This document shows positions 1-64,000 of a stretch of DNA of 64,000 bases, piece by piece. Within the stretch, counting starts at the first letter, position 1. Every line of letters begins with the position of its first letter. The notes below the pieces were generated by a model. The model worked only from the letters and a program-made list of their open reading frames with translations. It was not told the DNA's origin and did not search any database. This DNA is from Dioscorea cayenensis subsp. rotundata (Eukaryota; Streptophyta; Magnoliopsida; Dioscoreales; Dioscoreaceae): positions 930,001-994,000 of the forward strand of contig NC_052482.1 of assembly GCF_009730915.1 (NCBI RefSeq), written 5' to 3'. The position numbers were made by a program, and so were the translations under genes.

Positions 1-269
1 AAATAAAAAAATAAACCATTGGAAAAAAATAAAAATAAATAAAATGGGTGATTTTAATCACCAATGCTAGAACTACACTAGCGAAAAGTGAAACAGCAAG
101 TCCCCACTTTTGGCCAAAAATTTTCCCAAGTCGAAAGAGTGAAGTGGAAGATTTTTGGAAGTGCAGACTTCCAGATCTTGCACTTCACGTCGAACCAAAC
201 AAGTGGAAGTGTCACATCAACTCCCACTTCCGTCACTTCGGTTTCCACTTCGGCGAACCAAACACGCCC
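1..269. mobile_element. Right part of a Tourist-like (PIF/Harbinger) MITE, cut by the window edge
   Basis: The segment ends in CCAAACACGCCC followed by TTA. Read from the other strand this is GGGCGTGTTTGG, the usual terminus of Tourist-like elements, which duplicate a 3-bp TWA target. The interior is built from repeated short motifs around CACTTC/GAAGTG on both strands. The left terminus lies outside the window, so the second TIR and the target duplication cannot be checked. The short reading frames here are by-products of the repeat. Confidence 0.5.
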
Positions 270-375
270 TTAGTGATTCATCTTATATAAAAAAAAACTT
301 TGTGAATAGTTTGTGTAGCATGATAAATAATTATTATAGAAACTTAAATGTTACCTTACTACTTGTAGTTGAATC

Positions 376-512
376 ACTTTAGATATAGAATAATACTATA
401 CATTAGGAATAGATTTTATGAAATTTGACACAATGCTAATCTCGTTTCCGGGGTTAGTGTCAAATTTCATGAAATCTATTTGTAATGTATGGCATTACTC
501 TTAGATTATTAC
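376..512. repeat. Imperfect inverted repeat (hairpin-forming)
   Basis: A left arm reading ATTTTATGAAATTTGACAC is matched by GTGTCAAATTTCATGAAAT on the right, with ATACATTA and TAATGTAT further out and looser pairing beyond. The arms are about 45 bases and the spacer about 20. It could be a small foldback MITE or the template of a hairpin RNA; the sequence alone does not decide. Confidence 0.6.
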
Positions 513-3500
513 AATTTTACAATTAACTAAATGAGGTGATCATGAGCTTTATATTTGATTAATAGGTTGAGTTTGGCGTGACTAATGAAGTTTCAAGTAT
601 GTTTGGGTTTAGTTAAAATAGTGCCAAAGCTAGTTTAAACATATCAATGATTGGTTCGGCTTAATTATAGCTTAAAAAGTTAGAATTTGTTGAAAAAAAA
701 AGGTAAATGATATGATCAAATAGCTTTAAAAAAAAAAAAAAATACTATTTAGTAAAATTAAACTTGCTGGGTTCCTTTTGGTGAAATAGTGGCCGACATG
801 GTGGACCAGTAATTGTAAATGCATCAAGGTCCAGATTGCTAAAGAGGACCATATGTTTTTATATCAAATCCCAATTCATAGATCTCCCAAGTTGAGGAAT
901 TAGAGAAAAAGTTGTTTTTTTTTTACTTGATTTTGGATCTTGTCTTCCTAGTTCTGTGTGACAATAAAAATGTAATTTACTATTTAGAAAGGAAAAACAT
1001 AGAGCCCCGGCCCGTTGTGAAGGTCCGGTAACATAAAGTGAGGAGTTGAGTTTGAATCCGTGAACCTAATTTTTTACCTTATTATTACCTTAAAAAAAAA
1101 AAAGAAATTTTCATAAGATGCAAGTACTTTTGCTTACGTTCTTTTAGTTTAGTAGCATTGTATCTCTTATGTAGAATGTTTATGTTTTTTTTTTTTTTAA
1201 AGAGACATATTCGGATTTTAGCTCATACAAGGTGAAGGCATAGATATATTAAATTGGTGAATGCATTGATATATTGAATTGTTAATTTTATGTTTGTGCA
1301 CATCTCTATCGTGACATGTTCATATTTTATAAAAAAAATTGATAGTCCTTTTCAAAACTATCAAGCTTTTGGTTCTTCACTTATGATTTACGTTAATCAA
1401 TCCATTTGAATTTGATGCAAGTTTACTGAAAGAAAATTTCATAGTTTTGCTATTATTGCCTCTATCAGGAGAGCATTTGCCTTCATTTTAAAAAAAAAAT
1501 ATATATATGAATAATTCACGGTGTTGAATTTTCATATGTTTAGTTTGAAAAAATAAAATAAAAAATAAAATAAAATATTAACTTTACTATGGAGGGGTGT
1601 TTTCACTCATATGATAAAGTAGATTTAATGTAAAGTTTGTTCTACTTATTGCATTAAATGTGTTATATATATATGCACACACATATATGTATATCAATGA
1701 AAACATAATTTTATGATTTAGAAAAAAATTTCCTTCATTAGGTTGATACAATTTTGAGGTTGGTGAGATGTATATGATTTGGCTGTTGTATCTCATATTA
1801 AATGATGGTACCTTTGACTTAAGCTCATTAATTAACTGTAATAAGAATTAGAGAACCTTATAGAACCTCTGGATCCTTTGAACTACACATTATGCAATAT
1901 AATTATTTTCATAAAAATATACATATTACATTATTGAGAAGTTTGGAGAATGTTATACAAAACTTTCCTTTTATTTTTTTGAAGATAATATTAGATTTGA
2001 TATTGCTTGTTCTTGTTAAGGCATGCATGCACATGGCAATTAGTTTCGTTAGCATTGGGAATGTTGGGTCATATTAATGTAATTATAGAGTTAATTTATC
2101 ACCTAATTTACGATATTTTGTCGGTTATATTTGGAAAAAAAATAAATCTAAATTGTTGACTTTCAAGTTTCACATGAACAAGGAGTTTATTTTTTATTTT
2201 TTATTTTATTTTTATTTTTAAGCTTCACTTGATCTGTTGAGAAAAAAAAAGTTTTAGAGTTCTCTCGCTTTCATTTGTAATTTTTAATAGGTATAATTTG
2301 GAGTTTTATTATAAGCTTATTTAGTTATTATCTATCTGATTCTTTATCTCGTATGTCTGTGCACAAATAGCAAAGATTTGTCTTGGTATGGTTAGGAGTC
2401 CACATTCTTCATGCATTAAAAAAATAAATTTGATATGAATATTTTTTTTCTACTGACTGTAAATTTATATTAGAGTTGTTTTGTTTTTTGTTTTTTTTGT
2501 CTTTTATATTTTATTTATTTTCATAATCTTAAGGATTTGACTGCATGGATTCTATAATTAATTGAACTTTGAATATGTGAGTGAAATTGCTATACAATGT
2601 AGGTAATTCATTCATTTCACAACTGAAAAATGACGTGGGTTAAGATTGCACATTAAAAATATGATTTTGTTAGATATAAAGAGAAAAGAAGTACAAGGGA
2701 GATCAACCAATATAAAGAACTAACAAGAATAACCATAATTTTAACTCAACACTACCATGAAATATAATTTTTATCATAAATATATGTACATTTAGATGCA
2801 TGGGCAATTGAGTAGTTCATGTTGGTCATTTACAATTGTCTTTAGTTTTAGTTTTTACATGAATCTTATTTAACATGACTAGGAAGGTAAAGAGTAATGA
2901 ACTAAACTTTGCTTTAGTATGGTGAAAGATATATCAGATTTAATGTTGCTGCTTTATTTAAGGCATTTTCCAACTACTAGATTGTCATATTTATTTTTGT
3001 TGGTTGGACAAAATGACCAGGGCTATATGTATATGATAATGAAACAACCTTCTCATATTTTTTATTTTTCTTAAGAGTATTTGTGTGTGTTGTGTATTTA
3101 TATATATAAACACATAAAATTATGTGCATTTTTCCATAGTTTCCATTTCATATATAATTTCATGTATTTCCTGTGCATATCTTATAATAATCTAGTGAGC
3201 TCACTGAATCCTGGTTTTTGTGCTTTGATGAGTGGTTTAACATCCTTTGGTGATTTATGTTTTGTGGAAGAATTATCTATATAATCCGGTAAAATTAGCA
3301 ATATTAAGGGTAAATTTTAAAAATTTTTTTTTTTAATAATAGACGACAAGTGTTTTTTTTTTTTAATATAAACAATATTAGAGTCTGGATTTACAGTGTA
3401 TGTATAGTACAAAAATAATATAAGAATTTTGTGTGAACAGTGTATGAACGATACGGAGAATAATATTGCCGGGAGGATAAATTTCAATTGGATTATTACT

Positions 3501-4966
3501 AAAAATTAAAAACTAAATTTTTTTAACAAAGTGTGAAGATAAAAGATTCAAGTATATTAACTGCCCGTTTGTGTGTCTCTTATTATTATTTTTTTAATAC
3601 AAAATATTTATTATTTATTTTTAAAAAAATTGTGAAAAGTGCACGGTATTAGTTTTTTTTTTTTAAGAACTTAAAGATTCAATTGATATATATGCTTGTA
3701 AAGTTGACAACAAATATGATGAAGTTTATTGTGATTTATTTATATTATTAAAAAAAATAAAAAAAAATAATAATACTACAAGAAACTAAATAATCACCAA
3801 ACAATATTGCTAACAAAGAGCTAGAGAGTTAGAGTTGTGCTTGGTACTAGTTTAGTTTGTCAAGGTTTAAAGTGCCTTGGTTTTCTTGCCCCTTGAGCGT
3901 TTGGATTCCATGTAACAAAACAATATATTTTTCTTCTTAAAAAAAAGTATATTATTGTTCACATTTTGAAGCCTCTTCTCTTCTTTTGTCTAATTATATA
4001 ACAATATTTTCCGGAATAAATTATTAATTTATTCTTCACAAACTAATCTTTTTATTCTGAACGGTGCAATCACATTAAAATCAGGTATGGGCTTATATAT
4101 ATATATATATATAATTTCCCAAAGCTTATCATCAACATTGATGAACATCCCAGAAAGCGCTGCAAACTTTTAATTGTTAATTTAGTTTATTCCATATGGC
4201 CACAGCATGCTCGCTAACTTTTACCCATTTTTTATTTAAATACTAACAGATCTATCTTGTCACGGGTCTACTAACATTTTGGACAATTGTTATTAAACAA
4301 AAAGAAAACCCAAAAAAAAAAAAAAACAATTATTATTTAAATTAAAAGTAAAAACAATATTAACTCAAATTTAATTTTTATTTTTTACAAAGTGATAAAT
4401 ATCGTTAAAAATAATATTAAAAAAAATATTAACAGCTAAATATATATAATGCATTAGTTGTAGTAATTTAATGATTTTTAAAAATTTATTAACACGGTTA
4501 GGGTGGAGTTTTATCATTTACTGTTAGAATATTTTAATTAAATATTTTAAAAAAAAATTATAAATATTTAGAAAATTAAATTAATAATTATTTAAATAAC
4601 AAGAAGGGGTAAATATTTTAATAGATCATTAAATTTTAGTTATTTTTATTTTAATTATTAAATTTTAATTTTTGATCATTTAATTTTAATTTGATTTTAT
4701 TGAGTAGTAAATCGAGAGATTTTGGTTTCTAAATGAATGATGTGATTTTTTTTATAATATATACATTTACAATAGACTTAATAATATGTGAGGGGATGGC
4801 TAAATCTGATTTTTAGACAGTAATATATATAATTAATTGGGAGTTAAAATTTTTAATTTATTATTTGGTGAAATTAAATTAAAATTGAATAATCAATTAA
4901 TTTGATGATGAAAGTAAAAATAAATCAAAATTCAGTGACATGAAAAATCCATCAACACGCGTGTTT
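513..4966. other. AT-rich intergenic region without recognisable genes
   Basis: Over 4 kb of AT-rich DNA with homopolymer runs and a (TA)n tract near 4096. No open frame resembles a protein. A possible SINE remnant lies near 1003-1105: it has a B-box-like GTTTGAATCC near 1050 and an A-rich tail. A fragment near 3311-3351 carries the minus-strand motif CACTTGTCGTC that recurs at the 3' ends of SINE-like copies elsewhere in the window. Confidence 0.5.
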
Positions 4967-4972
4967 CACGTG
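4967..4972. promoter_or_regulatory. G-box (CACGTG) upstream of the J-domain gene
   Basis: CACGTG lies about 300 bases before the start codon at 5270, next to an ACGCGT. G-boxes bind bZIP and bHLH factors and are common in stress and light responsive promoters. A functional role is inferred from position only. Confidence 0.35.
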
Positions 4973-5269
4973 TGTCGCTACAAGAAACAATGGCAAATAT
5001 CGTAAATAAGATGAAAACCAGTGGTAAAAACCCAAAACACTAGAAAATATCTTCACCAAAAGGAATCCGAATATCTCGAACCTTCTTCAAAGAACCCCTT
5101 GAAAATCAAAGCTCGCCACGAGATTTTTTCACATCTTTTTTTTCATTTTCCCTCCCTTTTAATATTTATAAATCCAAATAAAACCCTCTTTCTCTCTAAA
5201 TATCTCGCATCTCCTTCGTTTCATCTTCTCCAACCCCTCGATCTCTTCTTCTTCTTCTCGTCCTCATCC

Positions 5270-6347
5270 ATGGAGTCCTCCGGAGCCGCATCAGACGGCT
5301 CATGCTACTACTCCCGCCTCGGGATCCGGCGCTCCGCCTCCTCCGCCGAGATCCGAGCCGCTTATCGGAAGCTCGCACTGGTACTCGCTTTCTCCGATCT
5401 CTGAAAAAAAAAAAACAAAGGTTTTATCAAAAAAGTTCCTTTTTTTTTTTAATTTTTTTTTAAATCGAGGGTGTTTTTCAGAAATGGCACCCGGATAAGT
5501 TCGCGAAGAATCCAACGGCGGCAGTGGAGGCTAAACGGCGGTTTCAGAGAATTCAGGAAGCATATTCCGGTAAGTGTTTGACGGCCGTTAGTTTATCTTT
5601 TTAAGTTGAGTTAACGGACGTTGCCGGACGGTGACGGATGCGGTATGTTGTGCCTGCAGTCCTCTCGGATGAGGGTAAGAGATCGCTTTACGATGCTGGT
5701 GTCTTTGATCCCTTTGAAGACGATGACCAGGTTCATAAGATTTATTAATCTAATTTTTTTTAAAAAAAAAATTAATTTTAATTTTATTATTTTTTAATAT
5801 GTATATATATGTTGTATTTTGGATGGTCAGGATTTTTCTGATTTCATGAAAGAGATGATCTCGATGATGGATAGCGTCCGGTCGGAGGTATTTATTTATT
5901 TATTGAAAAATGGTATTTAATTTTTATAAAGTGAAATTTGCTAGGAGACCCCTAATGAAGTTGGTAATTGCTCTGATATTATCTATCAAAACCTAGTGCA
6001 AAATTAAATTTTTTTTTTTAAAAAAAAAATCTTATGAAATACACGGCAAAAGTTTATAAGGTGTATATTATATTAATAAATATGATATTTTTTTAGTGAT
6101 ATATAAATAAATTTAAATTTATGATTCTTTATTTTGGGAGAAAATAGAGGAAAAAACAAAGTTGAAAAGATGGATGTAAATATTAAGTAGTTTAGGGGTA
6201 TTTTTGTAAATGCAGACTCCGGATAGCATAGAGGATTTGCAGCGGATGTTAGCTGAGATAATAGACGGAGGAACAAGCTCTGGAGCGCGACGAGGACCGT
6301 CGGATGGGGCGAAGAGGACACGTGGCAGTTCATGGGGGAGGCGATGA
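5270..6347 (+). CDS. Small J-domain (DnaJ/HSP40) co-chaperone, 152 aa
   Basis: Five exons (5270-5380, 5482-5569, 5660-5730, 5831-5887, 6216-6347) join in frame with GT-AG introns to 152 residues. A J domain occupies about residues 12-75: it opens with YYSRLGI, has AAYRKLAL in helix II, the HPD motif in WHPDK that stimulates Hsp70 ATPase (the intron falls just before it), and ends with [18 protein letters not shown]. There is no Gly/Phe region, zinc finger or signal peptide, so it is a minimal class C (type III) J-protein, probably cytosolic or nuclear. An acidic stretch ([10 protein letters not shown]) and a short basic C-terminus follow. The layout resembles small Arabidopsis J-proteins of about 150 residues. 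The start is the first ATG before the domain. The client is unknown. Confidence 0.9.
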
Positions 6348-8959
6348 AGGCTTTGTTTTGCAATTTATTTGTTATCGAGGGGATTATCTGTGAAAGTGTA
6401 TATTAAGGTTGGTTTTATGTCTCTCTTATAAAACTAACACTTTTGGATTAATAAAATTTATTGGAAATTCCAATTTGCCGAAACTAAACCCTTACCGTCT
6501 GATTAGAATCGTGTGGTTCTTTTTTTTTCCCTTGATTTGGTGAATATATTTCTTCAATATTGGTTGTTCATAAGCATTTATTTTTTCATCAAGAGCATTG
6601 GAAAAAAAATTAAAAAAAAGTGTATTTGAGCACTATCTTTTACGGACATTTTTCATAAAATTTAGATATACCTGAATTGATTTTTATTATATTTTTTTTT
6701 CTTTTAGTCTTTCTACCCATAAATGAGCCTTAATAATTCTTCTATTTTTAAAAATGACTTAATTTAGTCTTTTTATCCTTAATTTCTTCATGTTTAGTCT
6801 TTCTACTCTTAAAAATACAATTAAATAATTAATTTATTTTATAATAAAAAAAAATTAAATAGAATCATTTTCAAAAGTAAAAAGATTACTTATGAGTATT
6901 TTTAAATTGAGAGACTAAAAAAAAAAAGATTAATTCAGACATTATACCTAAAATTTATGAAACTTGTTAATGTATGCATGGAAATATGATTTAAATTTTT
7001 CACATTGAAAAAATTTATTTTGATTTAGTCATCTATTGTTTTGGAGCCTTGTTACCATCTTAAATTGACTAATGATCTAACCAAAAAAGATATTATATAA
7101 TCACTTCTATAATAAAAAAATATATATTTTATTTCCTTTCAAAATCAATGGCTGAGATGTGACAAACACAACAAACTTTAAAATAAATAATAACTAAAAT
7201 ATATCTCTTTTGTTACTTTATATATGATCGCTCATTTAGTGCAATACATAATCAAGCATATATATATATATATATATAAATTGATAATCTAGAGACATTT
7301 CTAAATTTAAAAATCTAGAGATATCCCGCAATAACAATTAGATGATCTAACGGTTATTATTTTTGAGATGTGATCATCATTAAACTCACCTCCGGAGTTA
7401 GTAATAAAACAACCTGAGTGATTTAATAATTGCTGTAGGGACGTTTCTAAATTTGTTTTCTGAAGACGTCCCAAAAAATATATTGTCTATGTATGTATAA
7501 TGAGAGAGATACAATAATCTTAATGAAACAAAATCAAAATGTGAAAAAAAAAAAATGTACAACACCAAATATCTCATTGAACATGAAGAGGATAGCCACA
7601 CATTTCCTGTTCATGAGGGATGCTTCAGGAGTGGTTGTCCTTTCTCTAAATAACCCAAAATAATAATCATCATCATAATAATAATAATAATAATAAAGCA
7701 GCACTTTTCTTGTTCTAGTACTAAAAACCAATGACACAATTTTGTCCTGGTCCCCTTCTGACAACTGGCACAAAGTTAAAAAGAAAAAAAAAGATCCATT
7801 CAAATGAGCCCCACAACCAACCACACAAAAAAACTAAATGACATGAATCCACCACAACCTCAAAGAAACATGACAAAATGATGACAATGACTTAATGTAG
7901 TTGAAGACAGCTTTTTTCTGATATCTGGTGCACAACAGCCTTAATTTTGACATCAGATTTAAGGTTCTAATTAACTGAAATATGAAGTGCCAAAATTTTC
8001 ATAGGAAGTATACAACATTTCCTATTTTTAGTTTGTTTTTACAAGTAAAAAAAAAGGCAAAATAGTAATACCTTAACTTTTGTTCTTCACTTTGGTTGTT
8101 TCATCATGTTGGATTAAGTGAGATGCTGAATAAGTTGAGCAATTGATGATGAAGATTGAACTTGTAATCTAATAATACCAACATTGAGGAATTAACATGT
8201 AAAGCTGCAGGAAATAGAAGACATAGAAGTCATAAATAAGAAAGCTAGATCGAAAATCTTATAATCGTAAATATTCATTCTTAATAACATTCTATCTCCC
8301 TCTTCCAAAATGCAGAGAAGAGGAATCAGTGAGGTAGCTTGTTTCTTTCTTTTCTTACTTAAAACAAAAGAAATAGCAGACTAACGGTCGTAGAAATATG
8401 TAAATAGATAACAATGATTTCCAGGAATATATAAGATAATATGGCTTTTACAATAGTATAATAACAATCAACCATAGGAAAAATATATATTTATGGTAAT
8501 AATAATTACTGCTGATTGGGTTTGTATCAGTAACAATTGCCAAAGAAAGAAGGCCAAAGCTCGGGAAATCTAGAGAGAGAGAATAAATGATCGAGAACTC
8601 GATAATTAGGTTGGTGGTACACTATCCAATCATGCAAGTTTAGGACTACTGAAGCAAAAACCTTTTAAAAGGTGGTACTAGAAAATAGATCTAAGAGGCA
8701 GCTTGAGAACAGCTCACATCTGGAATGCATTTCAAATTCGCCACGTTATCATTTTCTAGAACTTTTCGAGTCATTTAAGCAAAATCTCATCTAACATTGT
8801 TATTCACATGTTCAATCTAACGATTTATAGCATGAAATTGCATTCTGAAACATATCAGCATATATCTACTCTAGATTTGAATGACAGACCAAGTAAAAAC
8901 ATCCGTAAAAATAAGAAAATGATGGTAGAAGGGGTGGAGAAAAACCTTTAATTATGAGA
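6348..8959. other. Intergenic region between convergent genes, repeat-bearing
   Basis: The stretch holds 3' flanking DNA of the J-protein gene, then AT-rich repeats. A (TA)n tract at about 7258-7278 is followed to about 7480 by a degenerate member of a dispersed family with motifs such as ATCTAACGGTTAT and GGGACGTTTCTAAATTT. An (AAT/ATA)n microsatellite lies at about 7664-7696. No coding sequence is supported. Confidence 0.5.
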
Positions 8960-11900
8960 TTAATCATCATCAGCATCGCCACTGCTTTTTTGGGATTCAT
9001 CTTCATCTTCTCCATAAACTAGTTCATCTATATCTTCATCTTCATCTTCATCTTCATCCTCACTTTCACCATCCTGGTGATTACTTTCCATTGGCTGAGT
9101 GCCATCCTCTCCAGCCTTATTAATCTGAGGGGAGATAATAGGCACATAAATCTAGTGCAGTCATATCAAACCGAAGTCCAGTAAAGGTATAGGTAAAGTG
9201 AATTTTTAGGTCCCGAATCAGTCATTTTCGTCCTTAGACCAAAAGTAGGCAATTTAGATCTTTGAGTTGGGAGGGTCGTGCAACTTTGGTCCCTCAGGTT
9301 ACTACATCACACATATGGAATTAGATGTTATTATCTTTGATGAAGTGGAGTGGAGGTCTACAAAACACATGACAATCCTACACATATCTGCAAGTATATG
9401 CCATGTCATGTCACTTGGCAATTAGGTTCACTTTTTTAATTTCCATTTTAAATAAAAGTTAACATAAAAACCAAGTGCCATGTGGCATACTTACATGTAC
9501 ATGACATGTCATGTGCCGACCGGACCCTTTACTCCACATATGCAATGATAATAGTATTTAATTTCATGTGTGTGATGTTCTAACGGCAAGAGCCTAAGCA
9601 CACAATCTTCCCGGTCATGGGACCAAAAGATACATTCTTTATAGTTCAAAGATCAAAAACATGAGTTCATGGACTAAAATTGCACTCTAAAGATATCTGA
9701 CCTGTGCCATTATGAGCTGAGCACGACCTGATAGTTTTAGCAAGGTCTGAACAGCTGAACATTTCAAATTGGTCATCTGCAAGGAAAAAAGGAAAGATTT
9801 TTAAAAGATCATATATATACAAATAGATATATAACAGCCACAGTGGAGAAACTGCTCTATTTACTATGTGCTAATGATAAGTCAAAAATATGACGGCATG
9901 AAAATATTTCTATTTGATTTTTAAATGGAAGATATGCTCCAATTTTACAGGGATGAAGGTTCAAGTTATGCATCACATAAATAGCACTATATCCTTTTGA
10001 TATTTTCACAGGCCAATTCCTGCTCAAAGTAGGTTAATGTGCTGGGCCTTTTGGCAGTAAATGAAAGAAAACATCCTTCAAATAGGCAGTATATTAACTA
10101 ATTGGCAGGCATCGATTCCAACAACTTCCACAAAACATTCTAGATACTATTCTAAGAATGAAGCATTTTTGGGTATTTTACAGAGTGCAAAACCCAAGTC
10201 ACCAAAAATAAAAATTATAATATAACAAAGAACAGCAATACTACCAAGATGCAACCAAGACTGAATCAAATATTTGTCAGATTACAAGTAATGAGATTCA
10301 AAGATTACCTTCTGTAATACATCAAGGAGTTGGGAAGAAGATTCCTGAGCAAGGATAAAGCGCCGGTGGTTTAGTAAAATATAATAAATCCAAGGAAGTA
10401 TGTCCTTTGAACAGGCAGGGCTGTCACAAGAAATATAATGTTCATGATCAGACTAAGAATCAAGTTATTAGTTTAGATCAAATTAAGTAACAATATTCTC
10501 CCAAAATACAGACTATGTATAAAGCACTGTAAATAAATAAAAACCGTAAAATATATACTGCTCGAATTACAGTAGGCACCATTACGTAAATAACAATCTC
10601 AACATCATGCAAGGCTGCGCTGAGGAGCCAAAATTTTGAAGGCAGTACATGAAATTTCAGACAATAATGGTTTAGTAAAAGCCTTCCAGAAAAAAGAGAA
10701 AAAAAAAAAGGCAACAAGCAACTATGTAAATTTGAACAAAGACCATGTAGAATATATAACAGAACTTATTAGTCATAGTGTGAGTAATTATCTGAATGTT
10801 AATAATCAGCAAAAATTTAGAAAACCTAGTAATTGTTATATAAAAACGAGAGAAATATTATTTGGTTCTAATATTTGGTATAGAAAATACATCAGTTGTG
10901 ATATTCTGAATAGCCATCTATCAAGCATATGTCATGGTGCAAGTAATATATTAGTCCAATTTAATGCTCCCATTTAACCAATACGAACAAATCCTCAGAA
11001 CTTGAAGTAAACAACATCTGCATGTGTGTAGGCTAATTATTTAGATGCACAATAGGAAAAGATCAAACCTTGTTTTCCACGTTGATGCCAAGAATTCCAG
11101 GAATTTGTAAGCATCATTAGGGCTCATGGATATGACATGTCCCCTTATCTGGTGAAAAAGTTAACAGGTCATCAATGACAATCAGTTAATTTATTATATT
11201 ATCCCTTGTAAGATCTGAAAGCATCCTTCGTAGAAGGAAAAATTCCAGAAAACCACCTGAACAATGTTTTAGTTTACCTATTATTAGGAGAAACGAACCT
11301 TCTTTGCTGGGATGTCACCACCAACCAATAGGTGGGCACCATTGAACATTGTTGCATCAATAGAAGTTTTACCACAATTCCATAGGTAGCCTTCTCTGCC
11401 TATGTCATCTTTCTTACCAACAATTCCCAGTTCTCTCAACCTATCTTCAAGACACGTAGCATTATCTTTTTCCATTCTTAGCAATTTACCTGCAATGAGT
11501 AAAACAACTAGTAACACAGCTGAGCAAAAGAAGTACCAATATCACATGTAGAGTGGAAAGACCAAAGTACGCATAAAAATAGATACATAAAAAAAATTAT
11601 GATTTTCAGGAGGAAAATAACATCACCACAAAGGAAAATACATATCTAAAATCAACCCAAGAATAGTAAATAAACCTCACAACAACAAGGTGGTTATCAA
11701 CATGCCTGATAAGAATGGTCACAGAAGTAATGCATGTGAAGCAAAGGGACAACAATTCTTCATTATATATAGATTGCCAAACTAGCTGTCCAAAATTGTA
11801 AAATAATCTAACATGATGATTTTAAGAAAACTGCTGGAGAAGCCATTATATTCTTCTGAATTGGTCTTCAAAAGTTTTCACTAAATTGCATATGAAATGA

Positions 11901-14900
11901 AGAACCGGTCCAACAAAAATTTCAAGGATAAATATCATCAGATATATTGGTAGAGCTGACACCTTCTGCAAATACCAACTTTTTGAAAGGAAAAACGCAT
12001 GTACATGTTGCTTAACAGTTTGGCCTCTCACCAAGTTTCACTGAAGTGCCTTTGATAATATTACCAAATCCTGACTCATTTAATCTATCAGAAGATCAAA
12101 CAGTATTATTACCACATGCTATACATTAGTACCCAGGTAATCAATCAGATAATGTGTTCACTAATATAATGCTCTCAGTTACAAAAGAGAATACAGCCAA
12201 TGTACTATAGCTTAAGTCTTGGATATCAGCATTTAAATGAAGAATGAAATAAACACCAAAATAATAAAAACACATATTGCTTTTCAAATCTTTTTTTGGC
12301 ACTAATGAATCCCTATCACATCAAAATTATTTTCTTATAAATAACCAACAGAATGTGCTAAAAAATAATCCTGCAATTAGAAGCTGCAAGTTACCAATTT
12401 CTGCAATTAGAAGCTGCAAGTTACCAATTTCAGCATCAAACACAAAATTCAGTATGACATTCAACGAGCAATATCTCATGAAGCAAATAGAATTATGTCC
12501 ATAATAACCACCAGAACAGGCACACTAGAAAAAATGCACGCACCAGCATCAGAAGACCAAGTTTTATTTTGGTCAGAATCAACCATTGCATTTTCAACAG
12601 CTGCAATTGTATGCCGCATGCTATGTTTCCTCTTCTTCTCTTTCTGATGGAGTTTTGGAAGCGGATGTACAGCATCTTCCGCATTAGCTCGGTCAAGTGC
12701 CGTAACTGTACATGCGATACATTACAAAGGAATCCCTAAGAACTCAGAATGGTCCAGAATCAAGTTTCACTTGGCTTAGAAACAGAAGTATAAATAGAAG
12801 GCATGCAAGAATTATGAAGTACAACTATATATATGGCCTGGTCTTGGATCTCACAGTTCTCATCATTTCTAACATTCATAGGCTCCTATTCTTTCAACAA
12901 GTGAATGAAGTCATTTTAATAAAAAGTCTACCGGGTTATGCCATACCTCTTGTTTGAATTCTATCCCCTTTCTGGGAGATGTGAGATTGAGCTATTGACA
13001 AGAGAGCCCCATCTTGAGAGGCACTCAAGTTCACATCAACACCATTCTGCAATAGAACCTTCTGAAACAATGGCTTTACCAAGGAACCATAAGCAACAAG
13101 AATTTGACAATTGCTAGCTTCGACAATGCTTTGAAACTTCGCCGCATATACAGCACCCTTACTATTCTTTGGGGCAGATTCAATTAACAATGAGATCTTT
13201 GTAGGTTTGCTATTCCGCAAATCCTCAGCATTACTTCCATACCAGACATAACATATACCCAATTCAGAAATGGCCAAAACATATAAACCTGCACCTTCCG
13301 AGTCTGAAACCTTGCCATCCAGAAAGACAGCTGGATGCTCCATTGAAAGCACACAGCTAGCATATTGCTTTTTTCCGGCATCTGTTCTCCACAAGGCAAC
13401 GTATCTCTCACCAACTCCAGAGGATATAATGTACTTACCATCTTCACTGAATGTCATGCATCGGACAGCAACCTACACAATAAATTTGGTTTTTCTTCTT
13501 TATTGATAACTCGACAGATAGAAAATACAAACACAAAAACAGATTAATAACAAAAAACTTGTACAAGGAAGAAAAAAAAGATTGAACATAAAACTGGAAA
13601 CCAGTAAAGGAGGAAAACAAATTCATCCCTGATTTAAAATTGATTGACTCACCGAGTGCCCAGAAAACTTCTGGATCTTCTGATGATCTGAGCAATTGAA
13701 AAGCTTCAATTGCCCGGAGGCTGTGGCCATTGTCTTTCCATCTGACAGGGGTACATGGTTTAATCAGCAATCTAAAATAAAAGATTTTGCGACAAATATA
13801 GTATAATTGGAAGTGCATTAGTTGCAGAAGCTCTTACAATTATGACAAGATTTGCTCACAAAAAATAAAAAATATCTTCCGAAGAAGATTATTTGGGCAC
13901 ATTGTGCCAAAAGACAAAAAACAATATTAAAACAAAAGGGTTGGCTTCGCACTCAACAAGAACATTGCTAATTTATAGACATCAAATGTTCAGCAGTTCT
14001 CTGTTAGATTTTACAATTACAAATCATAATTTCAGACTCTTCATTTGCAAAAAGAAAACCACACTCTTCAAAGCTGAACCAAAACCAGTTGCTTCTCAAG
14101 CTACCATCCAATAAGCTTATTTTCAGAGTTTTAAATTTGACCATGTGCATCAGAAAATTAGCACTGCAACAGAACGTCCAAAGGGCAAGACAAATTAATT
14201 GGCATTAAATTTTCTAGAATTGAGCCCTAAAGATACAGCCAGAAGTGAAACTAGAGAATTATGACCTATCTAAAGTTAGGCTCAACCTTTGGACTACAAA
14301 ACATACATTCAAAGCTCAAGGATCCATAGGCACTGACCCAAATCTTATATGTATGGTTGCTATTAACTTGGTTCAGAAACTTGACGCATAAGTCCTAAAT
14401 TAAAATCACAAGAGTGAAACATTCAACTAGGATACCTGTAGATATAGATAAAGAGGAAATTGCCTTTGTAGATGCTTTGAATTTTCCCAAAACGCTCCCA
14501 TTAGATAAATCAATCTGGCAAACCATACCATCAGCACCTGCTGTGTAGACACATGAACGATGCCTAGAATAGGATACAGCATTGACACCCCTGCAAATTA
14601 TCAAAGATGTGATGGGTAAATATTTTAAGAAAGATTAAAACACAAACTTACACATAGATGTACTCATCTGACAGATCACTTTATCAGAGAAGAGCAACAT
14701 AAGCATGCAGAAAACAACATTTAACAATAAAGTAGAGAAAAGGAACCTACAAGGTCAAGAAAATAAATGGCTCATCTTGTGAACTAGTTAGGCAATCCAA
14801 AAGGAAAGATTGTCACGAAGAAAATCAATAGCAAGTACAATCCTTGAGAATCAATACACAAATAATCATCATTGTTCGATTAACACAACATCAGCATTCA

Positions 14901-15445
14901 GGCATTGAATCAGAAACTCACCCAGGATGACAATCAGAAACCTTCCATCTCAACTGGCCAAGCGGCACATCAAGTGCCAGGACATCACCACTACCCGTCC
15001 CCAACACTAGCAATGAGATTCGAAGCTTCTTTTTCTTCTGAAAATCAAAAACAAGCTAAAAGATAAAACCCTAATCACGGTGTTACGCAAAAAATTAGAC
15101 AAAAAAAAAAAGATCCTTTTTCATGCTAAAAAATCAAAAGAACCTTCTCCTCCAGCTGAACCCAGTGCATGCACTTATAATCCAGCGAAAGATGGCCCCT
15201 TTTTGACTCAGCACTGTTGTCCAATCCATTATCAGCTGGCGCAAGGTCTGCGAACTCCATCTGCAAGTGGCCCTTCACTGTATCCCATATCTACCCAAAA
15301 ATTATCACCATGAAGAAACTCACTTTATGAAATTCAGGGGTTTCAAGAAGATCACCTTGATTCGTCCATCACCGGAGGCGATGGCAAACAACCCGGAAGC
15401 AGGGTTGAAGGTTGTCAAAAGGTCTTTGATGTTTGGAGAGCTCAT
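8960..15445 (-). CDS. UTP5/WDR43-like WD40 protein of the small-subunit processome, 635 aa
   Basis: Twelve exons on the minus strand (15356-15445, 15144-15290, 14922-15037, 14436-14590, 13653-13741, 12947-13472, 12544-12705, 11299-11489, 11069-11148, 10309-10420, 9702-9776, 8960-9124) join in frame to 635 residues, close to yeast Utp5 and human WDR43. WD40 blades fill roughly residues 1-330 (ASGDGRIKIWD, YTAGADGMVCQID, SGQLKLFNC, SSGVGERYVALWR). A basic linker KEKKRKH follows, then a Utp12-type helical domain at about 480-590 (DILPWIYYILLNHRRFILAQ). The C-terminus is a long Asp/Glu tail typical of nucleolar proteins. Family members belong to the t-UTP/UTP-A complex, which binds early pre-rRNA and supports rDNA transcription and 18S processing. 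The start MSSPNIKDLL fits the family N-terminus. Confidence 0.9.
9190..9695. mobile_element. Foldback MITE in the last UTP5 intron
   Basis: The left arm (about 9205-9440) and the reverse complement of the right arm (about 9445-9690) share ordered blocks: TTGGTCCC, ACATCACACA followed by ATGGAATTA or ATGAAATTA, GTGGAGT, then CATGTCATGT, GCCACATGGCACTTGG-like sequence and TTTATTTAAAATGG. The two halves therefore form one long imperfect hairpin with a centre near 9440. The outer ends carry motifs like GGACTAAAATTGC that recur in plant foldback MITEs. No coding capacity is seen. It fills nearly the whole 577-base intron between the last two exons. Confidence 0.65.
12371..12430. repeat. Perfect 30-bp tandem duplication in a UTP5 intron
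   Basis: A 30-base unit starting CTGCAATTAG and ending ACCAATTT occurs twice head to tail with no mismatch (12371-12400 and 12401-12430). Absence of divergence means a very recent duplication, or an assembly or replication slip. Confidence 0.9.
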
Positions 15446-15628
15446 GATCAGCAACTCTGAACAATTACAACCAAATTCGATCATCAAAATGGAAAATCAA
15501 TTGCAATTCGTGAAAGGGATGAGGGAATAAAGATCTACGAACCACCGCAACGGCGGAGGCGGCGCGAATGCTCTCGTTCCCGCCGTGCACTTGGTTTGCT
15601 TCGCCGGGAGCTTCTACTACGAATTCTT

Positions 15629-15636
15629 AAACCCTA
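15629..15636. promoter_or_regulatory. Telo-box (AAACCCTA) upstream of UTP5-like gene
   Basis: AAACCCTA lies about 185 bases upstream of the start codon of the minus-strand UTP5-like gene. Telo-boxes are frequent in promoters and leaders of plant ribosome-biogenesis and translation genes. The function here is inferred. Confidence 0.4.
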
Positions 15637-16736
15637 GATAGAACCCATCGTTACTGGTAGAATGATTGGTGTTTGGGGTGCTTATCTCGAGTCAATCGAT
15701 TGAAGATATCAACGGCCAGAGATAGCCCAAATCGTCTCTTTTTTCTGATTTTTTTCCCTGTTATATAAGCTATTTAATCACTTTTTTTATTAAACTTTTT
15801 TTTTAAAAAAAAATAAAGGCTATCTAAGTATATATTATGTAACACTGACAAATGCGACAATCAAATGAAAGTGCAGCAGTTGTGATCTAACGAACCCTGT
15901 GTATTTATTATATGAAACAGGGTTAATATGTGGGATAATGATCACCTGTCAGAATGTACTCAAAATGATATATCATGATCAATAATGCAATGATCCAGTG
16001 AACAATGAATAAGTAAATAATATGACTCTTTTTCACAAATGATCCAGTGAAAAGTGAATACGACAATATTAATATTTTTATAGTATGCATGATATTTATA
16101 CAATATTGCGTAGCTGATGCTAATGGATTCGATTCCTACGCTCCCCATTAGTTCTAAAAAATATATTATAACTACTGGTTTTCATATAGTTGGAGTCATA
16201 TATTTTACATTTTACATGAATTATTTTGCCATTTTTATGATTTAAACTCATTAATATAACTTTTATTTAATTTATAGCTTAATAAAAATAATTCAGTTAT
16301 TAAGAAATTCGATGTATTTAAATGAAAAAATTAAAATTATTTTTAGAGTTATTCAACTATTTAGTATATACGACTATAATGTATTATGATATATATATAT
16401 ATATATATGAGAAAAGATCAACATCCGTAGGTGAGCACAATGCAAATTAAGTTGTACAGTGAGGGGTCATGTGGGGTTAGTTTGGATTGATTAATTGTAG
16501 TTTTGTTTATAAATGATTGTTGTAGATGCAGTAGAAATAGATTTGAACTATGCACCTAAAGTATATCAACCGTTGGATTACAATTTGACTATTGATAACA
16601 AATTTGTGTAGATTTGAATCCTGAGAACGTGGGCAAAAGATACGTCCGTATACCACAACTTTAATAGTAGATGGTGATTTTTTTTAGACAAAGACTATGA
16701 ATGTCATCTTAGTCAAAGAATGAACATATATGATGA
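15637..16736. other. Divergent intergenic region between UTP5-like and PDCD2-like genes, left part
   Basis: AT-rich spacer. A short tRNA-like B-box motif (GGATTCGATTCC) sits near 16125-16138, flanked by GCGTAG and CTACGC, perhaps a SINE or tRNA remnant. A (TA)n tract at about 16388-16408 precedes a degenerate dispersed repeat reaching about 16640 (CAACCGTTGGATTACAATTT). Confidence 0.4.
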
Positions 16737-16744
16737 CATACTAG

Positions 16745-17674
16745 CAATGGCAGATTTAGAGGAGGGCAAGGGTGTGCTCAAGCACCCCCCTTACCCATAT
16801 ATATATATATATATATACATTATTACAATATTAATAATCATAATTTGTATGGAAAGTGATATTATTTATGTATTTTTTTCAAAATTCTACCCATAATATT
16901 TAAAATATTTTTTTTTAAAAAAATAAGATTATTATATTAAATAAAATTTATATTTAGATATATTTTTTTATTGAACTTATATCAATTTTTTAGGATATTA
17001 ATGTAGAAAATATTAATAATATAAAAATTAAAACTATATAAAAAAATACTATTGCTATTTCAAAATATCTAAAAACAATCATTGTAGTTTGTGAGTTTTC
17101 TTTCTTTGCTCAATATTTTTTGACTTTGGAGTTTATATTTTATCTTTCATTATAGAGACTTATTATGTATATTTTTAAATTTTGTTTTATATCTGAATTA
17201 ATTTGTTTAATTTTTGTGTGATTTTTGTTATTTAAATTTTTTTGATATTTATTACATAAGTATTCGATATTTGTTAAATATTTAGTTGACTAATTGTTAT
17301 GAAAATTGTTGTGAAAACGGTTAGATATTTGTTGTGATCATTTGCTATAATAAATTGATTATTTATAGATTATTTTTTAAATAATTGTTGCATATATGAA
17401 TTTATATTGTGAATTTGTGCTAAGTCGTTTTTTTAATTGTACTATTTGTCAATTTAGTGTTTAACATTTAGTTAAGTTAGTTGCTAATAATGTAAATATG
17501 ATAGGTTTTTTTTACACTTAATTAAACTAAAATTTCTAGATGGATGTATATTTTATACTTTTGAATTATTGATTATTATTGTCTCAATTTAAATTAATAA
17601 AGTTATTTAATATTTATAAAAATTTTAAATTTAAATTCAACATCCTTTAAATTTTGTTTCAAGTTTCGCCACTG
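16745..17674. mobile_element. Non-autonomous hAT-like transposon with 8-bp target duplication
   Basis: The element begins CAATGGCAGATTTAG and ends CAAGTTTCGCCACTG, so its ends are imperfect inverted repeats (left CAATGGCAGATTTAG against right CAGTGGCGAAACTTG). It is flanked by CATACTAG (16737-16744) and CATAATAG (17675-17682), an 8-bp duplication with one mismatch, as hAT transposases make. The 930-base interior is AT-rich and has no transposase frame; near the left end is the short palindrome GGGTGTGCTCAAGCACCC and a (TA)n tract. The mismatch in the flank and the uneven ends suggest an old insertion. Confidence 0.75.
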
Positions 17675-18016
17675 CATAATAGTGACTTAATGATTTAATA
17701 AAAATTTATTAATTTTGCCAAACATCACTTGGACCGATTATAATTTTTGATTACTTTTGATGTTATTTTTTTTAATATATATAAAAAAAAATATAAGGAA
17801 AAATAGGGTCAAAAGGTAAACTGCTTGAAACTTAGAAAAAAAAAAAAAATTAGTGAGGCTAATAAATCAGTTTGAAAAATTACAGGGTTAATATTTTTAC
17901 TTATATTTAGAAAATTTTAAGAGCCTTTTTGGTTGTAATAATAAAAAAAAAAAACCGGGAAAAATAATAACCCTTCAAAATTGAGAAACCAAAGAAAACG
18001 AAAAAGTTCCAGTTTT

Positions 18017-18024
18017 TAGGGTTT
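18017..18024. promoter_or_regulatory. Telo-box (TAGGGTTT) in the PDCD2-like leader
   Basis: TAGGGTTT, a reverse telo-box, lies 41 bases before the PDCD2-like start codon. The same motif occurs near the starts of the UTP5-like and lipase genes in this window. Confidence 0.4.
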
Positions 18025-18064
18025 TAGTCTCGCTTTCCGACCTTGGTTGCTTGGATTTCCATCA

Positions 18065-20810
18065 ATGGCGAGCTCGGCCATGGATCATCAGCTCGAAGTT
18101 ATCAATTCTCTTCGAATCACGCCGCTCGACGATGACGATGAAGGTCAAGATGAGGTCGAGGAAATTGAAATCGATGAAGATGATGAAGAGGAGGAGGAGG
18201 ATGAGGAGGGAGTCACCCTTGGCTTCGTTGAGAAACCGAAGAACCCTCGTTCCCTTCTTCGCCATCTCTTCCCCAGCAAGGCTGGTGGTGTCCCTGTAAT
18301 CTTCTCCAAATCCTTTAAATTCTTTGATTTTCAGCTTCTTTTGCATGTTTTTGTTATTTTTGGTGGTGATTTATGTGTTTGTAGGCGTGGTTGGATCCGG
18401 TGGACTTGCCGCCGGAGAGTGCCCGAACTTGCGGATTTTGTGGCGATCCCCTTCAATTCCTTCTCCAGGTTCTCGTTCATCTGTTCTCTCGTGTTTCACT
18501 CATTGGATTGGTTTTAATTGGTTTTGGATTGTGTTTTTTGGTAGATTTATGCACCAATATCGGAGAAAGAGTCAACATTTCATCGCACTTTCTTTGTGTT
18601 TATGTGCCCGTCCATGGCGTGCCTTCTTAGGGACCAGCATGAGCAGTGGAAACATGGCGTAGATAAGCCTCATAGAAGGTTTCATATTTTCTCTCTTTTT
18701 CTCTTTCCTGAGAGTTTTTTAGTTGATTAAAGCTCTTGTTTGATTTGTGGGAATGTGTTTGTTTTGAAGTGTGAAGGTGTTCCGCTGCCAATTACCTCGG
18801 AGCAATCCTTTCTATTCAAGTGAGCCACCGAAGTATGATGGCACTGATAAACCATTGAGCACTGGAGGTAATGTAAGAGTTTTCACATGATATTCTGTGT
18901 CCTTAGTGTTCTGGCACTTCCATATGATGTTGCATAGATGGTTTTCACTCTATATCGATGTGGTATTGGAATTGGTAGTGATTTTCATGTTTCTGATTTG
19001 TACTTCTTTTGATTTTTTTTTTTAAGCATGTAAATTCTGAGGATCATATTTGCTTGTATTTAATTTGCATGATGAAAGGTTTGAAGATGCGTTGATAACT
19101 GAAAAGTGATGGCTTCTTTATATTGCTTACTTCAATTGTTATTTAAATTTCAGTTCAAAGATCCTACTTTGTACTACAATTCTTTTTAGAGTAGCTGATT
19201 CGTTGTTGTTCAGCTGTTCTGTGTTCTTGGTGTGGCACATGGAAAGGAGAGAAAGTTTGTGGTAGTTGCAGGAAAGCACGTTATTGCTCTGAGAAACACC
19301 AGGTATGCGTTTTTTAATTTAGGTTCTAGCATGTAAATTGACAACACTAGGCATATTGATCTGAAAACATTTTCTTTCAGCTGATGCATTGGCGATCTGG
19401 ACATAAAAATGACTGCCGCCAAATATTTATTTCTTCTCACTCTTCAGTATTGGATCATGGTAATGGCAGGGAAAAGTTGCCAGCAATAGAAAAAGGTAAA
19501 TATTCTTTTGCCTTTCTTTGGTCCTTTTAGAAACTTTCCTGAACTCAATATGTTTTGATCATGTCAGTTGCGTGCAGAACTCTATGGCGTGAGCATGAGA
19601 TTGCAATTGAGGACGAGTCTACTTATGAGTCAAATATGTCTGATGATAATGGCTGTGGGACATCAATAGTTCCTGCAAATAATAAAAAAGATGAAACATT
19701 TCAATCAGTGTTAAATAAGTTTGAGGCATGCCTCCATCTTCGAAACTGAATTCCTACTTTTCTGGGCGGGGAGGGATTTTTGGTTTCTGTTTCTTGCTGA
19801 CTTCATATCTGCATGCAGGCTAATGCTGATAAAAAGAAATGGGCATCTTTTCAAGAACGAATTGCCAGGGCCCCCGAGCAAGTTTTGAGGTTTGAGAGTA
19901 CTTGTGTATCATAATTTTTTTTTTACCTATTCATTTACCTTCATCTTCTGTGCAAAACATAGTTCCTTTTGGGTTTTTGTTTAATGCATATTGTAAGCCC
20001 TGGTTTATAGCTTAAAGTATGTTAAATGGAAATCATTATTTTTTTGTAAAATATGATCCTGGTTTCAGAAGTATTTAAAATGCAAAGTATCATCTCAACG
20101 GTGGAATCAGTTTGTATTTCAATAGGATTTGGTGGTTGTTATTATAATCTCCTTTTCTATTTCAACAGATATTGTCGGGATTTGACGGCAAAACCACTAT
20201 GGCCATTGCTAATTGGCCGTCCATCTAAGGAGGACATCCCCAAATGCAACTATTGTAAAGGTCCTCTATGTTATGAGTTTCAGGTATTTGGAATTTTCTC
20301 AACTTGTTTCCCTGGTTGTCATTTATGCATGTGCCTTTTTGAAAGCTCTCTATTCCTTTCTGTCTAGTAGTCGAATTTGTAATGACTATTGCCAACTAAG
20401 TTCCACTTGAATGTAATGAGACAACGACCTAGTACACCGATCTTCATGGGTGTGCATACTAGTCATCTATATTTGGAGTAGCTTGGATTTGCTTCCTGTT
20501 TAACCTTTTTTTGTTGTTTCTAAATTCTGTTGGTCTTACTTCGAAGTCATTTTTAACTTTTATAATATTTTTTTTAATTTAATGTTTATATTTTTCCTAA
20601 AATATTCATTGCTCTGATTCACTGAACTATATTCTATCTCTGCAGATAATGCCTCAGTTGCTTTATTACTTTGATGTGAAAAATGAACCAGACTCTCTTG
20701 ATTGGGCTACAATTGTTGTATTTACTTGTCTAAACTCATGCGAGGCAAGTTTAGCCTACAAAGAGGAATTTGCTTGGGTTCAGCTATATCCTTCAACAGG
20801 AACACTCTGA
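18065..20810 (+). CDS. PDCD2/TSR4-like protein with MYND zinc finger, 419 aa
   Basis: Ten exons (18065-18295, 18385-18468, 18545-18678, 18770-18867, 19214-19302, 19381-19495, 19568-19725, 19819-19889, 20169-20283, 20646-20810) give 419 residues. After an acidic N-terminus comes the PDCD2 N-terminal fold with CGFCGDPL and FFVFMCPSMAC, then a MYND finger near residues 183-220 (CSWCG, CGSCRKARYCS, HQLMHW, HKNDC). The PDCD2 C-terminal domain includes APEQVLRYCRD, CNYCKGPLCYEFQIMPQLL and a terminal YKEEFAWVQL. Animal PDCD2 and yeast Tsr4 are chaperones for ribosomal protein uS5 in 40S assembly; that role here comes from the family. The intron after exon 7 has a GC donor. The first ATG (18065) is chosen; a second in-frame ATG follows five codons later. 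Confidence 0.93.
19726..19818 (+). other. GC-AG intron in the PDCD2-like gene
   Basis: The exon ends TTTGAG and the intron begins GCATGC, with acceptor CATGCAG before GCTAATGCT. Joining here gives FEANADKKKW, which fits the family. The nearest alternative GT donor (before GTTTGAG) would put the next exon out of frame. GC donors are a minority class in plants and usually match the consensus well elsewhere; this one (GAG then GCATGC) is weak downstream. Confidence 0.7.
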
Positions 20811-22385
20811 TTTTGCTCCAATATAATCCAGGCTTCTCCTCTAGCATCAAAATACAAGGTTTGAGGATTTTATTCATTGCATTTATATATATATATATCA
20901 CAAATTGCTTAAAATATCTATTTAATTGCTCTATGATGTTAGTTAAATTGTACATTGAACTTGGAAGGATGAGCACTTCTTTATTTTATTAAATTGCTCC
21001 TATTAATTTCATTTCAGTAGGAAAAAGATCTCTAGGCATTTGTCGATCTTCCCACATGGGGTTGACTTTTTCTTGCTAATGTATTGCAGAATTCATAACC
21101 TTTTCTAGTCAATTGTTAGTGCATGTCCATGAACGGCATGAAATCGAGGAATTAAATTAAGCTTCTGTTCTTGTTCTTGCATCTTCAGTATAGACATCTG
21201 CACTTATCATTGACATTCTATGCAAACATGTTCTTTTGGTAGTTGTATGTACTCTCTTCATCATTGTAATGCAAAAAAGCTTGTGAAAATTGACATTTCC
21301 ATTTGCTGCCAGTCTATAAAATTCTAATTTTGCTATTTGAATCGGAATCATTTTTTCGATAAATTACGATTAACGTGGTCCAAACAAACTATACCACAAA
21401 AGGTATAAACTATGTAACAAGTTGTGAGTCTTGATCATGATCTTTATATCTTTGTTTCGATGTAGGACATATATCTTCATCAGAAAAAAGCTATCATTGA
21501 AGTAGGTATAAATTCTGCGAAGCCGAGCCTGTCGGTCCGGCTGTTTTCATTATTAGCAGTGGACCTAAGTTGTTTCCAAATATAAATTATCTTCGGTCTT
21601 ATGTAACATGTCAACACGTTCTATGTTGTTTATTTTTGGTCTTAGTTTCTATTTTTTAATAAAAATATTGATTAGGTTGCCTTCCTTAATTATATAAATT
21701 ATTATTTGAAGTGCAGAAGGATTGCTTTCAAGCATGAAGAAAGCAAGGGATTCTGTGTGCTGATAATAAACTAGGGTTTGCTATTAATTATTACAGTTAT
21801 TAATTGTCTTGCATTGGTTAAGTAAATGAATTTAGAGTTAAATATTCACATAATCTGTTTGGTTGTATTTAATATTAATGATATTATATATATGTGCATT
21901 TAATTATTTTATTAATGTCAAGGGTTGTTGTTAAGTATTCAAAAAAGGTTCCTAAATTTAACTTGTCATCATTTATATTTAAAACAAAGTTCATCAGTAA
22001 ATGTCGCAAAAGTATACAAGCAAACTGATTTTTATTATCAAATAAAATCTCATTTTTATAAATCTATAATAGCTATATATATATAGAATAAAGCCTTTAA
22101 ATGAATAATTATATATTTCCTCTTTTTTTTTTAATCTGATGTAAACCTATATTTTTTTATGTCATTTTTGAACATTAAGAATTATTTATTATTATTTTTT
22201 TAAAATTACTCGAACGTTCTATTTATTTTAATTTAGAACTCACCAGTAATTTCACTATTTTCCATGGGTTAAATGGTAAACTCTAAAATGAAAAAAAAAT
22301 AATAATAATAATAAGGATTTGATCATGGTCTAGGGAAGCGGTGGACCCCAGTCTTCCAGTTGTCTCCAGCTATCCAAGTGCATCT
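20811..22385. other. Intergenic region between PDCD2-like and GT34 genes
   Basis: Contains 3' flanking sequence of the PDCD2-like gene, AT-rich DNA and a (TA)n tract near 22075. No further coding sequence or recognisable element is seen. Confidence 0.4.
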
Positions 22386-22428
22386 CACGTGCCATCAATT
22401 CTCCCTTTGCTCACGTGCATCTCACGTG
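22386..22428. promoter_or_regulatory. Three clustered G-boxes upstream of the GT34 gene
   Basis: CACGTG occurs at 22386-22391, 22412-22417 and 22423-22428, within a short direct duplication of TGCATCTCACGTGCCAT. They lie 120-165 bases before the start codon at 22550. G-box clusters often mediate bZIP or bHLH control by light or abscisic acid; regulation here is inferred. Confidence 0.5.
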
Positions 22429-22488
22429 CCATTCCCCTTCTCTCAACCCCTCTTCCCTCCCGACACCCTCTTCTTCAACATTCCTAAC

Positions 22489-22508
22489 CATCATCATCAT
22501 CATCATCA
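22489..22508. repeat. (CAT)n microsatellite in the GT34 5' leader
   Basis: A run of six or seven CAT triplets lies about 45 bases before the start codon, in the probable leader. Confidence 0.8.
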
Positions 22509-22549
22509 ACGAACCAAACCCATCGAGAGAAACAGAGAGAGCTCCAACA

Positions 22550-23887
22550 ATGGCGGGGCTGGATCTCGCCCGGTGGGTGGGTGAGCGCCGAGCTCGCCAG
22601 ATCCATCGAGCAGTGCGCAACGGTAAGCTAACCCTTATCTGCCTCTTCCTCACTCTCCTCGTCCTCCGAGGCACAATCGGCGCCGGAAAGTTCGGCACCC
22701 CAAACCAGGACCTCGAAGACCTCCGTCATGCCCTCCAATCCCGTCCTCGACTCCCCCATCGCTCCCTCGTTGAGGAATCCAAGCCTCTCGCCGACCATCG
22801 TGCCGCCGAGAAGGACGACGACCCCCCGCCCCGTGACCCCTCCGATCCCTACTCTCTTGGCCCTAAGATCTCTGACTGGGACTCTCAGCGCGCTTCCTGG
22901 CTTAGCCGCCACCCTGATCGCCCCAACTTCTTGACCGCTTCCAAGCCTCGCGTCCTTCTCGTCACCGGATCCTCCCCCAAACCCTGCGAGAACCCCGTCG
23001 GCGATCACTATCTTTTGAAATCCATCAAGAATAAGATCGACTATTGCCGTGTTCATGGCATCGAGATCTTCTACAATATGGCCCTCCTCGATGCCGAGAT
23101 GGCTGGGTTTTGGGCTAAGCTCCCCTTGATCCGCACCCTGCTTCTCTCCCACCCTGAAATTGAGTACCTTTGGTGGATGGACTCCGACGCTATGTTCACC
23201 GACATGGCCTTCGAGCTCCCCTGGGATCGCTACGCGGACTACAATCTCGTTATGCATGGATGGAACGAGATGGTGTATGATGATAAGAACTGGATCGGGC
23301 TCAACACTGGCAGCTTCTTGCTTCGCAATTGCCAGTGGTCGCTGGATCTCCTCGATGTTTGGGCTCCGATGGGGCCTAAAGGTCCTACTCGAATCGAGGC
23401 CGGCAAGGTCCTCACTGCATTCTTGAAGGACCGGCCGGTGTTCGAGGCTGATGACCAGTCGGCCATGGTTTACATTCTCGCCACTCAGCGTGACAAGTGG
23501 GGCGACAAGGTCTACCTTGAGAGCGGCTACTACCTCCATGGCTACTGGGGCATTTTGGTTGATCGGTATGAGGAGATGATCGAGAACTACCATCCAGGGT
23601 TGGGTGACCATCGCTGGCCTCTTGTCACTCACTTTGTTGGTTGCAAGCCTTGTGGGAAATTTGGGGATTATCCTGTTGAGCGATGCTTGAAGCAAATGGA
23701 CCGTGCGTTCAACTTTGGGGACAATCAGATCTTGCAAATGTATGGTTTTGAGCATAAAACGTTGGCGAGCAGGAGGGTGAAGAGGGTCCGGAATGAGACC
23801 AGTAATCCTCTTGACATCAAGGATGATCTTGGTTTGCTTCATCCTTCCTTCAAGGAAACTAAGGTTGGGAATTCAATTGCTTCTTGA
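22550..23887 (+). CDS. GT34 family Golgi glycosyltransferase (galactosyl/xylosyltransferase-like), 445 aa
   Basis: An intronless frame of 445 residues. A short basic cytosolic tail (ARWVGERRARQIHRAVRNGK) precedes one membrane anchor at about 25-40 (LTLICLFLTLLVL), then a Pro-rich stem: a type II Golgi protein. The catalytic domain has LLVTGS, NPVGDHYLLKSIKNKIDYCR, the metal-binding DxD in WWMDSDA (D211, D213), LNTGSFLLRNCQWSLDLLDVW, DDQSAMVY and LVTHFVGCKPCGKFGDY. These are hallmarks of GT34, which includes xyloglucan xylosyltransferases and galactomannan galactosyltransferase. The N-terminus and length resemble the glycosyltransferase 6/7-like branch rather than XXT1/2, so the acceptor is uncertain. 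The frame is open upstream but the first ATG is at 22550. Codons are much more GC-rich than in neighbours. Confidence 0.9.
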   Translation: MAGLDLARWVGERRARQIHRAVRNGKLTLICLFLTLLVLRGTIGAGKFGTPNQDLEDLRHALQSRPRLPHRSLVEESKPLADHRAAEKDDDPPPRDPSDPYSLGPKISDWDSQRASWLSRHPDRPNFLTASKPRVLLVTGSSPKPCENPVGDHYLLKSIKNKIDYCRVHGIEIFYNMALLDAEMAGFWAKLPLIRTLLLSHPEIEYLWWMDSDAMFTDMAFELPWDRYADYNLVMHGWNEMVYDDKNWIGLNTGSFLLRNCQWSLDLLDVWAPMGPKGPTRIEAGKVLTAFLKDRPVFEADDQSAMVYILATQRDKWGDKVYLESGYYLHGYWGILVDRYEEMIENYHPGLGDHRWPLVTHFVGCKPCGKFGDYPVERCLKQMDRAFNFGDNQILQMYGFEHKTLASRRVKRVRNETSNPLDIKDDLGLLHPSFKETKVGNSIAS

Positions 23888-24779
23888 TGAATTCATTTTA
23901 TTTCTCATACTGTTTCTTTGTTGTAGTTAAGGTCATCATGGTTTCTGCCTTTGGTGCTTAGGCAATATAAGTTTATATAATGTTATGTTGGTATTTATAT
24001 CTATTTCTCAGATAATTTTGTGTTGTCACTGTGTAGAAAATTTAGTAGAAATCAATCGGCCTTTTAAGGTTTTTTCCCTTCAATGTACTTTTTTATGTTT
24101 ATTTAAAGCTGAGGATAGGGACTTTATTTATGAATATGTTTGTTGCTTCAAACTCTAGCAGGCAAGCTGCAAATTTACTTGTTCTTTGATTCTATATTTG
24201 GATTGCTTTGAAATTAATTGGAGGAATTATCTTCATTGAAATCATACTGCATTGCTGAACTGCAAGCAATCTCGTTATTTAACATGTGGACTTTTGTTTA
24301 TTTTGTCTTTACATTTCTTTATAAAGTTAAATTTTTATTGCTCCATGTGGCTGTGTTGTCCTTGTGGTTTGTTGACAGGATTATGCACTCTTCTTCTGGC
24401 CAAGTATCTCATACTAATGTTTGAAAGAAATCAATCAATTTGTAAATGTACAACAAATTGTGTCTGATATAAGTACATTTAGTACCTACACGTTTTGGTG
24501 GTTACTTGAAAAAGGAACTTTAATTTCCTACCTGACTTCTCTTTCTTTCTTTTCGATCATATCAATTGTTCTTTTATTTGAAGGAGCAAATAGGTTGTAT
24601 GTTGTAAGTAACAATGCAGAGAAATTCAAATTTGTAAAATGGCAAGTATATTTGCGAATTGCATTTACTGAAAAACATGAATGCGTGCTAACTGTAAAGA
24701 TAGCTTCCCTATTGAAGGAAGACTTAGGTCTTTAGCTAACAATATTTTGTCACAATGTTCGGAAAGAATATCTAAATTT
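23888..24779. other. 3' flank of the GT34 gene
   Basis: T-rich sequence with no supported coding frame; probably 3' untranslated region followed by intergenic DNA. Confidence 0.4.
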
Positions 24780-26100
24780 CTTTGCTGACTTGCTAAATGA
24801 TATCCTTACAGTGATCTGTTTTAAACTATTCACTTACCTTCTGAGTTTTCTGTATATTTCACGGGATCTGTTTTGCTGGGTAAACGGGATCTTATTTTCT
24901 TTATTGATTGCTTGTTTGGAACTAGCACATGAGTTTGTACAAAGTAGACTTCCAAGTAAGTTGTAGAAACCATGAGATGTGGTCTTCTGTGTATAATGAA
25001 AAATCAATGGTTACTGTTGATTTTGGGAGGTCTAGTTTGTACAAATAGCATTACTCTACCTTATGGATCTTTTCCATACTGGTTGTTTTTTCCCTAGTGA
25101 ACACTAGTTTGATACTAGCAAAGAACTTACTTGGATCTAGTGTGGGATCCTTTGTTTCATGTATGCTATGCCTACCCATTTGTTTGCAGAGTTACCTACA
25201 ATCACATACACTCTCTAGTCTCCAGGTATTCTTCATAACATTATTCACTTACCTTAGTTTTTTGTTTCATTTCCATGCTTTTCCTTTTCATGTGATTCTT
25301 TTTGCTATGCTAACTCGGTTGTTACTTCCCCGGATGACTGCTTGCTTACTAAAAATCTACTGCCAGACCTACATGTTTCCAGATATGCCTAGACTCATAT
25401 ACACTATGAAATCCCCAGGTATTCATTCTTCATAAAACCATTTACTTGCCTTCTGAGTTTTCGTGATCTTTTTCATACTGTTCCATTTCGTGTCATCTTT
25501 TTCGTCATATATCTTAAAGTTACTTTCCCCATCAAAGAACTTCCTGATATCTAGTGTCAGACCCTTCTTTATAAAACCAGTCACTTACCATCACTAAATC
25601 TTCTGCTCTTCCATTTTATGTTATATGTTTTGATGCATAAACTAGTGTTACTCTTAACTATTACTTGCTTGTTTTCGACATATAGCAAACAAACAAACTG
25701 ACATCTATTCATTTTCCTTTTGAATCTCTTCCATTCTCTTCCTTCTTATGTTATCATATATATTGCATGTTTGAAACCTAGAATCATATGCACCATAAAA
25801 TCTCCAGGTATTCTTCATAACAACATGCTCTTCATTGTTCATACTATTTCTCATACTAAGAGTGTTAATTTTCCTGATGATTGCTTGTTTGAAACCTAGC
25901 AAAGAACTGTTTAGTTACATTCTGAATATTGTGAACCTAAACCTTTTTCATGCTCTTCCATATAAAGTGTTCATTTTCTCTGCACAAACTAGATGTTATT
26001 TTCCCTTATGATTGTTTACAGTGAAACCTCTCAGACCCTTTTGGATTCATCAAACACACTTAAAAAACCTGATGAAATAAAAGTTATGCACTATATAACA
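24780..26100. repeat. Decayed tandem array, unit about 195 bp
   Basis: The motif CCAGGTATTCTTCATAA or close variants recurs at about 25222, 25415 and 25806, spacings near 193 and 2 x 196. Around it recur CACTTACCTT, TTTTTCATGCTCTTCCATTT, GATGACTGCTTG and CTAGCAAAGAACTT-like blocks in the same order. The copies are strongly diverged, so this is an old minisatellite-like array. Short frames inside are not conserved between units. Confidence 0.6.
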
Positions 26101-26823
26101 TTATAACTTACCTGATTATTGTCCTTTTCTTTTCCTTTTGCCTGCATGAGTTGTTGGACTGATGATACTTGAAGTTATTTATTTCACTGGGAAATGAAGA
26201 AAAGAAACACTTTTGAAGTGTTTCCATTCTGGAGATAACTCTTTGTTTTTAAAATTCAAGGTTTGACATGATTCTCCTGGCGAGATATACGCACTGGTTT
26301 TATTTTAAAATTTTGAACAATTTTGAAAAATAAAAGTGTGGATTATATTATATATATATATATATATTATATATGTTGTAATTCTTATGATAATGTTTAT
26401 GATAAAAGTTTTCAGAAACATATTTGCAAACTTATTCAGGGAATAATGTGTAAACGTCCAATTTCTTTTTTTAATCTTGGCAAGCTTTCTTTTGTGAATT
26501 AAGGGATTTTATTAATGAACAAGTTAATGTTCTTTCTAAATATTATTATTTTTTTAATATAATATATTTTTTTCTAAGAGAGAATCACAAAAAGTCAAAT
26601 CTAATTAAGTTTTACTCAGTCTTAAATCAAATTCATTTGATTTATTATTTTAATCAACTCAAACTAATGTTGATAAATGAATTTTGATTCACAAAGCCCC
26701 ATTTTATATTTGTTTATTTTATATATATTTTTTAAGTGCCTTAATGCTATGAAATGGTCAAATTAAAGTTATTAAACAATCATTATTTTTTTTTAACAAC
26801 TTGTTTCACTCGGCCGTTCTGAC

Positions 26824-26890
26824 TTGGGCCCGAAGAAACCCAAGGCCCGGAAACATGGCCCTCGTGCGCCATTCAAACTTGGGCCCCAAG
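26824..26890. promoter_or_regulatory. Cluster of TGGGCC (site II) motifs upstream of eL19
   Basis: TTGGGCCC and CTTGGGCCCCAAG occur in a GC-rich island within AT-rich DNA, about 520-590 bases before the eL19 start. TGGGCC/T site II elements bind TCP factors and are common in ribosomal-protein promoters, usually closer to the start, so the link is tentative. Confidence 0.35.
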
Positions 26891-27341
26891 AAATCCCCAA
26901 AAGTTGGACCATAAAGATGAAAATAACAATAGGTCCTTTAAACTTTTCAAGTTTTTAAAAAGTCCTCTAAGTTTTCAAATCACTAAAAACATTTTATATT
27001 TTCAAAATTTTTTATTTTAAATTCAAATTTAATTAAAATTGTAAAATTACTTTTACTTTCTCATTGGTGCATATTTCAGCACCATTATGTTAGCAATCAT
27101 GTGCAAAACAACAATTTAACTCCTTTACACCTGTGTAGTATTCTCATATTTAACTATGTTGCACTTCCATTACCATTAATATCATGAATATTTTTGGTAT
27201 TCTATTAAGATAATTAGTATTTAACAACACAGAATAAAATTAAAAGGTGAAAATTTAAAAATAAATAAATAAAAATTAGAGGGACTATATGATAAGAATT
27301 AAAATATATGGGGATCTTTTAGTAATTTTCCCAACTAGTAC

Positions 27342-27348
27342 TATAAAA
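27342..27348 (+). promoter_or_regulatory. TATA box of the eL19 gene
   Basis: TATAAAA lies 69 bases before the start codon, placing transcription start near 27375, just before a (GA)n tract in the leader. Confidence 0.55.
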
Positions 27349-27410
27349 GATAGAGAAATTGAAGCAGAAACACAGATAGAGAGAGAGTGTGTGAGAGAGA
27401 GAGAGAGACG

Positions 27411-30239
27411 ATGGTGTCGCTGAAGCTGCAGAAGAGGTTGGCGGCGAGCGTGCTCGCTTGCGGCCGTGGCAAGGTGTGGCTTGATCCCAACGAGGGCAAT
27501 GAGATCTCTATGGCCAACTCCAGTATGTCTTCTTCTTCTTCTCTATTTCGATTTTGTTCGCTTTTTCAATTGCTTTTCTTGTATTTGATGTTCGAATTGG
27601 GTTCCTTGATCTCTGGTGGGTGGGATTGAAGTAAATTCACGTTTATAAATTGTCTTCTGTGTTAAAGCTTTGAATTTGATCTCTTTTTCGTTTGATATGA
27701 ATGGCATGGATTGAAATTCGATGAGTTTTTTTTAGGTCGTGTTATTGTTTCTATTTGCTTGCTAAGCTCTACTTTGAAAGAAAAAAGAAAAAAATAAATA
27801 AAAGAATAATTTTGCTTTGATTTTGCTCACTTGCATGTTTCCTTCTTTAATTTTACAAAAAGCAGGTTGCTTGGGCGATGGTAAATAAGAAATGGATTTC
27901 AGTTTTGTCAAACTCCAGTCCATGTTTTTAGTTTTTATTCTTAATTTGCAAGAAGATACTTACGTTTTATTTTTCTTTATATATATATATATATATATAT
28001 GCAAAAGGTAATTTAGGTAAGTTCCTAGATTTGTTCTTTAGAGATGGTTGATTTAAAACCGTTGGATCATTATTCAACGGTTGTTTGTTTATATAAATAC
28101 TATACATCTTTTGCTGTTCATGATACCGTACAACACTGTAGAACGCGTGGATCATCATGATACGGTATGTCCCTAGATTACTGTTCTTTAGAGATATTAA
28201 TCACAACTGTTGGATCATCATCCGATAGCTATTTGTATATATAGCTACCGTACATTTTTACTGTTACTATTCATAATTATCGCATCCAACAGCTACTATG
28301 GACGTCTGTAGATTTCAAATTTAGGGGCGTCCCTAGAATATTCTTTTTAGAGGGTGGTCTGAACTATATGATACTTGATATCCTTGAAAAGTACTTAATG
28401 AAAATGTGATTGTTAGTAAAAGATCTACCTTGGAACTTAATTGTATAAGTTTGGAATTGTGTTTGTTTTACAAAGGGCAAAACATCAGGAAACTTGTCAA
28501 GGATGGGTTTATTATCAGGAAGTCCATGAAGATCCACTCAAGATCTCATGCTCGTCAAGCATTAGAGGCTAAGAGGAAGGGACGTCATTCCGGATATGGT
28601 ATTTTCATTTTTCACACCTAATGTCCATTTTTTTTACTGATTATATGTTTGCTTGTTTGATAATCCTTCAAAATTCTGTAGGAAAGCGCAAGGGTACCAG
28701 AGAGGCAAGACTTCCAACAAAGGTTCTTTGGTTGAGGAGGATGCGAGTTATGAGGCGCTTGCTTCGGAAATACCGGGAGTTCAAGAAAATTGACAAGCAC
28801 TTGCATCATGACATGTACATGAAGGTTAAAGGTAATGTATTTAAGAATAAGAGGGTGTTATTGGAGAGCATTCACAAGTCCAAAGCTGAGAAGATAAGGG
28901 AGAAGACTTTGTCTGATCAGTTTGAAGCTAAGCGGGTTAAGAGCAAGGCGAGCAGGGAAAGAAAGATTGCGAGAAAAGAGGAATATCTAGCTCAGGTGAA
29001 TTGATTTTTTATACAGGATATTTTGGAAGTTTTGGCATTTTACCGAGTTGATTACTGTGACTAACCAAACTCCGTAACAAAAGATTCACAGTAATATGAG
29101 TTAGTTTTTAATCAGACATGGTTATAGCAAATTACTGCAACATTCACAGGCATATAACATTCATGATTTTATTAATGTTGGCTATACATTATTACCGTGA
29201 AACGGCCCCTAAGTATTATATTGCATGTAGACAGAGTCTCAAGAAACCATAGTGAAACCTAATAAAATTATAAAACTAGTGTATGATTAAAATGACCAAG
29301 TAGGAAAAGAACACTTGACTATTTAGAAAAATTAGAAGATATTAGATAACTTGAGATGCAACACACACTACATAATGTACAAACTTGGGGAAAACATCAC
29401 ATTGAAGAATATGACTCAAAATATGAGGGACAAAATTGACATTTACATAAACTACCTATCTTGTATATGCATGATGCATTTTCTTCAACTTGATTATTTT
29501 GACTGCCTATTGCTTCTGATGCTGGTTAAGGTTTGATATCTAAGCTTGAAATATTTTTTCTTAGTCTCGTGCTATTTGTTGCAACCTTGAATATCATTAG
29601 CATTATATGCTATTTCGTTGTCTTCTTTTTACTACTGACAAGAAGTTTACTTGATATCAAGCTAGGACAAGAATGAAAATTTGATAAAAAATTTTATGCA
29701 ACAGGGATCTACACTTCACAGTTTGCCTATGCTTTCATATTATTGGAGTGATAATTTATTTTTTTAATTCCATTTGTATAGGTCCGAATATAGTAGTGCA
29801 TTATTGCAAATCTGGTTGAGGTTGTTATATGAATTAAAAGTTATAACATGAGGTTATATTGGAATTCTCAAGCTTTTCACATAGGAGAAAATTGCTTCAA
29901 TTATATTTGCACAGATAGATATGAATGACTACATTAGTATGGAGGAGATTTGAGAATTTTGTTCCCATTTGAGTAGAAACAATGATGTTTAGTTGCATTA
30001 TCATGAAGCTTCATGGATTCATGATATTCTGAAAGTTTATCTCACATCATATATCTCAGTATGAGTAAAATTAAAATTGTGACATAGCATGAAATGGATA
30101 TGAAGTTCTGAGATTCTCATTGTGTTGTAGAGAACTTCTACTTAACTTTGTTTGAACTTTATACTCTGCTAATTTCATACTGGTTTTCTCTGTCATTTAG
30201 GCCCTGATCGAACGAATACCCGCTGCGGCACTTCAATAA
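27411..30239 (+). CDS. RPL19: 60S ribosomal protein eL19, 195 aa
   Basis: Four exons (27411-27522, 28476-28598, 28682-28995, 30201-30239) give 195 residues. The protein starts [18 protein letters not shown] and contains [38 protein letters not shown] and the basic [17 protein letters not shown], all typical of eL19. The long basic C-terminal helix ([19 protein letters not shown]) follows. eL19 is an essential large-subunit protein whose C-terminal helix forms an intersubunit bridge. The last exon adds only [12 protein letters not shown], a shorter tail than in many plants, after a 1.2-kb intron; this exon is the least certain part. Introns 1 and 3 are long for a ribosomal protein gene. Confidence 0.95.
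27978..28360. repeat. Dispersed repeat, tandem-dimer copy, in eL19 intron 1
   Basis: A (TA)n tract is followed by two related units. Each begins near CCTAGATT and TTCTTTAGAGAT, then contains a GTTGGATCAT core (CGTTGGATCATTATTCAACG in the first, GTTGGATCATCATCCGATAG in the second), and GTACATTTTTACTG-like sequence; a third partial unit starts CCCTAGAATATTC. Related copies occur at about 36945-37190, 55490-55710, 58590-58830, 16410-16640 and 7258-7480. Confidence 0.6.
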
Positions 30240-30953
30240 CTAGAACAATGGCTTAAAATTCCACAATATGGAGTCCCAATTTGTACTTTGTTTATCATTG
30301 TACAGATGTTGTCTAATGTAAGTTGTGTTTTGTTTTGCCAGTTTGAAGGTTTTGTTTTTCTGTTCATATGTTGAGTCTAGTGTCTGGGAATGGTGATCAT
30401 CTCACATTGTAAAGCATGTAATAGTTATTGCAAATATGAACTATTGTAACTTTTTTTTAATTGTTTATTTTTTTATTTTTAACTAATCTCTATGTTGTGT
30501 TAATTTATATTTTTATATTTTAATATTCAGGATTTTATTTTACTATGCTAGATTATTGAGATGGTTAATGGAAAATTAAGTGTTTAAATATAAAATCATA
30601 CATAAATTTATTTTATGAATAATTATAACTCCAAATGTAATGAATATCATATGAAAGGTTAATATAATTTTTTTTACATACTTCATCTGTGTTTTTGTTT
30701 TAGTTGTCACATTTTAAAATTCTTTTATGTTTCTTTTTATTTATCACATTAGAAATTTTATTCAGTATTAATTTTTTTTTCCGAGTTTATCAATAATCAT
30801 GATCAACTATTTACTAATAAATGTTTTCAGTTTTTCAATAGTAGAAACACGTTTTCAATATTATTTTAAAATATATTTTATATTTTCAACAAATAAATCA
30901 TTTAATGTGAAGCATGTCTATAAAACTACTATTGAGTAAGAAATGATATAGTG

Positions 30954-30992
30954 CGGCGCTTGTCGCCTTTCTCAAAAAAAATAAAAAATAAA
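30954..30992 (+). mobile_element. 5'-truncated SINE-like insertion with 13-bp target duplication
   Basis: An inserted piece starts CGGCGCTTGTCGCC and ends in an A-rich tail. It is flanked by AAATGATATAGTG on both sides (30941-30953 and 30993-31005). The second copy of the surrounding tandem duplication has the site once and empty (near 31555). The A-rich tail and long target duplication mark LINE-machinery retroposition. Confidence 0.7.
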
Positions 30993-31223
30993 AAATGATA
31001 TAGTGGTAGTTTTAATGGAGTTTTAAATATGAGCAATTTTAAAAAGTAAATAAAATTTTTTATATTCATAGGGGATTTTATTTTACTATGCTAGATTATT
31101 GAGTTAGTTAATGGAAAATTAAGTGTTTAAATATAAAATCATACATAAATTTATTTTATGAATAATTATAACTCCAAATGTAATAAATATCATATGAAAG
31201 GTTAATATAATTTTTTTTACATA

Positions 31224-31713
31224 CTCTATCCGTGTAAAGCATGTACATTTTTGAACTCTTTTTATGTCTTTTTATTTATCACATTGAAATTTTTACGTCA
31301 GATTAAATCGAGCTTTATCTTTTTAATTTAATATATTAGTATAATTTTCAATAATCATGATGAACTATTTACTAATAAATGTTTTCAGTTTTTCAATAGT
31401 AGAAACACATTTTCAATATTATTTTAAAATGGTGTTTGTTGTCTTTCTAAAAAAATAAAATAATATATATATATATTATTTTAAAATGTATTTTGTATTT
31501 TCAACAAATAAATCATTTAATGTGAAGCATGTCTATAAAATTACTAGTGAGTAAGAAATGATATAGTGGTAGTTTTAATGGAGTTTTAAATATGAGCAAT
31601 TTTAGAAAGTAAATGAATTTTTTTATAAAATTTAGGTGACTAATTAATTTTAACTAATTTTCTTAATTAATGTAAATTAGGTAAAATTGACAACTTATAA
31701 GGAACCGATGGAG
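31224..31713. mobile_element. Stowaway-like (Tc1/mariner) MITE
   Basis: The left end TA-CTCTATCCGTG and right end GGAACCGATGGAG-TA are inverted and fit Stowaway termini (CTCCCTCCGT class) with a TA target. A related left end (TA-CTTCATCTGTG at 30679) lies in the first copy of the 543-bp duplication and lacks its own right end, so the duplication copied part of this element. No coding capacity. Confidence 0.6.
31431..31473 (+). mobile_element. Second 5'-truncated SINE-like insertion with 14-bp target duplication
   Basis: Starts GGTGTTTGTTGTCTTTCT, followed by an A-rich and (TA)n tail, and is flanked by TATTATTTTAAAAT at 31417-31430 and 31474-31487. Copy 1 of the tandem duplication keeps the unoccupied site near 30860. 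Its body aligns with the 30954 insertion (GGCGCTTGTCGCCTTTCT), so both are from one family but inserted separately. Confidence 0.7.
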
Positions 31714-33337
31714 TATTTCCTTTTTAATTAGTAATACATTTTCAGAGGGAGTAAACTGCATATTTAAAAAATTAATTTTATAAATTTATATTGTCTCAAA
31801 TAAATAATCAAATAGCTTTTCAAATAAATATTATTATTATTATTATTAAACACTTGAGATGAAAAACTTCAAGAGAATGGTAAAAGAGTGAATAGTTTCA
31901 CTGCTGTGTCTTCTCTGGTGAGCATCTCTTTGATTTCAATGTTGAATTTTTTAAGCAAATTTGTGATCTTTTGGATTGTTCGAACGTTTGATTCATTGCT
32001 ATTTTGTTTTAGTGTTGGTTGAGATGCTGAGGTGATTCGTTTCTATTATATTTGGTTGGAAATTGGGATTGAAGTTTATGTCTTATTCTTGATCCATGCT
32101 TCATTGCTTGGCATGTGAATACATAGTGTTTGTTTATAAAAATTCTCACTTTTGTTGTTTCTTGAATGATTTCTGGTGTTTGGAAGCATTGCCCATGATG
32201 TGTTTGATATTTTGCCTCACAGACTTTGTTTGTTGTTTTCCCTGGGTTTTGTCATTGATTTGAGCTTTTTACTGCATTTACTTACTTTGAATGTGATGCC
32301 TTTTCCTTTATTTGTTTGTTTCTTTTTGGATGCCATTGTGGAGTGTTGTCTGAGCAATGTGAGTTTGGGAAATAAACCATTTGAAAATTTTCTTTGAGGA
32401 TATGTCCAAGGAGGCATCTTTATCTATTCTTTGGAATAGAGAAGACTTTGGCAAGTTTTTTGATCTATCATGTTGTCTCCTTTTTTAAAAAAAATAAGTC
32501 TGAATTCATTGTTTTGAGATATTTTGCTGATTGTGTGTGTGTTTTCCGTGCTGTGAATTAATGAGTTTTTTGAATGCTGGCTGAACTGGTACTGGAGAAT
32601 GTTGAGCTGGAAAGTGGTTTGAACAGTACAGTATAGGAAATGAATATGGAATGAGTTCTTGATTGTGGAATAAAGAAGGATGAAAAATTGGGATGGAATT
32701 TTAAGTGTGGTGTGTGTTCCTAAAGGTGATTTTTCTTAATTGTGGAAAATTGTGTGTGAATTGCCGAGAAAATGTTTAGATGAAAAGTGATGCATCTTGT
32801 TGGAGTGACTTTTGCTTTTCAATCTAAAATCTCATTAGGCATAACTACCATATTGTCCTTTCAGATGTCATTTGTACTATTACGTTTGGGTTTGTCTTTT
32901 ACCTAACCTTTTTAGAGAATGACTGTGGACATGCTTCAGATTAAGAGAGTTCAATTATATACCAAACCAAAATGGATATCTATCACTATCGGTGTAGAGA
33001 GTTCAATTGTTTCTGAAGAAATAATTCACATGTTTTCATGTTAGAGCAAACTTTGATTGAAAAGCCATGGCTTTTGATTGTACTGAGGCGTTCTTGAAAA
33101 GTGGTATTCATGTTCAGGAATTGAATAGTTGAGATGTAATGTTTAACTGCAAGATTTAAGTCAATTATGTCGTTTCTAAAGTTCTTAAAATTTTCATGAA
33201 GTAGGATTTCAATGAGAAACACTTGTGACTTTTTCTAGGAATATCTAATCAGTTCCTTACTTTTTGTAGCTGATTGAGTTTCACATTGTGTTTTGCCTTT
33301 TCTAGAAAAAGACAAGCTGATTAGAAGCTTGACAGTT
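31714..33337 (+). other. Upstream region and likely leader/leader intron of TEN1
   Basis: No coding frame is supported. T-rich sequence from about 31910 (CTCTGGTGAGCATC looks like a splice donor) to about 33305 could be a 5' untranslated exon and a leader intron of the TEN1 gene, judged only from composition and splice-like signals. Confidence 0.3.
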
Positions 33338-34497
33338 ATGGCTTCATCTTCAGCAATACAACACGGTATACCTGCAACTCTCCAAGAGCTTGAACCCTCG
33401 TCCCCACTGTTTAAACAAGGGGCATCCCTTCGAGTTACCGGAAAGTAAGGACCGTGAATAAATTTTCATAATTCCAGTAATTGCGTGTGTGTTTTGCTTA
33501 ATCAAACATCTCAAATCATTGTGAAGATTATGTTTGAATTTGTTGCATCCTTTTAATCAGAATAATTGGATAAGAGTGTTTAATAACTGTAGATAATATC
33601 CTGCTCAATAATGGCCATGATTGTTGTGCTGAAGAACAGAAAAACAAAAGGGAAAAGGGAAAAGTGGCAGGATCTAATCATTCATTGAATATTTTAGATC
33701 GTTCTTGAGTTCTTTGAGATTTTTGTAAGAATGTGCTGGACTCTCGTTGCCACCAATATTTTCTTATTCATGTATAGTTTCTCTGTATCATTGAAACACT
33801 TTTCATTATTGTACCGCAAGTGGCATGCTATTTAATGTTTATTTACGTTCTACTTGACTTAAAAAAAATACTTGATGAATTTATGCACGCTTCAATGACT
33901 TCCTGTTATTTTGTTTGGTGCTTGCACGTTTAAATGAATTTAAAACGTGTATTTGCATTCTGGAATACCATGATCGTGCTCCACTTCAAAAAATACATGA
34001 TGAATCTATGCACACTCAAGTGAATTCCTGTTATTTTGTTTGGTGCTTGTACATTTAAATGAAATTAATCTTTATTCGCATTCTGCGATACCATAATGAT
34101 TCTTGCATTTTTGTGCCAAAAGGCTGCAAACTTACAATGCGGAAACCGCTGTTGCTATCATTGCCGATGGAGGGACCAGTCTAAAAATTCATACCCAATA
34201 CTTGAGAGGTATCAGCTTTCGTATTGGCTCTGTCTACCAGTTCATCGGGGAACTCCTCATTCAATCGGATAATGATGTAAAGCTATCGATGACCAATTTA
34301 TTTCCTTTCAAAATCACCATCTCATATTCATTGCCAACTTTTGACTTGTATCATAAATTCTGTTTCTCGTCTCTCAGGTAATCTTGCAGGCACGTGTCGG
34401 AAGGAATGTAGACGGTATCGACCTTAATCTCTATTACCAGTCCCTACAGTTTCTGAGAAAATTTGAAACTGAATTTATGAATTCAAGAGCAACTTAG
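33338..34497 (+). CDS. TEN1: CST telomere complex subunit TEN1, 126 aa
   Basis: Three exons (33338-33444, 34123-34276, 34378-34497) join in frame to 126 residues, the normal size of plant TEN1. Recognisable stretches are TLQELEPSSPLFKQGASLRVTGKLQTYN, AVAIIADGGTSLKIHTQYLRG, GSVYQFIGELLIQ and VILQARVGRNVDGIDLNLYYQSLQFLRKF; written in pieces these match plant TEN1 throughout its single OB fold. TEN1 pairs with STN1, and with CTC1 forms the CST complex that protects telomere ends and promotes C-strand fill-in by DNA polymerase alpha; Arabidopsis TEN1 is also reported as a heat-shock chaperone. The first ATG gives the expected N-terminus. No fault is seen in the frame. Confidence 0.92.
33850..34100. 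repeat. Diverged tandem duplication in TEN1 intron 1, period about 125 bp
   Basis: TTCCTGTTATTTTGTTTGG followed by TGCTTG and TTTAAATGAA occurs at about 33900 and 34025, with TATGCACGCTTCAA or TATGCACACTCAAG just before and GCATTCTG plus GATACC/AATACC after. The copies differ at many positions. Confidence 0.75.
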
Positions 34498-35211
34498 TCT
34501 CTATAAATTCATGGTTTTCAATCAACTTGTGCATTGATGAACCCTGATGCCTTTAGACATCATCTTTTCCTTTGGTTTTGGGGAATTTAGAGTTTATGTG
34601 GTCCAGACATTTTCCCCAAAGTCATGAATGATAATCAAAACTCAACCACCTGGTTTGCTGCCATGCTCCAAAAGTCACTGGTAATTTATTAACTGTCACT
34701 TTCTGCTCATTTTTCATCGATGAATTAGCTCTTGAGCATTAAACAAAGTTCCTAGTTTTGATCACTACAACAAAGTTAGATTTAATAAACAGTGAATACA
34801 TGTTAGTTGAGTTCTTCGCTTTGAAAATTAGATCGAAAAGATTTGGTCATGAAGACTTGAAAGAATTCTTGGTCTTCCTCTTGCTCGCATGCTTTTATTG
34901 GGTGGAGAATCTTATGAAACTTTTGTCGAAGAAGTGATATAACAGTAATGCCACAAACTTTGTTGACCTTAAATCATCAGCATTTGTTGGATTGGATGGA
35001 TATATCTATCAATTTGAATTGGTGGGTGATTGTAGTAGTGGTGGTGGTGGTGGTGGATGCCCACTTTTTCTGAACTTTTTCTGATGCACAGTTCATGGCA
35101 TGAGAATTCCAAATTATTTTGAAAGCTCTGTTTATGACCTCAAATATTATGTTCAGTCCTTTCTTGATTCATTCTCACATGTGTTTTCAGCACTCATGAA
35201 ATGTGTGGATC

Positions 35212-35551
35212 CAGCAAACCCTAGTGGTGTATTCTGTCATTTTTAGGGTTCTTATTTTCTTGAATGCCATAAATGTGAATTTCATTGAAGTATTTGCATT
35301 TTTACTGCATCATATCAAATTTGTAATCCAACTACTAGAATTTTTACTGCATCACATCAAATTTAGCAGAATTAATGGGTAAAACCAAACCCTAATGTTG
35401 CATTCTTCAGTTTTGATTTCTCCCAATTTCAAGGGTTTTTGTCTCATAATTTAGAATACGGTGAACATGAATTTCATCGAACTACTAGAATTTTTACTGC
35501 ATCACATCAAATTTAGCAGAATTACTGGGAACAAACAAACCCTAATTGGCA
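35212..35551. repeat. Local diverged tandem repeat downstream of TEN1
   Basis: The phrase ACTACTAGAATTTTTACTGC, continuing with ATCACATCAAATTTAGCAGA, occurs at 35331 and 35482; a third related ATTTTTACTGCATCATATCA is at 35298. CAAACCCTA-type phrases recur between units. The period is about 150 bases. Confidence 0.7.
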
Positions 35552-36944
35552 TTAAATTAGACAAAATTGATGCTTGATGTATTAAATTAACAGTTGCTTC
35601 TGATTAATTGACAATTTGTATGGATAAGGATTGGTCTTAAAAAAGTTGTGGTTTGTAAATTAGGGTTGCCAAACTTGTAAATTACTTCATAAGATTTGTT
35701 GTGGAGGTTGGTGCATGAATAGTCTCAATCTTTGATCAATTGGTGCAATTTGCATCCTACTTGTTAGAATAGGTTGATATTTTTTTTTGTCTAATTTTAG
35801 TACCAATTCCATGATTTCCATATGCAACTTGCATTAGAAAATATCATAGCCCTTAATTAGGGCTACAAACCACCACCTTTATTACTTTTCCATTTTTGTA
35901 TTTGTTTTTTCCTTTTGGATATTTACTGAAATTAGAATGACTTATATAAGTATGAAAATAAATTAATGTATCATTATTGTTTTCTTTTTTTATGTAACTA
36001 TTATATATATATATATATATTCCTTTGAAAAGTATGCAATTACTTGTATGCCCCTGTAAGTTGGATATTATTTTGTATGTGCTCTTGAAAGGGTAAATTT
36101 GTAATCTGCCACTAATTATAATTATAGTTCGATTTCCTCGCCAATGTGCATTTTTTTTTTTTTTTTACAAAAGTGACAAACTTCATCCCATTAAGAGGTT
36201 GTTAAGTGACATATAAATATGGTGGTGCATCAGTTATGATGATTTATAAACCATTTAGTAATTTATTAATGGATCTGGAACAGTGTTAAACAATATTGTT
36301 ACAATATACTATAATAGCATTATAATACTTCAACACAGAGTTTTGACTTTGCGTCTTGCCCATCACTGTCTTTTAACAATGTCATTAGCCAACCAGTGGT
36401 TTTGTCTGGTTCTGAAATTAAACCTCACAAAACAAAAAAGAGTCTTTTTTTTTTTTTCCTTAAAAAATTGAAGTCTTGACCATTTTACATATGCACCCTT
36501 GGAGAATATGAAATTAGTTTGTTTGCCCTTCAAACTTGATCTTCATAGTGAGGGTATATATGTAATTTTGCTACTAATATACCACATATATACCTATATC
36601 TTAAAAAATATATATATATATAATTTTGCAAATTAGACCATGCATTAATGGGAGTCTTGACACGGGTTGTCCTTTTTCTTTATTTTTCAAAGAATGGGTT
36701 GGAAACTTGGTCTAAGTTGGGACACCGTGAAAAATACAGCATTTGATTTTTATGTTTTTTGTTTTTTGTTTTTATTGATTTTATTATTTTTCAAGTGTGA
36801 AGGGTCGGTGCTCTGGATCACACTTAATTGTGTCGGTGTGTCAATGTGTCATCTTTTTCAGATCTCTGTTTTCTTTGTTGGAATGTTTGGTGTTTGTTTC
36901 TCATAAATATTCTTCTCAATTTTTTAATAAATAAATAAATAATA

Positions 36945-37190
36945 TATATATATGGCAAAAAAATAATCTAGGCTAATGTTCTTCAGAGATGTTTGATTTA
37001 AACTATTAAATTATTTTTCATCGGTTGTTTGTTTATATAAATACCGTACATTTTTTTACTGTTTATGACACTGTATATTACTATAGAACATTTTTCAGTA
37101 CTGTTTACGATGATCAAAGCTATCGGATTTTCATCCGATGGCTATTTTGGACGTTTCTAAATTTTAAATTTAAGGATGTTCTAGATTACC
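36945..37190. repeat. Dispersed repeat copy (CGTTGGAT family)
   Basis: Starts after (TA)n with ATGGCAAAAAAATAATCTAGG and shares TCGGTTGTTTGTTTATATAA and TACCGTACATTTTTTTACTG with the copy at 27978-28360. It ends near GGACGTTTCTAAATTT. Confidence 0.6.
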
Positions 37191-38189
37191 GGTTTTAATC
37201 CATTGGTTTTGAATAATCACTAGTTTTAAATTACTCCATATTAAGAGTCCTATGAATGATAGACTTCTCTTAGCGTATGTTTTTTTATATACTCAAAAAA
37301 TTAAAATGGAAATTATTTAAATTAATTAAGTAATCTAAATTTCTACCATTTAGATTAATCTCACATTTATATATATATATATATATATAAAGGTTGTATG
37401 TAAAAAAATTATCTGAGAGTGACAACGATCTTTTGGTTTATTAATATCGAATCTTTTGGGTAGAGTGTTTGAATTTTAGTTCATATAGAGTAAGTATTTA
37501 AGTATGTTAGGGTAATAACTCTACGTCTGTGCATGTTTTTTATGTGATTTATTTATATTTTATAAAAAAGTTATCTAAAAAGTTATTATTATTTTTTTAA
37601 TAAAGAATAAGAAGTAAGCAGTTGTCAGAATTTTCTGAAAGAACCAATAGGTCCTTAAGTTTTTGGGAGGGTTGAAATTGAGGTGAAATGACAAATTAGC
37701 CCTCACTGTAAAAAAGTTGGTGACCGGTTTCACAAGATGTATAAATAAAAATAATAATAATGTACAGGGACAAAAACGGAATATCACACTTTGGTGATCT
37801 GCTGAGGTGTCACAGCTCATTGGAGATGAAGTAGGGACTTAGAGGTCCTCTAGAAAAGTTGGGGACCAATTGACCCTTTTTTAAACTTATGAAAATAAAA
37901 AGGATATATAAGTACATATGTGTTTTACGAGGGTATGCTAGTAATTAAGCACTTTTATAATGGGTATGTAAACTATTTTTCTCTAATATACACCTACAAA
38001 ATTAAAAAATTTATATAAATAATGACAAGGTGAAAGTGCATTTTGGTCCTCAATTAAAATTTTGTATTCATTTTCACCTGAAAATTTTCCAAATAGTTCA
38101 CCTTCATTTATAAAAGAAAATTCAGAAATAGACCTTAAAATAACAGAAAATTTAGCCCTTTTCTCTAATTATATATGATGTATCATATA

Positions 38190-38340
38190 TATATATATAT
38201 ATTGACAAAAACGACAAGCGTTATATACATTAAGAATGTGTGTATAGGCTGAAAATTAATTGTTCAGTCCGCACTCTCTCAACTAGAGATGAGGGATTTG
38301 AACTGCAAGCACACACCCATAATCGGCGATCTGTTATCAT
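38190..38340 (-). mobile_element. SINE-like element with tRNA B-box, minus strand
   Basis: Read on the minus strand it has GCAGTTCAAATCCCTC (near 38291-38305), a good match to the Pol III B-box GGTTCGANTCC, followed about 75 bases later by CGCTTGTCGTTTTTGTCA and a (TA)n tail. The last block matches the body of the short insertions at 30954 and 31431. The 5' end and target duplication are not clear. Confidence 0.5.
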
Positions 38341-39320
38341 TATTATTTTTAATAATTCTTGAACTCAAGACATTTTGGTTGTCAAATATCACTAAACTAT
38401 GATTCTTTTGATTTTATATATTTTTAATTCAAAAATTAGGAAGTGTACTAATTTCTCTTATTTTAATTACTTAAGGAAGTATAAAAACATGCTTTTTTAT
38501 AAATTTGATTATAATTTTGTTAGACCAAATATCAAAAGAAAATAACCGTAAGAGGACTTATATACCATTTTAAAGTTTTTAAAAATATATATATATATAT
38601 AATTTTTTAAATATATATACCTTCGACATACCTATACTCAAAGTATCCTAATATTTGATTAAAAAAAAAATTATATACATACATCATCTTGTGCCCCCAA
38701 TTGTTCATTTGTTCGGAGGTGTATATAAATATGAAAGTTTATTTTATATATTTATAATTATATAAAATTAAATGATGGGATGTGGTCGTTATTGGAATAT
38801 GTGATAAAATCAAATGGTTGGTGTGTGGGTTTTGTTATGTTAAAACAAGTTTGACTCAATTAAAAATCAAATTTAGTTTTTAGTTCCTTTCAATCAATTT
38901 TATCATATTATAAATTTAAAAAAAAATTATGCATGCTTATTAATATTCTTGTTCTATGATAATTAATTAATTTGTAAATGTATGGATGAAAAAGAACTAG
39001 GAAAAAATTTCTATTTATTTTATTAAGTAGGTAACTAGAGCAGTTGATTTGAATGTGAAAGTTAACTCCAATTTTTATTTTTTATTTTTTATTTATTTTT
39101 TAGTTTGATTAATTTAATTACTCTAATTAGTTTAATTGAGTAGGTTTGGTGGCCTAATTAAATTATATTTTTGGGCGAAAATTTCCACCGACCATTAACT
39201 AGTGGTTTCTTTTTTTTAATTAATTTACTGAAAAATTTTATTTCCTTTTTCCTTGAAAAATAAAAAAGGAGGGAAAAAATTAAATGGAAAAACACATGGC
39301 ATGATGCAATGATTTCTCTT

Positions 39321-39364
<44 letters not shown>

Positions 39365-39433
39365 CTCTAACACCAATTTTTTTAAATAATAATAATAATA
39401 ATAATAATAATCTCTAACACCAATTTTTTTAAA
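39321..39433. repeat. Duplicated (AAT)n microsatellite unit
   Basis: An (AAT)n run of over a dozen triplets is followed by CTCTAACACCAATTTTTTT, then a second (AAT)n run and the same phrase again, so microsatellite plus flank were duplicated together. Confidence 0.85.
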
Positions 39434-39584
39434 AAATTGAAAAAATGTCATAAATAAATTAAACGTGACAAATCACAATGTATAATTAATCAATCTTAAA
39501 TTTATTTATTTATTTAATTTTGTAATTCTCTTGATTTATATTATTTTTAAAAATAGCATGAATTAATAAATAAAAATTTGACGG

Positions 39585-39629
39585 CACGTGTATTTCTGGA
39601 AAAAAACCACACCGCATGTGACACGTGTC
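39585..39629. promoter_or_regulatory. Two ABRE/G-box motifs upstream of the PP2C gene
   Basis: CACGTGTA begins at 39585 and ACACGTGTC covers 39621-39629; the second is a textbook abscisic acid response element. They lie 215-260 bases upstream of the proposed TATA box. A paired ABRE often confers ABA induction; this is inferred. Confidence 0.5.
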
Positions 39630-39843
39630 CTTTTTGTATTAAGGTAAAAAGTTCTCGTGGGCCCCATCTCAGTGATCCTAGACCACATGATGATTGGACT
39701 GAACATCATTGAATTTCCTAAAATACCCTCAATTCTCGTAAGATGAGTTTCGGGGTATAATAGTCATTTTAGTACGTTTTGAATGCTTTTTACGAAAAGG
39801 TCCTCATAATATTTTATAAGTTTTCTTAAAAGTCCCTGGCGAG

Positions 39844-39850
39844 TATAAAT
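39844..39850 (+). promoter_or_regulatory. TATA box of the PP2C gene
   Basis: TATAAAT lies about 200 bases upstream of the PP2C start codon. A start about 30 bases downstream would leave the uORF at 39893 inside the leader, but not the smaller ATG frame at 39852-39893. Confidence 0.5.
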
Positions 39851-39892
39851 CATGAGAAGAGAACGAGATAGAAAGCAAAGGAAGGACTTTTA

Positions 39893-40003
39893 ATGGAGTG
39901 GAAGTCATTCAACGAAGGTTTGGAAGCTCACCGGAACTCCGACGAGCTCCGCCATGAACTCCGGCGAGCTCTGAGGGATTGCAAATCCCTAGAAAGACGC
40001 TAG
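39893..40003 (+). CDS. Upstream ORF (36 codons plus stop) in the PP2C leader
   Basis: An ATG at 39893 opens a 36-residue frame (begins MEWKSFNEGLEAH, ends LRRALRDCKSLERR) that stops 42 bases before the PP2C start. It is charged and likely helical. Its ATG overlaps the stop of a smaller upstream frame (39852-39893) as TAATG. If the TATA box at 39844 is used, this would be the first AUG of the mRNA and could lower PP2C translation. Whether the peptide is conserved is unknown. Confidence 0.4.
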   Translation: MEWKSFNEGLEAHRNSDELRHELRRALRDCKSLERR

Positions 40004-40045
40004 GTTTGTTGAGTTGGGTTTTTCGTTTGGGATTTGGTGTTGAAA

Positions 40046-42976
40046 ATGAAGCATTTTTCTTCGCTGTTGAATGGATTGGCGAAGTCGTTGTATGGCGGGA
40101 AAGGGAGGGTGGCGTCGCCGGAGGAAGGGGGGAGGGAGGCCGGTGATGCCATGGTGAAGGAGGCGAGGAGGAATGGGATGATCTTGAGGTCGTCGGGGAT
40201 GCTTAGAGCCTCGGGGTCTAAGAGCTTTGTGTCGATGTTCTCGCAGAGAGGGGAGAAGGGGGTTAATCAGGATTGCTTCATTGTTTGGGAGGTAGTGCCT
40301 CTTTTTTTGAAACAAAGTTTTACTGATTTGCTTTTCTGGAATGGGTTTCATGTTTATACCTTTGTTTTCTTCTTCTTTTTGGTTCTAAGTATATCTTGTT
40401 TGTTGGATTTCAAGTGATAGAAGGTGCTTTTTAGTTTGTTTTCCATCGTTTTAGGGTTTTTTTTTTTTGGGGTCTTTGGTTGGATTAATTGGAAAAGGAA
40501 TTGATTTTTGAGTTGTTTGTAAGTTTTCACAGTGGGTTCTTGGTAGAAATCTTGTGTTTTGGTACTTGTTTGTCTTCTATACTTTTTATCACCTTGGTAT
40601 TTAGTTTCCAGATTTTGTGGGAGTGCTTTTTGTTTCTTTTCTTTTCATTTCAATGCAAAGAGATATAGCTTTGCTTTTGATAATCCATGGTTGGATTAGA
40701 TTGTTGTTATTTTTTATTTGTTGGAAAGGAAATTGATTTTTGAGTTGTTTGTAAGTTTCCACAGTTGGTTCCAAGCGGATGATGATTATGTGTTTTAAAG
40801 ATATCTTTATTTTTTTTTCAGCAATAGAGGGCACTGTTTTTTCTACTGTTCTTTTCATTGGAAAAAGAATCCCATGTGGGAGTGTTTTTCTTTTTCTTTT
40901 CTTTTGTGGTGAGATGAGAGATAAAGCTTTGATTTTTATCATCTATGGTGGTCCAAAGCAGCAGTTTAACTACAGTGCTTATTGTCAAATTGAAGGTTTA
41001 TGTGTTTGAATTATGCTCTAGTTAATAACTCCCTTGCAAATAGAGGAAAAATCAAAGTGTCACAGGTTCTATATTCATATGTTTGGTATTGTTATTACTA
41101 GAGTTGTTAGCTTAGATTTCTGACTCTTCAATGATGCTAATATGGCAGGAATTTGGGTGCCAAGAAGACATGATCTTTTGCGGGATCTTTGACGGCCATG
41201 GTCAATGGGGACACTTTGTATCCAAGAGGGTCAGGGATTCCTTTCCTCCATCTCTTCTTTGCAACTGGCAGGAGGCTCTTGCTCTTGCTTCCCTACTGCC
41301 TGATAAAAAGCTTTGCCAATTTGACATTTGGAAGCAATCATGCATCCGAACTTGCTCGGCCGTCGACAGGGAGCTCTCGGAGAACCGCAGTCTTGATGCT
41401 TTCCATAGTGGCACCACTGCTTTAACTATTGTTAAACAAGTATGAACTTTCCTGTTCAATTGCTTCTTTCTTAATTTTATCTTATGAACTTTGATAAGAT
41501 TGTTTAACATTCCTGTATTATTCTAATGCTTTGGATACCGTCTTCCTGTTGTATCTGCGTAATATGATTGCTCAGTTGAATATATTAATACCTTATCAAT
41601 TATGAGTTGCTTTAGTAGTTGTCGAAAATGTATATTAAGAATGCTCTCAGGTGACGAACATTGTTGATAGCTGGAACTTTTCTAGTTTAAAATAACTAGT
41701 AAATTGATTGCTATCCATATGAGGCTACCTTGGTTCTAGATTAAGTTAGAATACTAATGGCCAAACAAATGAAGTCACCTTGGGACCAGTATTTATTCTG
41801 CCATTATTGTTTTAGATTAGTCTATTTTGTTCGATTTGATTTTTTGTCAACTTTCTCTGATTGGTGCTTAATTCCTAGCCAATAAATTGTGTCAGAGATG
41901 ATGTTAGTAAGTTTAGTAGATTGAGTAGTTGGTAGAGTAAGTTTGTTTAGTTTAATCTCATTTGGACTTGGTAAAAGTCTATGGTCTGAGACCTCTTTTC
42001 TGACAATTAACAAGCAAACATTTGTTTTCACCCTTTATTTCTCTCATTTTTATTTTTGTAATAAATATACCAACTCGATAATGGAAAAACAGCATCGAAT
42101 AATACCGATTCTCTTGCGTTCTCTTGGAGAAGTATATGTATGTATTTGAACAATCTCTATTCCTGTGGATTCTTGAATGCTATAAAATGTCATGATTAAT
42201 GTATGGAAATCATAGCGATAGCACCAGGAACTAATTCCATTTGTTGTTGATCTGATCTTTTGTTAGGGCGAACAAATGTTTATAGCAAATGTCGGCGACT
42301 CACGGGCTGTGTTGGCGACAACGTCCGATGAAGGTGATTTGGTACCTGTCCAGCTCACTATTGATTTTAAACCAAATTTGCCTCGTGAGTTTTCCGCATC
42401 TTCGCCTTGTGTATAAGATCAAATGTCTACATTTATAATCATCGACTTATTACTCATGTGATATCAATTACTGCAGAGGAAGCCGAGCGCATAAACCAGT
42501 GTAAGGGCCGGGTGTTTTGTTTGAGAGACGAGCCGGGCGTTCATCGTGTATGGTTGCCAAACGGAGAAACACCAGGCTTGGCAATGTCGAGAGCATTCGG
42601 CGACTACTGCATCAAGGACTACGGCCTTATATCCGTGCCCGAAGTAACTCAAAAAAACATTAATGACAGTGACCAATTCATTGTGCTCGCAACCGATGGC
42701 GTGAGTCTATATGTTTGATACTATAGTGTTTTTTACTGTCAAAAACATCGAGCACCATGAAATGTTTCAACTTATTGTTCATTGATTTATATCGTCTTAC
42801 AGGTTTGGGATGTCGTCTCAAACCAAGAGGCCATTCAAATAGTTGCCTCGACGAAAGAGAGAGCCAAAGCAGCGAAACGATTAGTCGAATGCGCGGTGCG
42901 AGCTTGGAAAAAGAAAAGAAGATGCATTGCTGTTGATGACTGCTCAGCTATATGTCTCTTCTTCCATTCTTCTTGA
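40046..42976 (+). CDS. Protein phosphatase 2C (plant clade-E type), 350 aa
   Basis: Five exons (40046-40291, 41149-41439, 42267-42384, 42477-42700, 42803-42976) give 350 residues. All PP2C motifs are present in order: KGVNQDCFIVWEEFG, FCGIFDGHGQWGHF (metal-binding D97, G98), SGTTALT, ANVGDSRAVLA, GLAMSRAFGDY, LATDGVWDV and DDCSAICLF. These serine/threonine phosphatases need Mg2+ or Mn2+. The N-terminus HFSSLLNGLAKSL and the C-terminus match clade-E enzymes. Those usually begin MGHFSS with an N-myristoylated Gly2, whereas here residue 2 is Lys. The region between ALASLLPDKKL is also shorter than I recall for relatives. The paired ABREs and uORF suggest transcriptional and translational control. 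Substrate unknown. Confidence 0.92.
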
Positions 42977-43412
42977 TATGAAAATTGTGCATTGTATCTT
43001 CATATCTTCAACCGTTCACAACATCATTGTATCAAGCACAAGCATTGAGTGAAATTCTAAAAATTCAAAGATCCTTTTGGGTCTTTTTGCTTGATTGCAA
43101 ATATAACCAAATTCTCATTTGGGTACAAATCTTTTTTCCGTAACAATCTTATGATAATATGTATATATATATATATATGAATGTTCTAAAAATAATGGAT
43201 GTCTACTCAAGCAAGCAATTGACATTATTGTACCAGCTGCCGCATATTACTGTAGCATTGGCTATACTGCAATAGCCGCCAGGTGGTACTACCAATGTAT
43301 TTTGAACCATTGGATCGAATCAACGCAGACTGTTCTTTCATCTCTTGAATATCTATATATATCTCTCTTATATGTTGTAAAATGTACAGAAAGAACAGAG
43401 ATAAGAGGAAAG
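42977..43412. other. 3' flank of the PP2C gene
   Basis: Probable 3' untranslated sequence, then AT-rich DNA with a (TA)n tract near 43160. No other feature is seen. Confidence 0.4.
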
Positions 43413-44765
43413 AAAAATGGGTGGTGTAGTATAATTAAGGGTGTTTGGTATATATTTACTTTTTTTTTAATGTTTTTTTTTCTATTTATCTTATATTCAT
43501 GAAAATTTATATATCTATTTATATTGAAAATGAATTATTAGTTGCATATAATATGTCATGAATATGCTCATAATCTTATTTTACATTTTCATTTAACTTT
43601 AATATAACTTATATCAAATATTTGCATTTTTTTATTTTTAATCATCTATTATATTTTTTTAGAGTTTGAATTTAATGACAAATATCGTAAGAAAATAATT
43701 CGAAACTTTTCACATTTCTAGGAGCAACTATATTTCATGGAGCCTCAAACCTACATCGAAGCTCCATGAAATATAATTGCTTAGGTAGTCAGAACCGGAC
43801 CGGACCGGCCGGTCCAACCGGGTTGAACCGGGACCCGGGGCACTAGGCCGGTCCGGTTCACTTTCAAAAACCGAGCAATGAAAAAACCGGCCATGAGCCG
43901 GGAGAATCGCCCTGGTTCAACCAGAACCCGGATGAGCAGGGCGGTTCTCCCGGTTTTAAAACTAATTAAAAAAATTAAAAAAACTTAAATAAACTAGCCT
44001 AATATGATATTAGTAATATGAATATCTTATATTTATATCTAATTATCTATTATGAATTAATGATAATCTAATTAATAATTATCTTATGATTTAATGATTA
44101 TTGATTAATGATTCTTATCAACTTATTGATTATTAATCAAGCCTTCAAGCCTTGATGAGATTAATATTATTTAGTGTTTCATATCAATTTAGTTTAACTA
44201 AATGTTGTTAAATGTTGTGTTTTGAGTATGGAATCAATACTTGTTTGTTTCATAGGTTGTGTATTTGATTTGAAAATTAATATAGGATGTGTATTTGATT
44301 TAAAAATTAATACAATATTTAATGTATTTTATTTTATATTTTTATTTATTAAATCCGGTTCGACCCGGTTCAACCCCGGTTGGACCTTTTGACCCTTGAA
44401 CCTTGGCCTCCTCCGGTTCGAAGGTCCGGTCCGGTTCTGACTAATAATTGCTCCAGAAATGTGAAGAGCTTCGAATTCTTTTTTTGCGATATTTACCATT
44501 AAATTAAAACTCCAGAAAATATAATAGATGATTAGAAGAAAAAATTAAAAAACAAACAAAAATTTGATATAAAGTTATAAATAAAAATAAAAACAAGATT
44601 ATGAGCATATTCTTGCTGATAACGTAAATACAACTAGTAATTCATCTACAATATAAATATATATATATATATATATATATTTATAAATATAAAATAAATA
44701 AATAAAAGGAAAACATAAACAAAATATGTACCGAATACCTTGATTTTATTACACCACCCATTTTT
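43413..44765. mobile_element. Large foldback (long-TIR) element interrupted by another transposon
   Basis: The outer ends are AAAAATGGGTGGTGTA on the left and its reverse complement on the right (ending near 44765). The arms stay paired inward, with shared blocks such as ATATGCTCATAATCTT, AATCATCTATTATATTTT, AATTTAATG with AAATATCG, and TTCACATTTCT. They meet in the hairpin ATATTTCATGGAGC/GCTCCATGAAATAT at about 43730-43775. Without the nested insertion the element is about 680 bases, almost entirely inverted repeat. No target duplication was found outside it, so the superfamily is open. No coding capacity is seen. Confidence 0.75.
43782..44443. mobile_element. GC-ended TIR transposon nested in the foldback element, 9-bp target duplication
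   Basis: Both ends carry TAGTCAGAACCGGACCGG-type sequence in opposite orientation; the right end closes GGTCCGGTCCGGTTCTGACTA. The left end has four extra bases (TAGG) before TAGTC. ATAATTGCT flanks it at 43773-43781 and 44444-44452; the foldback partner arm shows this sequence once, confirming a 9-bp duplication (8 bp also possible). The terminal 150 bases are rich in CCGG/GGTCC, the centre is AT-rich and non-coding. Target length suggests a Mutator-like or hAT non-autonomous element. Confidence 0.78.
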
Positions 44766-45238
44766 GGCTAATTGATTAAAATATTGTTGTTTTTTTAATT
44801 ATTTTCCAAATTATGCATTTCCGTAATTATTTACGGAAATACATATTTTATATTTTTATATTTTTATTTTTTTAAATTATCGGGTCCCACTGTATTTTTT
44901 TAATAAAATTAGAGAGCCTCATTATTTTTTTATTATTAAATTTTTATTTTTTTAAAAACTGCAGGTCTAGGTAGTTTTTTAAATTGAAAAAAACTTTTTA
45001 CCATATTACTTGTTAGTCCTTGATAAACATAGATGAGGTAACTCTCCTGTTTTACTTGATAAAATAATTATTTTTCACTATCCAATTCCATGTAATTTTC
45101 TCTTCTAAAAAAACTTAATTTGCATAATAAACCAATTTTAATAAAAACAAGGGTACTTTAATAAAAATTTAAATTTGAAGGGATTAAAATGAAAAAACCA
45201 CTTCATCCCTGATCACAAGCATCGCCGGAGAGGACGGA
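44766..45238. other. Upstream region of the GGCT-fold gene
   Basis: AT-rich intergenic DNA; no clear TATA box or element. Confidence 0.3.
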
Positions 45239-45493
45239 ATGCTCTCAAACTCCCATCTGAAATCCCTCCACATCTCGTCGATCCACACCGTTCGATCAAG
45301 ATCCAACGGCCGTTATTCTCGATCCAAACCCTACTCTCCTTCTCCTTCCTTCCTTCGCCGGAGCTCCGTCCACTCACTGGCGCGTCAGCTTGCTGCCCTT
45401 CGTCAGGTCCTCATCGATTCACAGAGCCAAAACCATGGCGCCCGAGATCCCCTTCGATCCATCAACCTGCGATCTTGCCGAGCTAATCAATGA
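45239..45493 (+). other. Possible uORF overlapping the start of the GGCT-fold gene
   Basis: An ATG at 45239 opens an 84-codon frame, rich in Ser and Arg, that runs past the main start at 45435 in a different reading frame. If the transcript begins upstream of 45239 it would act as an overlapping, inhibitory uORF; if it begins later the frame is meaningless. It resembles no known protein. Confidence 0.25.
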
Positions 45494-47881
45494 AGCCGAT
45501 TTTCATTCTCTTTGCTCTCCTGATGGCTTCCTCTCTATCTGCGGCTTTGGCTCTCTTCTCTCGGGTTTGATCTTCTCTCTCTCTATCTCTATCTCTTCTC
45601 TCTCTGTCTCTTGTTGATTGAATGCTAGAATTGGCAGAGAAGAGCGCGCGGAGTACGTTCCCGGAACTTAGGGATTTCAGGGTTGGGGTTTTGAGGGGAT
45701 TCCGGAGGGTTTTCGCTCATGTGGCACCGATTTTCTATGACCGAGGAATCGCTCGTCCGGAAACCGCGGTCAGGATCGAGTTCTTGTGTTTTCTGTGGAA
45801 AAAAATTGTTTTTTTTTTTTTTGGTTGGTTGATAATGTGTTGGTTTTTTAGGAGGTTTCAAGCTTGAGCGTGGAGCCTTGTGAGGGGGAATGGCTTGTTG
45901 TTACTGTGTTTGAGATTAAGAAAGAAGAGGTCAAGTTGTTGTTTTGATTGAATTTTTTTCATTTGGTGTGTGAATTGGATTGATTTACTGATAAAAATTG
46001 GATTTTTATGGTTGAATGTTTGTAAGATTAGGACATGGTTTAAGCGCTGAAGTATTGATTTTCAGGATAAATTATTGGTTAAATTGTATATTGTAGGTTT
46101 CGGCTTTCATGGAGAGGGAACATGAGTTCAGGTTTCTAGCTGTGAGTGTCTTCTTAGTTGTTTTGAAAGAAGCTTGTTTGTTCATTGGAAATGTTTTGTT
46201 CTTGCTTGATCTTACTGAGTTCTTTGATTCTGTTGAGTTTGTGTTTATAGGCATTTCCTGAAGACTTGGAAGGGAAACCTTTTACTAGATCAGCAGTAAG
46301 TGCTTGTAAGCTAACTTGATGTTTCTTTTTTAAAACTATGTTCATAGGTTTTAGTGGTTATTATATCCTGTTGTGTTTTGTGCTTGTGTGAATTATTTTT
46401 CAGGTTGTTTGTGCTCGTTATAGTGATGATGAGTATTTTCGCATCAGATGCAAAGGTAATCTATCTATTTTCGTTGTTTAAGAGAATCAGGCTATCTTGC
46501 AGTATTGAACAATTTGATCATTTTTCTTTATGTTTATCAAATAGGGAATGATGCAAAAAAGGGTATAGTAGTTATTAGAATTATAACTCCAGAAAATAGA
46601 TAGGAATACACACTTCTCCCCGATGGTTTCTTGATAATTTTTAAGCTGTTGATATGTTTATCGGCCATATGCTTATTCGTATTCTTGCTTGAATTTTATT
46701 CCTGACTAAGCATTTTTTTTTACTTATGTTAATAAGATTACTGGAGTTCATGTTGGCTCACAATTTTTGAGCTAGCTAGCACAAGTATTACTGGAGTTTG
46801 TATTTTAATGCAAAAGACATGACTTTCTTGGATATACTATTTCTGTATTTTGTTCATCGAGACTGATAGATGCATCACATAATGTTGTTGCTATATTTCA
46901 TGAGCTTGTGTGTCATGTTTTAAAATTTTCAAGAATATCAAAGGTTGAATACCATTATATAATGGAAAATGAAGCAAGTTAGTAGTATAGTTCCTAAAGT
47001 CCAATATCCTACCTAATTTATAATCTATTCAGAATGTCTAGTAGAGTTACCTGAATGCCATACTGGCTCTTTTTGTGATCAGTACATAGAAATGAAATGT
47101 TTGTGTCTCACTGGTCAATATGACATCAGTGCAGAGCTCTATGTACAAATAAATTTGGAATCATATCAACCCATATGTGAGCAAATTTTACTCAAGCTGT
47201 TCTGTGAGTCATGAATGTAATTTTATTCTTTTGCTGCAAATTATCTTATATTGCTGATAAAACTCATTTCCCATCGGTGGTCCCGACAATAGCAGCATTC
47301 ATGATATTGGACACAAGACGCTTAAGATAGCAGATGAACATTGAAATTCATCTTCACTGACAATGCATGTTGTATTTTGTTGATTTTACATCCCATGTCA
47401 ATAATTTGTCAATGAACTCAGAAACTTGAACTTCCTTTGGTGATTTTAAGAGTCTTAAAACCTTTTCCATTGTACTTCCTCTTGTCTTTAATATTCCTTA
47501 CTCGAATCATCTCTTTCTCTTAAATCGACGGCAGGTAGCAGAGAAATTTTCTTCGAGAGATACGGAAGGCATAACATAGATAAAATTTGGCGAGATGATA
47601 TCCTACCTTGCCGTGTTTATCTTCGACATTGGTAATAATTCCGGCATTCATCTTTTCTCTTCATTATCATATAGTTTACACACTCATGATCTGAATAAGT
47701 AAATTATCTCTGCAGTGTCTTGGCAGCGAAAAATCTTGGGCAAATTGCTTACGATAATTTCTTAGACCACACATTCATCGGCGACCGGAAAACAACAATT
47801 CGAGAGTATTTGGCTTCAACAGGATCAGGAATCATGGATGAAGAACCTCCAGAAGAACTCAAGAGTCGATACGGAGGATGA
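45435..47881 (+). CDS. Conserved plant protein with gamma-glutamylcyclotransferase-like (GGCT) fold, 247 aa
   Basis: Eight exons (45435-45564, 45638-45768, 45852-45929, 46097-46141, 46251-46295, 46404-46455, 47535-47631, 47716-47881) join in frame to 247 residues. FLSICGFGSLLSEKSAR (about 32-48) resembles the GGCT-fold signature YGSL/N. VFEIKKEEVSAFMEREHEFRFL (about 107-128) is where the family's catalytic Glu normally sits, with E119 and E121 as candidates. Later stretches (NIDKIWRDDILPCRVYLRHCVLAAKNL and TIREYLASTGSG) look strongly conserved in plant homologues, in which I know of no assigned activity. There is no signal peptide. The ATG at 45435 begins MAPEIPFDPS, which fits; the fold assignment is firmer than any enzymatic role. 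Confidence 0.82.
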
Positions 47882-48405
47882 TTTAAACACCAAAATAACT
47901 TGGCTAGTTCTTGAACTTCTTCAAAATTTGGTTGATAAAGTTGCAATATCTCCTGTCATTGAACATTCTTCTTATATATATATATATATATGAATTATAT
48001 TCATCATTATTCTGGTCATGTAATTAAAGGTTTACTCAATTTTCATGGCTATATTTGCACATTTAACCCTGCAAACTTTGAAGTTTCATTGATAACAGTC
48101 CCTGTGGATATTTATCCAAGTGAAATTTGCACATTTATGCACCTATTATAGTGCATAAAATGCATATTATTTCTATTAAATTAATGCTCACATGTATAAA
48201 GCATTCTGTAATTATCAATAATATTATTATACAAATATAATGGATGCTTTATATTAATGTTATATATTTGCTTATGTACCCCTTTATCAAAAATATTATA
48301 TATATATATATATATAATATCTGTGTAATATATGCAATTAGAGAATTTATATCCATTATATAAAAAATAGATTTAGAAAACCAATTTCTATGGGAATTTA
48401 GTTTA
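47882..48405. other. 3' flank of the GGCT-fold gene
   Basis: AT-rich sequence with (TA)n tracts near 47970 and 48297; no feature beyond probable 3' untranslated region. Confidence 0.4.
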
Positions 48406-48457
48406 GTCCCACATCGGAAAACAAAGGAGTTGGTGACTCAATGGTTGCCTATAAATA
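48406..48457 (+). promoter_or_regulatory. snRNA-type promoter: USE plus TATA at 33-bp spacing
   Basis: GTCCCACATCG (48406-48416) is an exact match to the plant upstream sequence element RTCCCACATCG of small nuclear RNA genes. TATAAATA begins at 48450, leaving 33 bases between, the spacing known for RNA polymerase II snRNA genes (Pol III genes use about 10 fewer). The motif also occurs outside snRNA genes, so function is inferred. Confidence 0.5.
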
Positions 48458-48479
48458 AAGAGAGGGTGTAAAGTCTCAA

Positions 48480-48690
48480 AATTTAACCCGTCCTGTCAGG
48501 GTGAGAGGCGACACGTCAATGATCGTTTAGAGACGGCGGGTCGTGCCGACACCCTGTTTTTCGAACACACGCTTTTAGGGCGAGTGGGTCCCCCACCCTA
48601 CTTTTAGGTGGGTCCCGCCCGCCAATTTTTGGAAGGACCTTATCTTTATGAAAGGGTCCCACCAGCACAACATCACTAAATTAAATTGAA
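48480..48690 (+). ncRNA. Candidate structured small RNA downstream of a USE/TATA promoter
   Basis: Starting about 30 bases after the TATA box, some 190 bases are strikingly GC-rich against AT-rich surroundings. They contain complementary blocks: CAGGGTG with CACCCTG, GTGGG with CCCAC, GGGCG with CGCCC, and GGACC with GGGTCC around a TTATCTTTATGAAA loop. Several arms could form a multi-stem RNA. A 3'-box-like phrase, CAACATCACTAAATT, follows near 48667. I do not recognise U1, U2, U4, U5, U6, U3, 7SL or a telomerase RNA template. It may instead be part of an unrecognised repeat. Transcription is not shown. Confidence 0.3.
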
Positions 48691-48715
48691 GTTTATTTAA
48701 TGTGTCTTACTTTAA

Positions 48716-48861
48716 AGTAAAATACCGATTTAGTTCTTCTGACTTTATTATGATTTGTCTTATTTAGGATAATTTTTGTCTTATTTAAAGTAGAATGCCG
48801 ATTTAGTTCTTCTAACTTTATTATGATTTGTCTTATTTAGGATAATTTTTGTCTTATTTAT
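48716..48861. repeat. 73-bp tandem duplication
   Basis: CCGATTTAGTTCTTCT followed by TTATTATGATTTGTC and TTAGGATAATTTTTG occurs at 48725 and 48798, differing at only a few positions. Confidence 0.85.
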
Positions 48862-49223
48862 GATAATTTGAATATTAAAATAGAAAGATTTTTTTTTTAA
48901 ATAAAAAATATATATATTAGTGGATTTATACGTTTGTAAGTATTAATTTTTTTTATTTTATTTTTTAATTTAATATATTGGTATACTTTTTAATAGTCAT
49001 AATTTTGGTAAATAAAATTTTTTATAAAATTTATATAACTAGTAGTCAGTAAATTAGATAAGAGGGGCTAAAATAATAGATTAATTATATTCGTTTTTTT
49101 CCCAAAAATTATTTTTTTATTTTTTTTTTTGAAAAAAAGGGAAGTATACACATAACTCTTAGTATAGACATGATATTCAGTCATAAAGTACACAATCAGA
49201 GAAGTATACATACAAACAAGTTT

Positions 49224-52200
49224 CTATAACTCTCTTGTGGTGTTATTATCAACAGCATCTTCACATTCATCTTTTTCCAGCTTCTCAATCAGTAACTCCA
49301 TCATTTTCTTGTACATGGGCATGTAGTGATCATTGATCATTGTTCGAGAAAGCCGAATTTTACTGTATAGGTTTCTCGGGGTCTCATAGATGCCGACATT
49401 GTCATCGGCCGAGACTTCCTCGCCAGTGTTAGGATCGATTGATGGCATTGCAACCATATGCATGATTTTACCTGGAGGGAAGAACTGGTGCCGCTCTAAG
49501 TCGTCTGAAGACATCGGCTGCTTGTTCTCGACTGCCTCCATGAGAACGATGTTCTCTTCTTCGGTTATCTCTTTTGCAGCGGCCGCTTCCTCATCTCGAA
49601 CTTGTTTATCGGTCTGTTCCCTCCTGTGAAGTTCCTTTTCCAGTTCAAACCATAATTCACCGTCGGTCATCTCTTCAGCGATGGAAATACGAGTAGTTTC
49701 ATCGGCTTTTATAGGTTCCTCTTCTTCTGATTCCTCGTGGTCAGTGTCTCGAGAGGAACTGAAATCCGCTGCATCGACATCTGTATCAGAGTTGACCTGT
49801 TTGATCAAAAGAGCGTCAGAGTTCGTCTGTGACAAAGTGCGAGAATCGCCTACATCGTCCTCTTTGGAGTTTGCAGATGCACCGATGACACGCCTTCGTG
49901 CACCCATGCAAGACCATGAAGAAAGAGAAGACCGAGTTCGAACAACGGACTGCGCAACATTCTGTGCTTGTTTCATCACAACCTAGGAAGAGAACCAAGA
50001 GTAAATTTAAAAGGAAAAAAATGGCAAGAAAAGAAATCATAAGTGGTACATTTGAACACAAGACAACACATTTCATTAGTGACCTTTTGAATCTTAAGCA
50101 GTTGCCTAAAAGAATCTTTATTTCTACAAAGAACATAATAGTACCTGAGTTTTGCTTGAAACAGGTTCCAGAAGTGCTCCAGCACCGGCAACCCTAGCTC
50201 TTGCACCAGATATAGATGGCAGACGAGATCCTAAAGCCGATGCAGAGCGATACACAACATTCAAGAATCTTGTGTGCTGGACTTGATCTCGCAAGTCATT
50301 TAGCCACGAAGATGCAGTGACCTGAAAATAACCTCATCTTCATTTTTTACTATTCTTGGTACAACTTGATGGAAAAACTACTACTTTCAGAGAATTAAGA
50401 AATGCAACACATGATAGACAAGCGAAACACTAAATGAACAATTAATACAATACCAACGCTGTAAAAACTTTACAAATAGAGGACGGAAACATCAAGGAAA
50501 TCGCACCCTGGTTACTTGACCAGTTTGTACAAATGCATAAATTATTTAAGGCGGAATATGATAGAAGTTTAGTGGTTCTAACTTCTACGTTTTCAGAATA
50601 AATATATTTTGACATAACCAGACAGATTATAGAGAAGTTAAACTTTGTGAGATATTATTACACTGGCAAAGAGGTATAACCTTACAACAAAGAAAGTAAA
50701 TAATGTACAAGCTCAAACATGTGAAGAGTGTGTGGGTTCTTAACCATAATATACCTGAATATTAATAACACTACAAAAGATACTAACCATATGCATATTA
50801 ACTGAGAAGTCAAATTTAGGTTCAATCCACATTCATGGAAGTACCTCTGATCGAAGCTCGTCGATTGATGCAGTTGAGAAGGTGGGAACCAAGTCAGAAC
50901 CATTGATAACTGTAGTAATGAATTGTTTTCCTGACTCCGCAAGATCCCATGTCATGCAAGCAGCTAAGAGAAAAAGATTTACTATTAGCAATCAAGAAGC
51001 CTGGCTTCATGCATACTTGGTTTGGCAAACAACACTTATTAGTGACCAACTAATTGCACTTAGCAAGCTTTTATTGTGGTTAGAAACCAAATAAGGGCAC
51101 TTGATGGTGCGGGAAAACAAATAATCAGCATGACAAGCTTGCAACAGGATTTTGCTACTCACAAGAAAATTTAAGTAGCTACTTAAACTATCATTGCTTA
51201 AGGAAAGCAAAGGATGTAGTTAGGTTCAGTTAGAAAAGATACTTAAGTCATGGATTTCAATAAAGAAAGTATCAGAATACAGCAATGCCACTAGTAACCT
51301 AAACTGATGGTTAACTAAGAGTAGTCATAAATGAAGCATTTTTTTTTTTAATTACAAAAACAAAAGAGAATGAGATGATTAAACTAAAATCCAAAGAATG
51401 CAAACAAGAAGATACATACCTGGAGCAAATGCAACACAAGTACTAGAACAGAATTCTTTATGTTCCCTGAGAATATATGCCAACAGAGCAGCAGTTCCAC
51501 CACCAAGAGAATGCCCAACAATCTACACATCCACAACAACTATGATGAATGCCAGAACAAAGCAGAAGACCAAATTCATGATATATGGATAAATCAAATG
51601 AAAAAGAGTTAGGTCACTCAAATTTATAAATGTACAAAATGGCAATGAAGGAGAAATAGGAACTCAAGCATAGACTTGTCAAGAATGTAGACAAAAGTGA
51701 AGTCGTACCTTAATACTATAGTCTGGATGCTGACTAAGTGCTTTATGGAGGACAGGAGTAGTACGCTTGGCAATACAATGAGCTGCAGCAACCATCCCAC
51801 AATGTGCATATCCTAAGACTAAATTGCTTACTCCCCCTTCATCTAAAACTGAATGGTGAAAAGGTACAACAGCACCCGTTGCAGCAGTCAATGTGTCCTT
51901 AATGCTATGAGTCCCTCGAATTATAAGAAGAAAACATTTTGATCTTTCATCGCGTATGATAGTGAATGCAGGTTTCAGAAGCTGCAAAGAGCTCACAAGG
52001 ATGTCAAAGAATCAATAACACAAAAATGAAAAATCACAATGCTTTTTAAACAAAGAACAAACACATCTAGCAACCATTAATCAAGACCAAGATAAAGACA
52101 CTATAGTACTTACGCACCCCCGCCTTAGCCTCTTGAAGAAGAACATCTGCTTGTGAATAGCCAGCAGTTTCCAAAAACAAATAAAATGGTTTCTTCGAGA

Positions 52201-53002
52201 AAAGCAAACAAAGGTTTAATAATCTCAAGAGATGAATCAACTCCAACATAATCCCCGGGCCGTTTAACTGTACACAATCACTTCCAGCATATACTCTAGC
52301 AACATGAAGATTTCCCTGCAAAATCACACACGATTCTACAATGTGAGACAAAGATCTTCATGGTCTATACAAGCACATCATTCACTGGAAACAATCAAAA
52401 CTCTTAACAAAATTAATGTGTGGGAGACCACCAGGGATCAGCTAATTAGCGGAGAAATCACTTAGTCCTTGACTAAGTAATATATAAATCGATTATATTG
52501 AGGGATTAGCTGAACTCCAAGCAATAAAATGTTCATCCTAAGAGATAATTCACACAGAAAACAAAGAAATAAAAAAAAGTTGAAAATCTACTAGAAATTA
52601 AAAAAACCGAACTTTCTAAATAAAATTGATCAAAATCACGACTTTTTCACTAAAATCAATAAGAAATAGATAACCAATTGTGACGAAAAAGAACATAGAT
52701 CAAAATGAGAAAAATTCACTGACCTGGCGCCTCATGAGGTACTTGATCCCAAACGCCAGATCTCCAATCGGCCACTTCCCAAGCGTCTCCGCGTACGCAA
52801 ACCGCAGCGTCTCCGCCAGAGTGGACGCAGCCTCCCGCCATGTCGCCGGCGCCTGAGCTGGCCGCCGCAGCGCCACCCTCCGTCTTCCCGCCTTCCCGGG
52901 CTTCGAGACATCCTCCACGTCCCGAGCCGATAGTCGCCGGCTCAGGACAAAGTAGAGCAACATCGCCACCCCCGCCGCCGTGGCCATCGTCGCCGTCGCC
53001 AT
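49224..53002 (-). CDS. Class-3 lipase, diacylglycerol-lipase-like, 635 aa
   Basis: Seven minus-strand exons (52724-53002, 52118-52315, 51709-51981, 51420-51522, 50845-50963, 50145-50321, 49224-49982) give 635 residues. An N-terminal hydrophobic segment (AAGVAMLLYFVLS, about 9-21) could anchor it in a membrane. The alpha/beta hydrolase core has KPAFTIIRDE, CFLLIIRGTHSIKD, the nucleophile elbow GHSLGG (S255), INGSDLVPTFS with likely acid D308, and PPGKIMHM with likely H558. An acidic Ser-rich insert (about 410-520) separates acid and histidine, as in sn1-specific DAG-lipase-like proteins. The enzyme should cleave acyl chains from glycerolipids; the natural substrate is not deducible. Exon 2 ends at a GGG-GTGCGT donor, chosen over a stronger GTAAGT four bases later because only the former keeps frame. 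Confidence 0.88.
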
Positions 53003-53021
53003 GGCCTCTGGATCGAGATCG

Positions 53022-53029
53022 AAACCCTA
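53022..53029. promoter_or_regulatory. Telo-box (AAACCCTA) beside the lipase start codon
   Basis: AAACCCTA lies 20 bases upstream of the lipase start codon on the minus strand, probably in the leader. Third telo-box near a gene start in the window. Confidence 0.35.
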
Positions 53030-56000
53030 GAATCAGAGAATGGGGGAATTCTCCATTGAATTCGAGAAATTTGGGAAATTTTAAGTTTTTTTAGAATTCG
53101 TAACTTGGAGTTGGAGAAGAAAGAGGTAAAATTTGCAGCAAGACCCTCAGTTTTTTTTAATATTCACAAAGTTGCTCAATTTTTTTATTTTTTTATTTTT
53201 TTGCAAATTGACCCTTTACTTTAATTTTTTTTTTCAAGATGCCAAATATAATAGCCCTTTAAATTTTTAATAATAATAATAATAATATAATAGTTAGGTA
53301 GATAAAGTTTATCTCTTGATGACAAATAAAGAAATTGTTTTAGAATTTCTTGAATTTATTTGTTGCAATTTGCTTAGATTTTGAGGTTCCTTCTGAAATA
53401 TTCCCTTTAGGCAAAAGAAGATTGGAATATTGCTTCTACTTTTTCATAAATAAAAAATAATAATAAAATGTTATTCTATATTCTCATTTTTATTTTTTGA
53501 ACTAATTAAATAATTGAAATTTATGGTTTTTATTTTACCATTTTGGGCAAAATGTGACTTTTACTTTCAAACTAATAAATTTATTCATTTTAATAATAAT
53601 AAATTAAATGGACATGACAACCATAATCACATTATTGTATTATGACTAATGATAGAATCATTTAAAAATTTAGAATTTTGGTTAAAAAAAAACTTAATGA
53701 ATATATATAAAGAATTGAATGTGATATTGATGGAAAATAAATGGGTGAATTAAAATGGAATTCTTTTAAGAAAAGACCAACATGCACTTGGCCAAATGAA
53801 TTTCATGCATTCCTAATCTCTTTCTTTTATTGAAAGTGATATTCACTACTAAAATGTCTTTTGTCTTATATGCATGAATTATTAACCATTAGTTTTTCTA
53901 GTGGTGTATTATTCATGCCTTTATGTACTTGTTTGTGTCTCTATTTATGTATGTATTTATGTATTGATAAAATCTTGAAATTATACCGTATATCACTTTT
54001 TTATTTTGTAGCTTTAAAATAAATTTTAATTAAAATCAATAAAGTACTAACTAAGCATTTTTACAAAATGGCTTCATGGCTGTTTTAATAAATAAAATAT
54101 CACAAAGTCATTATGATAAAATGAAAAAATTAGGCCTTAAGTGAAAAAACCTTTTCTTTTATAAATAAAGAATTTAATATTTATTTATTAATAAAATAGT
54201 TAAGATTATTTTATATGAATTTATATTCCAAAGTAAAAGGCATAAAAAACAATGATTTTTTTTTTAAATATAAAAAAAAATTGAGAATTTTTTTTATGAA
54301 ATTGAGAAAATCTGTTATTTCCTCCCATTTAATAAATAATAACTTTTCCTATGTAAGAACAATAAGAATATCACTTTCATAATTAAAACACAAGAATCTA
54401 TTAATAATTATGTGATGATAAGTTCATAAAATGCTAGAAACTTTAGTCACCATTCAATAAGTCTAAGGTCATGGATCATTCATTAAAGCCTTTAATTAGG
54501 TTCATGATCTTCAAACACATCAATCATTATCCAAAATTGCTAACTTAACCACCATTCATTCCATAACCAAACTAGCCAAGTTCTTTGCATCTATCTTATA
54601 ACCTTATTAAACTCTAAGTTAAATAAATCACATTAAGCAAACTTCTTATAATTAAATTCCAATTCTAATTAAATTTAAATCATGTTTTCACCTCTCTTAA
54701 CTTTTTTTTTAAAATTTACTTTTAAGCTTATTAAATGCAAACTTAAGAACTACAAGTAAATCGAGTTCTAAACGGAATTCTTTCTAATTAAGTTTAAATT
54801 AAGCCATATTCAAATAAAAACACAAAAACATAAATCTGATTATGTGCGTCTGGAAATCCTCGTTAAACTCAATACATTTTTTTTACTTATAATTAATTTT
54901 TAAATAAGATAATACATAAGTTAGGTTGTAAATCTAACACCTTATAATTAATTTTCCGATCTATATAGAATATAAATTTTAATAATCCTTTAGAATATAT
55001 TTTTCCTTTTGTCAAGTACATTCAAGAATATGAATATGATTTTCAAATTGAATAATATGAGTTTGGAATTAATTATCTATTTAGTAGCAACCATGTACAT
55101 GGGTAGAGAACCAAGAAAAATGTTTGTGGATGGATATGGATGAGAGGAGTAGGTTGCATGTCTTTCTATCCAATTGAATGACTAGTCCTTTTATCTACAC
55201 TATTATATGATATATATATATATATACAATAAATGGTTGAGTGAAAGTCATCAATGCATGGTGCAATCCATAGACTATTTGATGTGCATGTCTGTGTGTT
55301 GTCATTCTATCAGCATGCATTTGCTTGATTGACACAAACATGCTCCCTTGATTTTCATTTTACAATTTTTTTTTCTTGGTTACATATTAGTATATATTCC
55401 ATATTTACATATATTTAGTGAATGTATGTTCAACATATTATTATTTGAAATATTTTGTATATTAATTATATGAGGCAAAATGTCATCTATATATATTCTT
55501 AGAGTTACTATTATCTAAGAAATAATTACGGTTAGATTATCATCTAACAGCTATTGCTTATGCAAAAAACGATACAAAATTACCGTTATCTACTATGTAA
55601 GATTAATGTTTGGTATTTTGTATAAATTGAAAATAGTCGTTAGATTTAAATCTAACAGTACAGTTATTGAAGGATATCCTAAATATCAAATTTAAGGATG
55701 CTCCAGGAGAACACACCCTCATTATATATTATTAAACTAATATATTGTATTTAGTAATAGGTAAGTGTATATAATCAAAAGTTCATATAAGGTAGGAAAC
55801 CTATTGAATATATTTTTTATATTAAAAATTTGAGAGTAGATTTTACTAAGAAATAATTTGGGATAATTTAAGTTAATCCAACAAAGCAAAATAAATTGGA
55901 ATTAGAATAATATTTCCTCTTCATAAAATTTTGTTAATTAATATTTTGTATAATTAAATTAAAAAACTTACAACTACAATTAAACACCATCTTAAAAACT

Positions 56001-57389
56001 TGGACATTCATTCTCAAAATTTAAAATATAATTTTTTATTGTTAATTACTTCTTTTCTTAAATAACATCAAATCAATTGAATTAATGGTAATTACTAAGT
56101 AGATTATGACTAATGAGGATCATATTGGAGAAAAAATCTTATTGATACCCACCCACAAGCAACCACATTTGACAAAACTCTATTAAATTTGATGCATGGC
56201 CATCAATTGTGCATGCTCAACCAATTCCAACAATTTCTTCAATTGATGACATACAATTTTTTTTTTATATATAAAAAAGAGCATTTATTTATTATAATTC
56301 ATAATTATCTTCAAATAGTATTTAAAAATCCAGTTTGAAACGCGATATAAATATAATAAAATGTTTAAAAATGTACTTCTAAAAAACAATATAACAGAAA
56401 ATTTTTAATAAAACGTTGAAATGCATATATATATATATATATATAAAAGAACAACAACAATGAAAACACCCTATTAAGTTGACAATATCATTGAAAGACG
56501 ACAACCAATCGTAATGATAGTTGTAAACGATGGATACTAAATATTGTATTTTGAGTCATATTAAATATAAAATTGATATTTAAAATTTAATAAAAGAATC
56601 TAATCTACACATTAATGTGTACATAAATCACTATTTAGGTTTCATATTCTTCAAAAGTCCAAGAGACCCTTGGATCACATATGAACTCAATAGTAAGAAT
56701 CAGTGTCTTGTTGAGCTTTATGTACTACCAAACCAATCATTGATGCAAAGCCAAAAACATAATTCTTATCACAATCTAGTCTCTACCAAACAAGTAGTTT
56801 TTCCCCATTTTTTCCACTTTATTATCAAATTACATATATATCCTTTATAGATTTTCATAGATGTATATTTCTAATTTCCACCAAAAATCTTTTTGCGAAG
56901 TTTATTTTCTACAAATAGATTTACTTTACACAAACACAGAGTCTGTTTGATATAAACAGATGAATTACAACATAAGTATTTATTATGTCTTTTTATTTAA
57001 TATTTTTTAGCTAATACAATATTTTTATGTTAACCAAAAAATAGTTTTATTTTTTGATTATATACACTGTAATTTGGTAAAATTTTTATCCTATATTTTT
57101 TATGATGTAAAAAAATTATAAAATTATGTTATACTTAATTACCTTTTTGTAATATGTACTCTTAATGTATTCATAAAACAAACAATTGATAAAAATATTA
57201 TATCATATGATACTTCAAATAAAACCAAACAAAGTGTTAGCTTTTTAAATAGAATAATATCCCTCACAAGGGTATATTGGGAAAATCATCTAACCCCTAA
57301 GAAAACATTAAAACAAGCTGTTCCATCCTAAGCCTTAGAGGGGTATATATGTAATTTCTCAACACCAAAGCATCATCAAAAAACTTTCC
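53030..57389. other. 4.3-kb AT-rich intergenic region
   Basis: Very AT-rich with homopolymers and (TA)n tracts near 55211 and 56428. No coding frame resembles a protein. The only structured piece is the dispersed-repeat copy at about 55490-55710. Confidence 0.45.
55490..55710. repeat. Dispersed repeat copy (CGTTGGAT family)
   Basis: Contains GGTTAGATTATCATCTAACAG, here split as GGTTAGATTATC and ATCTAACAGCT, a second GTCGTTAGATTTAAATCTAAC core, and ends TATCAAATTTAAGGATGCTCC, like the GGCGTCC/GGATGTTC ends of the copies at 27978 and 36945. Confidence 0.5.
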
Positions 57390-57397
57390 TATAAATA
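57390..57397 (+). promoter_or_regulatory. TATA box of the EXORDIUM-like gene
   Basis: TATAAATA lies 72 bases before the start codon, a normal distance for a short plant leader beginning near 57420. Confidence 0.65.
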
Positions 57398-57461
57398 CCC
57401 AAACACAACTTTCACTCTACTCACAAAACACACACCAAAACCAATACCACACTCAAAAGCA

Positions 57462-58409
57462 ATGTCTAAAGTCCCAAACACTCTTCTTCTTCTTCTCCTT
57501 CTCTTCTTTTCCACATTCCTCATCACCACCACCACCACCACCACCACCACCACCACCACCTCCACCTCCCAACTCATCTACCACAAAGGTCCTATCCTGA
57601 CCTCCCCCATTAACATCTACATCACTTGGTATGGCTCCTTCTCTCCCACCCACTTCTCCACCATCTCCTCCTTCTTCTCCTCCTTCTCCTCCTCTTCCTC
57701 CTCCATTCCTCACTGGTGGTCCACCACCCAATCCTACAAAAACCTCGCCGGAAAACCACCCTCCACCTCCATCACCCTCGCCGGAACCACCTACCTCTCC
57801 TCCTACCTCGGCAAATCCCTCACCCGCTCCAACCTCATCACCATCCTCAACCACGTCATTTCCAAAGGCTCACTCCCTTTAGACCCCACCGGCATTTACT
57901 TCATCCTCACCGCCGGCGACGTCGCCGTTGAGAGGTTCTGCATGGGTTCATGTGGATTCCATGCAGGCTACGTCGAGGTTATTAAAGGAAAAGAAAAGGT
58001 GGTCTTGGCGCACGTGGGAGACCCCGGTCAACAGTGTCCTGGCACGTGTGCATGGCCGTACGCCGTTCCGGCTTACGGGCCTCCCGGCCCGGCCCTGGTG
58101 GCCCCGAATGGAGTTGGAGTTGATGGGATGGTGATGAACTTGGCGACGGTGATCGCCGGAGCGGCGACGAATCCGGCCGGAGATGGGTGGTATCAAGGTG
58201 ATAGGTTGGCGCCGTTGGAGGCGGTGACGGCGTGCCCGGGAGTGTTCGGGCCTGGGGCTTATCCGGGCTATCCCGGAGAGTTGGCGGTGGATCGCCGGAG
58301 TGGGGCTAGCTTTAATGCTTATGGGGCCGGTGGCCGGAAGTTCTTGGTTCCGGCGATGTGGGACCCGGTTACTGGAACTTGCAAGGTTATTGCTGCTACT
58401 GCTAGTTGA
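57462..58409 (+). CDS. EXORDIUM-like (phosphate-induced protein 1 family) secreted protein, 315 aa
   Basis: An intronless 315-residue frame. A signal peptide (NTLLLLLLLFFSTFLI) is followed by a long Thr run coded by an (ACC)n microsatellite, then LIYHKGPILTSPINIYITWYG, the family's opening. Family marks follow: SGIYFILTA-like TGIYFILTAGDVAVE, FCMGSCGFHAGY, VGDPGQQCPGTCAWPYAVP, GVDGMVMNLATVIAGAATNP, CPGVFGPGAYPGYPGELAVD and SFNAYGAGGRKFLVPAMWDP near the end, with paired cysteines. EXORDIUM proteins are apoplastic and linked to brassinosteroid-dependent growth and carbon starvation; the biochemical activity is unknown. The Thr tract is likely to vary in length between individuals. Codons are very GC-rich. 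Confidence 0.93.
   Translation: MSKVPNTLLLLLLLFFSTFLITTTTTTTTTTTTSTSQLIYHKGPILTSPINIYITWYGSFSPTHFSTISSFFSSFSSSSSSIPHWWSTTQSYKNLAGKPPSTSITLAGTTYLSSYLGKSLTRSNLITILNHVISKGSLPLDPTGIYFILTAGDVAVERFCMGSCGFHAGYVEVIKGKEKVVLAHVGDPGQQCPGTCAWPYAVPAYGPPGPALVAPNGVGVDGMVMNLATVIAGAATNPAGDGWYQGDRLAPLEAVTACPGVFGPGAYPGYPGELAVDRRSGASFNAYGAGGRKFLVPAMWDPVTGTCKVIAATAS
57530..57563 (+). repeat. (CCA)n coding microsatellite
   Basis: About eleven CCA/ACC triplets in a row encode a poly-Thr stretch directly after the signal peptide of the EXORDIUM-like protein. Confidence 0.85.
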
Positions 58410-58589
58410 GTGTGTGATATTTTTATTTATTTTTACATATTTATGTGGGTATATAGTATATAATATATATATATATACATAAATAAAATGTGGGCAATAT
58501 ATCTATGAAAATAATGTAACTGCATCTATCACTACTCAAAATATAATTATCACCAAATAATATTCATATATATATATATATATATATAT

Positions 58590-58830
58590 TTGTGAGAACC
58601 AATCGTGTAAGAAAAGCCACAATAGTCGTTGGATTATAATCTAATGATTAAAATTTATTTATGAAATATTAAATAGTACTAAACAATATTATATAATGGT
58701 TCACAGTGATCATAACCATTAAATCTATACAGTATCCATATAAATAATAGTCATTGGATTATCATCCAAAGATTGTAAACAAATATCTTTAGTGAACAAT
58801 AATTTGTGTACCTGTACAAATAACTTAAAC
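58590..58830. repeat. Dispersed repeat copy (CGTTGGAT family)
   Basis: Follows a (TA)n tract and has two cores, AGTCGTTGGATTATAATCTA and AGTCATTGGATTATCATCCA, about 130 bases apart, the same two-core plan as the copies at 27978 and 55490. Confidence 0.55.
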
Positions 58831-58833
58831 CCT

Positions 58834-58975
58834 ATATATATATATATATATATTTTGACAAAGACAACAAATACAGTCAGAAAGAATTAATCTATCAAAA
58901 AAATTAATAGTAAGATTTAGATTATAAATCCACACCCACAACTGGAAATCCATCACCACTGTTATGTCTAACAAA
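58834..58975 (-). mobile_element. SINE-like element, minus strand, degenerate
   Basis: On the minus strand it ends ATTTGTTGTCTTTGTCAAAA plus (TA)n, matching the 3' block of the copy at 38190 and the inserts at 30954 and 31431. Upstream GGGTGTGGATTTATAATC aligns with the B-box region GGGTGTGTGCTTGCAGTTC of the 38190 copy but is decayed. Confidence 0.45.
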
Positions 58976-59374
58976 ATTTGAATTTTTCAAAGTTTTTTTT
59001 AGCATTTAAATTAATATTACCTTAAAATCAAATAAAAGACTTTCACTTAAAAAAAAATTCAAGAAAAATGGAGGAAAAAAAATGGTAACAAAAGAAGCTA
59101 AGTTTCTATGGCTAACTTCATTGGAATGTTTGATCTTTATTTGTGGTACAAAGAGAACAAAAGCTCTCAATAAAATTGGAAGAATCACTTCACAAAAATG
59201 CAGGGCATCAAAAGCATTGTTTCCTCAACATTCATTTGGAAAACTTATTTTTCCCTTAAAATATCCACCTTTGCTATGATATGTCCTAACAAAAGGCCAG
59301 AATTGAGTGTAAAAATCTGATAGGAAAATGATTTTGGGAAAAACTTATTTCCGAATGCTGTAATGTGTAGACAT

Positions 59375-63450
<4,076 letters not shown>

Positions 63451-63761
63451 CTGAATATTGTATGCATGAAAAACAAAACTTAATGGACAATACTACAGTA
63501 ATGGAATAATTGTTTTTTTTTTTTAATAAAGCAAATAAAGATATGATTCCCAGTAGAACTACGAAAGTGGCTGGTTGATTTGTGGAATCCACACAGTTGC
63601 TAAGCATGTCCTTTGAAGATCAATAAAGAAGGCACTCCTATACCGTGTAAATAAAAAGACACATTATATATGATAGCATCAAGTAACCTAATGAAACAAC
63701 AAAGTGAACAAAGCAATTACTTTCACTTTTGTGTGGTTATATTTTTCGTTCCATTTTTAGT

Positions 63762-63902
63762 AAAATAGTGAAGGATATTCCATTAATAATGCCAAAAGGG
63801 GTGGAGGGGATACGTATTTGTTGTTCAGGTCGATTAGGAGGTGCGGAAATAGCTAGAACTGAATGCGGAAAGTATGGAACGTCCTGTAAAATTTTTCCGT
63901 AA
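63762..63902 (+). pseudogene. Fragment of mitochondrial-type ribosomal protein S3 (rps3), probable NUMT
   Basis: A short frame reads [20 protein letters not shown] then [32 protein letters not shown] is the C-terminal signature of ribosomal protein uS3, and the CGKYG context is of the plant mitochondrial type. Similarity stops right after TSC, with a stop nearby, and nothing of the preceding S3 domains is seen upstream. It lies in a fumarase intron on the opposite strand. Transfer of a piece of mitochondrial DNA into the nucleus is the simplest reading; an exon of a transferred functional nuclear rps3 continuing elsewhere is less likely. Confidence 0.6.
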
Positions 63903-64000
63903 CAGTTAAGCTATTGATCAAGTTGGACTTGAAATGCTTTCAACCCAAACTAAAACATTTGACTGAAGGTGCTAGATGACAAATAGAAAATAAAAGAAAA

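Follow-up and report, generated by a model that had tools for sequence, protein, structure and literature searches.

The question raised by this locus is which RNA would be produced from a promoter of snRNA type lying in the gap between two plant genes. The first-pass annotation of the DNA analysed here, a stretch of 64,000 bases termed the window below, had described an exact plant USE, a TATA box at the 33-base spacing of Pol II promoters and a self-complementary, GC-rich block in an AT-rich gap, and had left the RNA itself unrecognised. The description of the promoter was reproduced in full. An exact match to the USE, GTCCCACATCG, was found at 48406-48416 (+ strand), and the TATA box TATAAATA occupies 48450-48457 of the same strand, starting 33 bases beyond the USE. 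The GC-rich block begins at approximately 48485. Its GC fraction is 0.60 in the 50-base bin that starts at 48500 and 0.58 in the next one, from 48550, within flanks of 0.14-0.20 upstream (four 50-base bins, 48200 to 48399) and 0.10-0.26 downstream (six 50-base bins from 48700). Self-complementarity was evident to a moderate degree, the fold of 48484-48666 being more stable than its shuffles (z -2.45) with 2 of 200 shuffles equally stable.

The motif RTCCCACATCG occurred twice in 64 kb, against a mean of 0.00 in 100 shuffles, and the combination of a USE with TATAA at 31-35 bases occurred a single time when both strands of the 64-kb window were counted. The second exact USE (58354-58364, - strand) is located inside a 315-aa ORF of the opposite strand, has no TATAA at snRNA spacing and is probably a chance occurrence. 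The monocot element RGCCCR was absent from 48150-48405.

In plants, a longer distance between USE and TATA box specifies Pol II and a shorter distance specifies Pol III. The distance at the locus was set beside those of the minor-spliceosome RNA genes found by Rfam model searches of the host genome (584 Mb, 2249 contigs). U11 and U12 were each represented by one gene scoring over cut-off (L024 on C14 and L025 on C12, respectively), both with an exact USE and spacing of the Pol II type (34 bases for U11 and 32 for U12, the latter counted to the first TATA of TATATAAA). The U6atac model gave 18 matches with E-values up to 10, of which four scored over cut-off, and two of these four, L004 (reverse strand) and L005, carried an exact USE with a TATA box 26 bases on. 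The 33-base distance at the locus is like those of U11 and U12 and unlike those of the two host U6atac genes. The evidence supports an snRNA-type Pol II promoter ahead of an RNA that is GC-rich and structured.

At gathering thresholds no Rfam family matched the 64-kb window, but U4atac (RF00618) matched 48487-48636 over the full model (1-132) at 29.7 bits, below its gathering score of 53 bits, so that the earlier statement that the block resembles no spliceosomal RNA was not upheld. The E-value of the match was 0.0046 in 801 bases, 0.37 across all 64 kb and 0.795 when the genome was searched; it was the best Rfam match in the locus and the sole U4atac match among the ten Rfam matches listed for the window. 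Weak Rfam matches by themselves prove little, because the U4atac model at E up to 10 also matched 11 of 14 prokaryote control genomes (0 above cut-off), in which U4atac is not expected. The gathering score is a curation threshold and the shortfall from it measures divergence; the identification is carried by biological features. In the Rfam alignment CAAUGA and CAAUUUUUGGAA are intact, and the parts of U4atac follow one another in the expected order: stem II strand, 5′ stem-loop, stem I strand, 3′ stem-loop and Sm site. The predicted transcript would extend from 48485 to 48660 (+ strand), its 5′ end near 48485 as judged from the TATA distance and the start of the Rfam model.

The stem II strand (48487-48505, + strand) is a near-match to Arabidopsis and is complementary to host U6atac. 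The stem II sequence deduced for Arabidopsis U4atac is printed in section 9 of PMC545797 as CCCGTCTCTGTCAGAGGAG; the window sequence CCCGTC-CTGTCAG (48487-48499) equals this stem II minus one base, a pattern with a chance expectation of 0.00 in the window. With the U6atac strand that this sequence implies, the locus was predicted to form a duplex of -31.2 kcal/mol. At least this stability was reached by 8 of 127,944 28-mers from both strands, every one overlapping the locus (best elsewhere -22.6), and by 0 of 2000 shuffles tried against the Arabidopsis-implied strand. With the strand of host U6atac, which reads ...GACGGUUGGCAUCUCCCCUGACAGGGACGGG... in L005, the duplex was -34.2 kcal/mol, and the 3 of 127,954 23-mers that equalled it were all at the locus (best elsewhere -22.8). 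This stem II consists of 15 pairs plus GAG/CUC, with a bulged G in U6atac and a bulged U in U4atac, and one A-U pair of Arabidopsis is G-C here, having changed on both sides.

When stem II partners were crossed, the window gave -31.2 with the Arabidopsis strand and Arabidopsis gave -33.6 with the host, against -39.3 for the all-Arabidopsis duplex. These values tell matched and unmatched partners apart only weakly, and on the host side the preference for the matched partner is slight. A pattern search of the genome for the U6atac-like stem II strand returned 27 places versus 53 for the reversed control; the list takes in two U6atac genes and the present locus, and the search is of no value alone. 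Stem II combined with CAATGA was also matched on two contigs of viral_contigs; one phage coding region apparently holds both matches, Rfam recognised neither contig even at an E-value of 1, and the matches were set aside as chance.

The stem I strand UGCCGAC (48544-48550, + strand) is complementary to GUUGGCA of host U6atac, forming 7 pairs of which one is G-U. For this strand of U6atac the Rfam consensus implies GUUAGC, and the host sequence is GUUGGC; on the U4atac side, GCUAAC of the consensus corresponds to GCCGAC in the window. Relative to the consensus, a U-A pair has become C-G on both sides and another pair, A-U, has become G-U. The predicted energy was -12.2 for window with host, -7.9 for window with the implied canonical strand and -9.9 for consensus with host. 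Strength of this order is common (92 of 63,986 plus-strand 14-mers pair equally well), and the evidential weight of stem I therefore rests on its position. Using standard pairs, a Y-shaped complex of stem II, 5′ stem-loop and stem I can be drawn by hand at -48.6, the 5′ stem-loop being given in its free fold, not its kink-turn form. Unconstrained folding of the dimer (window 48485-48560 with U6atac 1-55) reached -63.3; all 15 stem II pairs formed and none of the 7 stem I pairs did. Stem I was likewise absent from another dimer fold with L005. Folding energy gives no support to stem I, and we infer its formation in the real complex from its position and the two-sided change. The free RNA may also form a CAGGGUG/CACCCUG helix that overlaps both stems in part.

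Between the two strands, the Rfam alignment and the sequence place a 5′ stem-loop at 48508-48544 (+ strand), with a kink-turn-like AAU-GA/GA (48518-48522 and 48532-48533) and a UC/GA upper stem. AAUGA, the UC/GA stem and GA are all present, and an extra C at 48534 lies between the kink-turn GA and the lower stem. The 3′ stem-loop (48579-48622, + strand) was predicted by folding as a long GC-rich hairpin directly before the Sm site AATTTTTGG (48624-48632, + strand), which the Rfam alignment places within CAATTTTTGGAA as in the consensus. Hairpin followed by AAUUUUUGG at 48624-48632 constitutes the stem-loop and Sm site arrangement. An imperfect 24-base direct repeat (75%) at 48584-48631 spans the 3′ stem-loop and the Sm region, and a local duplication may have enlarged the 3′ stem-loop.

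A further predicted hairpin, GGACCUU.../...AAGGGUCC (48635-48659, + strand), lies past the end of the Rfam match, and its base can be extended with UGG/CCA into the Sm site. This hairpin may be either a mature 3′ stem-loop or a structure of the precursor; it resembles the structures next to the Sm site that PMC10584915 describes in human pre-snRNAs. PMC545797 names the USE and TATA box as shared signals and CAN3-10AGTNNAA as the termination signal. No exact copy of this plant 3′ signal was found in 48600-48900, where one-mismatch forms occur from 48668 onward, and the 3′ end is tentatively placed at about 48634-48662. Directly downstream of the snRNA gene, 48711-48856 is a 73-base tandem duplication (96%).

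U4atac is required for splicing of U12-type introns. In the proposed mechanism, the USE, together with a TATA box spaced as in Pol II promoters, would start transcription near 48485. The resulting RNA would acquire a cap, with an Sm ring assembling on AAUUUUUGG, and would pair with U6atac via stems II and I on either side of the 5′ stem-loop, to which the 15.5K/SNU13 protein is predicted to bind, and the U4atac/U6atac di-snRNP would bring U6atac to U12-type introns for splicing.

We hold with high confidence that the locus is the U4atac snRNA gene of the host plant, apparently in single copy. The bases of this identity are the promoter motifs, the parts and their order, the single place returned by a DNA search of the genome, the complementarity to host U6atac and the lipase neighbour. 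A U4atac partner is expected in this host because U11, U12 and U6atac all score over cut-off, and, as far as these searches show, the host has a full set of minor-spliceosome RNAs only if the locus is U4atac.

The explanation that competes best, although we consider it improbable, is that the locus is a pseudogene or degraded duplicate of U4atac and that the working gene lies elsewhere or is missing from the assembly. In its favour are a stem II that is one base shorter than in Arabidopsis, the additional base in the kink-turn and the low Rfam score. Against it stand an intact USE and TATA box with the distance of Pol II promoters, and stems I and II complementary to host U6atac with changes on both sides. 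A better copy was also not found in the 584-Mb genome by either the DNA search or the search with the U4atac model. The latter, which scored 49 candidates out of 28,667 from its first look, gave two matches, neither above cut-off: the locus came first (29.7 bits) and L023 second (25.3 bits). L023 was rejected as U4atac on account of its protein-coding look by eye and the absence of a USE within 300 bases upstream. What decayed copies look like in this genome may be seen in the two further U6atac-like matches over the Rfam cut-off, L006 (C17) and L007 (C9), which lack a USE in the 300 bases upstream and are perhaps U6atac pseudogenes.

The neighbouring genes also bear on the pseudogene explanation. 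To the right, a class 3 lipase gene occupies 49224-53026 (- strand; extent estimated from ORF pieces), with Pfam matches to Lipase3_N and Lipase_3 in 3 of 5 pieces tried; none of the 5 pieces tried from the left neighbour (approximately 45435-47881, + strand) had a Pfam match. Arabidopsis U4atac is placed between At4g16060 and At4g16070 (PMC545797) and At4g16070 is counted among the class III lipase genes of Arabidopsis (PMC6282272). A lipase neighbour is common to the locus and Arabidopsis U4atac, a putative synteny on one side and at the level of the gene family, which argues against a pseudogene or degraded duplicate and for the U4atac gene itself.

The first-pass annotation had suggested that the RNA could be a capped small nuclear or nucleolar species not yet described. 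Its promoter of the Pol II snRNA type and its GC-rich structured RNA were retained, and the RNA lost its unrecognised status through the full-length, sub-threshold Rfam match, stems II and I, the Sm site and the complementarity to host U6atac. A resemblance to U4atac arising by chance could draw on the scores of all families, each below its Rfam gathering score, and on the omission of stem I from the unconstrained dimer fold. It would have to produce the U4atac parts in their correct order, a stem II strand that pairs with its U6atac counterpart better than any other place in the window does (127,944 28-mers), and two-sided changes in the pairing with host U6atac, and we regard it as scarcely credible. 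A repeat family with a USE-like promoter, the alternative named in the first-pass annotation, might be suggested by the imperfect 24-base direct repeat in the block and the 73-base tandem repeat downstream. It would be expected in several genomic copies and is very improbable, the DNA search of the 584-Mb genome with 48395-48680 (simple repeats and very common words left out) having returned the locus alone at its sensitivity. Very probably, then, the locus is a new U4atac gene with some lineage-specific features and not an undescribed RNA; U4atac is a known kind of gene, of which this member is very probably divergent enough to miss the Rfam cut-off.

The nearest described counterpart is AtU4atac of Arabidopsis (At4g16065). 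As PMC545797 describes that gene, the two are alike in a nearly identical stem II, the USE and TATA box, an Sm site close to the 3′ end, an apparently single gene copy and a class III lipase neighbour; compared over stem II, the locus differs in having one base fewer and one G-C in place of A-U. With the RF00618 consensus the locus shares the order of parts, CAAUGA and CAAUUUUUGGAA. It departs from the consensus in its stem I and stem II strands, where host U6atac differs to match, in its long GC-rich 3′ stem-loop, in the extra C of the kink-turn and in the hairpin beyond the Sm-site end of the model. The U4 snRNA of the major spliceosome is analogous to U4atac in order of parts and in role, and is presumably a member of the same Rfam clan; of overlapping matches within a clan only the best is kept, and at the locus U4atac was kept.

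These features suggest why U4atac has been reported missing in plants. A 2020 coffee genome survey (PMC7549347) reports no U4atac in coffee and, among plants, its identification only in Arabidopsis and beet. The pan-eukaryote survey PMC10639083 searched with the Rfam model of U4atac and set its E-value limit at 0.01, by which the present locus (E 0.795 in the genome search) would probably be missed. With slightly less than even confidence, we propose a plant-lineage U4atac in which co-evolved U6atac-pairing strands, an extra kink-turn base and a post-Sm hairpin lead Rfam-based surveys to score the gene absent in plants that do possess it. A text search of the open-licence literature with four printed stem II strings returned PMC545797 alone. 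Reading the stem strands from host U6atac and combining them with USE/TATA spacing and the Sm site would find such genes and could improve the model.

Elsewhere in the window, long hairpins were observed at 9360-9520 and 43700-43880, each with weak miRNA-family matches on both strands; these may be inverted-repeat mobile elements.
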